A stretch of 64,000 nt of DNA. Source: Clostridiales bacterium CHKCI006 (lineage in GTDB: Bacteria > Bacillota_I > Bacilli_A > Erysipelotrichales > Coprobacillaceae). The position numbers and the translations under genes were made by a program. The notes below the pieces were generated by a model that was not told the DNA's origin, searched no databases, and was given only the letters and a program-made list of their open reading frames with translations. This document shows, in pieces, positions 1 to 64,000 of the stretch. Position 1 is the stretch's first letter. Each line of letters begins with the position of its first letter. The stretch covers positions 62,001 to 126,000 of the forward strand of contig FCNA01000129.1 in NCBI GenBank assembly GCA_900018345.1, written 5' to 3'.

Positions 1-501
<501 letters not shown>

Positions 502-520
502 TTATTTTTCATATACTTTA

Positions 521-549
521 ATTATACTACTCACTATTCATTTTTTCAA
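521..549 (-). promoter_or_regulatory. Promoter of nifJ
   Basis: On the minus strand TTGAAA (544-549), 17-base spacer, TATAAT (521-526). It sits about 30 bases upstream of the nifJ start, with the ribosome-binding site between. Near-consensus for the housekeeping sigma factor. Confidence 0.8.
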
Positions 550-569
550 AATAATTTCACTTGTTTTAT

Positions 570-608
570 AAAAAAAACGGAAAGCGCATGCATTGCATTT
601 ACTTTCCG
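570..608 (-). terminator. Rho-independent terminator after the pyrR-galU operon
   Basis: Minus strand GGAAAG (around 602-607) pairs with CTTTCC (579-584), followed by a run of eight T. The stop codon of the upstream membrane protein gene lies in the stem. Confidence 0.7.
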
Positions 609-1076
609 GCAATTTCGTAAGTATAATAGCCACCAAGGACAAAAATCAGGATCGTTAAGACGTGATTGGAAGCAAAACTTTGAAAGCCCAAACGGTAAAT
701 ATCCGGTTCTAAGAGCAATGCAAAGAAACTTCCGCCACCGATCATAGATGACATACTGATTACGATCACAAATACATGACTCATATAGAGCGCAAACACA
801 TAAAAGATGACACTCAGCCACGCTACTTTGGTATTTCCGATATGTGCCACTTTCTTCAGCGTTGAAGCAATAGCGATACCGACCAGGGCTAAAATAAACT
901 GGAAATGGATATGAGTAATCGAAACAAATAATCCATAGAGAAAACCACAAGCTAGCGAGATCGATAACCCTGAAAAGATCAGCATGGCCCACTTTTTAGC
1001 ATCAAAGAAAGCGTCATTATTTTGACGGAAGTAACGTTTGGCTTCCTGCTGACGTCTTCTTTCTTCTAACTGTTCT

Positions 1077-1087
<11 letters not shown>
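599..1087 (-). CDS. Small multi-pass membrane protein, unknown function
   Basis: 162-residue protein. A charged N-terminus (KEQLEERRRQQEAKRYF) is followed by about four hydrophobic segments (IFSGLSISLACGFLYG, FQFILALVGIAIAS, WLSVIFYVFALYMSHVFVIV, HVLTILIFVLGGYY). The ATG at 1087 overlaps the end of galU by 11 bases and has an AAGGA-type site nine bases upstream, so translation is probably coupled to galU. I chose this start over an ATG 24 bases further out inside galU. I do not recognise a family; the third gene of the pyrR-galU operon is all that context says. Confidence 0.7.
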
Positions 1088-2561
<1,474 letters not shown>

Positions 2562-2572
<11 letters not shown>

Positions 2573-3302
2573 AGCTTAAAAGCAAGGTATCGCTCTTTAA
2601 GGTCGGACTGTAGCGCGGATGAACAATGAGACTCAGTTCTTCATTCAACACAACCAGTTCCCCATCGTTCCATTGACGATGACTGCTTAGATAATGATAA
2701 GCAAACTGAATCAGTGCCTCGTGAAGCTGGCGAGGGGTGTGCCTGTCACTGGCTATTTCCAGTTCCTCACGACCAAACTGTCCCATTCCCTGCGTGTAAC
2801 ACCAGAAAGCATTCTCGTGTGAATAAAAGCCAAAATAGATCCAGGCCTGTACCGGTAAATAGCCTTCCTGCAATAGCCGAGCCTGCTCCAATAGAAAATC
2901 CCGGCTGTAAAACAGCTGGCTGGCTCCCTGATAAATGGCCACCGCATTATAGCTTGAGGCAACTGCAGCCAGGATCTTGGTCAAGACCCGAAACCGTTCG
3001 ACCGCGCTGGAAACACCTTTGACAGCCACGATTGCATGACCCCGATGATTTTTCGCTATTCTTTGACCTTCCTGATAAAACGGATTATGCTGGGCGATCT
3101 TTGCCATCTCGGTAACATCTATAGGGGTGTCGACAAAACTGATCACTACTTGAAACTGGTGATAATTCCCCCTTAGCGTGTCTACCTTGAATTCTAAAGG
3201 TAGTTTTTCATCCCAACGCTTTTCAAAATCATCCAGTATTTTTAAAGCATTGATATTCAAATCTTTGTATAATACGAAAGCAAGACTAAACGCTTCCTGC
3301 AT
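2562..3302 (-). CDS. DUF4261 domain-containing protein
   Basis: 246 residues, soluble. The pattern AIVAVKGVSSAVERFRVLTK in the middle, GASQLFYSRDFLLEQA, and a C-terminal half with WIYFGFY and GMGQFGREELEI matches my memory of DUF4261, whose function is unknown. Start ATG at 3302 follows GAGGAG by seven bases. It is a single gene between two unrelated units, and its 3' end carries the pyrR promoter. Confidence 0.75.
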
Positions 3303-3316
3303 CAAATCGCTCCTCT

Positions 3317-3351
3317 CAAATAAAGAGTCTGCCAGGCAGACCCTTATTTTT
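3317..3351 (-). terminator. Terminator after the MupG-like gene
   Basis: Hairpin with GGGTCTG / CAGACTC core, loop CCTGG, flanked by AAATAAG and CTTTATTT arms on the minus strand. Confidence 0.7.
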
Positions 3352-4438
3352 TCACTTCTGTAAATGTAAATTTGGCATTTGGAACGACATAATCCAGCAT
3401 TCCCAATTCATATTCTGGAATCACACCGACCACATTCTTCCAGCCATTATTTGGCATATCCTTTAAAATGATATGTAATTCGCCTTTATAATGACCATAG
3501 CCATTGTTCAGGATCACGACATCTCCGCGTTTAAGATCACGCGTGTTCGCTTCAGGAATATCCGCATTCGCATAATCAATCCGCGGCATGGTCGAACGCG
3601 CCATAAATTCAGGCATATCAGCACGAACAGAGTGCGGATACTGGAAGATGATCTCTTTCTCCACATCAGTGACTTTCTCATCGAGAACAATGCCGAAAGT
3701 CAGACGATCACGATCGATGGCTGCCAGGCTCGCCAGTTCCTGCTCACTGGCATAAGCATTAGCCACAATCACATCATCCACCAGTCCCGTCGCAAACAGA
3801 TGACGCGCCTGTGCATCGATAGGAATATCGCGATGCGCCTCCAGTGTACATAAACCTTCACTGACAGGCCAAGGTCCATAGGTGCCTTTTTCCTGACTGC
3901 CGACAAAAGCAGCAATCGGAATATTGTAGCCTCTTAATTTACGGCCGGCCTTCACAAAGATATCAAAGCTCAGTCCGCTGTAGCGTTGTGGATAGAAATT
4001 ATGACAAGCGATCAGCTTAGAGCGGTTAGGCTGATTGAACTCAACCAGATCGATGTATGGACTATCGCTCGAAGCGTTGATCTCTACTTTTAAGCCATAT
4101 GGATTATAAGTCATCCTGGCTTCGGCTGCCCCGTTGAAGCCTTCATCCAGACGGAAACCGGCTGCCCCGATCTCTTTAAAGAAAGAGAGATCATCATAGG
4201 TGATGTGAAGATTTGCAAACACACTTGGTGCTACATCCACGATGACCTCCATGCCAAGCGCATTAGCATGTCCGATTACATCCTGAAAATCTTTTTTAAT
4301 TTCCTCAGCTGGCTTTTTCACTGATAACAGACAGGTGAATACACGCGAAAAGCCATATTTCGCAGCTAAGGATAAATAAGCCTTATCTTTTTCCGGTGTC
4401 GAATGCTCCGGATAAATAGAAACTCCTAAACGTCCCAT
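3344..4438 (-). CDS. mupG: MupG-type TIM-barrel protein, probable 6-phospho-N-acetylmuramidase
   Basis: 364 residues, formerly DUF871. Characterised MupG cleaves MurNAc-6-P-GlcNAc in the cytoplasm during peptidoglycan recycling. Family signatures: N-terminal LGVSIYPEHST, YGFSRVFTCLLS, EVIVDVAPSVF, GFRLDEGF and CHNFYPQRYSGLS, then a C-terminal small barrel (GDVVILNNGYGHYKGELHI). Normal length. No MurNAc PTS permease or murQ is adjacent, so the substrate is inferred from the family only. Start ATG behind AAAGGAGG. Confidence 0.85.
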   Translation of the reverse strand: MGRLGVSIYPEHSTPEKDKAYLSLAAKYGFSRVFTCLLSVKKPAEEIKKDFQDVIGHANALGMEVIVDVAPSVFANLHITYDDLSFFKEIGAAGFRLDEGFNGAAEARMTYNPYGLKVEINASSDSPYIDLVEFNQPNRSKLIACHNFYPQRYSGLSFDIFVKAGRKLRGYNIPIAAFVGSQEKGTYGPWPVSEGLCTLEAHRDIPIDAQARHLFATGLVDDVIVANAYASEQELASLAAIDRDRLTFGIVLDEKVTDVEKEIIFQYPHSVRADMPEFMARSTMPRIDYANADIPEANTRDLKRGDVVILNNGYGHYKGELHIILKDMPNNGWKNVVGVIPEYELGMLDYVVPNAKFTFTEVKK

Positions 4439-4517
4439 TGTGTAAATCCTCCTTTGACATCTTTATTATAACGCATCCGCCTTTTTTTGAATAGCCTTTC
4501 ATAAAAAAACTTATTTA

Positions 4518-4546
4518 TTGAAAGGCTATCAGATTTATGATATAAA
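4518..4546 (+). promoter_or_regulatory. Promoter of the zinc-ribbon membrane protein gene
   Basis: TTGAAA (4518-4523), 17-base spacer, TATAAA (4541-4546), 22 bases before the start codon. Confidence 0.7.
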
Positions 4547-4568
4547 TATACCTAAGGGAGTGATCAAA

Positions 4569-5111
4569 ATGGCAACAAGGACTGTGAAGCCAACCAAAGG
4601 TCAGCGCGTCGTCTTTTTCTTAATGGTAATCTGTACGATTCCTTTTTCCCTGGTTTATCTGGCGCTGTGGCGTGGACGCTGCGCATATTGCGGAAAGCGT
4701 ATTTTCTTCAATCGACGAGTTTGTAAGAAATGTGATACACGCGCCCACGAGATTGTGGACAACTTTGATGAAAAAATTGAGATGTTTTATCAACAGATGG
4801 GTGTCATTGATGACATCACGGATATCATTTCTCAATATGAGTATGTCGTCAATCAGTTCCAGGGCATCAATGACATCTATGAAGCATTAGATGAAGAAGT
4901 GGATACAAAATCCATGGAAGAAAAAACCATGGTCAATCTGCATCGAACCCTGGAAGACTGGATCCAAAATCGTCATTATCAGTTTACCGTCAATGAAGGT
5001 TACCGTAATGAAACGATTACAGAGATCAAGGATCTGCAGCAGGAAAAACCTTACTTCAAGGACATTTTACAGCCCTATCTTGAAGAAATTCAGGAAATTA
5101 AAACAGCTTAG
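4569..5111 (+). CDS. Membrane-anchored zinc-ribbon protein, unknown function
   Basis: 180 residues. One N-terminal transmembrane segment (VVFFLMVICTIPFSLVYLAL, about residues 14-33) is followed by a four-cysteine zinc ribbon, CAYC and CKKC 15 residues apart, and a long acidic, largely helical C-terminal domain with no recognisable fold. ATG at 4569 follows AAGGGAGTG; an upstream in-frame ATG at 4518 overlaps the promoter and is rejected. A monocistronic gene with its own promoter and terminator. I do not recognise a named family. Confidence 0.8.
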   Translation: MATRTVKPTKGQRVVFFLMVICTIPFSLVYLALWRGRCAYCGKRIFFNRRVCKKCDTRAHEIVDNFDEKIEMFYQQMGVIDDITDIISQYEYVVNQFQGINDIYEALDEEVDTKSMEEKTMVNLHRTLEDWIQNRHYQFTVNEGYRNETITEIKDLQQEKPYFKDILQPYLEEIQEIKTA

Positions 5112-5134
5112 GCAAACCCTAAGCTGTTTTTTTA
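5098..5134. terminator. Bidirectional terminator between convergent genes
   Basis: AAAACAGCTTAGG pairs with CCTAAGCTGTTTT around the loop CAAAC; T runs follow on both strands. It closes the zinc-ribbon gene (+) and greA (-). Confidence 0.85.
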
Positions 5135-5617
5135 TTACTCTGCTAACTGAATATTTGTGATTTGAACCTGATAAGGTTCCTCCACCATGACGGTAACCGT
5201 CTCACCAACCGCATGGCCAATGACTGCCTTCGCTAAAGGACATTCATTGGAAATCTTTCCATCATCTGGATTGGTCTCAAAAGAACCAACGATCGTATAT
5301 AAGTAATCAACATCATCAGCCAGATCATGCATCTGAACACGCATCCCTGGTTTTACGATTCGTAAGTCTACGCCTTCTTCATCGATCACTTCTGCATTTT
5401 GCAGCATCGCATCGATTTCTTTAATACGAGCTTCAACTTCAGCCTGTCTTTCACGCGCTGAATCATACTCGGCGTTTTCGGATAAGTCACCTTGTGCACG
5501 TGCAGCCTGCAGGGCTTCGATGACCTTAGGACGTTCGACATTTACTAAATTATCTCTTTCCTGACGTAATTTTTCAATACCACTTTTGGTAAGTAAAACT
5601 TTTTCATGTTCTGCCAT
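5135..5617 (-). CDS. greA: Transcription elongation factor GreA
   Basis: 160 residues, the usual length. GreA enters the RNA polymerase secondary channel and stimulates cleavage of backtracked transcripts. The N-terminal coiled coil ends in the acidic tip GDLSENAEYDSARERQ; the C-terminal FKBP-like domain contains SPLA-type NECPLAKAVIGH. ATG at 5617 follows GAGGTGA by five bases; a GTG nine bases further out is not needed. Last gene of the alaS-greA block. Confidence 0.96.
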   Translation of the reverse strand: MAEHEKVLLTKSGIEKLRQERDNLVNVERPKVIEALQAARAQGDLSENAEYDSARERQAEVEARIKEIDAMLQNAEVIDEEGVDLRIVKPGMRVQMHDLADDVDYLYTIVGSFETNPDDGKISNECPLAKAVIGHAVGETVTVMVEEPYQVQITNIQLAE

Positions 5618-5671
5618 GTCTCTCACCTCGCATTAGCTAATATAGCACATTTCTCTGGATTAGTCAAAATA

Positions 5672-6280
5672 TTATTGAAGGATACTACGAATTTTTGTAA
5701 TCAGCACATCGACCCCAACGCGGTTTTCGACACCGATCGGAACGATGATATGAGCATAAGCCTTGGATGGCTCCACAAAGGCATCATGCATCGGTTTGAC
5801 GGTAGCCAGATACTGTGAGATGATCGAATCCATGCTGCGTCCCCGCTCCAGCACATCACGCTGCAAACGGCGAATCAGGCGGATATCACTCATCGCATCG
5901 ATATAGACACATAGATCACAGGCTTCCCGTAAAGCCGGATGATAAAGGACAAAGAGGCCTTCGATAATCAGCACTTCGGAAGGCGAGACGTTCTCCCACT
6001 CCTTTTTGCGGTTATGTTCTTTGAAATCATAGAGCGGCTTGGTAATGGCCTTGCCTGCTTTCAGATCACGTACATTTTCTACCAGCAAGTCCAGATCAAA
6101 GGCATTCGGATGATCAAAGTTGACCTTGGTCCGCTCTTCAAAGCTCAGATGGCTGAGATCCTTGTAGTAATCATCCTGTCTTAAAAGGGTAATACGATGG
6201 TTAGGAAAAGCTTCCATCAATTCCACCGCAATCGAGGTTTTCCCTGAAGCACTACCACCGCTGATTCCAATGACGATCAT
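5672..6280 (-). CDS. udk: Uridine kinase
   Basis: 202 residues. Phosphorylates uridine and cytidine to UMP and CMP in pyrimidine salvage. P-loop GISGGSASGKTS at residues 4-15, then QDDYYKD, FDHPNAFD and the lid segment RLIRRLQRDVLERGR. The ATG overlaps the trhP2 stop by four bases, so the two are translationally coupled. Confidence 0.96.
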   Translation of the reverse strand: MIVIGISGGSASGKTSIAVELMEAFPNHRITLLRQDDYYKDLSHLSFEERTKVNFDHPNAFDLDLLVENVRDLKAGKAITKPLYDFKEHNRKKEWENVSPSEVLIIEGLFVLYHPALREACDLCVYIDAMSDIRLIRRLQRDVLERGRSMDSIISQYLATVKPMHDAFVEPSKAYAHIIVPIGVENRVGVDVLITKIRSILQ

Positions 6281-7521
6281 GTTCTCACCTTCCTTGCCAT
6301 ATCATTAGGCATGAGCGGCCGATCTACCTTCAAATAGAGGATCTCCATCGGATGGTTGGCCACTTCGATCGGCTCAAAGGCCTCATTATATAACTGTTCC
6401 ACAGTCATCACATAGTTAGGATGGGACGGACTGAAGAATTCCACCTGCTGACCCACGCGAAAATGATTGCGCTGTTCGACCTTCGCTATCTGATTTTGCG
6501 GGTCATAGCTGATCACGCGCATCACAAACTCCTGCGTTGGATGTTCATCGCGTAAATTGAAGAGCTGCCCTTTCTTGTCAGCGACACCATAGAAAAAGCC
6601 CTTGCCTAAAGAACGATTGGCTGCCTTGGCAATCTCTTTCTCATAAAATTCATCAAAAACAAAACCATCAGGATCCGCACAATAAGCATCGATCAGTTTA
6701 CGGTAACAGGAAACAACCGTCGCAATATAATGGATCGATTTCATCCTGCCTTCAATTTTGAAAGAATCGATTCCCAGCTCGATCAGTGCCGGAATCTCTC
6801 TTAACAAAGATAGATCTCGACTGGACATCGTGAAAGGTTCCTGACCGACAGGCTGACCCTCTTTATCATAAAGCTGATAGAACCAGCGACAGGACTGAGA
6901 ACAACCCCCACGGTTGGCATCACGCCGTGAATAATAGTTCGACAGCATGCAGCGACCTGAAAGATTGATGCACATTGCCCCATGAATGAAGTATTCGAGA
7001 TCGAGATCCGTACGTACACGGATCTGTTTGAGTTCGGCATAACTGACCTCTCGTGCCAATACCACGCGATCCACCCCCTGACGCTGCCAGAAGGCAATCG
7101 CCTTTTCATTGGTTGTGGACATCTGAGTAGATAGATGGGTCTCCATTTTCAGTCCTAAGCGCTTCGCTGTCAGGATCACATGCGGGTCAGCACAAATGAT
7201 TGCTGTCACGCCCAGCGCATCCAGTGCCTTCAGATAATCCTCCAGGCCCTCCAGGTTTTCCTCATGCATAACGATGTTCGTTGTCACATGAATATGTGCA
7301 CCATGTTCTGAGGCAAACGCGACAGCTTCCTGAATATCCTCCAAACTAAAGTTACTGGCAGAAGAACGCAATGAAAACTCCTTGCCGCCGATAAAAACAG
7401 CATCTGCTCCATACAGGATCGCTGTCTTCAGTTTTTCAAGATTACCGGCAGGGGCTAATAGTTCCGGCTTTTTGACGATCACCCGACGGCCATTGATGAT
7501 CTCACTCACCTTTTTTGGCAT
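6277..7521 (-). CDS. trhP2: tRNA U34 hydroxylation protein TrhP2 (peptidase U32 family)
   Basis: 414 residues, like Bacillus YrrO. TrhP1/TrhP2 install 5-hydroxyuridine at tRNA position 34 in a prephenate-dependent reaction; despite the family name they are not proteases. N-terminal PELLAPAGNLEKLK and YGADAVFIGG mark the U32 barrel. Four cysteines (C184, C191, C207, C211) in AMCINLSGRC and GGCSQSCRW match the iron-sulfur cluster ligands of this family. ATG at 7521 sits eight bases from AAGGAG and overlaps trhP1 by 20 bases. Confidence 0.9.
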   Translation of the reverse strand: MPKKVSEIINGRRVIVKKPELLAPAGNLEKLKTAILYGADAVFIGGKEFSLRSSASNFSLEDIQEAVAFASEHGAHIHVTTNIVMHEENLEGLEDYLKALDALGVTAIICADPHVILTAKRLGLKMETHLSTQMSTTNEKAIAFWQRQGVDRVVLAREVSYAELKQIRVRTDLDLEYFIHGAMCINLSGRCMLSNYYSRRDANRGGCSQSCRWFYQLYDKEGQPVGQEPFTMSSRDLSLLREIPALIELGIDSFKIEGRMKSIHYIATVVSCYRKLIDAYCADPDGFVFDEFYEKEIAKAANRSLGKGFFYGVADKKGQLFNLRDEHPTQEFVMRVISYDPQNQIAKVEQRNHFRVGQQVEFFSPSHPNYVMTVEQLYNEAFEPIEVANHPMEILYLKVDRPLMPNDMARKVRT

Positions 7522-8425
7522 TTTCCATTCTCCTTACATCTTCTATTTTATAAACCGTTCGATCATTAAAGAAACCCTGATCATAGACATGCCCTTTGCC
7601 AAGTCCCTGAAGAAGCAAGCGATAGGCATGAATGTCTTTATTGAAGGTCCCTTCTTTGATAGATTTCAGGGCATCCATGTAAAGATTGACAATTTCGATG
7701 GCATACATTGGTTCCATAAACTGCGTATCCACATAACCCCAGGCAATACCTGCCTGACTGAGGCGATGGAGAAAATCCAGACCGACCAGTTCACTTTGCG
7801 TTTGAACATGCGTTCCGTAACGATCTTCATGGATCCAGGCCAGCCGTTCATCGCCGTTAGCCTGCATCAAATACGAAGGATCACTCAGCACCATCCCCGT
7901 TTCAGAAGCATAGTTTGTCAGTAATGGACGTCTTGATTGCGCCATATACATCACGCCATGAACCTGTACACATAAAGGCATCTTTACCCGTGAGGAAAGT
8001 CTTTCAATCGTTTCCAGATCGATCTCACGCGCCAGAAAAGCGGAGCTGATTCCAAGACCGGCTAAGTCATTCAGCGTCGCACTGTTCGTATTCAGGGTAT
8101 CGGGAGCATACATGAGTTCAATCTCCCACCCCATTTCACGCGTCATCTCAACAATGGCAAAATCCTGAAAAAGAATGCCCTGAATATTCGTCGTTTTCAA
8201 ATCATTCAACCAGCTTTGAACTAGAGGCAGTTCTGAAGGCAGATAGAGCTCATTGAGCAGCATATAGCAGTGAAAGCTCTCGCTCAGTTTGCGAATCTCA
8301 TCCAAGGAAAAAGAGACGCCAAAGCGACTGGAAACCGCTTCATTCCCTACCACCACAGCATCCACCTTCATCGCGCGAAACTCGCTGATCAGTTCACGAT
8401 GGCTAATATTTGTCATTAACTTCAT
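7502..8425 (-). CDS. trhP1: tRNA U34 hydroxylation protein TrhP1 (peptidase U32 family)
   Basis: 307 residues, like Bacillus YrrN. It is the shorter U32 partner that works with TrhP2 in making 5-hydroxyuridine in the wobble position. It keeps the barrel but lacks the four-cysteine cluster of TrhP2; QVHGVMYMAQSRRPLLTNY occupies the equivalent place. It overlaps trmR by 23 bases and trhP2 by 20, so the three modification genes form one tightly coupled unit. Confidence 0.87.
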   Translation of the reverse strand: MKLMTNISHRELISEFRAMKVDAVVVGNEAVSSRFGVSFSLDEIRKLSESFHCYMLLNELYLPSELPLVQSWLNDLKTTNIQGILFQDFAIVEMTREMGWEIELMYAPDTLNTNSATLNDLAGLGISSAFLAREIDLETIERLSSRVKMPLCVQVHGVMYMAQSRRPLLTNYASETGMVLSDPSYLMQANGDERLAWIHEDRYGTHVQTQSELVGLDFLHRLSQAGIAWGYVDTQFMEPMYAIEIVNLYMDALKSIKEGTFNKDIHAYRLLLQGLGKGHVYDQGFFNDRTVYKIEDVRRMENAKKGE

Positions 8426-9029
8426 GCTGTTCCTTCTTTCTAATCATGACAATGCCGTCTCCCACCGGATAATAAATACTATCATACGCTTCATGATGCA
8501 AGATCCAATCTTTGAAGCGTTTGATCTTCCGAACAAGAGCACGGGTATTTCGATTATGAATATGTTCAATATCATTGACCATACCGTGGAAATCCAAATT
8601 ATCCACAATGACAAAACCCTCTGGTTTGACAAGGTCAATATATCTTTCAAAAAAACGTTGATACTGCGCCTTGGCTGCATCGATAAATAAACAGTCATAA
8701 GGTGCATAAGCCAATTTTTCCAGTGGATAAGTCAGTGCATCCCCCAGATGTAAGGCAATTTGATCTGCTTTCTGATAGGCTTCGACATGCTGACAAGCTT
8801 CTGCATAGCGCGACGCATCTAATTCAATGCTGTCGATCTTCAGTCCCTCGACATTGCTTGCCATCATCAACGCTGAATAGCCTACCGCCGACCCAATCTC
8901 CAAAAGCGAAGAAGCCTGACTTTCATTGAGACGATCAATCATAAAAGACAGGCCTTCCTTTTGCATGATGGGAATTTTTTTGGCCAAAGCCAGTGTTTCA
9001 AGATCTTTCAGATCAACTTTTATGACCAT
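8403..9029 (-). CDS. trmR: tRNA 5-hydroxyuridine methyltransferase TrmR
   Basis: 208 residues, class I SAM-dependent O-methyltransferase family 3. In Bacillus the orthologue (YrrM) converts 5-hydroxyuridine-34 to 5-methoxyuridine. SAM-binding LLEIGSAVGYSALMMA, the acidic SIELD that contacts the ribose, and the metal-binding DCLFIDAAKAQY and VIVDNLDFHG are all present. The position between mltG and trhP1 supports this substrate over small-molecule catechols. Confidence 0.9.
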   Translation of the reverse strand: MVIKVDLKDLETLALAKKIPIMQKEGLSFMIDRLNESQASSLLEIGSAVGYSALMMASNVEGLKIDSIELDASRYAEACQHVEAYQKADQIALHLGDALTYPLEKLAYAPYDCLFIDAAKAQYQRFFERYIDLVKPEGFVIVDNLDFHGMVNDIEHIHNRNTRALVRKIKRFKDWILHHEAYDSIYYPVGDGIVMIRKKEQHEVNDKY

Positions 9030-10069
9030 GGATGATTTCTGACATTTTCCTCATGCTCCGCGAGGGTCGTCGCATAGAGAACCTCACCATCCGGTGTGGC
9101 ATAGAAATAATAATAATCATGATGTTCATAATGAACCAACGCATTCATGATCGGGTCGGAGACATTACTGATAGGCCCGATTGGTAAGCCTTCATACATA
9201 TAAGTATTATAAGGCGAATCCGTCTGCAGATCAGCATAGGAAACATCCACGCCGGTCCTGCCTAACGCATAAAGAACAGTAATATCACTTTGTAAAAGCA
9301 TTCCGCTATTCAAACGGTTCATAAAGACGCCGGCAATTTTAGGGTAATCCGTCTCATTTTGTCCTTCACGTTCAATAATGCTGGCCATGGTCAAAAACTC
9401 ATGGACCGTCCAGTTCATATTTGCAATATCCTCACGATAAGTACTCAAATGCTGATCGGTCATATCCAGCATCATCTGCGTACACTCTTCAATGGTTGGG
9501 TTCGTTGATGTGATGATGTAGGTCTCCGGATAGAGATAGCCTTCCAAAGGATATAAGATGCCTTCCTGTAAAATAGTGTCATCTAAGAACCAATATGTAT
9601 TGATCAACTCATTCAGGTAGCTTGGATCTGCCCATTTGGCCAGCACTTCTTCCTGGCTGGCTCCCGTGACCTCAGCCACGCGACTGGCTACTTCTGGAAT
9701 AGTCAATCCTTCTTGAACCAGCAGATTTGTCTTTTCCAGATAATTAAAATCGCCTTCTGTCACGATACGTAATATTTCTTCAGTACCCATGGCCTTATTC
9801 AAACTATAAGTATTCGCTTTGAGCGTATTCAAGGTATTTAAGCGCAGATAGATTTTAGCAACCATCGTATTTCGAATCAAGTCATGTGCTTTCAGTTCAT
9901 CCAGCAAGGCATTAAAGCTCATACCTTCTTCAACCGTAATGGTCACCACCTCATCCTGGCTGCCTGTCCCTTTCAGACCTTCGTGATAAAAAACAAGGCT
10001 GCCCAGTACCAGAATCACGACAGTCAGAAAAGCGATGAGTATGATTTTTAATTTATTTTTCTTTTTCAT
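9020..10069 (-). CDS. mltG: Endolytic murein transglycosylase MltG
   Basis: About 349 residues. Membrane-bound lytic transglycosylase that cuts nascent peptidoglycan strands and sets glycan length. One N-terminal transmembrane helix (IILIAFLTVVILVLGSLVF) is followed by a LysM-like module (VEEGMSFNALLDELKAHDLI) and the YceG domain. The catalytic glutamate lies in ASIIEREG near residue 235; SPYNTYMYEGLPIGPI and LAEHEENV complete the signature. Start is uncertain: ATG at 10069 (or GTG at 10075) lies about 25 bases downstream of the only good ribosome-binding sequence, AAGGGGG. Confidence 0.93.
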   Translation of the reverse strand: MKKKNKLKIILIAFLTVVILVLGSLVFYHEGLKGTGSQDEVVTITVEEGMSFNALLDELKAHDLIRNTMVAKIYLRLNTLNTLKANTYSLNKAMGTEEILRIVTEGDFNYLEKTNLLVQEGLTIPEVASRVAEVTGASQEEVLAKWADPSYLNELINTYWFLDDTILQEGILYPLEGYLYPETYIITSTNPTIEECTQMMLDMTDQHLSTYREDIANMNWTVHEFLTMASIIEREGQNETDYPKIAGVFMNRLNSGMLLQSDITVLYALGRTGVDVSYADLQTDSPYNTYMYEGLPIGPISNVSDPIMNALVHYEHHDYYYFYATPDGEVLYATTLAEHEENVRNHPWS

Positions 10070-10110
10070 AAACACACAATCAAAGATTGCTGCACCCCCT
10101 TATCGTTTTC

Positions 10111-10139
10111 ATTATACGCAAATTTTAGCGGATTGTAAA
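10111..10139 (-). promoter_or_regulatory. Promoter of the mltG-trmR-trhP-udk-greA unit
   Basis: Minus strand TTTACA (10134-10139), 17-base spacer, TATAAT (10111-10116). With the terminator just upstream, this makes mltG-greA a transcription unit separate from alaS-DUF1292. Confidence 0.8.
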
Positions 10140-10154
10140 ACAAAAAGGTGAGAT

Positions 10155-10188
10155 GAAAAAAGAATCATGAGAAATTCTCATGATTCTT
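10155..10188 (-). terminator. Terminator after the DUF1292 gene
   Basis: AGAATCATGAG (10161-10171) and CTCATGATTCT (10177-10187) form a perfect 11-bp stem with a five-base loop; the minus strand continues into TTTTT. Confidence 0.9.
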
Positions 10189-10193
10189 ATCTT

Positions 10194-10577
10194 TTAATCG
10201 CAACATTCGTCCTCTTCGCCTTCACAGATCTCTGTCTTGTTATGTTCATGGCAGCAGCCTTCCCCATGTGCATGCTGGCCACAACAGCCACCTTCATGGT
10301 CATGCTGGCACTGACCGCCACAGTGACAGCCCTCTTCATCCTGAGACATAAAGCTGTCAAAAACATCACTGATCATATCCCATTCTTCAGGGGATTCGAT
10401 GGCAAACAGATTGCCCTCTTCATCATAGACGGAAGCCATGACCCCAGGTTCATCTTCCTCTGGATCATAGTAGAGAACATACGATCTTCCTGTTTGCTCA
10501 TTGGTAAAAGTGAAAAGAATTTCAAAACTCTGTTCCTTGCCGTTTTCATCGACAATCACAATATTATTTGAATCCAT
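10194..10577 (-). CDS. DUF1292 protein with Cys/His-rich tail
   Basis: 127 residues. The first ~85 form the DUF1292 (YrzB-like) domain: NIVIVDENGKEQSFEILFTF, GRSYVLYYDP, and MASVYDEEGN. Its function is unknown, but it sits conservedly between ruvX and mltG in Bacillota. From about residue 84 the protein turns into a tail with nine cysteines and six histidines (pattern CHCGGQC, HDHEGGCCGQH, GEGCCHEH, ending DECCD), which looks metal-binding. Start ATG follows CTGGAGG. A terminator follows, so it is the last gene of the alaS unit. Confidence 0.88.
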   Translation of the reverse strand: MDSNNIVIVDENGKEQSFEILFTFTNEQTGRSYVLYYDPEEDEPGVMASVYDEEGNLFAIESPEEWDMISDVFDSFMSQDEEGCHCGGQCQHDHEGGCCGQHAHGEGCCHEHNKTEICEGEEDECCD

Positions 10578-10597
10578 AGTTGTTATCCTCCAGATCG

Positions 10598-11026
10598 TCA
10601 GGCATGCGAATGGGCATCGAGGTAGCTTTGCAGAATGGCTACCGCCGCCATTTTATCGATGACCTGCTTGCGTTTTTTTCTTGATACATCGGCAAAGATC
10701 AGACTTTGCTCAGCCACCTTGGTTGTCAATCTTTCATCAACCAGGATGACCTCTAAGCCAGAGTTGGCCTGTACTAAGCGTTCCTTAAATCGTATGGATA
10801 TTTCAGCCCGCTCACCCAGGTCTCCATTCATATGTTTGGGAAGTCCCAACACCACTGTATGGACATTTTCTCTCTTCGCGATTTCCAGCACATGCTTGAG
10901 TGCCTGGTCATAATCATCTTCCTTGAAGCGATATGTCTCCAGCCCATGTGCAATCATGCCCAGCAGATCCGAAAGGGCAATTCCCACCGTTTTTGAACCT
11001 AAATCCAAACCCATGATTTTATTCAT
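10598..11026 (-). CDS. ruvX: RuvX/YqgF family, putative Holliday junction resolvase or pre-16S rRNA nuclease
   Basis: 142 residues, RNase H-like fold. The family acts in 16S rRNA 5'-end maturation and was proposed as an alternative Holliday junction resolvase. Catalytic acidic positions appear in GLDLGSKTVG (N-terminus), VDERLTT and IDKMAAVAILQSYLD; LGLPKHMNG is the other signature. ATG at 11026 behind GGAGGAT, overlapping ireB by eight bases. Confidence 0.94.
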   Translation of the reverse strand: MNKIMGLDLGSKTVGIALSDLLGMIAHGLETYRFKEDDYDQALKHVLEIAKRENVHTVVLGLPKHMNGDLGERAEISIRFKERLVQANSGLEVILVDERLTTKVAEQSLIFADVSRKKRKQVIDKMAAVAILQSYLDAHSHA

Positions 11027-11285
11027 GGCGATCCTCCATATATGATTTCACAAGCTCCTCAATGATTTCATCACGGTCAATTTGTTGGATGATTGAACGT
11101 GCGCCTTTGTGGCTGGAAATGTAAGCTGGGTCATTTGAGATCAGATACCCTGCGATCTGATGCACCGCGTTATATCCTTTCTCCTGTAAAGCTGAAAATA
11201 CAGTTTGCAAGTTAGACCGAATGACTTCACGCTTAATATCCTCTGAACTAAAGATCATCGTTTTTGAAACATCCCGTTTCCTCAC
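11019..11285 (-). CDS. ireB: IreB family regulatory phosphoprotein
   Basis: 88 residues. In Enterococcus IreB is phosphorylated on N-terminal threonines by the PASTA kinase IreK and restrains cephalosporin resistance. Core motif ALQEKGYNAVHQIAGYL, SNDPAYISSHKGAR and DEIIEELVKSYM match the family. The N-terminus carries Ser7 and Thr9 (DVSKTMIF), so a phosphosite is possible here too. GTG start at 11285 behind AAAGGAG. Standard place between alaS and ruvX. Confidence 0.93.
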   Translation of the reverse strand: MRKRDVSKTMIFSSEDIKREVIRSNLQTVFSALQEKGYNAVHQIAGYLISNDPAYISSHKGARSIIQQIDRDEIIEELVKSYMEDRHE

Positions 11286-11344
11286 AAAATCATCTCCTTT
11301 CTGAAATCACCTATCCTAAGTTTACATCATTTTAGGAAAAATAT

Positions 11345-13957
11345 CTACTGTAAAGCATTTTTTAATGCAAAAAGTAATTCATTTTGCTTATCGGCTGCTT
11401 TTGTACCGCCTTGAGCAAAATCAGGCTTTCCGCCGCCGCGACCATCTACGGCCTGATTGATGGCTTTGACTAAGTCTCCGGCCTTAATGCCTTTGGCGAC
11501 AAGATCCTTGGTCACGCCTACAAAATATGATAACCGATCCTGATTCTGACTGGTCAACAGGATGACACCAGTTCCTAAAGAATCACGATAGCTGAACACC
11601 AGACTCTTCAAGGCCTGATTATCTGTTTCCTGACTTGAGACAGATAAAAATGGGATGTCACCGATCATTTCCACATCTTTGAGTGCCGCTTTAGCTTCCA
11701 GGGCATTTAATTTTTCCTGATAAGCAGCATTCTCTTTACGCAGCAGTGACACTTCTTCAAGTAAAGCCGTCAGTTTCTCGCCAATCTGCTTCACGTTGCC
11801 GGCTTTGAGCGTCGTCTGACAATTCGTCAATAATTGCTCTGTATCTTTGAAACTCTGATAAGCTTGCATACCTGTCACAGCTTCGATACGACGGATCCCT
11901 GAACCGATACTTTCCTCAGAAACAATTCTGAATAAGCCAATATCACTGGAACGCTGTACATGACAGCCACCACATAATTCAACGGAATAGTCACCGACTG
12001 AAACTACACGGACAACAGAACCATACTTTTCTGTGAAAAGCGCCATGGCGCCTTTCTGCTTCGCTTCATCCATGCTCATTTCTTCTATATCAACCTGATC
12101 GCCTTTGAAGATCTCGGCATTGACGCGTCTTTCAATTTCATTCAATACCTCATCAGAAAGCTTTTCATAATGTGTAAAGTCAAAACGCAGGCGCTCATCA
12201 TCCACATAAGAACCGGCCTGGCTGACATGGCTGCCAACTACATCCTGCAGGGCTCTTTGTAAGATATGCGTTGCGGTATGGTTGCATTGTGTCTTCAGAC
12301 GTTTTTCAACATCAATGGCCTGGTAAAGCTTGTCACCGACATGCACTGTGCCGCTCACCTCAGTCACATGCAGCATATGCTGCTTATTAGGCGCATTGAC
12401 CACCTGGTTGACTGCAGCTTCGAAATTGCAGTTAGAAACGCGACCGGTATCCGCACACTGACCACCCATTTCTGCATAGAAATTCGTATGATCCAGGATG
12501 ATATCGCCTTCCTCAGATAACGTCTCAACACGATGTCCGTCTTTAAACAGCGCAATAACTCTTCCTTCTGTTGTCATCTCATCATAGCTGAAGCTGCTTG
12601 GTTCAGTAAAGTCCATCAGTTCCGCATTCTGACTACCCATGGATTCAACTTTACCACGCGCATTTTTGGCCATTTCTCTTTGTCTAGACATGGCTACATG
12701 GAATCCCTCTTCATCAACCTGAATGCCCTTTTCGGAAGCAATTTCCACAGTCAATTCAAACGGGAAACCATAAGTATCGTATAATTTGAAAGCATCTTTT
12801 CCTTCGATGATACCACTGGAATTCTTCTCCAGCATCTCTGAGAGCATCTTTTCCCCATCGGCCAAGGTCGAATGAAATTTTTCTTCCTCAATCTTTACCA
12901 GCTGACTGATATAAGAGACCTTCTCAGGCAGATAAGCATAATAATCCTTCATTATCTCACTGACTGTTTCTACCAGTTCATACATGAATGAACCCTGGAT
13001 GCCAATCTTCTTGCCAAAGCGAACCGCTCTTCTTAAAATACGTCTTAAAACATAACCACGTCCCTCATTGGAGAATGAGGCACCATCCGCTAAAGCAAAT
13101 GTTACCGTACGAATATGGTCAGCGATCACGCGATAAGCCATCTTATCTTCGGCATAGCTGATCTTTGCTTTCTTTTCCGTTACCTCAATAATAGGCAGGA
13201 AGAAATCTGTATCAAAATTGGTCTCACCTTCCTGGATAATGCTGACTAAACGTTCCAGACCCATACCGGTATCAATATTCTTGTGCGGCAATTCTTCATA
13301 CTGCTCTCTTGGAATGCCCGGTTTTGCGTTATACTGAGAGAAAACCAGATTCCAGATTTCCACATAGCGATCGTTTTCCAGTTCTTCAAAGAACAGACGT
13401 TCACCCAAATGGTCTGGGTCATATTTTTCCCCACGGTCATAAAAGATCTCCGAATCCGGACCACATGGACCTTCACCGATCTCCCAGAAGTTATTCGGTG
13501 TTTTCAAAATATGCTTAGGATCCACACCTTCTTTGATCCAGTAGGCATATGCTTCTTCATCACGATCATGGACAGTGATATAAAGCTTCTCTTTATCAAA
13601 ATCCAGCCACTTTGGGCTCGTTAAAAATTCCCAGGCAAAGCTGATGGCTTCCTTCTTAAAATAGTCACCAATGGAGAAATTGCCCAGCATCTCAAAAAAA
13701 GTGTGATGTCTGGCTGTCACGCCGACATTTTCGATATCGTTGGTACGAATCGATTTTTGCGCATTCGTAATACGTGGATTTTCCGGTTTTTTAGTGCCAT
13801 CAAAATATTTCTTGATGGCTGCGACACCGGCATTGATCCATAATAAAGTAGGATCATCCACTGGAATCAGTGACATGCTTGGTTCAACAGCATGCCCTTT
13901 GCTTTGAAAGAAATCCAAAAACAACTGTCTGGTTTCATTTCCTGTTAAGTGTTTCAT
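11345..13957 (-). CDS. alaS: Alanine--tRNA ligase
   Basis: 870 residues, full length. Charges tRNA-Ala; the editing domain clears Ser- and Gly-tRNA-Ala. N-terminal class II catalytic core (LFLDFFQSKGH, WINAGV, FFEMLGNFSIGDYFKKEAI), editing-domain zinc motif HTATH and CGGCH, and C-terminal DHHA1 domain ending GGGKPDFAQGG. ATG nine bases from GGGAG. Expression is governed by the T-box leader directly upstream; ireB, ruvX and DUF1292 follow in the same direction. Confidence 0.97.
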   Translation of the reverse strand: MKHLTGNETRQLFLDFFQSKGHAVEPSMSLIPVDDPTLLWINAGVAAIKKYFDGTKKPENPRITNAQKSIRTNDIENVGVTARHHTFFEMLGNFSIGDYFKKEAISFAWEFLTSPKWLDFDKEKLYITVHDRDEEAYAYWIKEGVDPKHILKTPNNFWEIGEGPCGPDSEIFYDRGEKYDPDHLGERLFFEELENDRYVEIWNLVFSQYNAKPGIPREQYEELPHKNIDTGMGLERLVSIIQEGETNFDTDFFLPIIEVTEKKAKISYAEDKMAYRVIADHIRTVTFALADGASFSNEGRGYVLRRILRRAVRFGKKIGIQGSFMYELVETVSEIMKDYYAYLPEKVSYISQLVKIEEEKFHSTLADGEKMLSEMLEKNSSGIIEGKDAFKLYDTYGFPFELTVEIASEKGIQVDEEGFHVAMSRQREMAKNARGKVESMGSQNAELMDFTEPSSFSYDEMTTEGRVIALFKDGHRVETLSEEGDIILDHTNFYAEMGGQCADTGRVSNCNFEAAVNQVVNAPNKQHMLHVTEVSGTVHVGDKLYQAIDVEKRLKTQCNHTATHILQRALQDVVGSHVSQAGSYVDDERLRFDFTHYEKLSDEVLNEIERRVNAEIFKGDQVDIEEMSMDEAKQKGAMALFTEKYGSVVRVVSVGDYSVELCGGCHVQRSSDIGLFRIVSEESIGSGIRRIEAVTGMQAYQSFKDTEQLLTNCQTTLKAGNVKQIGEKLTALLEEVSLLRKENAAYQEKLNALEAKAALKDVEMIGDIPFLSVSSQETDNQALKSLVFSYRDSLGTGVILLTSQNQDRLSYFVGVTKDLVAKGIKAGDLVKAINQAVDGRGGGKPDFAQGGTKAADKQNELLFALKNALQ

Positions 13958-13981
13958 TTTTACATACTCCCTTCCTCAAAT

Positions 13982-14183
13982 AAAAAAAGTCCTTCCACTT
14001 AGGAACGACTGTGCGCGGTACCATCCTATTTCACGCGATGCGTGCAGCTCTTGCCTTAACGGGGCTAGCGGTGAGGATTAGTCACTCTCAAAAGTAGCTT
14101 CAAGCAACACCTTGGCAAGCTTCCACCAACCGCCTGCTCTCTATCTGACCAGTTCTGCTTTACTCGTCTTTCTCGTCGATTTC
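13982..14183 (-). promoter_or_regulatory. T-box riboswitch leader of alaS (alanine)
   Basis: The minus strand carries the conserved T-box AGGATGGTACCGCG at 14014-14027, followed by a terminator GTCGTTCC / GGAAGGAC (13989-14009) with seven T (13982-13988). Upstream are a stem I closed by GTCA/TGAC with an AGATAGAGAGC element, and a GCU triplet in GAAGCUAC that fits an alanine specifier. Uncharged tRNA-Ala should stabilise the antiterminator and permit alaS transcription. The specifier register is my inference; the T-box itself is clear. Confidence 0.93.
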
Positions 14184-15242
14184 ATCACAATTATAGACTA
14201 TTTGCCCATTCTTTTCAAGCTTTACATCTAAAATTATCGGCTTCAAAAAATCCTGATAGATGATCAAGAGACAATGCATGATCAAACTTGAAAAGATCAT
14301 GCCTACTACCCCTAGCAGAGAGCCAAAGATGTATATCCCGAAAATACCGACGACCGGATGCAGGCGCAGCGCATTTTTCATGATCAGAGGGCTGACAAGA
14401 TTCGCTTCGATATACTGCAGGGCAGAACAAATCACAATTGCCAGGATCCCCAGCTCCAAAGAGCGTGAAAAGCCTAGTACAGCCAGCGGAAGCATGCCTA
14501 GATACGGACCGATATAAGGAATCAGATTCGTTAAAGCCAGCACCAGCGCCATGACCAGGGCATAAGGAAACCCTGCCAGCCCTAATGCCAGCCATCCCAT
14601 GGCAAAGAAGAGGATCGTATCGTAAAGCATGCCTCTAAGAAAAATAAAGACATCATGCCCGATCTTCTTGGAGATGATCCGATATTCCCGACGATAACGC
14701 CGCGGGGCAAAACGATAATAGACATCCTTCACATGTTCAAAGTCCAGTGACAGATAAAACGATGCACCCAGTCCGACAGAAAAAAGAGTCAAAAAAGAAA
14801 AAAATTTGCCTACCCCAGCGACTAGATATCTTCCTCCTTCACTCACCAGCCAACTGATGATTTCATCCAGAGGAAAGATTTCTAAAAAAGAAAAATCCAA
14901 AGACTGGATATAAGCGATCAGATCCGGGATTGAACGAATCAGTTCATTGATTTGACGATACAGTATCGGTAATCCCACAATGATCATCATAGCGACCAAT
15001 CCGGTCAGGCTCAGGTAAACCAGAATACAGGATACTTTGCGAGAGAGCCCCCGCTGTTTGAGTCTGGCGATCAGAGGTTCAAAAAGAAAACTGATGAAAG
15101 TACCTAATAAGATAGGACCCAGTGCCCTCAATAGGATACCGATAAAGTGGAACAGTCCAAAACAGTTTGCCACCAGATAAAACAACAGTAATGCAACAAA
15201 AAACATCGAAATATTGCGCAATATATGAAATTCACGTTCCAT
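14160..15242 (-). CDS. AI-2E family transporter (TqsA/YtvI-like)
   Basis: 360 residues with about eight hydrophobic segments. The family (PF01594) includes TqsA and Na+/H+ or small-solute exporters, so the substrate cannot be named. Signatures: GPILLGTFISFLFEPLI near the N-terminus, a cytoplasmic RYRREYRIISKKIGHD segment, and the C-terminal NLIPYIGPYLGMLP. ATG behind AGAGGTGATG. Its last ~60 bases carry the alaS promoter, so the two genes overlap in regulation. Confidence 0.85.
   Translation of the reverse strand: MEREFHILRNISMFFVALLLFYLVANCFGLFHFIGILLRALGPILLGTFISFLFEPLIARLKQRGLSRKVSCILVYLSLTGLVAMMIIVGLPILYRQINELIRSIPDLIAYIQSLDFSFLEIFPLDEIISWLVSEGGRYLVAGVGKFFSFLTLFSVGLGASFYLSLDFEHVKDVYYRFAPRRYRREYRIISKKIGHDVFIFLRGMLYDTILFFAMGWLALGLAGFPYALVMALVLALTNLIPYIGPYLGMLPLAVLGFSRSLELGILAIVICSALQYIEANLVSPLIMKNALRLHPVVGIFGIYIFGSLLGVVGMIFSSLIMHCLLIIYQDFLKPIILDVKLEKNGQIVYNCDEIDEKDE
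14190..14218 (-). promoter_or_regulatory. Promoter of the alaS T-box transcript
   Basis: Minus strand TTGAAA (14213-14218), exact 17-base spacer, TATAAT (14190-14195). It lies inside the 3' coding end of the AI-2E transporter gene and would start transcription near 14183, just ahead of T-box stem I. Confidence 0.82.
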
Positions 15243-15290
15243 AGCATCACCTCTAGAATTAGGGTAGCCGCTTTTTTAGTTTTTAGACAG

Positions 15291-15328
15291 AAAAAAGGCC
15301 CCTCACCAAAGAGAGACCTTTCAGGGCC
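15291..15328 (-). terminator. Terminator after the 45-residue protein gene
   Basis: Minus strand GGCCCTGAAAGGT pairs with the arm ending GAGGGGCC (GGCC ends at 15325-15328 and 15297-15300), followed by TTTTTT. Confidence 0.8.
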
Positions 15329-15333
15329 AAGAC

Positions 15334-15471
15334 TTAAAGCATGTGTGCTACTTTGCGCTTCATGGCTTTGGCTTTCTTTTCCATGCGGCGCATTGTTTTA
15401 GGATCACTCATGACCGCATATCCAGCCATCAGCGCTCCTGTCATCATCATGATACCTAAAGCATTTTTCAC
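15334..15471 (-). CDS. Small 45-residue protein, unknown
   Basis: GTG start at 15469-15471 behind GGAAGGTGAGA, TAA at 15334, and an own terminator directly after. The protein starts with a short hydrophobic stretch (ALGIMMMTGALMAGYAVM, about residues 4-21) and continues as a very basic amphipathic helix (MRRMEKKAKAMKRKVAHML). This resembles a single-pass membrane protein with a cationic cytoplasmic tail. No family recognised. The good ribosome-binding site and terminator argue that it is real. Confidence 0.65.
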   Translation of the reverse strand: MKNALGIMMMTGALMAGYAVMSDPKTMRRMEKKAKAMKRKVAHML

Positions 15472-15512
15472 ATTCTCACCTTCCTAGTCTTAAGCTCACT
15501 TCTATTATGGCT

Positions 15513-17711
15513 CTAATCCATAAAATCATACACGGAAAGGGAGCTTTCGCCCTGCATTTTTTGCGTTAAAGTGGTTTGCCGTCGGGCTTCATCGCGACCG
15601 ATCCCGGAATGAAAAACTTCATGATCGCCCAACAGAAATAAAGCCTGCTTCGCACGCGTCATGCCCGTATAGATCAAATTTTTGCGCAGCATGCGCAAAT
15701 GGGATCGAACAATAGGCATCACCACGATCTTGAACTCACTGCCCTGCGCCTTATGGATCGACATGCAGTACGCTAGCGTTAGCTGACCGAAATCCTGACT
15801 CGTATATTCGACAATATCTCCTTCAAAGTCAACAATGAGGCGGTCTTGCGTATAGTGTACCCCATCTTTTTTTTCAATCTCAATGATCTCACCGATATCG
15901 CCGTTAAACACATTATCATCCGGACGATTTTTTAATTGCAGCACTTTGTCGCCTTCACGAAACACATGTTGATAGATGCGGACCTCACGTTTGTCTTCAG
16001 AAGGCGGATTTAAGATCTTCTGCAGCGCTTCATTGATGGCATCGATGCCGGCTACGCCCTGATACATGGGTGCTAAAACCTGAAAATCATAAAGATCATA
16101 GCCCTCTTTGAGTGCCTTGGCAGCGATCTTACAAACGAAGCGCACGACATCCTGATCACGGCAGGGCATGAAGTGGATATCCTGATAAACCTCAAAAAGA
16201 TGGTCATCCTGATATTCCCCATTACGCAGAGCATGGGAGATCTGCACAATGCCGGACTTGGCATTCTGTCTAAAGATATGTTTCAGACTGACGCACTCGA
16301 TCTGCTGGGAACGGATCAAATCAAAGAGGACCTGGCCTGGCGCGATGCTAGGCAGCTGGGCTTCATCCCCGATCATCAGAATCTTACTGACAAGTCCACA
16401 GGCATTGAGCAGCTGGCTGAATAAATAGGTATCGACCATTGAAAATTCATCAATGACCAAAAGATCAGCCTCAATTGGATGCTCCTTGTCCATATTAAAG
16501 ATTCCGGTCGAAATATCCCACTTCAAAAGCCGATGAATCGTCATGGCAGGGGTCTCACAGGCTTCACTGAGCCGTTTGGCCGCACGACCAGTAGGCGCCA
16601 CCAAAGCAATCTTACGAGTAGGAAATAGCTTTTTGTATAATGCCAGCATGGCTCTGACGATGGTGGTCTTGCCTGTCCCAGGACCACCCGTCAAAAGTAA
16701 GATATCGTTTTCCATGAAAGCATAGATCGCCTCTTTCTGACTCTCATCGTACGCGATATTCCACTTCTCCTCCAGCTTGACCAGCTGATCTTCCACATCA
16801 TCAAAATCAAATTCGAGCTCCTCAACACCATTGATATAACGGCGTAAAGTGCTGGCAATGTTTTGTTCTGCTTCATAAAGCGTACTAGGATAATAGCGCT
16901 CATCCTCCAGGATAATGGCACCACTATCCACCTGACGCTCCAGGACTGCCAGCGCTTCTGCTTCGCTTAAAAACGGCATGGCCTTAAGCATTTGTTTTTT
17001 TAAAGGCTCTAAAGAAACATAGGTACACCCTTGATTCATACACATCTGTTTGATGGTATACACTAAGCAGGCGTCCAAGCGATACGGATGATTCTGAGCA
17101 ATCTCCATGTGCATCGCCAAATCATCTGCCGTTTTAAAACCAATCCCCTCTACCGTTTCCACTAACGTATAAGGGTTTTCCTGAACGACTTCCAGAGCAT
17201 TCTTTGGATAGACCGCAATGACTTTGCTGGCTAATTTAAGCGTCAGTCCATTTTCCATCAGAAAGCGCAGCGCTGCCTGGCTTTCATCTTTATTTTGCAG
17301 CACTTCTAAAATATGATTCTTACGCTCTTCGCTCATGCCGCGCACACGATCCAGGGCATCGGGATGCTCGATGATCACATTCAAAGCATCATCCCCCAGC
17401 GTATCGACAATACAGCTCGCTAAAGTCATGCCCACTCCTTTAAACAGAGGACTGGCGAGATACCGAATGATCGCCGCTTTGTCGGTAGCCATGACTTCCT
17501 CATACTTTTCAATTTTGAACTGTTTTCCGTAACGGGGATGTTCAATAAATTCTCCTTCAAAGCGATAGGTCTTATGTTCACTATAGTCTGGCATATAACC
17601 GGTCATCAGAATGTCTCGTTCCTGTTCTTCCGTCGTGACAGACGCAACGATAAAGAAGGTCTCACTCGAATAGAAACGCACCTGATGGATCTGTCCAATG
17701 AAAGTTTCCAT
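15513..17711 (-). CDS. recD2: RecD2-type ATP-dependent DNA helicase (SF1B)
   Basis: 732 residues. RecD2 helicases unwind DNA 5' to 3' without RecBC and act in repair and replication-fork maintenance. An N-terminal OB-like region precedes helix-hairpin-helix repeats; Walker A is LLTGGPGTGKTTIVRAML near residue 345, Walker B LLVIDEFSMVD, then GDEAQLPSIAPG, IFRQN and the C-terminal YCMSIHKAQGSEF and YTGMTRAK motifs. Its ATG overlaps the mnmA stop as TAATG, so it is translationally coupled. Confidence 0.93.
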   Translation of the reverse strand: METFIGQIHQVRFYSSETFFIVASVTTEEQERDILMTGYMPDYSEHKTYRFEGEFIEHPRYGKQFKIEKYEEVMATDKAAIIRYLASPLFKGVGMTLASCIVDTLGDDALNVIIEHPDALDRVRGMSEERKNHILEVLQNKDESQAALRFLMENGLTLKLASKVIAVYPKNALEVVQENPYTLVETVEGIGFKTADDLAMHMEIAQNHPYRLDACLVYTIKQMCMNQGCTYVSLEPLKKQMLKAMPFLSEAEALAVLERQVDSGAIILEDERYYPSTLYEAEQNIASTLRRYINGVEELEFDFDDVEDQLVKLEEKWNIAYDESQKEAIYAFMENDILLLTGGPGTGKTTIVRAMLALYKKLFPTRKIALVAPTGRAAKRLSEACETPAMTIHRLLKWDISTGIFNMDKEHPIEADLLVIDEFSMVDTYLFSQLLNACGLVSKILMIGDEAQLPSIAPGQVLFDLIRSQQIECVSLKHIFRQNAKSGIVQISHALRNGEYQDDHLFEVYQDIHFMPCRDQDVVRFVCKIAAKALKEGYDLYDFQVLAPMYQGVAGIDAINEALQKILNPPSEDKREVRIYQHVFREGDKVLQLKNRPDDNVFNGDIGEIIEIEKKDGVHYTQDRLIVDFEGDIVEYTSQDFGQLTLAYCMSIHKAQGSEFKIVVMPIVRSHLRMLRKNLIYTGMTRAKQALFLLGDHEVFHSGIGRDEARRQTTLTQKMQGESSLSVYDFMD

Positions 17712-18838
17712 TATAAATAGGTCAATTCCTTTCCGTTTTTATAGACCTTATCGATGGTTCCGCCCCCTAAGCAGATCTCTCCATCATAGAAGACCGCTGC
17801 CTGACCCGGTGTCACGGCTTTGACCGGCTGATGAAAACGTACATAGACATGTGTCGGATCGATAAATTGCACGGTGACCGCATTGTCTTTTTGACGATAA
17901 CGGAATTTGGCCTGACAATCCAATGTTTCCGGATGGGAAAGGCGGATCCAGTTCACATCGCTGATCAGCGCACCATCACTCATCAACCATTCACTTTCAT
18001 CCCCCTGTGCAATATAAAGAACATTTTCATCATAATTCTTGCCGACCACAAACCAGGGTTGTTTAGCTCCGCCGATATGCAATCCTTTGCGCTGTCCAAT
18101 CGTATAGTACATGATGCCCTGATGATCACCAATCACATGACCTGTCACAATATCCACCATCTTGCCTGGCTTAGCCGGAATATAATTTTTCAAAAACTCA
18201 CGAAAATCCCGTTCACCAATAAAGCAGATGCCAGTGCTGTCTTTCTTATTGGCGACAGGGATCTTTTGTTCTATCGCAATCTGTCTGACAACATCTTTAG
18301 TATAATCGCCAATTGGAAACAGGGCTTTTTCAATCTGTGGCTGACTGAGCTGACATAAAAAGTAGGTCTGATCCTTATTGTTGTCCACCCCGCGCAGCAA
18401 GAGCGATTCCTGTGGATTGCGATGATCGATGCGTGCGTAATGTCCGGTCGCAATATAGTCTGCACCAATCGACATGGCATAATCCAGAAAAGCTTTGAAT
18501 TTAATATGCTTATTGCAAAGAATATCCGGGTTAGGTGTACGCCCGCGGGCATATTCTTCGATAAAATAAGTGAAGACCTCATCCCAATATTCCTTGATAA
18601 AATCAACACGGCGAATCTCAATTCCTAAATGCTTCGCCACCGCAACTGCATCCTGATAATCCTTTTCCTGAGGACAGACCTCATCATCATTGGTCGGATT
18701 ACCCAAGATATCATTATTCAGATTACTGTCCCAGTTGCGCATGAAAACGCCAATCACTTCATAGCCTTGTTGCTTTAATAAATAAGCGGCTACCGCTGAA
18801 TCCACTCCACCACTCAAGCCTAATACAACTCTTTTCAT
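17711..18838 (-). CDS. mnmA: tRNA-specific 2-thiouridylase MnmA
   Basis: 375 residues. Adds sulfur to U34 of Lys, Glu and Gln tRNAs using ATP. PP-loop [15 protein letters not shown] at the N-terminus, catalytic cysteines in [12 protein letters not shown] and [10 protein letters not shown], and the C-terminal barrel ([15 protein letters not shown]). ATG seven bases from GGAGG. With trmR/trhP1/trhP2 in the same window it adds a second wobble-uridine modification route. Confidence 0.96.
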
Positions 18839-18861
18839 CTCATCGCCTCCATATCTTTAGT

Positions 18862-18890
18862 ATCATATCACATTTTTATCTAAGGAACAA
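18862..18890 (-). promoter_or_regulatory. Promoter of mnmA-recD2
   Basis: Minus strand TTGTTC (18885-18890), 17-base spacer, TATGAT (18862-18867), shortly upstream of the mnmA ribosome-binding site. Confidence 0.6.
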
Positions 18891-18918
18891 AGAAAAAGAG
18901 GATTTCTCCCCTTTATTT
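18891..18918 (-). terminator. Terminator after the ROK kinase gene
   Basis: Minus strand AGGGGA-GAAA-TCCTCT with a run TTTTTCTTTG; one G-U pair in the stem. Confidence 0.55.
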
Positions 18919-19833
18919 CAATTTAGACATCGGTAACATGGCCGCACCGATGGCACCGCAGTCTTCCAGTTCTGTTGGCAAAAACTGAATGTGTCCGCGC
19001 ATACCTACATGAATTTTCTGATTAAACTGTTCTACTAAGCGATCCATGAAATAACGTTTGGACTTCATCACACCTCCGCCCAGTACAAAAACATAAGGAT
19101 CTACGGTATGTGCAATGTTGGCAAACATGGTTGCCCATTCAGAAATGACTTCATCCACAATTCCCTGAGCAACCGTATTGCCCTGATCTGCCATCTCAAA
19201 GACATCGCCGGCATGACGCACTTTATCTTCGCCTAATAATTCTTTCCCTTTGCGCGTAATTGCCGTACCGCTCGCTTCCCCTTCAGCGGCTCCCGGATTT
19301 AACGCACCAAACTTATAGCCATTATTCTTAACGATAATATTACCAATCTCTCCGGCATGACCACGTCCACCGGAAACTACCTGACCATTAACGATCAAGG
19401 CACCGCCGATTCCCGTAGAGATCGTGACATAATAAACGATTGGATAACCTTTTCCTGCCCCCAGCAACGCTTCTGCCAGACCAGCCACATTTGCATCATT
19501 ATCGATGAAAGTTGGCAGATTGAAACGGTCAGACAATTTCTGGCAAATCGGATAATTTTCAAAACCAGGTAAATTCGTAGCCATGATCATAACGCCATTG
19601 CGGGTGTCAACTGGTCCTGGAACACCGATCCCGATGCCCTGTACATTTTCAATTCCGCCACACACACTAAAATCCAGTGACTCGATCTGACGAATGATCT
19701 TGGCGACAACATAATCCGGTCCTTTTTCTCTTTCCGTGACGTCCTTGACTTCACTATAAGAATTTCCCTCTTCATCGACCAAAAGGGTACGTACATTTGT
19801 TCCTCCCAGATCGATACCAATAAAGTATTTCAT
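18913..19833 (-). CDS. ROK family sugar kinase, probable glucokinase
   Basis: 306 residues. Phosphate-binding IGIDLGGTNVR at residues 5-15, catalytic DNDAN near 111-115, TISTGIGGALIVNG, and GHAGEIGN. C-terminal GGGVMKSKRYF. The normal ROK zinc motif CxCGxxGCxE after GHAGEIGN is absent; GALNPGAAEGEASGTAI stands in its place with no cysteine. Glucose as substrate is likely from the fold and monocistronic setting, but other hexoses are possible. A probable cre site overlaps the promoter. Confidence 0.85.
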   Translation of the reverse strand: MKYFIGIDLGGTNVRTLLVDEEGNSYSEVKDVTEREKGPDYVVAKIIRQIESLDFSVCGGIENVQGIGIGVPGPVDTRNGVMIMATNLPGFENYPICQKLSDRFNLPTFIDNDANVAGLAEALLGAGKGYPIVYYVTISTGIGGALIVNGQVVSGGRGHAGEIGNIIVKNNGYKFGALNPGAAEGEASGTAITRKGKELLGEDKVRHAGDVFEMADQGNTVAQGIVDEVISEWATMFANIAHTVDPYVFVLGGGVMKSKRYFMDRLVEQFNQKIHVGMRGHIQFLPTELEDCGAIGAAMLPMSKLK

Positions 19834-19863
19834 CTAACTTCCTCCTTGTATTTCATTAAAAAT

Positions 19864-19892
19864 ATTATACTATATTTCTGTAAGCGTTTAAA
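19864..19892 (-). promoter_or_regulatory. Promoter of the ROK kinase with probable cre site
   Basis: Minus strand TTTAAA (19887-19892), 17-base spacer, TATAAT (19864-19869). The overlapping TTTAAACGCTTACA (19879-19892) matches the CcpA operator consensus TGWAANCGNTNWCA at all but one fixed base, so carbon catabolite repression is plausible. Confidence 0.6.
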
Positions 19893-19894
19893 GT

Positions 19895-20869
19895 CTATTT
19901 TCTAAACAATTCTCTTTTAATGGTCATAAAACTTTCCGGCGGCCGCGCTTCGATGGTCATGCCCTCTAGATAGCGCAAGGCCCCGACCGTTTTTTTAAAC
20001 TGCAGATGATAGGCATGAAGCAGCTGATGGTTCAAATGGAAACGCTGCTTCATTTCCTGATTCACCTTGAAATCACCATACTTACGATCTCCTAACACCG
20101 GATGATGGATACTGGCACAATGCAAACGAATCTGATGGGTCCGCCCTGTTACCAGACGCGCCTCTGCCAATGTATAATGGGCATTATATTCACGCACCTT
20201 CAAATACGTCTCCATGGTCAAGGCTCCCACTGTCTCTTTCGGAACCATATAGCAGCGCTGCTGCGTTTCATCTTTTTTCATATAGCCTATAAGATGCTGA
20301 TCATCTGTCAGTCGTCCCACTAAAATAGTCAGATACTTCTTTTCGATGCAATGGCGAAGACGGATCATCTCATTGAGATCCTTTAAAGCCTGGAATGTTT
20401 TACCGAAGATCACCAAACCACTGGTATTGCGGTCCAAACGGTGGACCGGTCCAGGCACAAATCCCTGCGAATGTTCAGGATCGTAGTCTCCTTTGGCATA
20501 AAGATAGGCTAATACCTGATTGGCCAGCGTCTTGCGTTTTTCTTTTTCATCTTCATGCAGGATCAGACCGGCAGGCTTATTGACGACTAAGATATGCTCG
20601 TCCTCATATATCACCTCAAATTCAATAGGCAAAGAACGAATTTCAACCTGTTCCTGAAAAGCACGTACCCGATCTTCATATAGAAAGATCTCCATCACAT
20701 CCCCCGCGTGAATGCGGACACTGCCATCGATGCGCTGACCGTTGAGCTTTACATCTTTTTTACGAAAAAGTTTATAAATCAAATTCTGTGGTGCCAGGGG
20801 CAAATACTTCCTCAGGAACTTATCTGCACGCTGACCATCACTATTGGTATCAATTAAAATCTTATGCAT
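19895..20869 (-). CDS. RluA family pseudouridine synthase
   Basis: 324 residues. Isomerises uridine to pseudouridine in rRNA (RluC/RluD group) or tRNA. N-terminal S4 RNA-binding domain (GQRADKFLRKYLP to GDVMEIFL), then the catalytic motif PVHRLDRNTSGLVIFGK with the essential Asp, and RTHQIRLHCA. Start ATG at 20869 behind a GGTGAT; a longer in-frame start at 20887 adds six residues without a ribosome-binding site. Target position cannot be assigned from sequence. Confidence 0.9.
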   Translation of the reverse strand: MHKILIDTNSDGQRADKFLRKYLPLAPQNLIYKLFRKKDVKLNGQRIDGSVRIHAGDVMEIFLYEDRVRAFQEQVEIRSLPIEFEVIYEDEHILVVNKPAGLILHEDEKEKRKTLANQVLAYLYAKGDYDPEHSQGFVPGPVHRLDRNTSGLVIFGKTFQALKDLNEMIRLRHCIEKKYLTILVGRLTDDQHLIGYMKKDETQQRCYMVPKETVGALTMETYLKVREYNAHYTLAEARLVTGRTHQIRLHCASIHHPVLGDRKYGDFKVNQEMKQRFHLNHQLLHAYHLQFKKTVGALRYLEGMTIEARPPESFMTIKRELFRK

Positions 20870-20934
20870 GCTTATCACCGCCCACATTATAACATATGTT
20901 CATTAAAAAAGTTGAAATTTCTTTCCTGAAACCC

Positions 20935-20962
20935 TTTACAAACAAAATGTAAGTGCTATAAT
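20935..20962 (+). promoter_or_regulatory. Promoter of the nudF leader
   Basis: TTTACA (20935-20940), 16-base spacer, TATAAT (20957-20962). Expected start of transcription near 20969, about 127 bases upstream of the coding start. Confidence 0.72.
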
Positions 20963-20971
20963 AATATCTGT

Positions 20972-21071
20972 AAAGTGAAGGCGCATTCACTTATACATAC
21001 CCCCTATTATCACCCTTACGTGAAAATGACGATAAACCAACCCTCCCCCGGGTTGGTTTATTCCCTTTTTA
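20972..21071 (+). promoter_or_regulatory. Structured leader upstream of nudF
   Basis: Two strong hairpins follow the promoter. First, AAGTGAA and TTCACTT enclose a six-base loop GGCGCA. Second, a perfect 12-bp stem (21032-21043 with 21050-21061, core AAACCAACCC / GGGTTGGTTT) with loop TCCCCC, followed by ATTCCCTTTTT-like sequence. This could be an attenuator or a separate small RNA with its terminator. I recognise no known riboswitch class. Confidence 0.5.
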
Positions 21072-21095
21072 AGAAGTCAAAATGAGGAGAGACTT

Positions 21096-21629
21096 ATGGA
21101 AAAACAATTAAAACATACCCAAATCTTTCATGGCAAGATTTTTTCTGTTGACCATGACGAGGTCTTTGTTGAAGAAAAACAAATGAACGCAGTACGTGAG
21201 ATTGTCAGGCATCACGGCGGCGGTGTGGGCATCATTGCCATCGATCAGGGATGTATTCTGCTAGTCAGGCAGTTTCGCTACGCCGTCAATGAAGCCTTAC
21301 TGGAAATTCCGGCCGGAAAGCTCGAGCCCGGCGAAGACCCACTAACTTGCGGACATCGCGAATTAGAGGAAGAGACCGGCATGATCACAAATCATTTACA
21401 GCCAGTCACAACCTTTCTTCCGACACCCGGATACTGTGACGAACACATCCACTTGTTCTATACGGATCAGCTAAAGACCTGCGCCAGACCCCATCATGGA
21501 GATGACGATGAAGTGATTCAGGTCATTCGTTACCCGCTCGAACAAGCCATGCAGGATGTCCAAAACGGTAAAATAAAAGATGCCAAAACAATCATTGGCA
21601 TCTACTATGCATGGATCAAAGGCATCTAA
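21096..21629 (+). CDS. nudF: Nudix hydrolase, ADP-ribose pyrophosphatase type
   Basis: 177 residues. Hydrolyses ADP-ribose to AMP and ribose-5-phosphate. Nudix box GKLEPGEDPLTCGHRELEEETGM is complete (GX5EX7REUXEEXGU); before it VRQFRYAVNEALLEIPAG and after it PTPGYCDE are typical of the ADP-ribose branch. ATG follows GAGGAG. Its stop overlaps the stop of the convergent HAD-like gene by four bases. Confidence 0.9.
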   Translation: MEKQLKHTQIFHGKIFSVDHDEVFVEEKQMNAVREIVRHHGGGVGIIAIDQGCILLVRQFRYAVNEALLEIPAGKLEPGEDPLTCGHRELEEETGMITNHLQPVTTFLPTPGYCDEHIHLFYTDQLKTCARPHHGDDDEVIQVIRYPLEQAMQDVQNGKIKDAKTIIGIYYAWIKGI

Positions 21630-23440
21630 CGATGTCTTCTTTTTAATTGGAATTGAATCACATCTTTCAAAACATACAGGATCCATAAGATAATGGTCAT
21701 CAGCATGACATTACAGATGGCCTCGATCAATAGATCTGTTGCACCAAACAGCGAACCAATCTGGCTGGCTGGCCAGCTGAATACAGTCAAAGCAAAACGA
21801 TCGATCGAACCGATGACCGTTTGCAGCACACTGCCAATGGCATTGCCGCTGTTCATCCATTCCCCTAAAGCGATGCAGACAATTCCGACAATACCTACGA
21901 CGATCAAACTGGTAAAAAAGGCATAGAAAAAATTAAGGAAAATGCTTGAGACCTTAAACTTCGCATGATGCTCGTTTTTCTCAATGTATTCATCGATGGA
22001 TTCATCATCACTCAAAAGATCATCTTCTTTAAAGCCCAAAAACTTCAATTCTTCTTTAGTGAACATCATCGTTTTGGTTTTATCAAAATCCGGTTTCTTT
22101 TCAGTTTTCTCCTGTTTAGGACTGGCTGATTCGATATCATCGATCATGTTCTGCAGGTCGCGACCAAAAGTATCCGTATACTCGGCGGTCGCCGTTGGTG
22201 CATCCGGTTCCGGTTTTTTTAGCTGATCGATATCCAACATTTCTGAAGGTTCATTGGCCATCTCTTCGATTGGATTCAAAGCAGGCTTGGCTTTTTCAGA
22301 TACAGGCTTCAACTGAGCTAAGACCTGATCGATCGGATCATCGGATGGTCGTTCTTCTTTTTCTATATCCGTCAGGTCATCTTCTGGATGAACTTCCTGC
22401 GCCTTCAGTTCAATCGGTGCCATTTCTTTTACGTCATCTATTTTTGGTTCTGGCGCCATCTGCGCTTTCTGTTCAACCTCTGGCTGAGGCATTTTGTCTA
22501 CAGCAAGATGTAACGATTGTGCCACCTGGTTTTCCAGCTCTTCCAGACTGTCCATTTCAGCTGGATCGGGCTGAACCACCTCCTGCTGGTCAACCGTTTT
22601 TTCCACAAAATCCTTTTGGGCTCTGGCGTATTCATCCTGATAGATCTGATTAATGATCTGTACCGTTTCCGGATCTTGACGATACGTATTGACTAAATGC
22701 TGATAATGCGAATAAATATCATTAGGATCATCGCTTTCCACCAGCATATATTCACGACTAGGTACACTCAAGCGACTTTCCAACAACAGATTCAAGACAT
22801 CCAGCAAACTGTGACAAACCTTTAAAGAACGAATGGTCAGTTCTTTATTTTCTTTTTGCAGATCTGGAATAAAGACAAAGTTTGTCTTTAACTGATTGGC
22901 AGCAAGACAGGCATTGCGACTAGAGGCAATGACTAATGTATTTTCCGGTTTGACCTGATACTGCTGCATAATAATATCGAAAAGTTCTCCATCAGGCAAA
23001 GGAGCAATATCCGGATGATCACCAATCAAGACCTGAGGCTTATTGTAAAGCATGGCTAAGTTCATCAAGGACTGCGCATATTTCAATTCATGACTGGAAA
23101 AAGCCACACAAGGAATCTGTCTTTGTTTGAGCAGTTCCATCAGCTCTGATAGACCATCTTTACTTTTCAGGCCATACATTCGACAATAGCTGTACAGATC
23201 CGTCTCGATCTTATCAATCAAGGCTTCCGTGGTCAGCAAGGCGTGATCGATCGGCGAATCTTTGAACATGATACGGCTCGACCCAATATTACGAATGAAT
23301 TGTTCACGATTCAGCTGTGTGTTGTACAGACGACATAAACGGCGATAATAATTATATCTTAAATGCGTTAAGTCAAACATGACATCATCAAAGGACATGA
23401 TGACTAAACGTATATCTTTAGTTGATTGGGGATAATACAT
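21626..23440 (-). CDS. Membrane-anchored HAD-like pseudoenzyme with long acidic linker
   Basis: 604 residues. Residues ~11-220 read like a beta-phosphoglucomutase-type HAD domain: RLVIMSFDDVMFDLTHL aligns with the usual VIFDLDGVLVDTEPL, and KPENTLVIASSRNACLAA with KPxxxLVFEDSxxGVxAA. The nucleophile Asp is Ser16 and the metal-binding Asp is Ser173, so phosphatase activity is unlikely. Residues ~285-485 are acidic, Pro/Glu-rich and probably disordered. Two or three hydrophobic segments (about 498-528 and 568-592) anchor the C-terminus, which ends KRRHR. ATG at 23440 behind AAGGAG (eight bases). Function unknown. Confidence 0.75.
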   Translation of the reverse strand: MYYPQSTKDIRLVIMSFDDVMFDLTHLRYNYYRRLCRLYNTQLNREQFIRNIGSSRIMFKDSPIDHALLTTEALIDKIETDLYSYCRMYGLKSKDGLSELMELLKQRQIPCVAFSSHELKYAQSLMNLAMLYNKPQVLIGDHPDIAPLPDGELFDIIMQQYQVKPENTLVIASSRNACLAANQLKTNFVFIPDLQKENKELTIRSLKVCHSLLDVLNLLLESRLSVPSREYMLVESDDPNDIYSHYQHLVNTYRQDPETVQIINQIYQDEYARAQKDFVEKTVDQQEVVQPDPAEMDSLEELENQVAQSLHLAVDKMPQPEVEQKAQMAPEPKIDDVKEMAPIELKAQEVHPEDDLTDIEKEERPSDDPIDQVLAQLKPVSEKAKPALNPIEEMANEPSEMLDIDQLKKPEPDAPTATAEYTDTFGRDLQNMIDDIESASPKQEKTEKKPDFDKTKTMMFTKEELKFLGFKEDDLLSDDESIDEYIEKNEHHAKFKVSSIFLNFFYAFFTSLIVVGIVGIVCIALGEWMNSGNAIGSVLQTVIGSIDRFALTVFSWPASQIGSLFGATDLLIEAICNVMLMTIILWILYVLKDVIQFQLKRRHR

Positions 23441-23553
23441 GAAAACCACTCCTTATCACATCATTTCTATTCTCTATTATAACATGCTTTTCCCGTTTCT
23501 TTAAGCTTTTTTGTCGTCACAAAAAAATATTCAAACATTTTTAAAAAAAACTA

Positions 23554-23582
23554 TTGATTTTTTATTAGAGTTCATGTAAAAT
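23554..23582 (+). promoter_or_regulatory. Promoter of the tRNA cluster
   Basis: TTGATT (23554-23559), 17-base spacer, TAAAAT (23577-23582), 30 bases before tRNA-Asp. Confidence 0.72.
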
Positions 23583-23611
23583 AGTCCTTGCCCTTGATGA
23601 GAAGGGGTTGT

Positions 23612-23687
23612 GGTCCGGTAGTGTAGCGGTTAACATGTCGCACTGTCACTGCGAAGATCGCGGGTTCAAGTCCCGTCCGGACCGCCA
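23612..23687 (+). tRNA. tRNA-Asp (GTC)
   Basis: Acceptor GGTCCGG pairs with CCGGACC, then G and encoded CCA. Anticodon loop CTGTCAC in stem TCGCA/TGCGA; T loop TTCAAGT. First gene of a five-tRNA operon. Confidence 0.97.
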
Positions 23688-23696
23688 TTAAATGAT

Positions 23697-23770
23697 GCGA
23701 GTGTAGTTCAATGGTAGAACGCGACCTTGCCATGGTCGACACGTGGGTTCGATTCCCATCATTCGCTCCA
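23697..23770 (+). tRNA. tRNA-Gly (GCC), copy 1
   Basis: Acceptor GCGAGTG / CATTCGC with one G-U pair, encoded CCA, anticodon loop TTGCCAT on stem CGACC/GGTCG. Confidence 0.97.
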
Positions 23771-23777
23771 TCTATAC

Positions 23778-23851
23778 GCGAGTGTAGTTCAATGGTAGAA
23801 CGCGACCTTGCCATGGTTGACACGTGGGTTCGATTCCCATCATTCGCTCCA
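23778..23851 (+). tRNA. tRNA-Gly (GCC), copy 2
   Basis: Identical to copy 1 except one C-to-T change in the 3' anticodon stem (GGTTG), turning a G-C pair into G-U. Seven bases separate the two copies, so this is a recent tandem duplication. Confidence 0.97.
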
Positions 23852-23857
23852 TCTTAT

Positions 23858-23933
23858 CTCTCCTTAGCTCAGTTGGTAGAGCATCTGACTCTTAATCAGA
23901 GGGTCCACGGTTCGAGCCCGTGAGGGGAGACCA
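23858..23933 (+). tRNA. tRNA-Lys (CTT)
   Basis: Acceptor CTCTCCT pairs with AGGGGAG, discriminator A, encoded CCA. Anticodon loop CTCTTAA gives CTT, reading AAG. Confidence 0.95.
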
Positions 23934-23939
23934 TTTTTT

Positions 23940-24030
23940 GGAGACATACTCAAGAGGCTGAAGAGGTACCCCTGCTAAGGGTATAGACCGGGTAACTGGT
24001 GCGAGGGTTCAAATCCCTCTGTCTCCGCCA
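23940..24030 (+). tRNA. tRNA-Ser (GCT)
   Basis: Class II tRNA of 91 bases with a long variable arm. Acceptor GGAGACA / TGTCTCC, encoded CCA, anticodon GCT in CTGCTAA. Confidence 0.96.
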
Positions 24031-24037
24031 TTGAGAT

Positions 24038-24060
24038 AAACGCGATATGCGTTTTTTTTT
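24038..24060 (+). terminator. Terminator of the tRNA cluster
   Basis: AAACGC and GCGTTT around GATAT, followed by a long T run. Confidence 0.85.
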
Positions 24061-24065
24061 TGCAA

Positions 24066-24091
24066 TTTAAAAGCCTTTCGAAAAAGGCTTA
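24066..24091 (-). terminator. Terminator after the CPBP protease gene
   Basis: Minus strand AAGCCTTTTTC pairs with AAAGGCTT and runs into TTTTAAATT; the CPBP stop codon is in the 5' arm. Confidence 0.55.
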
Positions 24092-24796
24092 GACAAGCAA
24101 TGTCAGCATCATGCTCACAAAGTTATTGGACATATGCACCAGTACAGGAACGGCTAACGTTCCTTTTTTTTCATACAGCCAGCAAAAGACCATCCCTAAA
24201 AGTCCATATGGCAAAAGATATGCGAGCTGGCTTAGATCGCCTGCCAGCAGGCCATCCAGGATATGAACCAATCCAAAGATTCCTCCACTGGCCAAATAAG
24301 CGGCTATGCGGCTATAAGGATAGATGCCTTTAAAGATAGCTACTCGAAAAACAAGTTCTTCCAATAACGGTGCAATCACGATGCTGGCCAGCAATATAGG
24401 CAGCGGTTGTACTTCCAGCATGCTTACCAGCGCATTCTGATTGGCGCTGCTTGAACCCGGTTCGATCAATTGAACCAGCATACCAGAAAGAATATTTGCA
24501 CCATAGATTATGATAAAGCCTGCCGTCAAGGACCACAGGATCGTTCTGATCCAGCGACCCTTGATCTGACGAAACTCCTCTTTCAGGAAACGGTGAAAGA
24601 TCAGCACCGCGATGATCAGCATGCCAGTATCATAAAAGAGATTGTACCAACTGTTAAGTTCAACAGCTCCCATCGATACATGACCTACGCGCAAAATAAG
24701 CGCAAAAAGAAAAGAAAAAATCAGCGGACCAAAGAAGAAATAAAGTGGCAGCAGAATTGCCCATCCGGCTATCTTCTCAAATTTCGTTAAATTCAT
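24089..24796 (-). CDS. CPBP family intramembrane glutamic endopeptidase
   Basis: 235 residues with about seven hydrophobic segments. The Abi/CPBP family includes Rce1-like proteases and bacteriocin self-immunity proteins. Catalytic motif 1 PLLEELVFR (paired Glu and Arg), motif 2 FGLVHIL, and a final conserved VPVLVHMSNN with His/Asn. Substrate unknown. Overlaps the upstream membrane protein gene by 20 bases, so the two are coupled. Confidence 0.88.
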   Translation of the reverse strand: MNLTKFEKIAGWAILLPLYFFFGPLIFSFLFALILRVGHVSMGAVELNSWYNLFYDTGMLIIAVLIFHRFLKEEFRQIKGRWIRTILWSLTAGFIIIYGANILSGMLVQLIEPGSSSANQNALVSMLEVQPLPILLASIVIAPLLEELVFRVAIFKGIYPYSRIAAYLASGGIFGLVHILDGLLAGDLSQLAYLLPYGLLGMVFCWLYEKKGTLAVPVLVHMSNNFVSMMLTLLV

Positions 24797-25586
24797 CCTG
24801 TACCTCCTCCTTTATCTGTTCAAAGAACAGAACCAGCGCTACCTGATACTGCGCCTGATATAAATAAATTTCCAGCAAAGTAATTGCTAATCCCGCAAAG
24901 CTGTAAAGCCAGGCACTCAGGTAATAAGCACTGAAATAATTCAAAAAGAAACAGATGGCTGCAGGTGCCAGAAAACGCAGCTGTAAGAGAAACAGGTCTC
25001 TTTTATGTCCACGCATCAGACGGACGGAGGCTTTCAGACTGGCCAGTCCTCTGATCTGACGCGTTTCCAGAAGATAAGGCGCTGCAAAGAAAAAGAGATT
25101 GGTCAGCCAGCGAATCACAAGATCTGCTGCCAGAGCGATCAGATATAGAATCTGCACCACTCGGTACAACGCAATTTCACTCACCTTGCCAGATAATAAA
25201 GAGGCCTCCAGACCCAAGACGTTGGTCTCGCCTAAAACAAGTGCATAAATTCCAAACAAAGCTAAGTACAGGAGGATAAGATTGATGAGCTCAATCCATC
25301 CATAGGTACTGAATAATTCTTTAAAACGGACAAAACCGCACAATCCATCCATACGGATATCCAGCGGCGCATCCTGTTTGATCACTTTATAGCTTGCGGT
25401 GATCCTCCCGTGATACAGCGGCGCAACAATAAATAAAGCCATCAGGGTAAACAGGCCGCCTAAGACAGTGCCGATCTCACTGATCAGCATATGCATGATG
25501 GCTATATATAAAAAGACAATAAAAAGCATCTTTCGATTAGCCATAAAGATCTCTGAACTTCTTTCAACAAGCTTGCGAATTTTCAT
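24777..25586 (-). CDS. DUF975-like multi-pass membrane protein
   Basis: 269 residues, about six transmembrane segments. SLKASVRLMRGHKRDLFLLQLRFL resembles the DUF975 core (regular SxxLMKGNKWRLF-type motif), which is the basis of the call; function of that family is unknown. ATG at 25586 lies six bases from GGAGG; the in-frame ATG at 25592 touches it directly and is rejected. Forms an operon with the CPBP protease, which hints at a shared envelope role. Confidence 0.6.
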   Translation of the reverse strand: MKIRKLVERSSEIFMANRKMLFIVFLYIAIMHMLISEIGTVLGGLFTLMALFIVAPLYHGRITASYKVIKQDAPLDIRMDGLCGFVRFKELFSTYGWIELINLILLYLALFGIYALVLGETNVLGLEASLLSGKVSEIALYRVVQILYLIALAADLVIRWLTNLFFFAAPYLLETRQIRGLASLKASVRLMRGHKRDLFLLQLRFLAPAAICFFLNYFSAYYLSAWLYSFAGLAITLLEIYLYQAQYQVALVLFFEQIKEEVQDEFNEI

Positions 25587-25647
25587 AAGCATCCTCCCTC
25601 AATGCCTATATTATACTTGATTTAGTTCAAAGAAACAACGCATACAA

Positions 25648-25986
25648 TCAATGAATATCCAGGCTTGTCTTGATGGCACGATTCACTTTGTCCATCAGTT
25701 CGTCACTGATCTTACCAACACAGCCTTTGAGGCGTTGTTTATCGATCGTTCGTATCTGTTCCAATAATACAACGGATTTTTTCTCCAATGCGCCCTCATC
25801 AATCAAAACATGAGTGGGCAGATGGTTTTTTGTGAGCTTTGATGAAATAGGTGCTACGATCACTGTCGTAGAAAAGCGATTTCCTTTATTGTTCTGCACA
25901 ATTAAAACAGGGCGGTATCCTCCCTGTTCGCTGCCTACCACAGGCGAAAGATCAGCATAGTAAATTTCTCCTCGCATCATACTCAT
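25648..25986 (-). CDS. mazF: MazF/PemK-type mRNA interferase toxin
   Basis: 112 residues. MazF endoribonucleases cut single-stranded mRNA at short motifs and are held off by MazE. Family pattern: MMRGEIYYADLSPVVGSEQGGYRPVLIVQNN, then VIVAPISSK, LPTHVLI, VVLLEQIRTIDKQRL. ATG at 25986 follows GAGGG by five bases. The usual mazE is not adjacent: a terminator and a 59-residue unrelated gene lie upstream. Confidence 0.9.
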   Translation of the reverse strand: MSMMRGEIYYADLSPVVGSEQGGYRPVLIVQNNKGNRFSTTVIVAPISSKLTKNHLPTHVLIDEGALEKKSVVLLEQIRTIDKQRLKGCVGKISDELMDKVNRAIKTSLDIH

Positions 25987-26040
25987 AGAATCCCTCACAT
26001 TTCTAATTTACTATATGCCTGCTTTCTCTTTTCAAGCACA

Positions 26041-26065
26041 AAAAAGATGGTCACAGGACCATCTT
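26041..26065 (-). terminator. Terminator after the 59-residue protein gene
   Basis: AAGATGGTC (26044-26052) and GACCATCTT (26057-26065) form a perfect 9-bp stem; T run on the minus strand. Includes part of the stop codon and separates the gene from mazF. Confidence 0.88.
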
Positions 26066-26243
26066 AGTTTGGCAATTTACATGGCGTTGGTCGCAGCATC
26101 TCTTGACCGTAGCGGGTCTCAAGGTAACTGACAGGCATCAGCGACAAAGTAAATTGACCGCGTTCATCTTTGACAATCGAAGCAAAAACAATCACAGGTG
26201 CTTCTTTATTGTCTGGCTTTGGATGTTTTTTTGATTTAGACAT
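26064..26243 (-). CDS. Small 59-residue protein, unknown
   Basis: ATG at 26243, with a GGGG seven bases upstream, and TAA at 26064 overlapping a strong terminator. Lysine/proline-rich N-terminus (SKSKKHPKPDNKEAP) followed by a short beta-prone stretch (VIVFASIVKDERGQFTLSLM) and one cysteine near the end. Not a MazE-like fold as far as I can see. The clean terminator supports a real gene; no family recognised. Confidence 0.6.
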   Translation of the reverse strand: MSKSKKHPKPDNKEAPVIVFASIVKDERGQFTLSLMPVSYLETRYGQEMLRPTPCKLPN

Positions 26244-26316
26244 CTCTTTGCCCCTTTCTAGGAGCGATCAGTTTCATTTCCATCTTATTATAACGCATTT
26301 CATTTCAAATTCATAG

Positions 26317-26346
26317 AAAAAAAGTGAACTTGAGTTCACTTTTTAT
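26317..26346 (-). terminator. Terminator after the cadherin-like membrane protein gene
   Basis: AAAGTGAAC and GTTCACTTT around TTGA, with T-rich flank on the minus strand. Confidence 0.8.
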
Positions 26347-27971
26347 TTTGTCTGATTTTGATCATGATTAGCGTAGAAGAGCTGATCGATATAGCGCTGG
26401 ATCTCTGTCATCGGATCTTCCTGATAAGCAGGCTCGCTGACTGGTTTCGCAGGCTGCTTAACTGGCTCAGAAGAAACTGAAGCAGGATCTTTAGGAACAG
26501 GTATAGACGTCTCTTTCCGTTTAAAGCGTTCTTTAGCGCTTGTGGTTTCTGTATTTTTCTTTTTAACCGACTTTTTCGCATCCGTTGTTTTCTTAACTGG
26601 TTTTTTGGCCGTCTGACTCTTTGCCGCCGGTTCAACCGTTGGATCAGTGCGTACTTTTTTGGTCGTCTGACTCTTGACAACTGGTTCAGCAGACGTTTCC
26701 GAACGTGATTTTTTGGCCGTTTCGGCTGTTTTCTTTTTAGCCTGCGCACTGCGTGTGAGTTTTTCAGCCTCCAGCGCCTGTGTACGCGCCAGTTTCTTTT
26801 CTTCAAGCTGGGCAACCTGCTTTTGATGTGCCGCTTTTCTTACCTTTTCGACCTCTTGCTTAGCTGTTTGAGGCTGATCGGTAGGCTGCGCATAGATCTT
26901 TACTTTAGAGGTACGAACCAATTCCACATGATCAGGCACCCTTGTTTTCTTCTTGTTTTTTCGTTTGGCCGGATTGACATGGTTACCGATGGTCTTAGCC
27001 GTTTCTTTTAGGCCACGCTTACGATTAGCACTGACAATGACGACAGCAAAAATAGCAGCCATCACAACAATGATCCCAACCGCCACTAACAGCGGCATTG
27101 GAATACCTTGCCGAGAGCGCCCCACCTCTGATTCGAATACACGACGATCAACAAGTGTTTTATTTTGCGTATCATAAACATAGTAATTAGAGGTTCCCGT
27201 TTCATCTGTTAAATAAAGCATATAATAGCTGGCATAATCCGCATCATTAAAGGTCCAGCCATCAAGCGTCTCGCCCTGCACTTCAATACTGGTAAACGTG
27301 CAGCCGTCCTGACTTTGCATATCACTGGCGACCCCAGTGTAAAAATAGCGGTGGCGGTTAAAGACCATGGCCTTGAAAGGTCCGGTAACTGCCCCATCCT
27401 GATAAGCATACCAGCCTGCCGTTCCGTTGCCATCCTGTAGATTGACAATTTGGAAGTTCAGTGCATCCATCTGCCAGACGCGGACCTCACTACCTTCATA
27501 CACCGCCCGGCCTTCACTGAAGCCTTCTGGCACCGTTGTCGTATCAATATTTACAGTAAAGCCTAAGCTGCTTTCTTCATATACCGTCGTCAATACAGGT
27601 GTATTGCTCAAGGTCACACTGATTCGATAGGTCGTTGTTTCCCCGCCATCCTGTACACGAACACGGTAAGTATCACTTGTATCCTCGATCGTGAAGCTTC
27701 CCGTTCCGCTCACCTCAGCTTCTGCATTGGTCGGTGTCGCGGATATCTCAATGGTTGTTGTATCTTCCGGCAAGACCACAGTGTACTCCGTCACATCATC
27801 GCTCAAGACCGGACTGAGCGGTGCATCATTGACGCTAAGATCCTGTAAGGGACCCGTCAAGGTCGTATTTTGGACAGTCGGTTCCGCATACACCGGAACT
27901 GTCTGAAGCGTTGATATACCTAGAAAAAGAGCCAGGCTCAGCAAAATCTTTCTTCCTATAGCATTGCGCAT
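26343..27971 (-). CDS. Secreted-membrane protein with cadherin-like beta-sandwich and lysine-rich tail
   Basis: 542 residues. Signal peptide 1-29 (KILLSLALFLGIS, cleavage after VYA). Residues ~45-122 match the cadherin-like beta-sandwich repeat (LSVNDAPLSPVLSDDVTEYT to TTYRISV). An extracellular domain of unknown type follows to ~290, then one transmembrane helix (~292-314, PLLVAVGIIVVMAAIFAVVIV). The cytoplasmic tail, ~315-542, is very rich in Lys, Thr and Ala with imperfect repeats around AKSQTAKKP. ATG at 27971 behind AAAGGAG is preferred to one 24 bases upstream. Looks like an envelope adhesin or sensor; role unknown. Confidence 0.75.
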   Translation of the reverse strand: MRNAIGRKILLSLALFLGISTLQTVPVYAEPTVQNTTLTGPLQDLSVNDAPLSPVLSDDVTEYTVVLPEDTTTIEISATPTNAEAEVSGTGSFTIEDTSDTYRVRVQDGGETTTYRISVTLSNTPVLTTVYEESSLGFTVNIDTTTVPEGFSEGRAVYEGSEVRVWQMDALNFQIVNLQDGNGTAGWYAYQDGAVTGPFKAMVFNRHRYFYTGVASDMQSQDGCTFTSIEVQGETLDGWTFNDADYASYYMLYLTDETGTSNYYVYDTQNKTLVDRRVFESEVGRSRQGIPMPLLVAVGIIVVMAAIFAVVIVSANRKRGLKETAKTIGNHVNPAKRKNKKKTRVPDHVELVRTSKVKIYAQPTDQPQTAKQEVEKVRKAAHQKQVAQLEEKKLARTQALEAEKLTRSAQAKKKTAETAKKSRSETSAEPVVKSQTTKKVRTDPTVEPAAKSQTAKKPVKKTTDAKKSVKKKNTETTSAKERFKRKETSIPVPKDPASVSSEPVKQPAKPVSEPAYQEDPMTEIQRYIDQLFYANHDQNQTK

Positions 27972-28063
27972 GTTTTTGCTCCTTTCATTTTGCATCCAAA
28001 TAACAAATCAATTTTACTATAAATCCCGCCAAAATGAAAGTCTCTTCGCGTTTTTTCTCTATA

Positions 28064-28098
28064 AGAAATAAGCGAGAAGTGAACTTCCCGCTTATTTT
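28064..28098. terminator. Terminator of the pyr operon
   Basis: AATAAGCG-GAAGT pairs with ACTTC-CGCTTATT; the pyrE stop codon is inside. T-rich on both sides. Confidence 0.75.
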
Positions 28099-28727
28099 TG
28101 CATCCAGCTTTCGTCGTTTGGATCGACTTTCCAAGCTTTTAGTTTTTCCAGATCGGCTGGCGCAATGTAATTTTGCTTCACAGCAACTTCGATCAATGTA
28201 TCATAGTCTGTAATCGTATGGAAACTGCAATTTGCATCACCAAACTTCTTGACAGAAGCAGGTAAACCATAAGTAAAGATAGCTACTAAGCCGATCACTT
28301 CACAGCCTGCCTGACGCAATGCTTCCACGCATTCGAGCGAACTGCCGCCTGTTGAGATCAGATCTTCAACAACAACGACCTTCATCCCCTTTTCGACTTT
28401 ACCTTCAATCTGATTGTGACGGCCATGGCTCTTCGCTCCGCCGCGTACATAGCCCATTGGTAAATCCAAAATATCCGCAACCAGTGCAGCATGAGGAATA
28501 CCGGCTGTCGATGTTCCCATCAGACATTCGCATTCAGGATATTCCTTTTTAACCAGTTCGGCTAATTCCTGCTCGATATCCTTACGTACTTCTGGGTAGC
28601 TCAAAGTCAGACGATTATCACAATAGATCGGTGATTTGATTCCGCTGGCCCAGGTAAATGGATCATTTGGTTTTAAGAAGACCGCTTGAATATCTAATAA
28701 ATGTTTTGCAATTGATTCTCTAGACAT
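28092..28727 (-). CDS. pyrE: Orotate phosphoribosyltransferase
   Basis: 211 residues. Joins orotate and PRPP to orotidine-5'-phosphate. PRPP-binding [31 protein letters not shown] and [15 protein letters not shown] are diagnostic. ATG at 28727 lies eight bases from GGAGG; the ATG at 28733 is only two bases from it. Last gene of pyrB-carB-pyrK-pyrD-pyrF-pyrE. Confidence 0.96.
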
Positions 28728-28744
28728 AGTCATTTCCTCCTTGA

Positions 28745-31115
<2,371 letters not shown>

Positions 31116-31123
<8 letters not shown>

Positions 31124-34100
31124 TGATCGTACTCACCCTTATCGTAATATTTTCCAGTACATCCAGCAAGATGCGAACTGTATCTAAAGAAGTTAACGTT
31201 GGAATATTATGTTCAACGGCTTCACGACGGATCCTGAATCCGATACGACGGACATGCTGATCGGTATTGGTCATCGTATTGATGACATACTTCACATGAC
31301 CGCTGCGGATCCAGTCAATAATTTCATTGGAGTTATCCTGAATCTTAGCTAAAGCCTTGCAGCGAATACCATGCTCTTTCAAGAAATTAGCTGTACCTGT
31401 TGTTCCGACCAGATTGAAGCCAAGATCAAAGAAGCGTTTTGCAATTTCCAGAACATCTTCTTTATCCTTATCAGCGACTGTCAGCAATACAGTACCATAG
31501 TTGGAGATCTTCATACCGCTTGCCTGTAACGCTTTATATAAAGCCGTCTCAAAGGCTTTATCATAACCGATGGCTTCACCAGTTGATTTCATTTCAGGTC
31601 CTAAGATAGCGTCCACACCACGAATTTTCGCAAAGGAGAAAGTTGGTGCCTTGACATAATAACGATCTGGTAATTCCTTGATACCTGTACCTAAACCAAA
31701 TTCTTTTAGTTTACGTCCTAAGATGACCTTTGTCGCAATATTGGCCATCTGCACATTGGTCGTCTTAGAAAGGAATGGCACGGTACGGCTGGAACGTGGG
31801 TTGACCTCGATGATATATACATCATCATGGCTGTCAACGATAAACTGAATATTGAATAAACCAACAATACCTACCGCCTTACCTAAGCGCACGGTATAAT
31901 CCTGAATCAGCGCCTTGGCATGCTCTGAAAGCGAGTAAGATGGATACACCGAGATACTGTCACCAGAGTGAACGCCGGTTCTCTCAATATGCTCCATGAT
32001 ACCAGGGATGTAAACATCATCACCATCACAGATCGCATCCACTTCACATTCCTGACCTAAGACATATTTATCGATCAAAACAGGCTCTTCCGTATTGATG
32101 GCCACCGCACTGGAGAGATACTGTTTGAGCTCATCATCATTAGTGACAATTTGCATTGCTCGACCACCCAGCACATAACTTGGTCTGACTAAGACTGGAT
32201 AGCCGACTTCACCAGCCACCTTCAGTCCATCTTCAATATTCGTGACCGCTGCACCTCTAGGACGAGGGATATTTAACTGATTCAACAGATTTTCAAAAGC
32301 ATCACGATTTTCAGCACGTTCAATGGCCTCTACATCTGTACCGATGATCGGTACACCTAAACGTGAAAGTGATCCTGCCAGGTTGATGGCTGTCTGGCCA
32401 CCCAGCTGAACGATGACACCATCTGGTTTTTCGAAGTCGATGACATTCATGACATCTTCTACTGTCAATGGTTCAAAGTACAGTTTATCACCGGTCGTAT
32501 AATCGGTTGAAACTGTTTCTGGATTGCAGTTGATGATAATCGCTTCGTAGCCTTCCTCTTTAATGGCCCAAATTGCATGAACCGTTGAATAATCGAATTC
32601 AACGCCCTGACCGATACGGATCGGACCTGAACCAAGGACAATAATTTTCTTGCGATCGGTGCGAATAGATTCCTGCTTAGCCTCATGATATGTCGAATAG
32701 AAATAGGTCAGGTAGGTATCTTCAGAAGTCACACAGGCATCTGCCATCTGGAAAACTGGATAAAGGTTGTTTTCTTTACGCATCAGATAAATATCCTCTT
32801 CGCGTACTGACCAGACACGCGCCAGATAATGATCCGAGAATCCACGTTCTTTGGCTTCTTTTAAAACCGCCACATCCTTTGGATGGGACTTGATGGTCTC
32901 CTCAAAGTCTACGATCTCTTTTAAGATTTCAATAAACTCTGGTGCAATATCTGTCAGTTCTGCCAACTTCGCAACACTATACTGACGTCTCAACAGAGCT
33001 GCAACCTCGAACAGGCGTTCATCATCCGGTTTCTTGACTTTTTCTAATAATTGGGCCTCATCCATGCGCTCTAAGTGAGGCAGTTCGAAATGATCGGCTT
33101 TGATTTCCAGTGAACGCACACCTTTTAACAGTGCTTCAGCGACTGTTTTACCGATGCTCATGACTTCACCGGTAGCCTTCATCTGGGTACCTAATTGACG
33201 GCTCGCCTGATCGAATTTATCAAATGGGAAACGGGCCAGTTTAATGACCTTGTAATCACAGGATGGTTCGATGGAAGCCGGACGATCGGCAATCATGATC
33301 TCATCCAGTGTATAACCAACCGCAATCTTCGTCGTTACACGTGCAATTGGATATCCGGTCGCCTTGCTGGCAAGGGCAGATGAACGTGAAACACGTGGAT
33401 TAACTTCAATCACATAGTATTCTTTTGAATGTGGATTCAGAGCAAACTGAACGTTGCAGCCGCCTTCAATATGTAAAGCACGAATGATATCCAAAGCAGC
33501 TTCTTTGAGCATGCTGCGGCATTCATCATCGAGTGTCAGAATTGGGGCAATAACACTAGAGTCACCCGTATGTACTCCGACCGGATCGATATTTTCCATA
33601 TCACAGATGGCAATTGCACGATCCGTCTTATCACGCATCACTTCAAACTCGATTTCTTTATAGCCATAAACCGACTTTTCAATCAACAGCTGATGCGCTG
33701 GGCTCACTTCCAGACCAGTCTGTGCAACCTCATCCAGCTCTTCATCATTATCGACAAATCCGCCGCCGGTTCCGCCTAAAGTATAAGCCGGACGAACAAC
33801 GATTGGGTATCCGATCTCATTGGCATAGCGTCTTGCTTCTTCTACTGTATGTGCAATATAGCTCTTCAAAACTGGCTGATGGATACGTTCACAAAGAGCA
33901 CGGAATTTTTCACGGTCTTCCGCTTCTTCGATTGCCTCCAGACGTGTTCCCAAAATCTCAACACGGCATTCATCCAAGACACCTTTATTGGCTAATTGGA
34001 CAACCAGGTTCAGACCCGTCTGTCCGCCTAGACCCGGTACCACGGCATCCGGTCTTTCCTTGCGGATGATCTTGGCAACATAATCGATCGTCAGCGGCTC

Positions 34101-34304
34101 CATATAGACCTTATCAGCCAAATGTGTATCGGTCATGATCGTTGCCGGATTGGAGTTAACCAGAATAACTTCGTACCCTTCCTCTTTTAAAGCCAGGCAA
34201 GCCTGAGTACCAGCATAGTCAAACTCTGCTGCCTGCCCAATCACAATTGGTCCAGAACCAATTACTAAAACTTTCTTAATATCCTCCCTTTTTGGCATAT
34301 TCAA
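31116..34304 (-). CDS. carB: Carbamoyl-phosphate synthase large subunit
   Basis: 1062 residues, full length. Two homologous ATP-grasp halves: [20 protein letters not shown] and [20 protein letters not shown] open each half, followed by the C-terminal MGS-like allosteric domain ([16 protein letters not shown]). It receives ammonia from the small subunit CarA, which is not in this operon. ATG behind AGGAGG, six bases after the pyrB stop. Confidence 0.97.
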
Positions 34305-34310
34305 TCCTCC

Positions 34311-35186
34311 TTATTGTTTTGTATCTTCAATAGCCATGTAGAGCAGCGCCATTCTGACATAAACACCATTGTGCATCTGTTCAAAAATGCGGGATTTATC
34401 ACATTCAACCACCTCATCAGCGATTTCTACGCCACGATTGAAAGGGGCTGGATGCATGATAATGGCTTGATCTTTCATTCTGTTTACTCTAGCCATTGTC
34501 ATTCCATAACGCTCATGATACTGTGCAGTCGTCAGTTGCATATTAGAAGCATGTCGTTCATGCTGAACACGCAGCAGCATGATCACATCCATCTTCTCCA
34601 CCAGTTCATCAAAAGGCATGTAAGGATAACCTTCCTCGCGGTATTCCTCAGGTCCGCTCATATAGACTTCCATGCCCAGGCGGCGCATCACTTCATAATT
34701 TGAATGCGCCACACGTGAATGCGCAATGTCACCGACGATGGCGACCTTCAGTCCTTTAAAATGACCAAAGTGTTCACGAATCGTCATCAGATCCAGCAAG
34801 GATTGGGTTGGATGATTGCCCGTACCGTCGCCACCGCTTAGAATTGGAACGCGGATCCCCTTGAGATCATCAAAATAATTATTCTTAGAATGACGAATCA
34901 CGATCACGTCATTCCCAATGCATTCGAAGAGCTTAACAGTATCGTAAAGTGATTCCCCCTTCTGCACACTGGATGTTGCGGCTTCGAAGTTCTGCGTGAC
35001 ACACCCCAGATTCAAAGCAGCTTTTTCGAAGCTGTAATGTGTACGCGTCGAATTTTCAAAGAAAAGAAAAGCAACACTTTTTTGCCGGTGGTAGTCCACC
35101 TGTTTTCCATTTTTAAATTCTTCTGCCAGATCTAAGATGGCATTGATTTCTTCACAGGAAAAATCACTCAACTTAAATACGTTCAT
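34311..35186 (-). CDS. pyrB: Aspartate carbamoyltransferase catalytic subunit
   Basis: 291 residues. Condenses carbamoyl phosphate with aspartate. Carbamoyl phosphate loop FFENSTRTHYSFEKAA near residue 44, HPTQSLLD, and MHPAPFNRGVE. First gene after the PyrR attenuator. In many Bacillota pyrC and carA come next; here carB follows immediately. No pyrI regulatory subunit. Confidence 0.96.
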   Translation of the reverse strand: MNVFKLSDFSCEEINAILDLAEEFKNGKQVDYHRQKSVAFLFFENSTRTHYSFEKAALNLGCVTQNFEAATSSVQKGESLYDTVKLFECIGNDVIVIRHSKNNYFDDLKGIRVPILSGGDGTGNHPTQSLLDLMTIREHFGHFKGLKVAIVGDIAHSRVAHSNYEVMRRLGMEVYMSGPEEYREEGYPYMPFDELVEKMDVIMLLRVQHERHASNMQLTTAQYHERYGMTMARVNRMKDQAIIMHPAPFNRGVEIADEVVECDKSRIFEQMHNGVYVRMALLYMAIEDTKQ

Positions 35187-35216
35187 ATTGACCTCCTATA
35201 GACTCTCAAAAATTCC

Positions 35217-35311
35217 AAAAAAAATACCTTCGCTAGGAAGGTATAATGGTCCCATGGAATATTGACAGTGATTATACCCTTTCTAGCCTCTCGGACTAAC
35301 TTAAAGGTTCC
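35217..35311 (-). promoter_or_regulatory. PyrR-dependent attenuator of the pyr operon
   Basis: All three parts are visible on the minus strand. The PyrR-binding loop AGTCCGAGAGGCT (35285-35297) sits in an anti-antiterminator closed by CCTTT/AAAGG. The antiterminator pairs GGTATAAT with ATTATACC. The terminator is ATACCTTC-CTAGC-GAAGGTAT (about 35224-35244) plus a run of T. PyrR with UMP should hold the first hairpin and let the terminator form. Confidence 0.93.
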
Positions 35312-35317
35312 TCAAAC

Positions 35318-35346
35318 ATCATATCAAATATCGATTTGTTTTTCAA
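35318..35346 (-). promoter_or_regulatory. Promoter of the pyr operon
   Basis: Minus strand TTGAAA (35341-35346), 17-base spacer, TATGAT (35318-35323). Places the transcript start near 35311, just before the attenuator. Confidence 0.82.
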
Positions 35347-35361
35347 TTTATTTAACGCTTT

Positions 35362-35844
35362 TTATCCAATTTTCTTTTTCAGAGCCTCTGCCACACAACC
35401 AGGCGCAAGATCCTCCACCGTATGATGATGCAAAGCAATTTCCTTGACCGTTGAAGAGGAAATAAATGAATGACGTGCCCGCGTCATCAAAAAGACCATG
35501 TCGATATCATCCGCCAGATGCTGATTGGCTAAAGCCATCTGCAGCTCATATTCAAAGTCCGTTGTCGCGCGCAGACCGCGCACCAGCACTTTCGCACCTA
35601 CCTCACGGGCGTATTCTACCGCCAGTTTATTTGAAGAGGTCACGATAACATTTTCATAATCTTTCGTAGCTTCTTTCAATAGATCCAGACGTTCTTCCAA
35701 AGTAAACATCTTATTCTTATTCATATTATCCAAGATCGTGACATACAGCACCTCAAACATCTGACTGGCACGATCGATAATATCGATATGTCCATTCGTC
35801 ACAGGATCAAAAGTGCCCGCATATACCGCTTTGACCGGTTTCAT
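35362..35844 (-). CDS. coaD: Phosphopantetheine adenylyltransferase
   Basis: 160 residues. Fourth step of coenzyme A synthesis. Nucleotidyltransferase motif YAGTFDPVTNGHIDIIDRA at the N-terminus, VRGLRATTDFEYELQMA and the ISSSTVKEIA signature near the C-terminus. Overlaps rsmD by four bases, the standard pairing. Confidence 0.97.
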   Translation of the reverse strand: MKPVKAVYAGTFDPVTNGHIDIIDRASQMFEVLYVTILDNMNKNKMFTLEERLDLLKEATKDYENVIVTSSNKLAVEYAREVGAKVLVRGLRATTDFEYELQMALANQHLADDIDMVFLMTRARHSFISSSTVKEIALHHHTVEDLAPGCVAEALKKKIG

Positions 35845-36398
35845 TCGTCTTCCTCCATTTCATAAATATGCAGCGTTGTCAGTCCATAATTGACCGCTTT
35901 TATCTTTCGTATATTTCTATAGCCATCAGCTAGGTGGACTGTCTGATTTTCTTCTACCACTATCCTGGCATGTGGGTTCAGAAGAGGGCTTTGACTAAGT
36001 ATTTCTAAAACACGCTGACTATGCCCTTTACCATAAGGCGGATCCAACAAGACCAGATCCAGTTTTTCCCCCATTGTTTCCAGCCGCTCTAATGCCTTGT
36101 AAGCGGACATCTTCCAGACGCATGCATCGTTGATCCCCAAAGTGGTCAAATTCTCTTTGATCGTCTGAAAGGCCCGATAATCCACATCCACACTATATAA
36201 TTTAACCATGCCACGGCTCAAAGCCTCAATGCCCAGTCCACCACTGCCACCAAACAGATCCAAACATACACCACCATCAAAATATGGTCCGATGAGATTA
36301 AACAGATTCTCTTTATTTCGGTCGGTGGTCGGTCGGGTGTTTTGCCCAGGAACTGCTTTTAAAAGCCGACGCTTATATTTCCCCGCAATGACCCGCAC
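35841..36398 (-). CDS. rsmD: 16S rRNA (guanine966-N2)-methyltransferase RsmD
   Basis: 185 residues from a GTG start at 36396-36398, five bases after GGAGGTGG; upstream in-frame ATGs inside ylbF have no such site and the protein then begins RVIAGKYKRR as the family does. SAM motif CLDLFGGSGGLGIEALSRG and catalytic LVLLDPPYGKG. Overlaps the end of ylbF by 26 bases. Confidence 0.93.
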   Translation of the reverse strand: MRVIAGKYKRRLLKAVPGQNTRPTTDRNKENLFNLIGPYFDGGVCLDLFGGSGGLGIEALSRGMVKLYSVDVDYRAFQTIKENLTTLGINDACVWKMSAYKALERLETMGEKLDLVLLDPPYGKGHSQRVLEILSQSPLLNPHARIVVEENQTVHLADGYRNIRKIKAVNYGLTTLHIYEMEEDE

Positions 36399-36732
36399 AG
36401 TTACCACCTCCATTTGTCTGGACAAGCCCATCAAAAATCAGATCACTGAGCGCCTGCAATCGCACGTCCAAAGCGTTTTTAGCCTGATGATAACGCTGAT
36501 AATCGGTTAAAGCTTCTACCTCTTTACCCAGGCTTAAGACCTGTTGGCGTAAACTGCTTAGATCCTGATATTTTTCATAGGCTTTCATCTCTAAATATTT
36601 TTCTTTCTGATGCTTATATTCATATAACAGCTCGGCGTGCTGTTCCAGCGCATGACTCGCTTCCAGATAATCCTGGTAACAGTCCTCTTCTTTCAGGCTC
36701 TCTACACACTGCCAAATCTTCTCTTCAATCAT
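36373..36732 (-). CDS. ylbF: YlbF/YmcA family regulator
   Basis: 119 residues, largely alpha-helical. In Bacillus YlbF (RicF) joins YmcA and YaaT to modulate RNase Y-dependent mRNA maturation and developmental decisions. Here only this member is in the window. Conserved position before rsmD-coaD and length support the call; cysteines near the C-terminus (GGGNCAGHCGE) may bind the Fe-S clusters reported for the complex. Starts one base after the ylbE stop. Confidence 0.75.
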   Translation of the reverse strand: MIEEKIWQCVESLKEEDCYQDYLEASHALEQHAELLYEYKHQKEKYLEMKAYEKYQDLSSLRQQVLSLGKEVEALTDYQRYHQAKNALDVRLQALSDLIFDGLVQTNGGGNCAGHCGEI

Positions 36733-36733
36733 A

Positions 36734-36943
36734 TCATTGCAGCATTTCCAGCATTTTCAATAAAAAACTCACTTTTTCGATTTTATCTGGAAACGTTAAC
36801 TTCCTTTCCTGTTTATAATTTTCAATAAAAAGCTTCCAGTTCTCCGGACGTCGTGATAATTCCCGCTGCCAATCCGGGTTTTCATTTAAATAAGCCAGAT
36901 AATCAGGGTTGGATAACATCTGCTGTCTGATCTCATATCGCAT
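36734..36943 (-). CDS. ylbE: YlbE-like protein
   Basis: 69 residues. The pattern MRYEIRQQMLSNPDYLAY followed by NPDWQRELSRRPENW is the YlbE-like domain (function unknown). ATG overlaps the ylbD stop as TGATG. Its order between ylbD and ylbF is conserved in Bacilli. Confidence 0.82.
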   Translation of the reverse strand: MRYEIRQQMLSNPDYLAYLNENPDWQRELSRRPENWKLFIENYKQERKLTFPDKIEKVSFLLKMLEMLQ

Positions 36944-37299
36944 CAGTCATCATAGCGCGAGATGCTCCCCAGCGGCTGGCTGGACGGCGCTTCCTCCTTC
37001 GTATCCATGACGCTTAGCACGATGCCAAGCACTTTCTCCAACCCTGAAAGTGCCGAGGCAAGCGCATCCAGATCAAGATTTCGAACCAGATTCAACAGAC
37101 TGGCAATATCCAGTCCCCCACCAGCACTGTTCACTGATTTACCTTTAAAATCCTGCCAGATGGCATGATCAGGACCATAGAGGGCATACATCTCATAGAT
37201 CCCCTGCCAGGTATATTCCTGATTCTTAACGGCCTCACTGAGTTCCGGTCGGGACTGCACAAATTTTTTGAAGTCTGCAAGATTTTCCATATTTTTCAC
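36943..37299 (-). CDS. ylbD: YlbD family protein
   Basis: 118 residues. The first half, LADFKKFVQSRPELSEAVKN followed by WQGIYEMYALYGPDHAIW, matches the YlbD family, annotated in Bacillus as a putative spore coat protein. The second half (LLNLVRNLDLDALASALSGLEKVLG) is helical and amphipathic. The coat role is family annotation only; the window does contain CotJ genes. Confidence 0.75.
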   Translation of the reverse strand: MKNMENLADFKKFVQSRPELSEAVKNQEYTWQGIYEMYALYGPDHAIWQDFKGKSVNSAGGGLDIASLLNLVRNLDLDALASALSGLEKVLGIVLSVMDTKEEAPSSQPLGSISRYDD

Positions 37300-37307
37300 C
37301 CAGTTTA

Positions 37308-38528
37308 TTATATGCCTTCCTGCGCCAGACGTGTCTTTTCTCGATTATGCTGAGAAATCAGAGCCTGAGCAATCCCGATGGCCACATAGGCCGCAATCGT
37401 ACTTGAACCACCGCTGGAAATACAAAGCAGCGGTACCCCGGTCAAAGGAATCAAACAGGAGACACCACCCAGATTCAAAAAGAGATGCAGAAAAAAATAA
37501 CTGGCAATCCCGCATAAAATGATCTTATGTTTAGGATCATTCATTTTGTAGGCATAAGAGAACAAACGATAGATAATAATCGTATAAGGAATAATGATCA
37601 AGGCCAGTCCAAAGACACCGAGCTCCTCAAAAATGATTGCTGAGATATAATCATTTTGAGCCTCTGGGATATAGCCGAATTTCTGGGTCGAATTACCTAA
37701 TCCTAAACCGAAGAAGCCATTCTTGGCAAACGCAATCAACCCGTTGATCTGATGAAAACTCGTGTTGTAAGGATCCGATAATGGATCGAGCCAGGCCAGG
37801 ATACGGCCTAACTGATAGTCCTCCAGAACATGGGTCAGAATAGGCAGACCGATTAAGATCACCGCAAAAAAAGCAACAACTAAGCCAATAAACAACGGTT
37901 TCTGAAACTTGGCATAATAGCGATCACTGGCACAGAAAAAGCAAACGGCAACGATCCCTGCCATGATGACAGAAGTACCAAAATCGTGCTGCAGGACCAT
38001 ACAAAATAAGATGACCACAGCTGCCATTGCCAAAGGACGACCGACACATTGCCATAAACGATAATGTTCATATTGCTTAATGGTGGTAAAACGTCGTACA
38101 TAGTGAGCCGGATTTTTGAACGCTTTGGGTGTTTCTACTAGATAATAAGACATCATCAGCATCAGCGCGATCTTCGCAAACTCAGAAGGCTGGATCGACA
38201 TACCAAAAGGTAGACGGATCCATGCCTTGGACCCCGAAACGCTCGGAAAAGCCAGACAGGCGGCCATCAAGATCAAAACGATGATAAGCATGGCCTTGAT
38301 CGTCCGCGGATACATCCAACGCGTGGAGAACTTGCGCCGGAGCAACATCATCAAAACAAATCCAATAATTAAAAAGATGCCCTGTTTGATCATGTTTTCC
38401 AGAGCATAAGTACCGCCATACTCGCCGGCGCTGCCAGCACTAGCTGAGCCAATCATCACCACACCAAAAATTGAGATTCCGAAAAGTGACAGTGAGATCC
38501 AGTGATCACTGTACTTCAGCCTTCTCAT
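37308..38528 (-). CDS. ftsW: Peptidoglycan glycosyltransferase FtsW (SEDS family)
   Basis: 406 residues, about ten transmembrane helices. SEDS polymerase for septal peptidoglycan with a partner class B PBP. Signatures: GSKAWIRLPFGMSIQPSEFAK, QHDFGTSVIM, GLGLGNSTQKFGYIPEAQNDYI and the C-terminal LIPLTGVPLLCISSGGSS. RodA cannot be fully excluded, but the next genes match the Bacillus ftsW locus. ATG at 38528, four-base overlap (ATGA) with the UPF0223 gene, behind GAAGGTGA. Confidence 0.92.
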   Translation of the reverse strand: MRRLKYSDHWISLSLFGISIFGVVMIGSASAGSAGEYGGTYALENMIKQGIFLIIGFVLMMLLRRKFSTRWMYPRTIKAMLIIVLILMAACLAFPSVSGSKAWIRLPFGMSIQPSEFAKIALMLMMSYYLVETPKAFKNPAHYVRRFTTIKQYEHYRLWQCVGRPLAMAAVVILFCMVLQHDFGTSVIMAGIVAVCFFCASDRYYAKFQKPLFIGLVVAFFAVILIGLPILTHVLEDYQLGRILAWLDPLSDPYNTSFHQINGLIAFAKNGFFGLGLGNSTQKFGYIPEAQNDYISAIIFEELGVFGLALIIIPYTIIIYRLFSYAYKMNDPKHKIILCGIASYFFLHLFLNLGGVSCLIPLTGVPLLCISSGGSSTIAAYVAIGIAQALISQHNREKTRLAQEGI

Positions 38529-38800
38529 GCTTTCACCTTCAGGCGAATAAATTTCTCGCCATCCTGACAAGCCTTGATCACACGATATATCGAATAGCCG
38601 GAAACTTTCATAAAATCACGATCCAGCTGTTTTAATTCAGCTTTAGAAAAACCAAAAGAAGAAAAGTGACGATACGCTGCAGCAACCTCTTCGCGCGCAG
38701 CCCCCTTTTCATAAGCTTTTTCAACAATTTGAAAAAGTGCCATTACACTTAATAATTCATCCCTTGTCCAACTAGGATCAATTGGATAACTGTACCCCAT
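38525..38800 (-). CDS. UPF0223 family protein (YktA-like)
   Basis: 91 residues, helical. YSYPIDPSWTRDELLSVMALF, VEKAYEKGA and SGYSIYRVIKACQ follow the UPF0223 pattern; function unknown. ATG at 38800 five bases from GAGGTG. Translationally coupled to ftsW. Confidence 0.85.
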   Translation of the reverse strand: MGYSYPIDPSWTRDELLSVMALFQIVEKAYEKGAAREEVAAAYRHFSSFGFSKAELKQLDRDFMKVSGYSIYRVIKACQDGEKFIRLKVKA

Positions 38801-38829
38801 CAAAACACCTCACTTTAACTTGCTTTCCT

Positions 38830-38858
38830 ATTATACAACAAGCCTGCTTCGCACACAA
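38830..38858 (-). promoter_or_regulatory. Promoter of the UPF0223-ftsW-ylbDEF-rsmD-coaD operon
   Basis: Minus strand TTGTGT (38853-38858), 17-base spacer, TATAAT (38830-38835), about 30 bases before the first start codon. All seven genes downstream overlap or nearly touch. Confidence 0.72.
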
Positions 38859-38946
38859 GCTTTCACTTCTATTATAACAAATTCCGTGCATACATGTATC
38901 ATTTTTATAAAGAAACATGTTATGATAGGAAAGGAAAGGAGCATTT

Positions 38947-39981
38947 ATGGATATCACATCATTTCGTCAGGACCTGCTGGAATGGTATCAAACGCATCAA
39001 AGAGACCTCCCCTGGCGCAGGCATCATGATCCTTATTGCATTTGGATCAGTGAGATCATGCTTCAGCAAACGCAGGTCGAAACAGTCAAACCTTATTTTG
39101 AACGCTTTATCTCCCGCTATCCCACCGTCAAAGAACTGGCCCACGCTGATCTGGAAGAAGTCTATAAATATTGGGAAGGGCTCGGGTATTATCAGCGCGC
39201 CAAACACCTCTGGCAGACCGCTCAAACGATCGTTAACCAGTATCAGGGGGAATTTCCAACGACTTATGAAGCATTACTGCAACTAAAAGGAATTGGACCT
39301 TATACTGCAAGTGCCATTGCCAGCATTGCCTTTCAAATCCCTAAAGGTGTCGTAGACGGAAATGTTTTACGCATCTACAGCCGCCTTTACGCGCTTGAAG
39401 ACAACATTGCCCTAAGCAGCACTAGAAACAAGATTCAGACACTCGTTGACAGTACCCTGGATCCCCAGGATCCCTCCAGCTTTAATCAAGGACTGATGGA
39501 CCTTGGCGCCATGATCTGTCGGCCTAGAGATCCCCTATGCGACACATGTCCATTGCAGATCCACTGTCAGGCCAAAGCCCGCAATTTGGCCGCCAGCCTG
39601 CCAATCAATATCAAAAAGATCAATACAAAAGAAATTCACTACATGTGTGCGATCCTGGAATATCAGGGCAAATATTGGCTTGTGCAAAACGATCAGCGAC
39701 TCCTTGAGCATCTCTATGGTTTTGTGCAATATGAAGTCGAATCGCTGCATTCGTTTTGCGAAGCCTTCTATCAGGATTTTCATGAAAATATCATTCTGGA
39801 TAGCTACATTCAGGATGTCCGTCATGTCTTCACCCATCGTATCTGGAAAATGCATGTCTATCATGGAACATTTCTACAAGAGCCGCAGCTCTCACTGCGA
39901 AGCTTAGAAGAGATTGCGGATATTCCTGTTTCGACCGCCCATAAAAAAGTCTTGCAGGCATATTTGAAATATGTAGGTTAG
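38947..39981 (+). CDS. mutY: A/G-specific adenine DNA glycosylase
   Basis: 344 residues. Removes adenine opposite 8-oxoguanine. Catalytic Glu region WISEIMLQQTQVETV, helix-hairpin-helix LQLKGIGPYTASAIASIAF with the catalytic Asp in VVDGNVLRIYSR, and Fe-S cluster CRPRDPLCDTCPLQIHC. The C-terminal Nudix-like domain is present but degenerate, as usual. ATG behind AAAGGAG. Monocistronic with own terminator. Confidence 0.96.
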   Translation: MDITSFRQDLLEWYQTHQRDLPWRRHHDPYCIWISEIMLQQTQVETVKPYFERFISRYPTVKELAHADLEEVYKYWEGLGYYQRAKHLWQTAQTIVNQYQGEFPTTYEALLQLKGIGPYTASAIASIAFQIPKGVVDGNVLRIYSRLYALEDNIALSSTRNKIQTLVDSTLDPQDPSSFNQGLMDLGAMICRPRDPLCDTCPLQIHCQAKARNLAASLPINIKKINTKEIHYMCAILEYQGKYWLVQNDQRLLEHLYGFVQYEVESLHSFCEAFYQDFHENIILDSYIQDVRHVFTHRIWKMHVYHGTFLQEPQLSLRSLEEIADIPVSTAHKKVLQAYLKYVG

Positions 39982-40010
39982 AGAATGCGCGTGACGCATT
40001 CTCTTTTTTA
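39981..40010 (+). terminator. Terminator of mutY
   Basis: GAGAATGCG (39981-39989) and CGCATTCTC (39995-40003) then TTTTTTA. Confidence 0.88.
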
Positions 40011-40946
40011 ATCATAAATCAGGATCTGTCCCGGATAGATCAAATCAGGATGACTGAGGCTGTTAAGATCCACCAGCCTACTGACCGTCGTCCCCAGCTT
40101 TTTGGCAATTTGTGAAAGTGTATCTCCTTTTTGCACCGTATAGATTTTTCTAGACGATGGTAGAAGAAGCTTTTGACCAGGATAGATCGTATAAGGTGGC
40201 GAAATCGCATTTATACGTGCGATCTCCTGCCACGACAGACCCAGCTTAGCGCCTATCTCACTCAACGTATCCCCTTTCTGAACTGTATAAGTGGTTTGTT
40301 TTTCTGGTTTCTCAATCTGCTCCGTATCCTGACGTACATAACGCCACCAGGCATCCTCGTCACCATAAAAGAGATTGAGGTCCAGATTTCCGTTATAACC
40401 CGTGAGTCGACCATGAGAAGTCCATTGCCAGATAGCATAAAATGGCCATTGACCACTCGATGGCGGATTGCCGGCACTACGCATATCATAATTGTGATCC
40501 GGCTGATTATCACGATACTGCGCGATCCAAAGCCCATACCCTCTAGAAACAACAGGCGACCAGTCATAGCGTCTGACCGTTGAAGCATTCATATAGATCA
40601 ACGGCTTGGTATGCCAGGCTTCCTCAACGCGTTCCAACCATGCCAATGCCCAGCCAACCTGGCTTGTATCCTGAAGCTCCCAGTCCAAACATGGAATACA
40701 GTCTCCCACATAGCCTTTGGTATGGGCAATAAAAAAGTCAGCCTCCTCTTTGGCCGTATGACTGACTGGTTCAGCCATATGATAGACGCCTCGTAGCTTG
40801 CCTAATCTTTTTACATTCTGATAATGCGTATCGCACATTTTGGCGACCGTCAGTCCCTGACTAGCCTTGATGATAGCAAAATCAAACGCAATCTTAGCAA
40901 GATCGATATCAGCCTGATAATTAGATAAATCAATTCCCTGCAACAT
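40008..40946 (-). CDS. GH25 lysozyme with two LysM repeats
   Basis: 312 residues. N-acetylmuramidase domain 1-~200 (GIDLSNYQADIDL with Asp6; catalytic CLDWEL with Asp88/Glu90; AIWQWTSHGRLTGYNGNLDLN), then LysM modules at ~219-263 and ~268-311 (both YTVQKGDTLS, NxxxxxxIYPGQ). There is no signal peptide, so the enzyme either stays in the cytoplasm until lysis or uses another route. Divergent neighbour of the cotJ genes; mother-cell lysis or germination is a possibility, not shown. No phage genes nearby. Confidence 0.93.
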   Translation of the reverse strand: MLQGIDLSNYQADIDLAKIAFDFAIIKASQGLTVAKMCDTHYQNVKRLGKLRGVYHMAEPVSHTAKEEADFFIAHTKGYVGDCIPCLDWELQDTSQVGWALAWLERVEEAWHTKPLIYMNASTVRRYDWSPVVSRGYGLWIAQYRDNQPDHNYDMRSAGNPPSSGQWPFYAIWQWTSHGRLTGYNGNLDLNLFYGDEDAWWRYVRQDTEQIEKPEKQTTYTVQKGDTLSEIGAKLGLSWQEIARINAISPPYTIYPGQKLLLPSSRKIYTVQKGDTLSQIAKKLGTTVSRLVDLNSLSHPDLIYPGQILIYD

Positions 40947-41022
40947 CCTTTCACCTCCTCAATTATGTATATGTGACGCACGACTTTCTGGTCTGGATAT
41001 CTGACATCTAGTTATTTGTCCA

Positions 41023-41050
41023 AACCAAAAATGAGTCCAGACATACCTTA
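41023..41050 (+). promoter_or_regulatory. Possible sporulation-sigma (SigK/SigE-like) promoter of cotJ
   Basis: AC, 16-base spacer, CATA (41042-41045), three bases, TA (41049-41050) fits the short SigK consensus AC-N16-CATA-N3-TA. The match is low in information; the coat genes downstream are what make it plausible. Confidence 0.35.
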
Positions 41051-41064
41051 AAGTGAAAGGAGAG

Positions 41065-41490
41065 ATGATAACAGTGAATTATTTTCGACAGTGTACAAAT
41101 AATCAGATGACGCAAACAATCCCAGATCATTCTGGCAATACTTGTTTATTCAGCGCCGAAGAAGGCTTCAACCTAGGAAACCTGTTTAAAAATTTGTACA
41201 CTCCTTATGGTCAGATGACCAATTTTGCCTTACAGCCCTGTTCGCCACGACAGGCTTGTCTGATGCAGGTACAGATTCTTGAATTTGCAGCGCACGAGCT
41301 CAACCTTTACCTGGACACGCATCCGGACGATGAAAAAATGCTGGCACTATTCAATGAATACAACGCGTGTGCTTTAAAAGTGCGCAAGGAATTTGAAGTA
41401 AAATTTGGTCCATTGGCGGTGAGTGATGTCAATGCGGACTGCACCTCATGGATTTGGATACAGGGACCATGGCCCTGGGAAAGGCAGTAG
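41065..41490 (+). CDS. cotJB: Spore coat protein, CotJA-CotJB fusion
   Basis: About 141 residues. The C-terminal ~75 are CotJB: LEFAAHELNLYLDTHPDDEK, LFNEYNACALKVRKEFE, and the final WIWIQGPWPWE. The N-terminal part (LFSAEEGFNLGNLFKNLYTPYG) resembles the core of CotJA, normally a separate small gene before cotJB. Start uncertain: AAAGGAG at 41056-41062 is two bases from ATG 41065 and eleven from GTG 41074. Ends seven bases before cotJC. Confidence 0.82.
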   Translation: MITVNYFRQCTNNQMTQTIPDHSGNTCLFSAEEGFNLGNLFKNLYTPYGQMTNFALQPCSPRQACLMQVQILEFAAHELNLYLDTHPDDEKMLALFNEYNACALKVRKEFEVKFGPLAVSDVNADCTSWIWIQGPWPWERQ

Positions 41491-41497
41491 ATGAAAC

Positions 41498-42085
41498 ATG
41501 TGGAAATATGATAAAAAACTTCAATACCCCATTCATATTCAAAATGGCGATCTCAGCATGGCCAAAAACATCATCACTCAGTTTGGTGGTCCCAACGGTG
41601 AATTAGCCGCCAGCATGCGCTATTTGACGCAACGCTACACGATGCCAGATGACAAAGGAAAGGCCCTTTTAACGGATATTGGTACAGAGGAATTGGCTCA
41701 TATGGAAATGATCAGTACAATGGTGTATCAATTAATGCAGGGTGCCAGTCTTCAGGAAATCAAGCAGGCTGGACTAGAAGGCCATTATACGGAACATGGT
41801 TTCTCTCTTTATCCAGTCAATGCCCAGGGCTACTCATTTAGAGTCGACTACTTTGCCGCAACTGGCGACCCAATTGCAGATTTATGTGAAGACCTCGCGG
41901 CTGAACAAAAAGCCCGAGCCATTTACGAGAATCTGATGGATCAGACGAACTGTCCAGACATTTTAGGGCCACTTTCCTATTTGAGACAGCGTGAGATCGT
42001 GCACTACCAGCGCTTCTTAGAACTGTATAATGAATATCTGGCTAAAGGGTACGGCATGAAAAAACAGGGAAACTGTCGATTTTAG
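41498..42085 (+). CDS. cotJC: Spore coat protein CotJC (manganese catalase family)
   Basis: 195 residues. Ferritin-like four-helix protein related to manganese catalases; in Bacillus part of the inner coat. MWKYDKKLQYPI at the N-terminus, GGPNGELAASMRYL and the metal-ligand helices TEELAHMEMI and REIVHYQRF. Downstream partner of the CotJA-CotJB fusion; ends in a terminator. Shows that the organism, or a recent ancestor, sporulates. Confidence 0.93.
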   Translation: MWKYDKKLQYPIHIQNGDLSMAKNIITQFGGPNGELAASMRYLTQRYTMPDDKGKALLTDIGTEELAHMEMISTMVYQLMQGASLQEIKQAGLEGHYTEHGFSLYPVNAQGYSFRVDYFAATGDPIADLCEDLAAEQKARAIYENLMDQTNCPDILGPLSYLRQREIVHYQRFLELYNEYLAKGYGMKKQGNCRF

Positions 42086-42100
42086 ACAGTTCCCTTTCTT
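42067..42100 (+). terminator. Terminator of the cotJ operon
   Basis: GGGAAACTGTC pairs with GACAGTTCCC (one bulge) around the stop codon, then TTTCTT. Confidence 0.78.
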
Positions 42101-42116
42101 CTAGAGGTCTAGACGC

Positions 42117-42278
42117 TTGCGAATGATCCGCATCTTAGCTTCACTCTCTATTTTGCTTATTGTCTGGCATTTCTTTCAGATTCTTTGCGGCGCACCATTG
42201 ATACGCTGCCTCTATCTCTTATTGACCATCGCTTTGATCCTTTGTCTTTCGGTCATTATTTTAATAACCACAAAATAA
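42117..42278 (+). CDS. Possible small hydrophobic protein (51-53 residues)
   Basis: TTG at 42117 lies nine bases from AGAGG; in-frame ATG at 42123. The product would be two transmembrane segments (ILASLSILLIVWHFFQIL and LYLLLTIALILCLSVIILI) with little else. A hairpin GGTATGG/CCATACC follows at 42280-42300. No homology recognised; could be a spore membrane peptide or chance. Confidence 0.4.
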   Translation: MRMIRILASLSILLIVWHFFQILCGAPLIRCLYLLLTIALILCLSVIILITTK

Positions 42279-42364
42279 AAGGTATGGTTGCTTCCATACC
42301 CCTCTAGACTAAATCACTGCCTAAATCGTGAATAAAACTGCTTCCCTACAAACAGTTTTTCTTT

Positions 42365-42709
42365 TTAAGCTTCGTCTTCTTCAATTAACATCTTGATCAG
42401 TTCAAGATGTTTTTCAATGATCCTTCGATTCCGCTCTGATTTAAGATAATATTCCTGAATTTCGGCCAAACTGTCTATCAACCCAACGTCTAATGTCTTT
42501 CCTGTTAGAATATAGACAAAATCTACATCCAAGGCGACACATAGCTTTTCCAACGTTTTGAATGTCAAGTCTACATGACCATTTTCAATTTTGGATATAT
42601 AAAAGTTTGTTATCCCCGTCAACTTATATAGATCCAATTGACTATAACCTAGTTCAGTCCTCCTCTTCTTAATTCTTTTCCCGATTTGATCATAATCAAA
42701 AATCGCCAT
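42365..42709 (-). CDS. XRE family helix-turn-helix regulator
   Basis: 114 residues. Cro/C1-type HTH at ~8-63 (GKRIKKRRTELGYSQLDLYKLTG, FYISKIENGHVDLTFKTLEKLC), then a charged C-terminal helix (YYLKSERNRRIIEKHLELIKM) likely for dimerisation. ATG at 42709 is eight bases from AAAGGAG; ATG at 42715 is two bases from it. Target unknown; the adjoining 329-base gap with inverted repeats is an obvious candidate. Confidence 0.9.
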   Translation of the reverse strand: MAIFDYDQIGKRIKKRRTELGYSQLDLYKLTGITNFYISKIENGHVDLTFKTLEKLCVALDVDFVYILTGKTLDVGLIDSLAEIQEYYLKSERNRRIIEKHLELIKMLIEEDEA

Positions 42710-42920
42710 TGTCATTTCTCCTTTCTTTAAAGTTGTACAATAATATCATACTATGTTTAAGAAATGTTGCAAATCAGAAATCGCAATTTTTTTCTTTTTT
42801 TTATATCCAAACTGTCGGTTTTATCAGATTAAGCAACATACTGTACAAAATAAAAGAAAATGCGCCGAATAAGGAGATTTCTTGCCCCTATGGTCAAAAA
42901 AAAGCAAATATCTTAGACAA

Positions 42921-42955
42921 AATGATTTATTCGGACAAGGTTAGAATAAATCATT
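42921..42955. repeat. 12-bp perfect inverted repeat upstream of pfk
   Basis: AATGATTTATTC (42921-42932) and GAATAAATCATT (42944-42955) with an 11-base spacer. The right arm meets the -35 of the candidate pfk promoter, as an operator would. Confidence 0.75.
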
Positions 42956-42982
42956 CATATTCTTTACAATCTATGTTAAAAT
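42954..42982 (+). promoter_or_regulatory. Candidate promoter of pfk
   Basis: TTCATA (42954-42959), 17-base spacer, TAAAAT (42977-42982). Moderate match only. Confidence 0.45.
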
Positions 42983-43038
42983 AAGAAATGAACAATACTA
43001 ATGATTATATTCATTAATAAAGAATGAGGAGTGTTAAT

Positions 43039-44259
43039 ATGAAAAAAAACTGCATGGTCGGTCAGTCCGGCGGTCCTACAGCAGCGATCAATGCCAGCCT
43101 TGCCGGTGTCATTGAAGAAGCCTACAAACAAGGTTTCGAACATGTCTACGGTCTCAAAAACGGCATTCAGGGACTTTTGGAAGATACCTATTTTGATTTG
43201 AATGTCTTTAAAGATCAGGATAAACGCAATGCTTTGAAGTGTACTCCGGCGATGTATCTTGGCAGCTGCCGTTATAAATTACCTGAGATTGACGAGGACA
43301 AGCGTCCTTATGAAAAGATCTTTGAGATATTTAATACACTGCAAATCACCGATTTCTTTTATATCGGCGGCAACGATTCAATGGATACCGTCATGAAATT
43401 ATCCAGTTATGCCAGAATGATCGATGCCCCCATTCATATCATCGGTATTCCAAAAACGATTGACAATGACTTAATGGGAACCGATCATACGCCGGGATTT
43501 GGTTCTGCAGCTAAATATGTTGCATGCAGCATGCTAGAGATCATCCATGATAGCATGATCTATAAAGTGAAGTCTGTGACGATTGTCGAAATCATGGGAA
43601 GAAATGCCGGTTGGCTGACGGCTGCCAGCGCACTGGCGCGCAACTCACATCAGGTTGCGCCAGATTTGATCTATCTGCCAGAAGTGCCTTTTGATACAGA
43701 TGCTTTTCTCGATCATATTCGTGAACTTTTCAAAACCAGAAGAAATATCATCATCGCCGTTTCAGAGGGAATCCGCGATCGTCAGGGACGTTTTCTGGAC
43801 GAAGATTCTTCGTATACATCTAAAGATGTCTTTGGACATGTCTTACATAGCGGAACGGGTAAGATTCTGGAAAATCTCGTTCGCGATACTTTCCATTGCA
43901 AGGTGCGCAGTATTGAGTTGAATGTCCTGCAGCGCTGTGCCATGCATATCGCCAGCAAAACAGACCTCGATGAAGCACAATGGATCGGTCAAGAAGCAGT
44001 GAAAGCAGCACTTGAAGGCAAGACCGAAAGAATGATGGGCTTTGTACGTAATCCACAAGGCAAGATCAGTATCACTGATTTTGATGTCCATGCCATCGCC
44101 AATAAAGAAAAACGCATCCCACTGGAATGGATCAGCCCCGATCATCATGATATTACCAATGAACTCTATGAATATCTATATCCGCTGATTCAAGGTGAGG
44201 TAACGCTTGATTACCAGAATGGTGTACCTTGCTATCTCGATATTTCACATTTAATGTAG
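43039..44259 (+). CDS. 6-phosphofructokinase, probably pyrophosphate-dependent
   Basis: 406 residues. Phosphorylates fructose-6-phosphate. The catalytic PKTIDND carries Lys where ATP-dependent enzymes have Gly, and YIGGNDSMD carries Asp where they have Gly104; both favour PPi as donor. The usual GGDDS reads GGNDS here. EIMGRNAGWLTAASAL and VSEGIRD are conserved. ATG at 43039 seven bases from GAGGAG. With ppdK in the window, a PPi-linked glycolysis is likely. Confidence 0.88.
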   Translation: MKKNCMVGQSGGPTAAINASLAGVIEEAYKQGFEHVYGLKNGIQGLLEDTYFDLNVFKDQDKRNALKCTPAMYLGSCRYKLPEIDEDKRPYEKIFEIFNTLQITDFFYIGGNDSMDTVMKLSSYARMIDAPIHIIGIPKTIDNDLMGTDHTPGFGSAAKYVACSMLEIIHDSMIYKVKSVTIVEIMGRNAGWLTAASALARNSHQVAPDLIYLPEVPFDTDAFLDHIRELFKTRRNIIIAVSEGIRDRQGRFLDEDSSYTSKDVFGHVLHSGTGKILENLVRDTFHCKVRSIELNVLQRCAMHIASKTDLDEAQWIGQEAVKAALEGKTERMMGFVRNPQGKISITDFDVHAIANKEKRIPLEWISPDHHDITNELYEYLYPLIQGEVTLDYQNGVPCYLDISHLM

Positions 44260-44288
44260 CGATTGTTGACATAACAATCGCTTTTTTG
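44258..44288 (+). terminator. Terminator of pfk
   Basis: AGCGATTGTT and AACAATCGCT around GACAT, then TTTTTT. Confidence 0.9.
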
Positions 44289-44363
44289 ATACGTTCTTAA
44301 CGTTTTTTTTACTTTTTCACCCCTGCGCTTTATGCTATACTGTCTATGGAAAGAGGTGATCTT

Positions 44364-45182
44364 ATGCCATCAACCTATGCCCACTATCGTTTTGGAAAGG
44401 AAATCAAGGACTTGCTCGATACAAACAAACAGAAGATCATCGAACAATATCCGACCCTGTTCCAACTAGGGGTACATGGTCCTGATTTATTATTCTACTA
44501 TCATCCACTGCACCACAATGACGTGAGTGCGCTGGGAAACACCATACATAGTCTTCCGGCAGAGCAGTTTTTTGGGCCGCTCTTTCAGCGTCTGAAAGAA
44601 ACAGACAGTCCAGCTGCCTTGGCCTATCTATATGGTTATCTTTGTCATTTTGGGCTGGATACAACCTGCCATACTTATATCGAAAAGATTCAGGCAGAGC
44701 ACATTGCCTGCCACTCCGAAATCGAAGATGATCTCGAACGAGCGCTTTTAGTCCTGGATCACTATGACCCGGTTCGTTATCCTTTGTATCAACTCATTGA
44801 TTATCGAAAAGAGGATATCCCTGTCATTCAGAGCTTTTATCCAACACTGGATGAACATGTGATCAAAACGGCCATCAAAGGCATGCGTTTCTATCACCAC
44901 CTGCTCTATTGTCCGCATCCTTTCAAGCGTCGATTGCTCATCCAAGGAATCAAATGGATCGGTCAGCATCCTAACCTGACCGGACACATTGTGATGCCGG
45001 AACCTGATTTGCGTCTGCAAAGTACCACTGCCCATCTTTTAACGCTTTACGAGAAGGCCAAGCATGTCGCAATTGAACTGTTTGCTTCTTTAGATGACGC
45101 ACTTCTTGCCGGCCAAGTCAACCACCCTTACTACCAGAGAACCTTTGATATCAACGAGGAGGAAATTCAAATTGAAGCTTAA
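44364..45182 (+). CDS. Zinc-dependent phospholipase C family protein
   Basis: 272 residues. The N-terminus MPSTYAHYRFGKEI and the spaced histidines (LGVHGPDLLFYYHPLHH, GYLCHFGLDTTCHTYIE) match the zinc-dependent phospholipase C-like fold (PF00882). No signal peptide, so a secreted toxin role is unlikely; these intracellular homologues are uncharacterised. ATG at 44364 lies three bases past AGGTGAT. Overlaps the MFS gene by 11 bases. Confidence 0.82.
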   Translation: MPSTYAHYRFGKEIKDLLDTNKQKIIEQYPTLFQLGVHGPDLLFYYHPLHHNDVSALGNTIHSLPAEQFFGPLFQRLKETDSPAALAYLYGYLCHFGLDTTCHTYIEKIQAEHIACHSEIEDDLERALLVLDHYDPVRYPLYQLIDYRKEDIPVIQSFYPTLDEHVIKTAIKGMRFYHHLLYCPHPFKRRLLIQGIKWIGQHPNLTGHIVMPEPDLRLQSTTAHLLTLYEKAKHVAIELFASLDDALLAGQVNHPYYQRTFDINEEEIQIEA

Positions 45183-46404
45183 ACTTACCAAACTGGAGAA
45201 GGCCTGGATCCTTTATGATGTCGGTAATTCGGCCTTTATCCTACTTGTATCTACGATCATGCCCATTTATTTTAATTATCTGGGAGACCTGGCTGGATTG
45301 TCATCTGTTGACTATCTTGCCTACTGGGGATACGGAACCTCCATCTCTACCCTGATCGTCGCCCTGCTTGGACCGGTTTTAGGAACTGTCGCAGATACAC
45401 GAAATTATAAGAAAAAATTATTTACCGGGGCTATGCTGATTGGAGCCGTCAGCTGTGTCCTGCTTGGTCTGGCATCGACCTGGCTGGTGTTTCTGATCAT
45501 TTTTGTCATCGCTAAAGTCGGCTATTCGGCCAGTCTGATTTTCTATGATGCCATGCTGACAGACATTACCACTGAAAATCGGATGGATACAGTGTCCAGC
45601 CATGGCTATGCCTGGGGCTACATTGGCTCCTGTATTCCTTTTGGCATCGGTCTGGTCCTGGTCTTAGGTGGCTCATCTTTTGGATTATCCATGCCGCTAG
45701 CCATGTCTTTGACTTTTGCCATGATTGCCATTTGGTGGGTCGTCATGAGCCTTCCACTTTTACGTCGTTACCAGCAGAAGTTTTATGTTGATCATCCGTC
45801 TCACATCTTTCAAAATAGCCTGGGGCGTTTATGGAACACATTGAAAAAAGCGCAAAAGAATAAGAAGATCCTCTGGTTCTTATTAGCCTTCTTCTTTTAT
45901 ATCGACGGTGTCTATACCATCATTGATATGGCTACTGCTTATGGTCAGGCACTTGGTTTAGACAGCACAGGCTTATTGATTGCCCTCTTAATGACACAAA
46001 TTGTTGCCTTCCCATGTTCTATTACTTTTGGGCGTCTATCCAAAAAGTATGATCCCAAGCAGCTCATCACAATTTGTATCTTAGCCTATACAGGTATTGC
46101 CATCTTTGCCCTGTTCATGTCCACTCAGCTTCACTTCTGGATCCTGGCCTTTATTGTCGGTATGTTCCAGGGTGGTATCCAGGCCCTATCTCGATCCTAT
46201 TTTGCCAAGATCATTCCGAATGAAAACGCAGGAGAATATTTTGGTATCATGGATATTTGCGGAAAGGGTGCCTCTTTTTTAGGAACAGCGATCATCTCTA
46301 TCGCCAGTCAGGTCACCGGCAATATCAATATCGGTGTGGGCATGCTGACGATCCTGTTTATTCTGGGTCTTCTCTTCTTTAGAAAATCTGCTAAACTTGC
46401 CTAA
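45172..46404 (+). CDS. MFS transporter, Atg22/UMF1-like
   Basis: 410 residues, twelve hydrophobic segments. LEKAWILYDVGNSAFILLVSTIMP at the start and GMFQGGIQALSRSYFAKIIP in the C-terminal half are typical of the UMF1 (Atg22-like) MFS family; substrate unknown. Start is TTG at 45172 nine bases from GAGGAGG; the longer open frame lacks a start site. Coupled to the phospholipase C-like gene. Convergent with MocR gene, overlapping it by 14 bases. Confidence 0.85.
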   Translation: MKLKLTKLEKAWILYDVGNSAFILLVSTIMPIYFNYLGDLAGLSSVDYLAYWGYGTSISTLIVALLGPVLGTVADTRNYKKKLFTGAMLIGAVSCVLLGLASTWLVFLIIFVIAKVGYSASLIFYDAMLTDITTENRMDTVSSHGYAWGYIGSCIPFGIGLVLVLGGSSFGLSMPLAMSLTFAMIAIWWVVMSLPLLRRYQQKFYVDHPSHIFQNSLGRLWNTLKKAQKNKKILWFLLAFFFYIDGVYTIIDMATAYGQALGLDSTGLLIALLMTQIVAFPCSITFGRLSKKYDPKQLITICILAYTGIAIFALFMSTQLHFWILAFIVGMFQGGIQALSRSYFAKIIPNENAGEYFGIMDICGKGASFLGTAIISIASQVTGNINIGVGMLTILFILGLLFFRKSAKLA

Positions 46405-47716
46405 GGGCAAGTTTTTTGATTAACTGAAATGCCTCTGCAATTTTGGTAGCATCCACCCCTCCGAAGGCCATATGCAATGCCTTAGGATCCTGACTGGCAA
46501 ACGCAATCTGATGCTGACTGGCCCGGATATAAAAATCATCCGGCAGATCAAGAGGGCAAATAAATAGCTGACTGGTCTCAAAAAAATGGAACTGATCCAC
46601 ATTGAGGATATTTTGGATTCCCTCTTTCATAAGCTGACTTTTTTTTAGAGATTGGCGCCTCAATTTACGGATCCGTCTTTCCAGATGTCCCTCACGCAAA
46701 TAATAATTAAAAACATTCTGCTCAATTTTCGAAGCCGTCTGATTATAACATTTGATCTGCATTTGCAGCTGTTGCGCCAATGCAACCGGTAAGACCATGC
46801 AGGCTATTCGCAAAGAAGGCAGCAGCAGGCGTGAAAAGGAATTCAGATAAATGACATTTTCTTCTCCGGAAAGCCCCTGAATAGCCGGAAAACTGGGAGT
46901 CACATAATGCATTTCGCCATTGAGATCATCTTCAATCAAAAAAACATGATGGCGCTGCAGCTTCTCTATCAGCCATAAACGTCGCTTCATCTTCAGATTG
47001 AGTTCCGTGGGTGTCAGATACAGCACATCAATTTGCGTAAAATCGACCTCATCTAATGAATGAAAAAGCCGGATCTCATGATGGCAGTCTTGAAAGACCT
47101 GGATCGCCTGTCTGAAACCTGGATGGATAAACCCGACCTTTAATACCTGTGAGGCAAACCGGCCACAGAACATATAAAGCAGAGGCTGAATACCGGCACC
47201 GATCACCAATTGATCCGCTGTACATTTCACCCCTCGCCCCCGATATAAATAATCAGATAATGCTTCCCGCAGTTCCCACTCACCTAGACGCTCACCATAC
47301 GAGGCAATATCCTGATCACGGTCCATAACAATGCGCATATAGCGACGCCATAGTTTCGTATCAAAATCAGAAGCATCCACATATCGACTGGAAAAATTAT
47401 AGAGGATCTGATCCTCAGAAGCACTCTTTGAAGTTTTCTGAACGATGAGCTGCTCCTTATTCAGACCATAAGGCAAATCACAATAATAGCCTGATCGAGA
47501 CCGACTAATCACATAACCTTCGCTGACTAACAGTTCGTAAGCATTCTCAATCGTTGTTCGCGATAAATGCAGATCCTTTGCCAGCTGACGGATGGATGGC
47601 AGGCGATCCCCATTTTGAATATAGCCCGACAACATCTGATTGACTAAATAATCATGTAATTCCTGATAGAATGGTTTGCTTGTGTGCAGTTGAAAGCTTA
47701 AATGTTCAATCTTCAT
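46391..47716 (-). CDS. MocR/GntR-type regulator with aminotransferase-like domain, PLP lysine lost
   Basis: 441 residues. Winged-helix GntR domain 1-~80 (GDRLPSIRQLAKDLHLSRTTIENAY), then a fold type I aminotransferase-like domain. In GabR/PdxR the effector PLP binds a Lys in the motif TFSKxLxPxLR; here it reads SFSRLLLPSLR, with Arg296 (codon at 46829-46831). The preceding IEDDLNGEMHY keeps the Asp region. Divergent from an ECF transporter S component across three direct repeats, so it probably controls that gene. Confidence 0.88.
   Translation of the reverse strand: MKIEHLSFQLHTSKPFYQELHDYLVNQMLSGYIQNGDRLPSIRQLAKDLHLSRTTIENAYELLVSEGYVISRSRSGYYCDLPYGLNKEQLIVQKTSKSASEDQILYNFSSRYVDASDFDTKLWRRYMRIVMDRDQDIASYGERLGEWELREALSDYLYRGRGVKCTADQLVIGAGIQPLLYMFCGRFASQVLKVGFIHPGFRQAIQVFQDCHHEIRLFHSLDEVDFTQIDVLYLTPTELNLKMKRRLWLIEKLQRHHVFLIEDDLNGEMHYVTPSFPAIQGLSGEENVIYLNSFSRLLLPSLRIACMVLPVALAQQLQMQIKCYNQTASKIEQNVFNYYLREGHLERRIRKLRRQSLKKSQLMKEGIQNILNVDQFHFFETSQLFICPLDLPDDFYIRASQHQIAFASQDPKALHMAFGGVDATKIAEAFQLIKKLALRQV
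46392..46419 (+). terminator. Terminator of the MFS transporter gene
   Basis: AAACTTGCC and GGGCAAGTTT around TAA, followed by TTTTTT; lies in the overlap with the convergent MocR gene. Confidence 0.78.
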
Positions 47717-47728
47717 CTGACCCTCTCC

Positions 47729-47785
47729 TTTTTATCAAAACTGTGTATTTTTATCATGTCAGTTTACTGTTATCATTATAGCATA
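47729..47785. repeat. Three 19-bp-spaced direct repeats, probable MocR operator
   Basis: TTATCA occurs at 47732, 47751 and 47770, exactly 19 bases apart. Aligned 19-mers share TTTTATCA at the 5' side and a GT..TA-like 3' part in the first two copies. They fill the 92-base divergent region between the regulator and the ECF S component. MocR regulators commonly bind direct repeats. Confidence 0.7.
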
Positions 47786-47808
47786 CTTTAAGTAAAGGAG
47801 TCATGATG

Positions 47809-48402
47809 ATGAATAAAAAACAAAATCAGATCTTTCGTTTATCCGTTTTAGCACTGATGTGTGCCCTCTGTTACATCGGTTTTCAATTTTTCCGTATCGA
47901 TATTCCATTGGGCGGAAGCAGTACAGCCGTCCATTTCGGTAATATTTTCTGTGTTTTAGCCGCCCTGATCCTGGGAGGTGTTCCCGGTGGGCTAGCAGGT
48001 GCCATCGGAATGGGGTTAGCGGACCTCATGAACCCACTATACGTCACCTCAGCACCGCAGACAATGATCCTTAAAATGGGAATTGGTTGTATTACCGGAT
48101 TTGTCGCCTATCGCATCGGTCATATCAACACGATCACAGATTCCAAACAGTTAACCAAATGGACCATTCTATCCGCCATCGCTGGTATGGGATTTAATGT
48201 GATCGCCGATCCCGTCGTCTCTTATTTTTATAAAAATCTCGTTCTGGGCATTCCCTCATCTTCCGCTAAGATCTTTGCCGCCTGGACAGCTGGAACGACT
48301 TTATTCAATGCCGTTGTATCCGTGATTATTGCCAGTGCACTGTACCTGGCTTTGCGTAAAGCGACAGCTCATCAATCTTTAAGCAAACGCTTATTCAAAT
48401 GA
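47809..48402 (+). CDS. ECF transporter substrate-binding (S) component
   Basis: 197 residues, about six transmembrane helices. FRLSVLALMCALCYIGFQF, then IPLGGSSTAVHFGNIFCVLAALILG and GGLAGAIGMGLADL are typical of ECF S subunits, which share the energising EcfAAT module encoded elsewhere. Three ATGs (47803, 47806, 47809) follow AAAGGAG; the third gives eight-base spacing. The divergent MocR-type regulator suggests vitamin B6 or a related pyridine vitamer as substrate; this is inference. Confidence 0.85.
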   Translation: MNKKQNQIFRLSVLALMCALCYIGFQFFRIDIPLGGSSTAVHFGNIFCVLAALILGGVPGGLAGAIGMGLADLMNPLYVTSAPQTMILKMGIGCITGFVAYRIGHINTITDSKQLTKWTILSAIAGMGFNVIADPVVSYFYKNLVLGIPSSSAKIFAAWTAGTTLFNAVVSVIIASALYLALRKATAHQSLSKRLFK

Positions 48403-48473
48403 GTCTGTATTTCACATCTAAGAAGATCGACATATAAAAGCTTGTACCCAATACAACAGCAGTGGTTTAGAAG

Positions 48474-48986
48474 ATGAACAGTGATATGCAATAGTGTTTA
48501 GCCATTTATCAGCAGCAGTTAAACGAAGGAACGATCCGCAAGGCCTATATTATCTTAACCAAGTATGTTTCAGAACTGAAAAAACATTTTCCTCAAACAT
48601 ATAAGACAAGCTCTCTGGCTTATGGTTATCTGGATTACACTTACTTTTCTTTTACGGATGATTATTTAAGAAACAGCCAGTTCAGGTTTGCCCTGGTATT
48701 GAACCACCAGAAATTACAAATAAAGTTATGGCTGGTCGGCCGAATCGCTGGCATTCAAGAAAGATATTGGAATCTGATGAAAGATACGAAATGGAATAAA
48801 GGGATAGAAACAAAGCCTATCTATGCCATTTTAGAAGTCGTATTAAAAGCGCCTATCGACTTTAGTGATAAAGAAAAAATGACACGAAATATTCTCAAGC
48901 AGGTGCTATCCATATCGTTGGAAATAGAAGACTTTTTAAAAAACACCCTCCTGAAGCCATATCACCAAACACATAGCGGTTATTGA
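48474..48986 (+). pseudogene. DUF7000-like protein gene, interrupted by an amber codon
   Basis: ATG at 48474 opens a frame that meets TAG at 48492-48494 (codon 7) and then runs without stop to 48986. Read through, the product is about 170 residues and matches the family along its length: IYQQQLNEGTIRKAYIILT, YGYLDYTYFSF, KLWLVGRIAGIQERYW and FSDKEKMTRNIL. No alternative start with a ribosome-binding site exists between the stop and a TTG at 48699. Only one base change would restore it, so the loss is recent, or the TAG is a sequence error. Confidence 0.75.
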
Positions 48987-48990
48987 CCTA

Positions 48991-49024
48991 AGCAGCAGAT
49001 CTTTTCAAATCTGCTGCTTTTTAT
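48991..49024 (+). terminator. Terminator after the DUF7000-like pseudogene
   Basis: AGCAGCAGAT (48991-49000) and ATCTGCTGCT (49009-49018), then TTTTT. Confidence 0.88.
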
Positions 49025-49171
49025 CATGTCAAAACAGATCAAGCTAAAAAAGCATACGCCTTGCTTAAGGGAAGCAGGACATATGCTTAGCACACAAAGA
49101 TCAAAGAAAAAGCTATAATAATGATCTTTCAAAGCGCGTTTCATCATCAAAGCAGCAGCGATGATATCGTT

Positions 49172-50260
49172 TTAACATGATGGTTTGTTGAAAGGCCTAG
49201 CCAGCGCGTCGATACGATGGATGGCAGATAGAACGTCTTCAGGTCGAACCGCAAACGGCATATGTCCCATCGCCTCATCCTGACAACTGGCCCTAGCTGC
49301 CCTCAGCAAGTGCTCATCAGAAGCCTCAGTCAGACCAATATCAGCAAGTGAGATGGGTAGACCAATCTGATGACAGAAAGTCATCAATGTCAGAATATCC
49401 TCATCGCTTCTTTGTTCTAAGGCCAGCTGTACCAATGTACCAAACGCAACCTTTTCGCCATGAAGATAAACGCTTGTTTCTTCAAGTAAGGTCAATCCGT
49501 TATGGATTGCGTGAGCTGCCGCTAATCCACCGCTTTCAAAACCAATCCCGCTCAAGTAGATATTCGCTTCAATGACATCCTCCAAAGCGTCATTACATAT
49601 GCCGTCTTTGACTGCTTCAATGGCCTTGATGCCCTGAGACAGCAGCGTTTCAAGACATTGTTTTGCCATCTGGTAAACAATACGCGCTCCTTGAACCTGA
49701 TGCAAGTGTGATGCCTGACAGGCACAAGCCTCATAATAAGTCGATAAAGCATCCCCTATTCCAGCCACTAAAAGGCGTACTGGAGCTTTCGCTATGATCG
49801 TACTGTCCACAATGACCCAATCAGGATTATGTGGTAGATGTAGATAACGCTCCAGCATTCCCTGTTCGGTATAGATGACTGCAAGCTGGCTGCATGGCGC
49901 GTCAGATGAAGCAGAGGTAGGAACAATGATCACGGGCTTCGCCAGTAAAGACGCCACCGCCTTCGCCACATCCAATGTCTTGCCGCCACCGATTCCGATA
50001 ATCACATCGTTTTTTTCTCCAGCTGCCTGATGTAAATGGAGTTCCTGCCAGCTGCACTCGCCTCCAAATACAGCCAGCTGATAAGGCATCTCTGCCTTCA
50101 TAAAACCTGTGACAATCTCATCATGATAAAGATTTTCGATAAACGCATCCACGATCAGATAGGCATCCTTTTTTTGCATCATTTGAATGACATCTGTTAA
50201 AGAAGATAAAGCTCCGGGACCCTGCAGATAACCGCCAGGTGCATTGATTCGTCTAAGCAT
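49172..50260 (-). CDS. gldA: Iron-containing alcohol dehydrogenase family, glycerol dehydrogenase
   Basis: 362 residues. NAD-linked oxidation of glycerol to dihydroxyacetone or the reverse. NAD site IGIGGGKTLDVAKA, VPTSASSDAPCSQLAVIY, and the three metal ligands in GIGDALSTYYEA (Asp), AAAHAIHNGL (His) and YLHGEKVAFG (His). ATG at 50260 eight bases from AAAGGAG; the longer frame is rejected. No dha kinase nearby. Other polyols are possible. Confidence 0.88.
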   Translation of the reverse strand: MLRRINAPGGYLQGPGALSSLTDVIQMMQKKDAYLIVDAFIENLYHDEIVTGFMKAEMPYQLAVFGGECSWQELHLHQAAGEKNDVIIGIGGGKTLDVAKAVASLLAKPVIIVPTSASSDAPCSQLAVIYTEQGMLERYLHLPHNPDWVIVDSTIIAKAPVRLLVAGIGDALSTYYEACACQASHLHQVQGARIVYQMAKQCLETLLSQGIKAIEAVKDGICNDALEDVIEANIYLSGIGFESGGLAAAHAIHNGLTLLEETSVYLHGEKVAFGTLVQLALEQRSDEDILTLMTFCHQIGLPISLADIGLTEASDEHLLRAARASCQDEAMGHMPFAVRPEDVLSAIHRIDALARPFNKPSC

Positions 50261-50283
50261 ATGAAACGCTCCTTTCATTTGTA

Positions 50284-50309
50284 ACAAAAAAACCTGTCTA
50301 AAGACAGGT
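50284..50309 (-). terminator. Terminator of tRNA-Leu
   Basis: ACCTGTC (50292-50298) and GACAGGT (50303-50309) with a T run on the minus strand. Confidence 0.85.
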
Positions 50310-50320
50310 CAGAATCAAAA

Positions 50321-50406
50321 TGGTGCGGACGATGAGATTTGAACTCACACGGGAATACTCCCACTACCCCCTCAAAGTAGCGTGTCTACCGTTCCACCAC
50401 GTCCGC
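50321..50406 (-). tRNA. tRNA-Leu (GAG)
   Basis: 86-base class II tRNA. Acceptor GCGGACG / CGTCCGC, discriminator A, encoded CCA. Anticodon loop TTGAGGG gives GAG, reading CUC/CUU. Long variable arm present. Confidence 0.96.
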
Positions 50407-50534
50407 GGATTGCTTTATTATTATAGCAAACTCCTTTCTTTGTTTCAATATAAAAATGAAAAAATAATTTCAAAAAAAACTTTGAATATGATAGAATGGA
50501 GTTAGAAACCAAATGGTCATTAAGGAGGGTTTTT

Positions 50535-50930
50535 ATGAGTTCGCAAGCCTTATTCCATGTGACAGTGAAAGCAGTCATTATCCATGAAGGCAAAATTTTA
50601 CTGCTTAAAAAAGTCCAGCCATCCGCCGATGGATTAGGTGTATGGGAATTACCTGGAGGAGGAATGGAATATAAGGAAGGACCTGAAAATGCCTTGATCC
50701 GTGAGGTACGTGAAGAGACAGGACTGGAACTGGCTTCTCTTCATATCGCTGCCACTTTTCATGTCGTCCGCTCCAATTTGGAAATCGTCGGGTTAAACTA
50801 TCGTTGCACTCCGGTCGATGTTGCTGTGAAACTATCGGATGAACATGAAACCTACTGCTGGGTCCGACCTGATGAACTGGATCAGTATGTCAGTCCAAAG
50901 ATCTATCACGATATTCTAAAATCAGTGTAA
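50535..50930 (+). CDS. Nudix hydrolase
   Basis: 131 residues. Nudix box GGGMEYKEGPENALIREVREETGLEL is complete. The N-terminal TVKAVIIHEGKILLLKK is typical of MutT/NudG-sized sanitising hydrolases, but the substrate cannot be named. ATG at 50535 behind AAGGAGGG. Confidence 0.92.
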   Translation: MSSQALFHVTVKAVIIHEGKILLLKKVQPSADGLGVWELPGGGMEYKEGPENALIREVREETGLELASLHIAATFHVVRSNLEIVGLNYRCTPVDVAVKLSDEHETYCWVRPDELDQYVSPKIYHDILKSV

Positions 50931-50943
50931 CGCTGATTTTTTC
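50917..50943 (+). terminator. Terminator of the Nudix gene
   Basis: AAAATCAG and CTGATTTT with the stop codon in the loop, then TTTTCTTT. Confidence 0.75.
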
Positions 50944-50976
50944 TTTCGTAAGGAAAAGAAAGGGGAACAAAAACAA

Positions 50977-53121
50977 ATGAACGAAGAAATGATTCAACTC
51001 GTTGCCAGCCGACTGGGTCTGCGTCCTAAACAGGTACAGACCGTTCTGGAAATGCTCTCTGGCGGTAATACAGTACCTTTTATTGCCCGCTATCGTAAAG
51101 AAGCTACCGGTGCACTCAACGAGGATCAGATTCGCGAAATCGAAAAAGATTATGATTATGCCTTAAATCTGGCCGCACGCAAGGAAGATGTCATCCGTTT
51201 GATTGATGAAAAAGGCATGCTGAATGAGGACTTGAAGCAAAGCATCCTTGCCTGTGAAAAACTAAGTGAGGTTGAAGAGCTCTATCGTCCTTATAAAGAA
51301 AAGAAAAAAACACGTGCAACCATGGCGAAAGCCAAAGGCCTGGAGCCACTCGCTCAATGGATCTGGAGATTACCTGCTTCAGGCAATCTTCAACTTGAAG
51401 CTATGAAATACCTCAATGATGATGTCTTGGATGTTGAAAGTGCCATTCAGGGTGCAAAAGATATTATTGCTGAAATGATCAGTGATCATCCGGCCAATCG
51501 CAAGCTCGTTAAGCAAACCTTTGAGAAGCAGGGAGAAATTGTCACTAAAGAAAAGAAAAAACATGAAGATAGTCAGCGGATCTATGAAATGTACTATGAT
51601 TTTCATGAAAAAGTGGGGCACATTGTGTCTCATCGTATCTTAGCCATCAATCGGGCTGAAAAAGAAAAAGTGATCAGTGTTGATCTTGTCATCGATGAAG
51701 AAAAACTCTTAGCACGTCTTAAAGCCAGGGTAATGCGACGCCGCCAGACTTTTCTGGAAGATGTCATCACCGAATGTGTCCAAGATGCGTATAAACGCCT
51801 CATCGCGCCATCGATCATCCGTGAAATACGTTCTGAATTAACAGAAATGGCTGAAGATAAAGCATTGAATGTCTTCTCCATCAATCTGGAAAAACTGCTG
51901 TTACAGCCGCCGATGAAAGATCGTATGGTTTTAGGTGTTGACCCGGCGATTCGCACAGGGTGCAAACTGGCAGTTGTTGATCCAACCGGAAAAGTCTTAA
52001 AAATCGATAAGATCTATCCGACCATCCCGAAAAAAAGCTATGCAGAAGATCGCCAGAAGACCTTGAAGCTGATTACGGATTATCACGTTGAGATCATTGC
52101 CATCGGAAATGGGACTGCCAGCCGAGAAACGGAACAGTTTATTGCTGATCTGATTCAAAAAAACCATTTGGACGTCTCTTATGTGATTGTTTCTGAAGCC
52201 GGGGCCTCCGTCTATTCGGCAAGTCCCGTAGCTAAAGAAGAATTTCCTGATCTGCAAGTTGAAGAACGTTCGGCTGTGTCAATTGCCAGACGTCTGCAGG
52301 ATCCATTGGCAGAGCTCGTCAAGATCGAGCCTAAAGCGATCAGCGTTGGCCAATATCAACATGACATGAATCAAAAAAAGCTGACTGAACAGCTCGATTA
52401 TGTGGTAATGAAAACAGTGAACCAGGTCGGTGTCAATGTCAACACAGCCTCTCCTTCTCTCTTAAAATATGTGGCAGGCCTTTCAGGCACAGTTGCCAAG
52501 TCGATCGTTACATATCGCAATGAACATGGGCGCTTCGAGAATCGGGAAGATCTCAAAAAAGTGCCGCGTCTAGGTGCGAAGACCTTTGAACAGGCAGTCG
52601 GGTTCCTACGTATTCCAGACGGAGATGAAGCGCTGGATGCAACGGCCATTCACCCAGAAAGCTATTCACTGGCTTACGCCATCTTAGATAAGCTCCATTT
52701 AGTCAGCCAGGATATTGGAACACCAACGATGCAAAAGGCCGTTCAGACCTTGAACAAGAAAGCCTTGCAAAACGAGCTTCAGACCGATCAATATACGATC
52801 GATGATATCCTGGATGCTTTTATGTCGCCACAACGCAGTCCACGCGATAACTACCCAACACCGGTCCTCAAGAAAGACATCTTGAAACTGGAAGATCTGA
52901 AAGTAGGCATGGAACTGGAAGGGACCGTGCGAAATGTCGTCGACTTTGGTGCCTTTGTCGACATTGGTTTAAAAAATGATGGTCTGGTGCATATCTCCAA
53001 GATATGCAAAGAATTTATCAAACATCCATTGGAGAAAGTCAACGTAGGAGATATCGTTACAGTTTATGTTGATGCGATTGATCTTGAGCGTAAGAAAGTA
53101 TCTTTATCCATGATCCATTAA
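50977..53121 (+). CDS. tex: Tex family RNA-binding transcriptional accessory protein
   Basis: 714 residues. Tex proteins bind RNA and RNA polymerase and influence expression of toxin and stress genes. N-terminal helical region (VPFIARYRKEATGALNEDQIREIE), YqgF-like fold (VLGVDPAIRTGCKLAVVD), helix-hairpin-helix (NVNTASPSLLKYVAGL) and C-terminal S1 domain (ELEGTVRNVVDFGAFVDIG, GLVHISKI). Full length. Confidence 0.95.
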   Translation: MNEEMIQLVASRLGLRPKQVQTVLEMLSGGNTVPFIARYRKEATGALNEDQIREIEKDYDYALNLAARKEDVIRLIDEKGMLNEDLKQSILACEKLSEVEELYRPYKEKKKTRATMAKAKGLEPLAQWIWRLPASGNLQLEAMKYLNDDVLDVESAIQGAKDIIAEMISDHPANRKLVKQTFEKQGEIVTKEKKKHEDSQRIYEMYYDFHEKVGHIVSHRILAINRAEKEKVISVDLVIDEEKLLARLKARVMRRRQTFLEDVITECVQDAYKRLIAPSIIREIRSELTEMAEDKALNVFSINLEKLLLQPPMKDRMVLGVDPAIRTGCKLAVVDPTGKVLKIDKIYPTIPKKSYAEDRQKTLKLITDYHVEIIAIGNGTASRETEQFIADLIQKNHLDVSYVIVSEAGASVYSASPVAKEEFPDLQVEERSAVSIARRLQDPLAELVKIEPKAISVGQYQHDMNQKKLTEQLDYVVMKTVNQVGVNVNTASPSLLKYVAGLSGTVAKSIVTYRNEHGRFENREDLKKVPRLGAKTFEQAVGFLRIPDGDEALDATAIHPESYSLAYAILDKLHLVSQDIGTPTMQKAVQTLNKKALQNELQTDQYTIDDILDAFMSPQRSPRDNYPTPVLKKDILKLEDLKVGMELEGTVRNVVDFGAFVDIGLKNDGLVHISKICKEFIKHPLEKVNVGDIVTVYVDAIDLERKKVSLSMIH

Positions 53122-53127
53122 TCTTTT

Positions 53128-53153
53128 CCCCTTGCTTATGCAGGGGATTTTTT
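53128..53153 (+). terminator. Terminator of tex
   Basis: CCCCTTGC and GCAGGGG around TTAT with one bulge, then ATTTTTT. Confidence 0.8.
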
Positions 53154-53225
53154 AGTATTCCCTCACTGGTAATTTTTGTATGCCTTTGAATGAGCGCGCA
53201 TATATTAAGAATGAGGTGAAAGCGA

Positions 53226-53690
53226 TTGACTAACCAAATCCTAAAAAATTATATTCCAACGCTTTTATTACCCAGCGTTCTAGGCATCTTGTCCGGAGTC
53301 CTAGCCGGTAATATCAGTCTGATTTATGCCAGTTTAAACTTGCCACCCTTGAGTCCACCTACCTATGTATTTGGAATCGTGTGGCCCATCCTCTATATCC
53401 TGATGGGCGTCAGCTGCTATCTTGTCTGTCAAAAATCCCCCTCACAAACACAGGCAACCTTTCCATATGCCTTCCAGCTTTTTTTGAATTTCATCTGGCC
53501 CATCCTTTTCTTTCGCATCGGAAACTTTCTGATTGCCAGCCTGGTCGCGCTATGTTTAAGTCTTGCGATCATCTGGATGATCTATGTCTTCTACCAGATC
53601 GATCCGGTAGCTGCTTATCTTCAGATCCCTTATCTACTGTGGAGCCTATTTGCGAACTATCTTTGCTGGATGATTACTTTCTTAAACTGA
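53226..53690 (+). CDS. tspO: TspO/MBR family protein
   Basis: 154 residues, five transmembrane helices. Tryptophan-rich sensory/translocator protein that binds porphyrins. LPPLSPPTYVFGIVWPILYILMG, FLNFIWPILFF, and IPYLLWSLFANYLCW match the five-helix family. TTG start at 53226, seven bases from GAGGTG. No heme genes nearby. Confidence 0.88.
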   Translation: MTNQILKNYIPTLLLPSVLGILSGVLAGNISLIYASLNLPPLSPPTYVFGIVWPILYILMGVSCYLVCQKSPSQTQATFPYAFQLFLNFIWPILFFRIGNFLIASLVALCLSLAIIWMIYVFYQIDPVAAYLQIPYLLWSLFANYLCWMITFLN

Positions 53691-53721
53691 CAAAAAAAAT
53701 GGACAGAACGTCCATTTTTTA
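53691..53721. terminator. Bidirectional terminator between tspO and pepV
   Basis: AAAAATGGAC (53695-53704) and GTCCATTTTT (53710-53719); A/T tracts on both flanks. Confidence 0.85.
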
Positions 53722-55086
53722 TTTGACTAGATGATAGAGTGCTTCCGCATAGATAGCGACACCTAACATTAATTCATCCACGCGTAATATCTCATTGTTT
53801 TCATGAATAGCGTTTGGAGAACCTGGGAATTCCATCCCAAATGCCACACAGGTATTTGGCATCGATTTCGCATAAGTACCGCCACCCATGGTAACTGGTT
53901 TCGCCTGCTCATCATGCGTATATTTGACATATGCCTGATGCAAGGTCGTAATCAGCTCTGATTCTGGATCAACAAACAAATAAGGTCCAATGTGATGTTC
54001 TTCTGTCCAGCCCATCGGTTTGATGGCTTTAACGATACAGCACTGCATATCATCAAAGTTCATATCATGCGGACAACGAAGATCCAGTTGGATGCGCACA
54101 TGCCCCTGTTCATAATCAATGATCCCTACGTTGCAGGTAATTTCACCCATGGCACCATTAAAATAGAAACCTAAACGACGTGCGTGATTATCATCACGGA
54201 AATAATCATCAATAAAACGGCTGACTGGATGATCAATCACTTCATTGAGGTATTGCGCCAGATAAACGATCGCATTCTTTCCTAAATCCGGTGTTGAAGC
54301 ATGTGCCGATTTACCAATCAGCGTGATGCGTACCTGACCATGCTTTTCTTCAAGGCTGCCGCCGACACCATATTTTTGCTTAAATGCTTCAAAAGAATCA
54401 CTAAAATCAGAAAGTTCACCCACAACGATAGCCTCAGCTGTTTCAGGAACAATGTTGACACGCTGTCCAGCCTTGAAAGACAAGAGACCCTCTTCCGGAC
54501 AATCTCCACTGATCGTGTAACCGCAGCCTGATTTCTCACCATAGCATACCGGGAAACCAGCATCCGGTGTAAAGGCCCACTGTGGGTAGGGTTCTTTGGA
54601 GAAATAATGCTTCATGCAACGAGACCCTGATTCTTCGTCACAACCAAAGATAATACGAATCTTTTTCTTGGTTGGCAGTTTGAGATCATGAATGATCTTC
54701 GCTGCATAATAAGCCGCCAACGTTGGTCCCTTATCATCTGATGTACCACGGCCATAGAGAATATTATCTTTTAATGTGCAGGAGAAAGGCGGATAGATCC
54801 AACCCTCAGCATTGACTGGCACAACATCCAGATGACCAAGCACACCGATGACTTCATCTCCTTCACCAATATCGATATGACCCGCATAGCCATCCACATC
54901 CTTGACTTCAAATCCATCCCGACGTCCAAACGCCAACATGCAGTCCAGGGCTTCACGGCATCCCTGACCAAATGGCTGCCCTTCTTTTGCGGTAGCAGGA
55001 TCCAAAACAGATGGAATACGACATAATGTCTGTATATCTGCAATGAGATCCTCCTTCACTTTTAATGCTTCTTCTTTAAAATCCAT
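53719..55086 (-). CDS. pepV: Sapep family dipeptidase (PepV-like, M20)
   Basis: 455 residues. Cytoplasmic metal-dependent dipeptidase. Metal ligands in GHLDVVP, YGRGTSDDKGP, FGCDEESGS and the C-terminal AIHENNE; the lid domain lies between. Typical PepV N-terminus with DIQTLCRIPSV. ATG at 55086 behind GAGGTGAT. Monocistronic. Confidence 0.94.
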   Translation of the reverse strand: MDFKEEALKVKEDLIADIQTLCRIPSVLDPATAKEGQPFGQGCREALDCMLAFGRRDGFEVKDVDGYAGHIDIGEGDEVIGVLGHLDVVPVNAEGWIYPPFSCTLKDNILYGRGTSDDKGPTLAAYYAAKIIHDLKLPTKKKIRIIFGCDEESGSRCMKHYFSKEPYPQWAFTPDAGFPVCYGEKSGCGYTISGDCPEEGLLSFKAGQRVNIVPETAEAIVVGELSDFSDSFEAFKQKYGVGGSLEEKHGQVRITLIGKSAHASTPDLGKNAIVYLAQYLNEVIDHPVSRFIDDYFRDDNHARRLGFYFNGAMGEITCNVGIIDYEQGHVRIQLDLRCPHDMNFDDMQCCIVKAIKPMGWTEEHHIGPYLFVDPESELITTLHQAYVKYTHDEQAKPVTMGGGTYAKSMPNTCVAFGMEFPGSPNAIHENNEILRVDELMLGVAIYAEALYHLVK

Positions 55087-55180
55087 TTCTATCACCTCTG
55101 GCTATTATTCTAACATAATTTAGGCAAAACTTAAATCAAATGCATATTTTTCTCTAATCCTCATTCCTTACAGATTTCGA

Positions 55181-55930
55181 CTAGTCCTTTATGCAGCGTG
55201 TCGCTATAAAGGTAGGAACCCCATGATCATGCAGAGGCCCGCTGCCATTCGTATCCTCATATAAATGGGTCAGTCGAAAACCGGCTTCCAGCTGACCGCC
55301 AATCTGTTCTTCAAGCGTATGCGAAAACTGGATTCCTTCATTAAGCCGCAGACTTTCCTGATAAAGCGTTTCATCTTTCAGAGGATTATAAGGCAGTCGA
55401 TTTTCAAGACGTGATTCATCCAGATCAAAAACATAATTAATGCCAATATCATACCCCCCTAAAAAAATACCACCTTTTTTTAGGACGCGATAGCATTCCC
55501 GAAAAATCGGACGCACCTCTTCTACATAGCAGTTTGAAACCGGATGAAAGATGAGATCAAATGTCTCATCCGCAAAGGGCAGCGGCTCGGTCATATCCGC
55601 CTGCCGGATCTCTACCACATAGCCTTCGCGCCTGGCAACCATTGCTTCACTTTGACATTGCTCACTAGAATAATCCAAAACTGTACAATTAGCTCCCAGG
55701 GCACTAAAGATTGGTATCTGCTGTCCTCCGCCACTGGCCAGGCCGAGTATTTTTTTGCCTTCCAGCTGTCCAAACCAGGCATGCGGAACCGGTTTAGTCG
55801 GTGTCAGCAAAACCTGCCAGTGACCTTGCTTTGCCGCCATAAATTGTTCATGGCTGATGGGCTGTCCCCATTCCCAACCTTCCAGGCACCACTGGTCAAT
55901 TGTTTTAGCATTCAGTTCACGATAGTTCAT
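55181..55930 (-). CDS. Class I SAM-dependent methyltransferase
   Basis: 249 residues. SAM-binding ILGLASGGGQQIPIF, acidic TVLDYS, FDLIFHPVSNCYV and CYRVLKKGGIFLGG make it a Rossmann methyltransferase of the small-molecule type (Methyltransf_11-like). N-terminal WCLEGWEWGQPISHEQF is conserved in a subgroup with unknown substrate. Shares a four-base ATGA overlap with the unknown gene upstream. Confidence 0.88.
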   Translation of the reverse strand: MNYRELNAKTIDQWCLEGWEWGQPISHEQFMAAKQGHWQVLLTPTKPVPHAWFGQLEGKKILGLASGGGQQIPIFSALGANCTVLDYSSEQCQSEAMVARREGYVVEIRQADMTEPLPFADETFDLIFHPVSNCYVEEVRPIFRECYRVLKKGGIFLGGYDIGINYVFDLDESRLENRLPYNPLKDETLYQESLRLNEGIQFSHTLEEQIGGQLEAGFRLTHLYEDTNGSGPLHDHGVPTFIATRCIKD

Positions 55931-56322
55931 CTTCGCTCATCCTTCTTTTTGATTGCTGTCATTCGCTGCACATCCACATAATGCGTCGCGTATTTTCTCT
56001 CCACATCTGCCTTACCATACTTGCTGAAACGCAAAGGTCGATGGGGTTTCTTGCCATAGCTATGATAATCCGTCAACGATGGTTTGAGTCCTTGTGCTTT
56101 CGCATAGGTTTGAACGATCTGTATCACATAACTCAATTGCGATAGATTCATTCGACAAACGCGTTCCAGATAGTCCACCTGTCCTTTATGCCATCTTTCC
56201 ATATCCTCACGTCTTAATGCACCGATCTCGATCAGAACATCAATCATGGTCACAAAACCTCTGCTTTCACACTGTTGCTGAATAACACCTATGACTTTTT
56301 CTTTTAACTTCTCTCTATTCAT
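55927..56322 (-). CDS. Hypothetical protein, 131 residues
   Basis: Not recognised. The N-terminal half is helical (LKEKVIGVIQQQCESRGFVT, IGALRREDMERWHKGQVDYL, LERVCRMNLSQLSYVI), followed by a basic tail with a striking conserved-looking stretch (LKPSLTDYHSYGKKPHRPLR, KYATHYVD). No membrane segment or signal peptide. ATG at 56322 six bases from AGAGGA. Translationally coupled to the methyltransferase, so a shared function is likely; nucleic-acid binding is possible from the charge. Confidence 0.7.
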   Translation of the reverse strand: MNREKLKEKVIGVIQQQCESRGFVTMIDVLIEIGALRREDMERWHKGQVDYLERVCRMNLSQLSYVIQIVQTYAKAQGLKPSLTDYHSYGKKPHRPLRFSKYGKADVERKYATHYVDVQRMTAIKKKDERR

Positions 56323-56335
56323 CAATGATCCTCTT

Positions 56336-56668
56336 TTATAATTGATCAATGGCTTTAACGATCGTTTCTAAAAACGAAGATTCCCCTAATGTATTCACCT
56401 TCATGAACAATCCCTGACTGCCCCCTGAGGTAATCGCTGTGACCCAATATTCCTGATGACTCCCTGCAACCACCAATGTTAAACTGACCCGATTCGCACC
56501 AGTCCAGCTGTAACGCTCATAAACTCTCAGCGCCATCTGATAATCACCATCTTGATAGTCACTGCCATCTTCATAACTAGACGATGCACTACCTGACATC
56601 ACCGCCTCATGTAGATAATTCACAATAGATGAAAACTCACCATATACTTTCTTTTCATATTTAGACAT
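56336..56668 (-). CDS. DUF6054 family protein
   Basis: 110 residues. MSKYEKKVYGEFSSIVNYLH, ASSSYEDGSDYQDGDYQMALRVYERYSW, NRVSLTLVVAG and TAITSGGSQGLFMKVNTLGE fit DUF6054 as I remember it; function unknown. Short soluble alpha/beta protein. Fourteen bases upstream of the unknown gene, so perhaps one operon of three. Confidence 0.75.
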   Translation of the reverse strand: MSKYEKKVYGEFSSIVNYLHEAVMSGSASSSYEDGSDYQDGDYQMALRVYERYSWTGANRVSLTLVVAGSHQEYWVTAITSGGSQGLFMKVNTLGESSFLETIVKAIDQL

Positions 56669-56762
56669 GGACTCTATACCCCCTTTGATTTGATCAATTC
56701 CATTCTAACATATTCACTCAAAAATGCCCATAACAAATCCACTCTACCACTTTTTCCTAATG

Positions 56763-56790
56763 AAAAAACGCACAGTCCAAGCTGTGCGTC
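56763..56790 (-). terminator. Terminator of hsp20
   Basis: ACGCACAG (56768-56775) and CTGTGCGT (56782-56789), T run on the minus strand. Confidence 0.85.
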
Positions 56791-56796
56791 TCCTTT

Positions 56797-57213
56797 TTAA
56801 TCAATCATAATTTGTTTCTTCTCAGGAATCTTTTTAACTTCCTTAGGGAAAGTCACTTTCAATTCACCGTTATCAAAGCTGGCTTTGATATCCTGCTCCG
56901 TCACTTCATCGCCGACATAGAAGCTGCGGCTGAATGTTCCGGCATATCTTTCCTGACGAATCACATTGCCTTTTTGGTCTTTTTCTTCGTTATTGCTGTT
57001 GCGGCTTGCCGCGACTGTCAGATAACCATTTTCCAGATCCATATGGATATCTTCCTTCTTCACGCCTGGAAGCTCCATATCCAATAAATAATAACCATCT
57101 TTCTCACTGATATCCGTTCTCATCACATGACTATTGTTGCCTGTAAAGAATGGACGATCAAACATATCATCAAATGCATCACTAAAGAAACGATCTACGG
57201 GATAAAATTTCAT
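56797..57213 (-). CDS. hsp20: Hsp20/alpha-crystallin family small heat shock protein
   Basis: 138 residues. ATP-independent holdase chaperone. Alpha-crystallin domain from MRTDISEKDGYYLLDMELPGVKKEDI to the GELKVTFPKE strand, with C-terminal extension KIPEKKQIMID. The N-terminal FFSDAFDDMFDRPFF is a typical short sHSP arm. A CIRCE element overlaps a near-perfect promoter about 100 bases upstream, so HrcA control is expected; the leader itself may fold onto the start codon. Confidence 0.94.
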   Translation of the reverse strand: MKFYPVDRFFSDAFDDMFDRPFFTGNNSHVMRTDISEKDGYYLLDMELPGVKKEDIHMDLENGYLTVAASRNSNNEEKDQKGNVIRQERYAGTFSRSFYVGDEVTEQDIKASFDNGELKVTFPKEVKKIPEKKQIMID

Positions 57214-57320
57214 ACTTCAACACCTTACCTTTCACATCCTACGGTTGATTAAGCAGCCGTTCACTATGAAATTTCATGACTTATTTTCCTTTTTGCAGCC
57301 CATCTTCCGACTACACTTAT

Positions 57321-57348
57321 ATTATAGCACTTCTTTTAGCACTGTCAA
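57321..57348 (-). promoter_or_regulatory. Promoter of hsp20
   Basis: Minus strand TTGACA (57343-57348), 16-base spacer, TATAAT (57321-57326); both hexamers are perfect. Transcript start near 57314. Confidence 0.88.
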
Positions 57349-57362
57349 TAGGAGAGTGCTAT
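57336..57362. promoter_or_regulatory. CIRCE operator (HrcA site)
   Basis: TTAGCACTG, nine bases, GAGTGCTAT against the consensus TTAGCACTC-N9-GAGTGCTAA: one mismatch per arm. It covers the -35 of the hsp20 promoter. Confidence 0.85.
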
Positions 57363-57384
57363 TTTAGTATTTCTTTTGAACAGA

Positions 57385-57417
57385 TAAAAAAAGCAGTCCA
57401 CACGCCTATGGACTGCC
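57385..57417 (-). terminator. Terminator of the pspC gene
   Basis: GCAGTCCA (57393-57400) and TGGACTGC (57409-57416) with a T run on the minus strand. Confidence 0.88.
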
Positions 57418-57422
57418 ATACA

Positions 57423-57950
57423 TTAATATCCCTGATGCCGTTCAGGCAGCAAGATTGCCAAAAATAAATAAACCAGGCATAAAGTAAAGCCAGAAGTAAA
57501 TAAAAGAAACACAGCGATGATGCGCAACAGCGTTGGATCAATGCGGAAATAGGCTGCAATCCCCGAACAAACGCCACTGATCATTTTATTATCCGCATTG
57601 CGGACCAGGCGCCTCGTTTCATGGTTAGGAACAAAATCACCATTCTCTTTTTCAACCTTACGATAATCATAATCATCATAGTTCTGCTTTTGACGTGTTC
57701 CGCCGGCAATTAAACTGAGCGCCAGAATAATGACGATCAAATACCAGAAATAGTCTCCAATAAAATCAAAGACCAGACCAAAACTCTCCCAGATCATGGA
57801 AAAGAAATGACGTATACTGATCCAGTCAATCATATGATAGAGTTCAGTGAAAGGGCCCATATTCACATGATGGTCCTCTAAAATCGCAAAAGTCAAGAAA
57901 ACCACAGCGACGATCAAGAGTATCCAACCGCCAATTTTACGTTTTGACAT
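57423..57950 (-). CDS. PspC domain membrane protein
   Basis: 175 residues. N-terminal hydrophobic segments (IGGWILLIVAVVFLTFAIL and FWYLIVIILALSLIAGG), a charged middle part, then the PspC domain (RRLVRNADNKMISGVCSGIAAYF, DPTLLRIIAVFLLFTSG). PspC-type proteins respond to envelope stress, but in Bacillota the function is mostly unknown. The order (helices first, PspC at the C-terminus) is inverted relative to short PspC proteins. Monocistronic, next to hsp20. Confidence 0.87.
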   Translation of the reverse strand: MSKRKIGGWILLIVAVVFLTFAILEDHHVNMGPFTELYHMIDWISIRHFFSMIWESFGLVFDFIGDYFWYLIVIILALSLIAGGTRQKQNYDDYDYRKVEKENGDFVPNHETRRLVRNADNKMISGVCSGIAAYFRIDPTLLRIIAVFLLFTSGFTLCLVYLFLAILLPERHQGY

Positions 57951-58006
57951 GATCTCCCTCCTTACTTTGTTATCATAACATATTCAACTACCAAAACAAA
58001 GCATAA

Positions 58007-58849
58007 TCAACCTTTGACCATCAACAGGCATAGATAAGTCAACTTACCGATAGGATCTGAAAGTGGAATCGCTTGATACAGCCCCTGCGATCGATCATCC
58101 AACAGATGATTTAAATGAACGACACGAATATTCTGATGTTCATAATAAGCCGTCATGTACGCTTCATCAGATAGAATATCGGCTGTTAGAAAATAATTGG
58201 GATGCATGTGCTGCTGCACATTTTGAGCCTGACCAAGAAAATTGATCCAGCTGATAAATGTTTTGAGATTATAGTCATTTAAAGAATAGCCAACAAAAAC
58301 AAAAGTATGATCGATCAGTAAGGATTTAATAAAGAGTTCCATCAGGCCATGTGTATGAGAATACTGAAGGTAATCATCTTCTTTCAAAACAATTTCGCGT
58401 ACATTATCCAGATCTCCATGCATCTTGATCAGATAACGACCAGTAGTCGCCTGCAACAGATCCCGATCGCTCTTGATGACTTCATAGCCATAATGATCCA
58501 GCAGCTGATCAAAATTGGTTGTGATAATATGACAGGGATCTAAAGAAATAATCAAGTCATGCAGCGGATTGGTCTCGTAAGTCTGATTAAAGACTTCCGA
58601 AATCATGGCATAGTATCGCTCATGGTTGAATGAATCATCCATGCCATAAACATATTGCGGAATGCGTATGTAATCATCCGTTGAAAGCGGGAAACGTTCA
58701 TAATGAATCTGGCGGGCAAAATAGCGAACTAAATCTCCCCAAGTCGGAACCCCGGAGTTTTTCGAAACACCGGCGCCAATAAAGAAAACAATCTTTTTCT
58801 CCAAATAAAGCTGATGCAGCTCCTGTATATACTGTCTATCCCTTTCCAT
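58007..58849 (-). CDS. SIR2-like family protein
   Basis: 280 residues. NAD-binding FFIGAGVSKNSGVPTWGDLV, HIITTNFDQLL, LIKMHGDLD and VFVGYSLND place it in the SIR2-like (PF13289) group, many members of which are NADases in anti-phage defence. It is a stand-alone domain without effector or nuclease fusion, and no defence genes surround it. ATG at 58849 is four bases from AGGAGG. The ppdK terminator ends directly before its ribosome-binding site. Confidence 0.85.
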   Translation of the reverse strand: MERDRQYIQELHQLYLEKKIVFFIGAGVSKNSGVPTWGDLVRYFARQIHYERFPLSTDDYIRIPQYVYGMDDSFNHERYYAMISEVFNQTYETNPLHDLIISLDPCHIITTNFDQLLDHYGYEVIKSDRDLLQATTGRYLIKMHGDLDNVREIVLKEDDYLQYSHTHGLMELFIKSLLIDHTFVFVGYSLNDYNLKTFISWINFLGQAQNVQQHMHPNYFLTADILSDEAYMTAYYEHQNIRVVHLNHLLDDRSQGLYQAIPLSDPIGKLTYLCLLMVKG

Positions 58850-58861
58850 ATGCCCTCCTAA

Positions 58862-58893
58862 AAAAAGAGACACACCCTCAGGTATGCCTCTTG
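58862..58893 (-). terminator. Terminator of ppdK
   Basis: Minus strand AAGAGGCATACC and GGGTGTGTCTCTT form an interrupted stem, then seven T that run into the AGGAGGG of the SIR2-like gene. Confidence 0.7.
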
Positions 58894-58903
58894 CTTTGAT
58901 CGA

Positions 58904-61543
58904 TTAACCTTCTTTATCCATTTTTTCCTGTACAGCAGCTTGAGCAGCAGCCAAACGTGCTAAAGGTACACGGAATGGTGAGCAGGATACATAGTTCAGA
59001 CCTAATTTATGGCAGAATGCGATAGAACTTGCTTCTCCACCATGTTCACCACAGATACCTAATTTGATGTCTGGACGAGTCTTACGACCTTTTTCAGCAG
59101 CAATCTGCATCAGCTGTCCAACACCTTCCTGGTCAACCTTAGCGAATGGATCAGATTCGAAGATCTGTTTTGCATAGTAATCATTTAAGAACTTCGTTGC
59201 ATCGTCACGGCTGAAGCCATAAGTCATCTGAGTGAGGTCGTTCGTACCGAAGCTGAAGAATTCTGCTTCTTCGGCGATCTTATCAGCTGTCAATGCAGCT
59301 CTTGGGATCTCGATCATTGTACCTACTTTATAAGTTAAGTTAACGCCTGCTTCTTTGATGATAGAATCAGCAGTAGTTGTAACAACGTTCTTCACGTATT
59401 TTAATTCTTTCACATCGCCAACTAATGGGATCATGATTTCAGGAACAACATTTAAGCCTTCTTTATTGACGTTAATTGCTGCTTCGATAACAGCTCTTGT
59501 CTGCATTTCAGCGATTTCTGGATAAGTGATCGCTAAACGGCAACCACGATGACCCATCATTGGGTTGAATTCTTTCAAGGATTCAACACGTGCTTTTAAG
59601 GATTCGAAAGTCATACCTAAGCTTTCTGCCAAAGGTTTGATTTCTTCATCTGTATGAGGTAAGAACTCATGAAGAGGCGGATCCAAGAAACGAATGGTTA
59701 CAGAGTAACCTTCCATTGCCTTGAATAATTCTTCAAAGTCAGATCTCTGATAAGGTAAGATCTTCTCAAGTGCTTCTTTACGTGCCTCTACAGTGTCAGC
59801 TGTGATCATACGACGGAAGTTAAAGATTCTTTCTTCATCGAAGAACATATGTTCAGTACGGCATAATCCGATACCTTCTGCACCGAATTTGCGTGCCTGT
59901 TTAGCATCTCTAGGTGTATCTGCATTCGTACGAACCTGTAATTTTCTAGCTTTATCAGCCCAGTTCATGAATGTTTCGAAATCACCACTGATTTCTGGTT
60001 CAACCGTCTTGATCTGTTCACCATAAACGTTACCTGTGCTTCCATCTAAGGACATGTAGTCACCTTCATGATAAACTTTTCCATCTGGAGTAACCAGTGT
60101 CTTAGCTTCTTCATCTACTTTTAATGCACCACATCCGCTGACGCAGCAAGTACCCATACCACGTGCAACAACAGCTGCATGGCTAGTCATACCACCACGA
60201 ACAGTTAAGATACCATGTGCAATATTCATACCTTCGATGTCTTCAGGACTTGTTTCAGTACGCACTAAGAGGATATCTTTTACGCCTTCTTCATGTGCTT
60301 TCATGACATCCTCAGCAGTGAAGTAAATATGTCCAGTTGCAGCACCTGGGCTAGCAGCTAATCCAGTAGCAACGACTTTTGCTTTAGATAATGCTTCAGC
60401 ATCGAAGTTAGGATGTAATAACTGATCTAATTGTTTAGGTTCAACTTTTAATAAAGCTTCTTCTTCGCTGATCATTCCTTCATGTACTAAATCAACAGCG
60501 ATCTTTAAAGCAGCCTGAGCAGTACGTTTACCATTACGTGTCTGCAGCATGAATAATTTACCATCTTCGATCGTAAATTCCATATCCTGCATATCACGGT
60601 AATGATCTTCCAGGATCTTATTGATCTTCACGAACTGATCATAGCAATCAGGCATGATTTCTTTCAAAGTATCGATTGGCTGAGGTGTACGGATACCGGC
60701 AACAACGTCCTCACCCTGAGCGTTCATCAGGTATTCACCGTAAAGTTTCTTTTCACCTGTAGCAGGGTTTCTTGTGAAGGCAACACCTGTACCGGAAGTT
60801 TCACCACGGTTACCATAAACCATTTCCTGTACGTTAACAGCTGTTCCCCAGCTTGCAGGGATATCATTTAAACGTCTGTAAGTAATGGCACGGTCATTAT
60901 TCCAAGATCTGAATACAGCTTTAATAGCTTCCATCAGCTGAACTTTTGGATCCTGTGGGAAATCTGTACCCGCATGTTTCTTGTATTCACCTTTATAGAT
61001 CTCAACAACTTCCATTAAATCTTCAGCTGTCAGTTCAGTGTCAAATTCAACACCTTTTTGTACTTTGACTTCATCAAATTTATGTTCAAAAGAGCTCTTA
61101 GGGAAGCCCATAACAACATCTGCGAACATCTGGATGAAACGACGATAACTGTCATATACGAAACGTGGGTTATTGGTTGCTTTAGTGAACCCTTTAGCCA
61201 CTTCATCATTTAATCCTAAGTTTAATACAGTATCCATCATACCTGGCATAGATGCTCTCGCACCAGAACGAACAGATACGAGTAATGGATTTTCTGCATC
61301 CCCCATTTTTTTACCAGTTAATGATTCGAGTTCAGCGAGTTTATCATTGATCTGCTGTTCGATCTCTGGCACGATGGTCTTACCATCATCATAGTATCTT
61401 GTACATGCTTCGGTTGTAACGGTAAAACCTTTTGGTACAGGTAAACCAATGTTGGTCATTTCTGCAAGGTTAGCCCCTTTACCACCGAGTAAGTTACGCA
61501 TGTCTTTATTACCTTCTTTAAAAAGGTAGACATATTTTGTCAT
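58904..61543 (-). CDS. ppdK: Pyruvate, phosphate dikinase
   Basis: 879 residues, full length. Interconverts pyruvate, ATP and phosphate with PEP, AMP and PPi. N-terminal ATP-grasp (KGANLAEMTNIGLPVPKGF), phosphohistidine swivel domain GGMTSHAAVVARGMGTCCVSG with the catalytic His, and PEP-binding barrel (RTEHMFF, GHRGCRL, FSFGTNDLTQM, CGEHGGE). ATG behind AAAGGAGG. In anaerobes it runs glycolytically using PPi, which fits the PPi-type phosphofructokinase here. Confidence 0.97.
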   Translation of the reverse strand: MTKYVYLFKEGNKDMRNLLGGKGANLAEMTNIGLPVPKGFTVTTEACTRYYDDGKTIVPEIEQQINDKLAELESLTGKKMGDAENPLLVSVRSGARASMPGMMDTVLNLGLNDEVAKGFTKATNNPRFVYDSYRRFIQMFADVVMGFPKSSFEHKFDEVKVQKGVEFDTELTAEDLMEVVEIYKGEYKKHAGTDFPQDPKVQLMEAIKAVFRSWNNDRAITYRRLNDIPASWGTAVNVQEMVYGNRGETSGTGVAFTRNPATGEKKLYGEYLMNAQGEDVVAGIRTPQPIDTLKEIMPDCYDQFVKINKILEDHYRDMQDMEFTIEDGKLFMLQTRNGKRTAQAALKIAVDLVHEGMISEEEALLKVEPKQLDQLLHPNFDAEALSKAKVVATGLAASPGAATGHIYFTAEDVMKAHEEGVKDILLVRTETSPEDIEGMNIAHGILTVRGGMTSHAAVVARGMGTCCVSGCGALKVDEEAKTLVTPDGKVYHEGDYMSLDGSTGNVYGEQIKTVEPEISGDFETFMNWADKARKLQVRTNADTPRDAKQARKFGAEGIGLCRTEHMFFDEERIFNFRRMITADTVEARKEALEKILPYQRSDFEELFKAMEGYSVTIRFLDPPLHEFLPHTDEEIKPLAESLGMTFESLKARVESLKEFNPMMGHRGCRLAITYPEIAEMQTRAVIEAAINVNKEGLNVVPEIMIPLVGDVKELKYVKNVVTTTADSIIKEAGVNLTYKVGTMIEIPRAALTADKIAEEAEFFSFGTNDLTQMTYGFSRDDATKFLNDYYAKQIFESDPFAKVDQEGVGQLMQIAAEKGRKTRPDIKLGICGEHGGEASSIAFCHKLGLNYVSCSPFRVPLARLAAAQAAVQEKMDKEG

Positions 61544-61574
61544 ATAAGTTCCTCCTTTGGCTTACGTCTCCTAC

Positions 61575-61603
61575 ATTATACACTTAAGCGTTTTCAATTT
61601 CAA
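61575..61603 (-). promoter_or_regulatory. Promoter of ppdK with a weak cre-like site
   Basis: Minus strand TTGAAA (61598-61603), 17-base spacer, TATAAT (61575-61580). The spacer holds TGAAAACGCTTAAG, matching the cre consensus except for the final CA. Confidence 0.78.
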
Positions 61604-61642
61604 TAGATTAATTTGAAAGTGCTTCATTTTTCTTGACTCAGC

Positions 61643-61678
61643 CAAAAAGAAAACAGGAGAATATTTGTTCTCCTGTTT
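61643..61678 (-). terminator. Terminator of the DEAD-box helicase gene
   Basis: AAACAGGAGAA (61651-61661) and TTCTCCTGTTT (61668-61678), followed on the minus strand by TTCTTTTT. Confidence 0.88.
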
Positions 61679-61712
61679 ATTTTGTATATAGGATAGTCAT
61701 TTATAACAAACC

Positions 61713-63296
61713 TTAATGTGATGACTGGCGGCCTTTTGTTTTTTCACTCACACGTACTTTCCGTCCGGCAAATTTTTTGTCCGGCGCGTTTTTAAGCACG
61801 TTTTTGAGTGCCTGCTGGCTAGTCAGTTCGACCAATATCGCACGATTTTGCAGATCCACACGACCGATATCTTCTTTTTTGACCTTCACTGTTTCAATTA
61901 AAAAGCGCACAACGGCAGCAATGGTCGTATGATAATTTTTACCAAGATCTAGATAAACAGCGCCCACTGTCTTAGGCACCCCAATCATTTCTTTATCATA
62001 GGCAAAGCCCGTATGGGACTGGGTCTGCAAATAGAACAGCGCACTGGCTACATTGATCAGATCGGCCTGATCAAGCTGCTGAAGCTGCTGTTTATAATTT
62101 TTATGCAGACCGCTGCCAATGGCATCATAAACTTCCTCAAGTACCACCTCTTCTTTATGCTTGAGAATATTTTTTAACGTTGGCAGATTCGCCTGTTCGA
62201 TGTGCGTTCGATTGATCCTCTCGATATCTTTTAATAATGGCCGCTCGCGAGGTGTCACCAAACTATAGGCAATTCCTTTTCGACTGGCACGTCCGGTACG
62301 GCCGATACGGTGGACGTATGCCTCTACGTCCTGAGGCAGATCATAGTTGATGACATGGCTGACATTTTCCACATCGATCCCTCTGGCCGCAACATCAGTT
62401 GCCACTAAGAAAGTCAGCTGTCGCGATTTAAAACGGCGTAACGTCTCCAAACGCAGCTCCTGACTGAGGTCCCCATGCATTCCTTCGGCATGGTAGCCGC
62501 TTTTGGACATGGCACTGACCAGTTCATCCACCCCTTTTTTCGTACGGCAGAAGATGATGACCGACTCCATCGGATTGGCATCGATCAGGCGGCAAAGCGC
62601 CTCGTAGCGTTCATGCGGACGCACTTCAAAATAGTACTGCTCCACGGTACTGGCTGTCCGTGATTTTTGGGCGATCGTAATTTTCTGCATATCCGGACGC
62701 ATATACCGTTCGGCGATCTTCATGATGGCTGGAGGCATCGTCGCCGAAAACAGCAGTGTCTGACGCTGTGGGTTCGTTTCCTCCAGAATGGCCTGGATAT
62801 CCTCAGCAAAACCCATGTTCAGCATCTCATCGGCTTCATCTAAGATGGCGTAATTCACCTGACCAAGATCGAGCACCTGACGACGCATCAGATCTAAAAC
62901 ACGCCCCGGTGTTCCGACCACAATATCTGCGTCGCTCTTGATCGCACGGATCTGCTTTTCAATACTGCTGCCGCCATAGACCACCGTACTTTTCAAAGAT
63001 GTAAAGCGGCCGATCTTTTCAAATTCCTCTTCTATCTGTAAAGCCAACTCACGTGTCGGGCTTAAAATAATCGCTTGTACCTGTCGCTGTTTATGTTCAA
63101 GACGGCTCAAGACCACACTGGCAAAAGCCAATGTTTTGCCTGTTCCGGTCTGGGCCTGACCAATCACATCTTTTCCTTCTAATAATACCGGAATGGCTGC
63201 CTGCTGGATGGGTGAAGGACGTTCAAAACCCAAAGCATAGATGGCATCCAGTACACGTTCGTTCAATCCTAATTCATCAAAGCTTTTCACTATCAT
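61713..63296 (-). CDS. DEAD-box ATP-dependent RNA helicase (DeaD/CshA-like)
   Basis: 527 residues. Q motif FDELGLNERVLDAIYALGFERPSPIQ, Walker A AQTGTGKT, DEADEML, SATMP, VATDVAARGIDV and HRIGRTGRA are all present. C-terminal DbpA-type RNA-binding domain (GAVYLDLGKNYHTTIAAVVRFL) suggests a role in ribosome assembly or cold adaptation. ATG at 63296 five bases from GAGAGGG; an ATG at 63314 has no ribosome-binding site. Monocistronic with own promoter. Confidence 0.95.
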   Translation of the reverse strand: MIVKSFDELGLNERVLDAIYALGFERPSPIQQAAIPVLLEGKDVIGQAQTGTGKTLAFASVVLSRLEHKQRQVQAIILSPTRELALQIEEEFEKIGRFTSLKSTVVYGGSSIEKQIRAIKSDADIVVGTPGRVLDLMRRQVLDLGQVNYAILDEADEMLNMGFAEDIQAILEETNPQRQTLLFSATMPPAIMKIAERYMRPDMQKITIAQKSRTASTVEQYYFEVRPHERYEALCRLIDANPMESVIIFCRTKKGVDELVSAMSKSGYHAEGMHGDLSQELRLETLRRFKSRQLTFLVATDVAARGIDVENVSHVINYDLPQDVEAYVHRIGRTGRASRKGIAYSLVTPRERPLLKDIERINRTHIEQANLPTLKNILKHKEEVVLEEVYDAIGSGLHKNYKQQLQQLDQADLINVASALFYLQTQSHTGFAYDKEMIGVPKTVGAVYLDLGKNYHTTIAAVVRFLIETVKVKKEDIGRVDLQNRAILVELTSQQALKNVLKNAPDKKFAGRKVRVSEKTKGRQSSH

Positions 63297-63359
63297 GCAT
63301 TCCCTCTCTTTCATTGTTCAACGTCTATTTTGGACATCAAAGCGCAAAAAAGCTTATCC

Positions 63360-63388
63360 ATTATAGCATAAATCATAACCATGGACAA
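63360..63388 (-). promoter_or_regulatory. Promoter of the DEAD-box helicase gene
   Basis: Minus strand TTGTCC (63383-63388), 17-base spacer, TATAAT (63360-63365); leaves a ~57-base leader. Confidence 0.6.
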
Positions 63389-63413
63389 CAAAAAAGACTG
63401 GATTGACCAGTCT
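63389..63413 (-). terminator. Terminator of the D-2-hydroxyacid dehydrogenase gene
   Basis: AGACTGG (63395-63401) and CCAGTCT (63407-63413) around ATTGA, then TTTTTTG on the minus strand. Confidence 0.85.
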
Positions 63414-64000
63414 ACACCACACGATTGCGACTATTCCCTTCAATATAGCTTTCAATATTCAAAATGACTTCCTCAACACAGCGTTTTCGGCTTTCCACGC
63501 TCGCCCAGGCAATATGCGGTGTGATGATGAGACGCATCGAGTTACGGATACCTAACAACAGGTTATTTTTTTCCATCGGCTCATGTTCAAGCACATCCAA
63601 TCCTGCGCCGGCAATCTCATTATCAACCAGGGCTTTCGCCAAATCCTCTTCGACAATGATCCCGCCGCGTCCAACATTGATAAGGTAAGCGGACTTCTTC
63701 ATCTTCTTGAGCGCCTCGATATCAAACAAATGAAAAGTATTCTTATTTAAAGGCGCATGAATCGAGATGACATCCGACTGCTCCAGCAAGTCATCAAAGT
63801 CCACTCTTTCATAACGATCATCATCATGATTACCGCTGGTTGAGTAATAGATGACATGACAGCCAAAAGCCTCGGCAATACTGGCGACCCGCTTACCGAT
63901 GTCTCCCAGTCCGACAATGCCCCAGGTCTTTCCTTCGAGTTCGTTGAATTTTTTCTCAAAATGCGTAAAGCTGACATCCCGACTATAACGCCCGGATTTA
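63412..64000 (-). CDS. D-2-hydroxyacid dehydrogenase, C-terminal part
   Basis: Partial; the 5' part lies beyond the right edge and about 195 codons are visible. NAD-dependent oxidoreductase (lactate/phosphoglycerate/glyoxylate group). NAD-binding LEGKTWGIVGLGDIGKRVA, VISIHAPLNKNT, LINVGRGGIIVEEDLAKAL with the substrate Arg, GLDVLEHEP with the acidic partner, and ITPHIAW with the catalytic His. The specific substrate cannot be decided from this part. Confidence 0.9.
   Translation of the reverse strand, partial: KSGRYSRDVSFTHFEKKFNELEGKTWGIVGLGDIGKRVASIAEAFGCHVIYYSTSGNHDDDRYERVDFDDLLEQSDVISIHAPLNKNTFHLFDIEALKKMKKSAYLINVGRGGIIVEEDLAKALVDNEIAGAGLDVLEHEPMEKNNLLLGIRNSMRLIITPHIAWASVESRKRCVEEVILNIESYIEGNSRNRVV

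Follow-up and report, generated by a model that had tools for sequence, protein, structure and literature searches.

Putative single-cohesin membrane anchors for co-encoded dockerin enzymes in Bacilli, and a cohesin-less member with a polycationic cytoplasmic tail

In a 64-kb stretch of bacterial DNA (the window, that is, the whole sequence analysed) we found a gene for a one-pass membrane protein belonging to an apparently undescribed family. Members of this family are probably transmembrane anchors with a single cohesin, which dock co-encoded dockerin enzymes, the window copy being an anchor that lacks the lock and carries a polycationic tail. The interpretation draws on the computed domain layout, homology, gene linkage and the joint absence of cohesin and dockerin. 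From the domains and the gene order we infer that cohesin and dockerin bind each other; the partner enzyme may trim the cell's own wall.

Results

Gene, reading frame and flanking genes

The longest open frame on the minus strand begins at 27995, which corresponds to a protein of 550 aa, and stops at 26343-26345. The AAAGGAG sequence listed in Table 1 is spaced 7 nt from the ATG at 27971, making this start likelier than 27995 and favouring the start chosen in the first-pass annotation. Residue numbers therefore refer to the 542-aa form (550-aa numbers minus 8) unless stated otherwise. The hairpin at the 3' end of the gene is likely a terminator. The tail-coding part is in frame, and GC3 shows no break there, with values of 0.41 for the tail, 0.47 for D2, 0.52 for the cadherin part and 0.39-0.50 for three neighbouring genes.

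Table 1. Features of the gene and its product, with positions in the window.
Feature	Residues	Positions	Strand	Basis
Whole gene, 542 aa		26343..27971	minus	ATG 27971 to TAA 26345-26343
Shine-Dalgarno-like AAAGGAG		27979..27985	minus	7 nt ahead of ATG 27971
Signal peptide	1-29	27885..27971	minus	hydropathy; cleavage after VYA judged by eye (predicted)
Cadherin-like beta sandwich	43-123	27603..27845	minus	PF12733, 17.1 bits, below cut-off
D2, two tandem beta repeats of ~75 aa	~126-280	27132..27596	minus	model, duplication
Transmembrane helix	~291-313	27033..27101	minus	Kyte-Doolittle peak 3.3
Cytoplasmic Lys/Thr/Ala-rich tail, net +28 (predicted)	314-542	26346..27032	minus	hydropathy, composition
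Hairpin with T runs on both sides		26319..26344		called on the plus strand only

Genes for a MazF-like protein, a DUF975 protein and a CAAX-type membrane protease come after the gene on the minus strand (24089-25998). The gene is separated from the mazF-like gene by a 59-aa ORF (26064-26243, minus strand), which is followed by a hairpin and has no Pfam match at E ≤ 0.05. At a related locus (L033:9843-11474) DUF975 and protease are fused into one protein of 543 aa, hinting that the two work together. An SpdC-like regulator was considered for the CAAX-type gene (24089-24796) and set aside, since the top-ranking NCBIfam model, MroQ, stayed below its cut-off.

Domain layout and predicted topology

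Hydropathy analysis agreed with the signal peptide and single membrane helix described in the first-pass annotation: the N-terminus resembles a signal peptide, and one strong helix occurs further towards the C-terminus. Together with the basic residues flanking the helix and the pairing of the relatives' N-terminal module with a secreted dockerin protein, these elements support a type I membrane protein (outside, membrane, inside) whose tail is predicted to be cytoplasmic, as had been proposed. The residues directly ahead of the helix (FESEVGRSRQGIPM) are free of an LPXTG-type motif, and what follows the helix is a tail of 229 aa, not a short basic end. A sortase-anchored adhesin of the LPXTG type was rejected on these grounds. 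By hydropathy alone, the helix is present in 118 of 121 distinct family members, while L020, L069 and L145 show none.

The cadherin-like domain assigned to the protein earlier is better founded in the family than in the window protein, whose PF12733 match of 17.1 bits stays below the curated cut-off of 24.2. All 29 aligned family members match this model at E ≤ 0.1, and the paralogue L002 reaches 33.7 bits, which is above the cut-off. DUF4369 (E 0.009) was also below its cut-off in the window protein, and weak NCBIfam rows for AuxB (E 0.003) and MreC (E 0.009), both far below cut-off, fall on the membrane helix and the tail; none of these was retained.

The lysine content of the ectodomain is 0.8%, the lowest among 119 members (median 9.9%). 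With the ectodomain (27132-27845) nearly lysine-free as against 18% lysine in the tail, there is a strong charge split over the membrane.

D2 is a conserved tandem duplication

The second extracellular domain, for which the first-pass annotation had no name and which we call D2, turned out to be real and conserved. AlphaFold2 modelled the D2 segment of the window protein, using 48 related rows, as a mostly beta structure with one C-terminal helix (pLDDT 91.9, pTM 0.83). Its halves, residues 126-202 and 203-280, match each other in hhalign at 97.5% (E 5e-12), compared with 0.05-0.3% for either half against the cadherin-like profile. This mutual match indicates that D2 arose by tandem duplication.

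Searches of the PDB with D2 gave no Foldseek match at E ≤ 0.001 (best 0.026), a best Z of 3.5 in VIA-align and nothing convincing by sequence, the one ribosomal S11 row having an E of 0.18. No Pfam or NCBIfam model fits D2 above cut-off among the models and members scanned. The missing PDB match does not prove a new fold. Both halves resemble EF-P domains weakly, and we do not claim kinship. A D2-only profile matched in 22 of 295 genomes of the phylum, in each case at places known from the whole profile, apart from one marginal partial match in G643 (E 6.7e-4).

Distribution of the family

A paralogue is encoded on contig C107 of the same genome and shares 31% identity with the window protein over residues 42-284 (550-aa numbering; E 4e-32). 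The full window protein found matches in 34 of 98 relatives, a set in which the genus is represented by the window's own genome alone; a pattern scan with the protein found no relative. When a profile of the conserved part was used, matches came from 96 genomes of the order (315 searched) and 68 of the class (296 searched), although many rows in both counts are cadherin-only matches. Scanning GTDB contigs with a closer subset confirmed at least 379 relatives. The best 80 of these, which were kept, include Beduini massiliensis, Merdibacter massiliensis, Longibaculum muris and Massilimicrobiota, as well as many Bacilli and some records labelled Clostridia. The window protein itself (contig C103 of its genome) matches the profile of the cadherin-like domain followed by D2 with an E of 5.1e-80, a profile that includes its own row. 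Judged from these matches, the family appears to be widespread, mainly in Erysipelotrichales and other Bacilli. No description of the anchor-enzyme pair was found in the literature searched, which mostly did not extend to subscription papers.

The tail is the extreme of a variable region

The Lys/Thr/Ala-rich tail, put at about 225 residues in the first-pass annotation, measures 229 aa with 18% K, 6% R, 12% D+E and a net charge of +28. Its best 150-aa stretch (+27) ranks first among 50 non-overlapping window ORFs of at least 150 aa, the next having +14. The imperfect repeats that had been seen in it did not hold up: TRF reported none at score 30, and the best internal self-alignment was equalled in 30 of 300 shuffles of the tail and hence is not above chance.

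Among 118 members the window tail is first in both length and net charge (the next charge being +12). Tails of the others range from 3 to 155 aa, and the second-longest, of 155 aa, has a net charge of -13. The other long tails (60 aa or more) are mixed-charge, from -15 to +12, so that a strong polycation is not a trait of the family, and the window tail is the extreme of a fast-changing region and not a new part. A surface protein with an internal polycation, regarded earlier as unusual, is thus unusual in degree: charged cytoplasmic tails recur in the family, and the window protein has the most extreme one. Elsewhere in the genome no homologue of the tail was found besides the tail itself. 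There was a stray weak match to ribosomal protein L19 (E 0.13).

Relatives carry an N-terminal cohesin-type module

Typical members have a module of ~95-125 residues, often with a Ser-rich linker, between the signal peptide and the cadherin-like domain. The window protein is without it, only 43 residues including the signal peptide preceding the cadherin unit (550-aa numbering). PF00963 (Cohesin) matched 36 of 76 N-terminal modules at E ≤ 0.01, with a best value of 4.7e-10, and a profile of all 76 modules matched cellulosomal cohesins in the PDB (best 1.4e-6). Antibody rows in this PDB search were disregarded; most of their alignments cover profile positions from 1 to about 57, where signal peptides predominate.

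Comparison of module sets pointed in the same direction. Thirteen Erysipelotrichales-type modules matched 32 canonical ones at 98.2% in hhalign, and a third set (n=10) matched both others at 94.6% and 99.0%. In the same test the family's own cadherin-like domain, used as control, gave 3.6% and 8.4%. The module of Beduini has no Pfam match on its own; its model (pLDDT 97.5) is a generic Ig-like fold for which cohesins score Z 7.8-7.9, on a par with PKD and further Ig folds, and it is consistent with a cohesin without being decisive. In the window genome (G000) the Pfam Cohesin model has no match at E ≤ 0.1.

Dockerin partners are often of a predicted wall-hydrolase type

Of 21 neighbourhoods inspected, 15 show the same arrangement, in which the gene immediately upstream of the family gene encodes a member of protein cluster c1. 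Scans of five c1 proteins identified a GH73-type Glucosaminidase domain in each and a type I dockerin in four. The fifth (L037:8902) lacks the dockerin and lies downstream of its anchor. In the window genome, the partner beside the paralogue combines GH73 (PF01832, 1.6e-17) with a dockerin (2.8e-16) and matches the endo-beta-N-acetylglucosaminidase structure 4q2w (E 5.6e-21).

From named loci 73 partners of at least 150 aa were extracted, and 68 were scanned after excluding five cut by contig ends. Pfam assigned Dockerin_1 to 65 of them, SH3_3 to 25, Cadherin-like to 23 and Glucosaminidase (GH73) to 13, besides M6 peptidase (3), GH25 (1) and a metallo-beta-lactamase fold (1). NCBIfam was applied to six partners, five of which match SagB glucosaminidase at 5e-9 to 7e-16, all far below cut-off; the sixth (L156) matches the bifunctional autolysin structure 6fxo (5.4e-6). 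These matches make the enzyme type clear wherever an Erysipelotrichales partner matches GH73; for many other partners a peptidoglycan-hydrolase type is likely but not proven. Judged in the same way, some partners are of other type, with an M6 peptidase or metallo-beta-lactamase fold.

The neighbours at L035 and L040 are of the latter kind, being metallo-beta-lactamase-fold proteins with a dockerin (L035 by scan, L040 by similarity). ComEC-like proteins of this fold with a C-terminal dockerin adjoin the anchor gene at L035:6899-8149, L040:9749-11056 and L131:3333-4595. One further protein, of 398 aa (L050:1729-2925), carries a dockerin at its C-terminus (Pfam E 1.5e-18) and an N-terminal domain that looks lysozyme-type by eye, and it shares an 18-kb stretch with an anchor-enzyme pair.

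The cohesin-type module and the dockerin are nearly always present or absent together

The linkage of module and dockerin was counted in 122 distinct members, four of which were set aside (three truncated at contig ends and one whose upstream sequence was too short). A dockerin lies within 600 nt upstream in 105 of 115 members with the module and in none of the three without, the window protein being one of these (Fisher p 0.001, relatedness ignored). The exceptions are L085, L090, L132, L136, L137, L138, L140, L141, L142 and L145. In nine of these ten the gene order is reversed, and a relative of the L136 partner (an M6 peptidase carrying a dockerin) is encoded immediately downstream. The downstream dockerin itself is seen in five (L132, L136, L140, L142, L145); at L085, L137 and L138 the sequence stretch ends before the dockerin end of the partner, and at L141 only its front part matches. 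L090 has a dockerin on neither side and is an exception without explanation. In the reversed sub-clade (L136:1579-4461, L132:2043-4937, L142:5797-8673 and relatives) the gene for the dockerin-tagged protein, which at L136 is of the M6 peptidase type, begins just where the anchor gene ends.

The same pattern was observed at the level of genomes. Among 43 relatives, 18 genomes have the family, and 16 of these also have a dockerin match; in the remaining two (G015 and G017) the only copy is without the module. Dockerins are rare, only 25 of the 43 genomes having any, with one to three matches each, which makes adjacency by chance unlikely. The two dockerin matches of the window genome sit in one gene, next to the paralogue on contig C107.

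The window gene has no dockerin neighbour, and within the 64-kb window none was found (best E 2.5). Without cohesin and dockerin neighbour the window copy cannot dock an enzyme by this route. The order of family gene, MazF-like gene and DUF975/CAAX-type genes is kept in three other genera (L033, L035, L040), whose family genes retain module and dockerin neighbour. This shared order suggests that lock and partner were probably lost at the window site. The three proteins without the module group in a single clade (96/81) with long branches, that of the window protein being 1.74. We therefore dropped the idea of three independent cohesin losses, and the clade, read with caution because of its long branches, may reflect a single loss event.

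Discussion

Most of what is known about cohesin-dockerin locks comes from complexes that degrade fibre. In the family described here, the cohesin would hold a dockerin-tagged secreted enzyme, most often of peptidoglycan-hydrolase type, on the side of the wall that faces the membrane, at a distance that the stalk may set. The window protein would then be a spin-off stalk. Its D2 and cadherin parts could retain contacts outside, either with a wall polymer or with the intact paralogue anchor, while the basic tail would hold an anionic partner inside, such as inner-leaflet lipid, an acidic protein or nucleic acid. Such a stalk with outer contacts and an inner anionic partner is the most likely role we can name for the window protein, although we put it forward tentatively.

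Other readings of the window protein have to be weighed against this one. It might be a relic of neutral drift whose tail lengthened without function after cohesin and partner were lost. The loss itself, the branch length of 1.74 and the variation of family tails from 3 to 155 aa would all agree with this, but an intact 542-aa frame with a good ribosome-binding site and a 3' hairpin, a confident D2 model and a tail free of any GC3 break make drift unlikely. We regard as quite improbable that the protein is an envelope receptor or adhesin that connects the surface to the nucleoid through a DNA- or RNA-binding tail, a reading that builds on the nucleic-acid binding suggested in the first-pass annotation. 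A net charge of +28 in 229 aa with 18% Lys, including the most charged stretch of the 50 window ORFs, speaks for it, and the stray L19 match could also be cited. However, Lys-rich stretches often give matches of this kind, the tail has no homologue elsewhere in the genome, and a strong polycation is not typical of the family.

Reversed topology, with the tail outside as part of an adhesin binding teichoic acid or wall, is the least probable of these readings, and extremely so. Polycations bind teichoic acids well, and the tail would suit such a task. This arrangement conflicts with the succession of signal peptide, one membrane helix and NRKRGLK, an order which relatives share, basic ends included; moreover, the relatives have an N-terminal module whose partner is a secreted dockerin protein, and no LPXTG precedes the helix.

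We thus favour the enzyme-docking anchor, with the window protein as its lock-less form. A wider version, doubtful as a whole, would describe a non-cellulosomal cohesin-dockerin device of gut and other Bacilli that docks secreted enzymes, chiefly glucosaminidases acting on the cell's own peptidoglycan, on a one-pass D2 stalk, with charged tails reporting or steering from inside. The window protein would represent an enzyme-free branch, in which a polycation tail ties an envelope site to a cytoplasmic polyanion and charge inside replaces the enzyme outside.

Known systems resemble parts of this arrangement. ScaE of Ruminococcus flavefaciens is a single-cohesin cell-surface anchor (PMC2930009). 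Relatives of the window protein likewise appear to offer a single cohesin, on a protein anchored at the surface, to a dockerin partner; the window copy, unlike ScaE, has no cohesin. ScaE is furthermore attached to the wall by sortase through LPXTG and holds a cellulosome, whereas the family is predicted to be membrane-anchored, with cadherin-like and D2 domains and a neighbouring secreted enzyme. By analogy, the nearest working likeness to the proposed mechanism is SagB-SpdC of Staphylococcus aureus, in which the glucosaminidase that releases nascent glycan from the membrane is under the control of a membrane protein (PMC12272431). Both cases pair a glucosaminidase with a membrane protein, and family partners match GH73 or, weakly, SagB. 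SpdC, in contrast, is integral to the membrane and belongs to the CAAX protease family, while the tether proposed here would be a cohesin-dockerin contact on a stalk with one membrane helix.

Dockerin-bearing cell wall hydrolases, comparable to the family partners, have been described in Ruminococcus champanellensis together with the idea of a 'lyticome'; they belong to a cellulosome scaffoldin system, and the available text mentions no dedicated co-encoded transmembrane anchor (PMC6403190). A non-cellulosomal cohesin fold occurs in NagJ/GH84C of Clostridium perfringens (PDB 2jh2, 2w1n), which appears in the match lists of the module. There the cohesin is part of a glycoside hydrolase, whereas in the family it would sit on a transmembrane anchor.

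The D2 domain recurs across Erysipelotrichales and other Bacilli, beyond any model scanned at cut-off. If the pair binds, bacteria otherwise poor in dockerins would hold a wall-cutting enzyme at the membrane by means of cohesin and dockerin, which would be relevant to the question of how cells position and restrain their autolysins. The window protein would then be a natural case of the lock removed, in which stalk and tail are separated from enzyme docking.

What the first reader, a model, noticed from the sequence alone, without database searches (positions are those of the whole stretch)
57205..57314. hsp20 leader complementary to its own start region: possible RNA thermometer
On the minus strand the leader holds the palindrome ATGAAATTTCAT (57266-57277). 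Its AAATTTCAT half is the exact complement of the start region ATGAAATTT (57205-57213). Pairing would hide the start codon and could melt on heating, adding to CIRCE control.
Basis: inference. Interest (0 to 1): 0.6.

Follow-up and report, generated by a model that had tools for sequence, protein, structure and literature searches.

The report
Heat-shock mRNA with hidden start codon
In a whole order of gut bacteria, the messenger RNA of a small heat-shock protein carries a stretch that pairs with its own start codon, and the two sides have changed together in evolution, which fits a heat-opened translation lock that is in no catalogue of known RNA families we could search.

Summary
The leader palindrome ATGAAATTTCAT (57277-57266, minus strand) can form 13 contiguous pairs with the start region of hsp20 (AUGAAAUUUUAU, 57213-57202). 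In this one sequence it is only marginal (fold z about -1; duplex p = 0.03). Comparison decides it. hsp20 leaders across the order Erysipelotrichales carry an arm complementary to their own start codon, and the two sides covary (GGUAG/CUACC, GGUAA/UUACC, GAUAG/CUAUC, GGUGA/UCACC). Leaders pair better with their own start than with swapped starts: z = -8.6 for 52 leaders and z = -6.0 with about one per genus, 0 of 20,000 and 0 of 50,000 permutations. A model built on 19 leaders finds others not used to build it; on 28 of these the covariation score is 0.41, against 0.15 shuffled and about 0.1 slid. hsp20 genes from other orders in the class, also under CIRCE, show nothing (z = -0.4), and other CIRCE genes of this genome lack the long leader. 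No Rfam family matches. Best reading: a start-codon-masking RNA thermometer, with the Shine-Dalgarno mostly open in relatives, acting below CIRCE/HrcA control. The structure is well supported; heat response is inferred. The 12-codon upstream ORF is not conserved.

The parts
56797..57213 (-). hsp20 coding sequence (138 aa, MKFYPVDRFF...), small heat-shock protein
   Evidence: ORF; Pfam HSP20 E = 3.6e-20
57337..57361 (-). CIRCE operator (HrcA site) TAGCACT-N11-AGTGCTA overlapping the -35 box
   Evidence: sequence; pattern hit G000:C103:119337-119361
57321..57348 (-). sigma-A type promoter TTGACA-16-TATAAT (12 of 12); transcription start inferred near 57314
57193..57314 (-). whole element (leader plus first 21 nt of hsp20) matched by covariance model R1
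   Evidence: E = 6.2e-8, 60.2 bits (this sequence was among the 19 used to build the model)
57295..57314 (-). 5' hairpin H1: GUAGUC (57314-57309) with GGCUGC (57300-57295); the position is conserved with strong covariation in relatives
57265..57277 (-). anti-start arm AUGAAAUUUCAU plus A57265; 5' strand of the start-masking helix P2
   Evidence: conserved and covarying in relatives
57202..57214 (-). 3' strand of helix P2: U57214 plus AUGAAAUUUUAU, containing the hsp20 start codon (57213-57211)
57242..57260 (-). inner conserved block ACGGCUGC...CAACCG (possible hairpin H2 with one C-A mismatch, or alternative partner of the Shine-Dalgarno region)
   Evidence: near-invariant in 11 leaders of one subgroup; function unknown
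57221..57226 (-). Shine-Dalgarno sequence AAGGUG, inside the loop closed by P2
   Evidence: sequence; predicted opening cost at 37 C 7.9 kcal/mol in this leader, 0.1-3 kcal/mol in many relatives

Best explanation
The hsp20 leader is a conserved RNA element that hides its own start codon. After transcription from a HrcA/CIRCE-repressed promoter, the 5' end folds into a small hairpin (H1). An anti-start arm then pairs with the AUG and the next 3-5 codons (helix P2), closing a loop that holds a second variable hairpin and the Shine-Dalgarno sequence. At normal growth temperature this keeps translation low. On heating, the AU- and GU-rich P2 helix melts and the 30S subunit, which may already reach the Shine-Dalgarno sequence, engages the start codon. 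This would be a zipper-type RNA thermometer giving a second, translational layer under CIRCE control. Shown by comparison: both helices exist and are selected as RNA; the element is specific to hsp20 and to this order. Inferred: that it lowers translation. Inferred and untested: that temperature opens it.
For: Leader pairs with its own start: 31 of 83 non-redundant leaders p < 0.05 and 12 with p at or below 0.01 against dinucleotide shuffles. Own versus swapped starts: -10.43 versus -7.73 kcal/mol, z = -8.6; about one per genus z = -6.0, 0 of 50,000; among starts that all read ATGAAATT z = -5.5, so the fixed MKF codons do not explain it. Covariation: 0 of 500 shuffles on a plain MAFFT alignment; on 28 matches not used to build the model, score 0.411 against 0.152 shuffled and 0.08-0.10 slid, 99 compensatory cells. 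RNAalifold finds the 7-pair start helix unaided. G-U pairs point to RNA. All four hsp20 genes of this genome match, the fourth with a different leader. Specificity: CIRCE-controlled hsp20 of other orders z = -0.4; the other exact-CIRCE units of this genome (hrcA, clpB, htpG) have leaders of about 45 nt. Opening cost 10.7 kcal/mol at 37 C against a window median of 4.8; predicted opening rises about 30-fold from 37 to 46 C against a median of 6-fold.
Against: No temperature data exist here. The predicted cost of opening in this leader stays high even at 46 C (8.8 kcal/mol), so without helpers it might be a constant brake. Some relatives (short-leader group, and L024, L026, L018) lack the pairing. 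For this leader alone folding is no better than shuffles. Transcription starts are predicted, not mapped.
Confidence: 0.72

Rival explanations
1. The helix is a real, constant translational brake, or is opened by something other than heat (a chaperone, an RNA-binding protein, a small RNA). CIRCE alone gives the heat response and the helix keeps basal Hsp20 low.
For: The predicted opening cost stays 8-9 kcal/mol at 46 C. The inner block CAACGGCUGC...ACAACCGC is conserved beyond what a helix needs, as a protein-binding site might be.
Against: The gene is a small heat-shock gene, the classic thermometer target. Predicted heat sensitivity is high, and the 37-to-46 C change in opening is of the order computed for the E. 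coli ibpA leader (30-fold and 16-fold). The helix is AU/GU-rich.
Confidence: 0.2
2. The leader is an upstream-ORF element: ATG AAA TTT CAT AGT GAA CGG CTG CTT AAT CAA CCG TAG (12 codons, MKFHSERLLNQP) is translated and controls hsp20.
For: In the window the ORF has a plausible Shine-Dalgarno (AGGA), and the frame is also intact in both other near-identical copies.
Against: No conserved upstream ORF: many related leaders have no ATG there (ATTTCATT, ATTTCGTT, ATTTTATA), and where one exists the frame, length and stop differ. The complementarity is conserved instead.
Confidence: 0.04
3. Chance self-complementarity: the hsp20 protein starts MKF and an AT-rich leader happens to hold ATTTCAT.
For: On this leader alone the signal is marginal (fold z -1, duplex p = 0.03).
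Against: Swap tests and covariation across genera, and absence in other orders.
Confidence: 0.01
4. The structure mainly serves mRNA stability (5' hairpin H1) and the start pairing is a by-product.
For: H1 sits at the predicted 5' end and covaries strongly; 5' hairpins are proposed to stabilise ibpA mRNA (PMC3669281).
Against: It does not explain why the start-region helix itself covaries separately from H1.
Confidence: 0.03

Closest known systems
Synechocystis hsp17 RNA thermometer (PMC4477652)
   Same: Small heat-shock gene; the abstract describes the start codon paired in one stem of the structure.
   Different: hsp17 is a single small hairpin with start codon in stem I and ribosome-binding site in stem II; here a long-range helix closes a 50-90 nt domain with a separate 5' hairpin, and in many relatives the Shine-Dalgarno is predicted open.
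ROSE elements of ibpA and other small heat-shock genes (PMC3669281; Rfam ROSE families)
   Same: 5' leader of a small heat-shock gene, second control layer under transcriptional heat control, stable 5' hairpin plus a regulatory helix.
   Different: ROSE pairs the Shine-Dalgarno with a U(U/C)GCU motif and leaves AUG unpaired in the Pseudomonas forms; here the AUG and first codons are paired, the motif is absent and no Rfam family matches.
fourU thermometers (e.g. Bacillus subtilis blyA, PMC10586365; Salmonella agsA)
   Same: Zipper-type masking of the translation start region; blyA shows that thermometers occur in Firmicutes.
   Different: No run of four U opposite the Shine-Dalgarno; a different pairing partner.
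E. coli rpoH thermometer (own knowledge)
   Same: The start codon and early codons are masked by long-range pairing.
   Different: In rpoH the partners lie in the coding region; here the partner lies in the leader.
CIRCE/HrcA heat-shock control
   Same: The promoter of this hsp20 carries a CIRCE operator.
   Different: CIRCE works on DNA and transcription; the element described here lies downstream of it and is found even on operon-internal hsp20 genes (in L058, and the second gene of L019) that have no CIRCE.

Membership tests
RNA thermometer (general) | RNA structure in the 5' leader that occludes Shine-Dalgarno and/or start codon | tested here: met
   Start-codon helix conserved with covariation
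RNA thermometer (general) | Structure opens on heating and translation rises | not testable with these tools
   Only predicted: about 30-fold more open at 46 than 37 C
RNA thermometer (general) | Controls a gene whose product is needed at raised temperature | tested here: met
   Pfam HSP20, E = 3.6e-20
ROSE element | U(U/C)GCU motif pairing with the Shine-Dalgarno; Rfam match | tested here: not met
   No UUGCU or UCGCU in the leader (sequence); no Rfam hit
fourU thermometer | Four U paired with the Shine-Dalgarno | tested here: not met
   No UUUU in the leader; no Rfam hit
CIRCE-regulated heat-shock gene | TTAGCACTC-N9-GAGTGCTAA at the promoter | tested here: met
   Seven-plus-seven core exact, 2 mismatches to the full consensus, overlaps -35
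Upstream-ORF regulated leader | Conserved upstream ORF | tested here: not met
   ORF census over 48 leaders

The most novel reading that the evidence does not exclude
A new, order-wide class of heat-responsive RNA switches in Erysipelotrichales that locks only the start codon and first codons while leaving the Shine-Dalgarno accessible, so that a 30S subunit can wait on the mRNA and start as soon as the helix melts, double-gated with HrcA/CIRCE.
Probability: 0.5. Interest if true: 0.75.

Novelty: new variant of a known kind. Interest (0 to 1): 0.62.

Why it matters
RNA thermometers are usually found one by one and seldom have strong comparative support. This one has clear covariation across some two dozen or more genera, gives a searchable model, and concerns gut bacteria for which I found no described thermometer. 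It also gives a natural test of whether masking only the start codon, with an open ribosome-binding site, is enough for heat control, and of how transcriptional (HrcA) and translational heat control combine in Firmicutes.

Tried and rejected
Single-sequence folding was uninformative (z about -1). Base-pair probabilities at several temperatures barely changed, so free-energy costs of opening were used instead. The upstream ORF was examined and rejected as a conserved feature. Rfam at gathering and relaxed thresholds gave nothing on the element. RNAalifold on the model-fitted alignment A5 returned no structure, so A5 is used only for pair counts, with the caveat that it was fitted to the model; the swap tests do not depend on any alignment. 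In alignment A1 one row (L071) was given wrong coordinates by me; A1 was not used further. One model hit outside the order (L169, E = 0.004) is not before an hsp20 (frame with stops) and is taken as false. The 2024 survey of 50 bacterial genomes lists two thermometer candidates (PMC11109978) whose identity is in supplements I could not open; its main text does not mention hsp20.

Full report
Observation. On the minus strand the window holds an hsp20 gene at 57213-56797 (Pfam HSP20, E = 3.6e-20). Upstream lie a CIRCE operator (57361-57337) that overlaps a perfect promoter TTGACA-16-TATAAT (57348-57321), and a leader of about 100 nt. The palindrome ATGAAATTTCAT is at 57277-57266 as reported, with 0.04 expected by chance in the window. 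It can form 13 contiguous pairs with U57214 and AUGAAAUUUUAU (57213-57202), and the minimum-energy fold has them. By itself this is not convincing: fold z about -1, duplex p = 0.03.

Relatives. The window belongs to a genome (G000) of the same order as Amedibacillus dolichus, i.e. Erysipelotrichales (the A. dolichus locus L038 and L051 from genome G080 have the same leader). I collected hsp20 loci over the order and extracted the leaders that follow a CIRCE. Most long leaders share one plan: CIRCE, promoter, a hairpin right after the predicted transcription start, an arm ending in ATTTCAT or a variant, a variable stretch, a Shine-Dalgarno GAGGCGAU, and the start ATGAAATT... The arm follows the start region in sequence. 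Examples (arm / start): GGTAG-TT-ATTTCGT / ATGAAAT-TC-CTACC (L003); GGTAAATAATTTTAT / ATGAAATTTTTACC (L009); AGTAATTTCA / TGAAATTACT (L013); GATAGATTTCAT / ATGAAGTACTATC (L087); GGTGATATATTTTCAT / ATGAAGTATTCACC (L088); GTTCAAGATTTCAT / ATGAGACTTGTACC (L071); GGGATATATATCGTAT / ATGCGTTATATTCC (L095).

Tests. (a) Against dinucleotide shuffles of the leader, 31 of 83 non-redundant leaders have p < 0.05 and 12 have p at or below 0.01. (b) Swap test: 52 leaders pair with their own start at a mean of -10.43 kcal/mol and with others' starts at -7.73 (sd of permuted means 0.31), z = -8.6, 0 of 20,000 permutations; within the 24 whose start begins ATGAAATT, z = -5.5, 0 of 20,000. With about one leader per genus (35 leaders), z = -6.0, 0 of 50,000. 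This answers the objection that MKF codons and ATTTCAT meet by chance, and needs no alignment. (c) On a plain MAFFT alignment of 19 leaders (A2), RNAalifold finds the 7-pair start helix unaided; with H1 and the extended start helix named, 0 of 500 shuffles reach the observed paired cells or covariation score, and slid versions fall to 35-49% paired against 83.8%. (d) A covariance model from those 19 (R1) matches at E of 0.01 or better in 37 of 315 genomes of the order, 24 of 79 genera, under strict filters; the matches inspected lie at hsp20 starts. On 28 matches not used to build it, the covariation score is 0.411 against 0.152 shuffled and 0.08-0.10 slid, with 99 compensatory cells; the 5' hairpin and the start helix both contribute. 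That alignment is fitted to the model, so (b) carries more weight. G-U pairs at several positions point to RNA rather than DNA.

Specificity. All four hsp20 genes of this genome carry the element: three near-identical copies (window, L031, L032) and a diverged fourth (L033) whose leader arm GGTGCGATTTCGT fits its own start ATGAAATTCTACC. The other exact CIRCE sites in the genome precede hrcA, clpB and htpG (identified by reading the start of the frame), whose leaders are about 45 nt with a second CIRCE-like repeat in them and no such arm. Eighteen hsp20 genes of other orders in the class, most with CIRCE, show no own-start preference (z = -0.37). The R1 model found nothing credible outside the order in 395 genomes drawn from the class. 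The element also stands before operon-internal hsp20 genes without CIRCE (second gene of L019, another in L058), so it does not depend on CIRCE.

Mechanism. The common feature is a masked start codon. Predicted cost of opening the start region at 37 C is 10.7 kcal/mol in the window, against a median of 4.8 for 58 long frames in the window, hsp20 included; long hsp20 leaders as a group cost more than these frames (p = 1e-4). Scrambling the arm alone lowers it to a median of 3.8. The Shine-Dalgarno is much cheaper to open in many relatives (0.1-3 kcal/mol), though 7.9 in the window. Predicted opening rises about 30-fold between 37 and 46 C, against a median of 6-fold for the window's frames and 16-fold for the E. 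coli ibpA Shine-Dalgarno-to-start region computed the same way. I conclude that the most likely role is a zipper-type RNA thermometer, at about 0.72. The existence of the helix is near certain; repression of translation is very likely; opening by heat is an inference from the gene, the site masked and predicted energies. A constant brake, or opening by another factor, is the main rival (about 0.2).

Comparison with what is known. RNA thermometers mask the Shine-Dalgarno and/or the start codon (PMC8612567). ROSE elements of ibpA pair the Shine-Dalgarno with U(U/C)GCU and leave AUG free in the Pseudomonas forms, beside a stable first hairpin that may stabilise the mRNA (PMC3669281); this leader lacks that motif. 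It lacks fourU. Synechocystis hsp17 pairs its start codon in a single small hairpin (PMC4477652, abstract only). No Rfam family matches, and paper searches for thermometers with CIRCE, with hsp20, in Firmicutes or in Erysipelotrichaceae gave no description of it. It works like a thermometer; formal membership waits for a temperature experiment. I rate it a new variant of a known kind.

Limits. Transcription starts are predicted. Loci are not phylogenetically independent; the one-per-genus test reduces but does not remove this. Only open-licence papers could be searched.

Noticed in passing
G000:C103 (window 56797-57361), G000:C15:13165-13726, G000:C95:3506-4067 (L031, L032, L175, L176): Three dispersed hsp20 copies, 97-98% identical in protein; similarity covers promoter, leader and coding sequence and stops at the stop codon. 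Genome G041 likewise has three near-identical copies. Why this unit is multiplied is unknown; contamination of a draft assembly (3.6%) is not excluded.
   Followed up: partly
window 57260-57242; L048, L049, L050, L038, L059, L060, L078, L081: Inside the loop, CAACGGCUGC...ACAACCGC is almost invariant in one subgroup of leaders, more than a hairpin would need; it might pair with the Shine-Dalgarno region with regular mismatches or bind a protein.
   Followed up: partly
L133, L135-L137, L174: hrcA, clpB and htpG of this genome each have two CIRCE-like sites about 46 bp apart, the second inside the short leader next to the Shine-Dalgarno, so it is transcribed and could fold as a hairpin.
   Followed up: partly
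L043, L044, L045, L047 (leaders of hsp20 starting MPSIFGE or similar): hsp20 genes with a different N-terminus have a conserved leader word (C/U)UAAG(C/U)(A/G)U about 38-48 nt upstream that can pair with AUGCCUAG at their own start: possibly the same design with unrelated sequence.
   Followed up: partly
L033 (G000:C100), leader of about 215 nt: The fourth hsp20 has an unusually long leader with several strong inverted repeats before the start-masking arm.
   Followed up: no
L090, L096-L100, L107-L121, L127, L131: Many f2 genomes have short hsp20 leaders in which a small hairpin (e.g. UAAGG...CCUUA) lies at or near the Shine-Dalgarno; no start pairing. Perhaps a separate control type.
   Followed up: no
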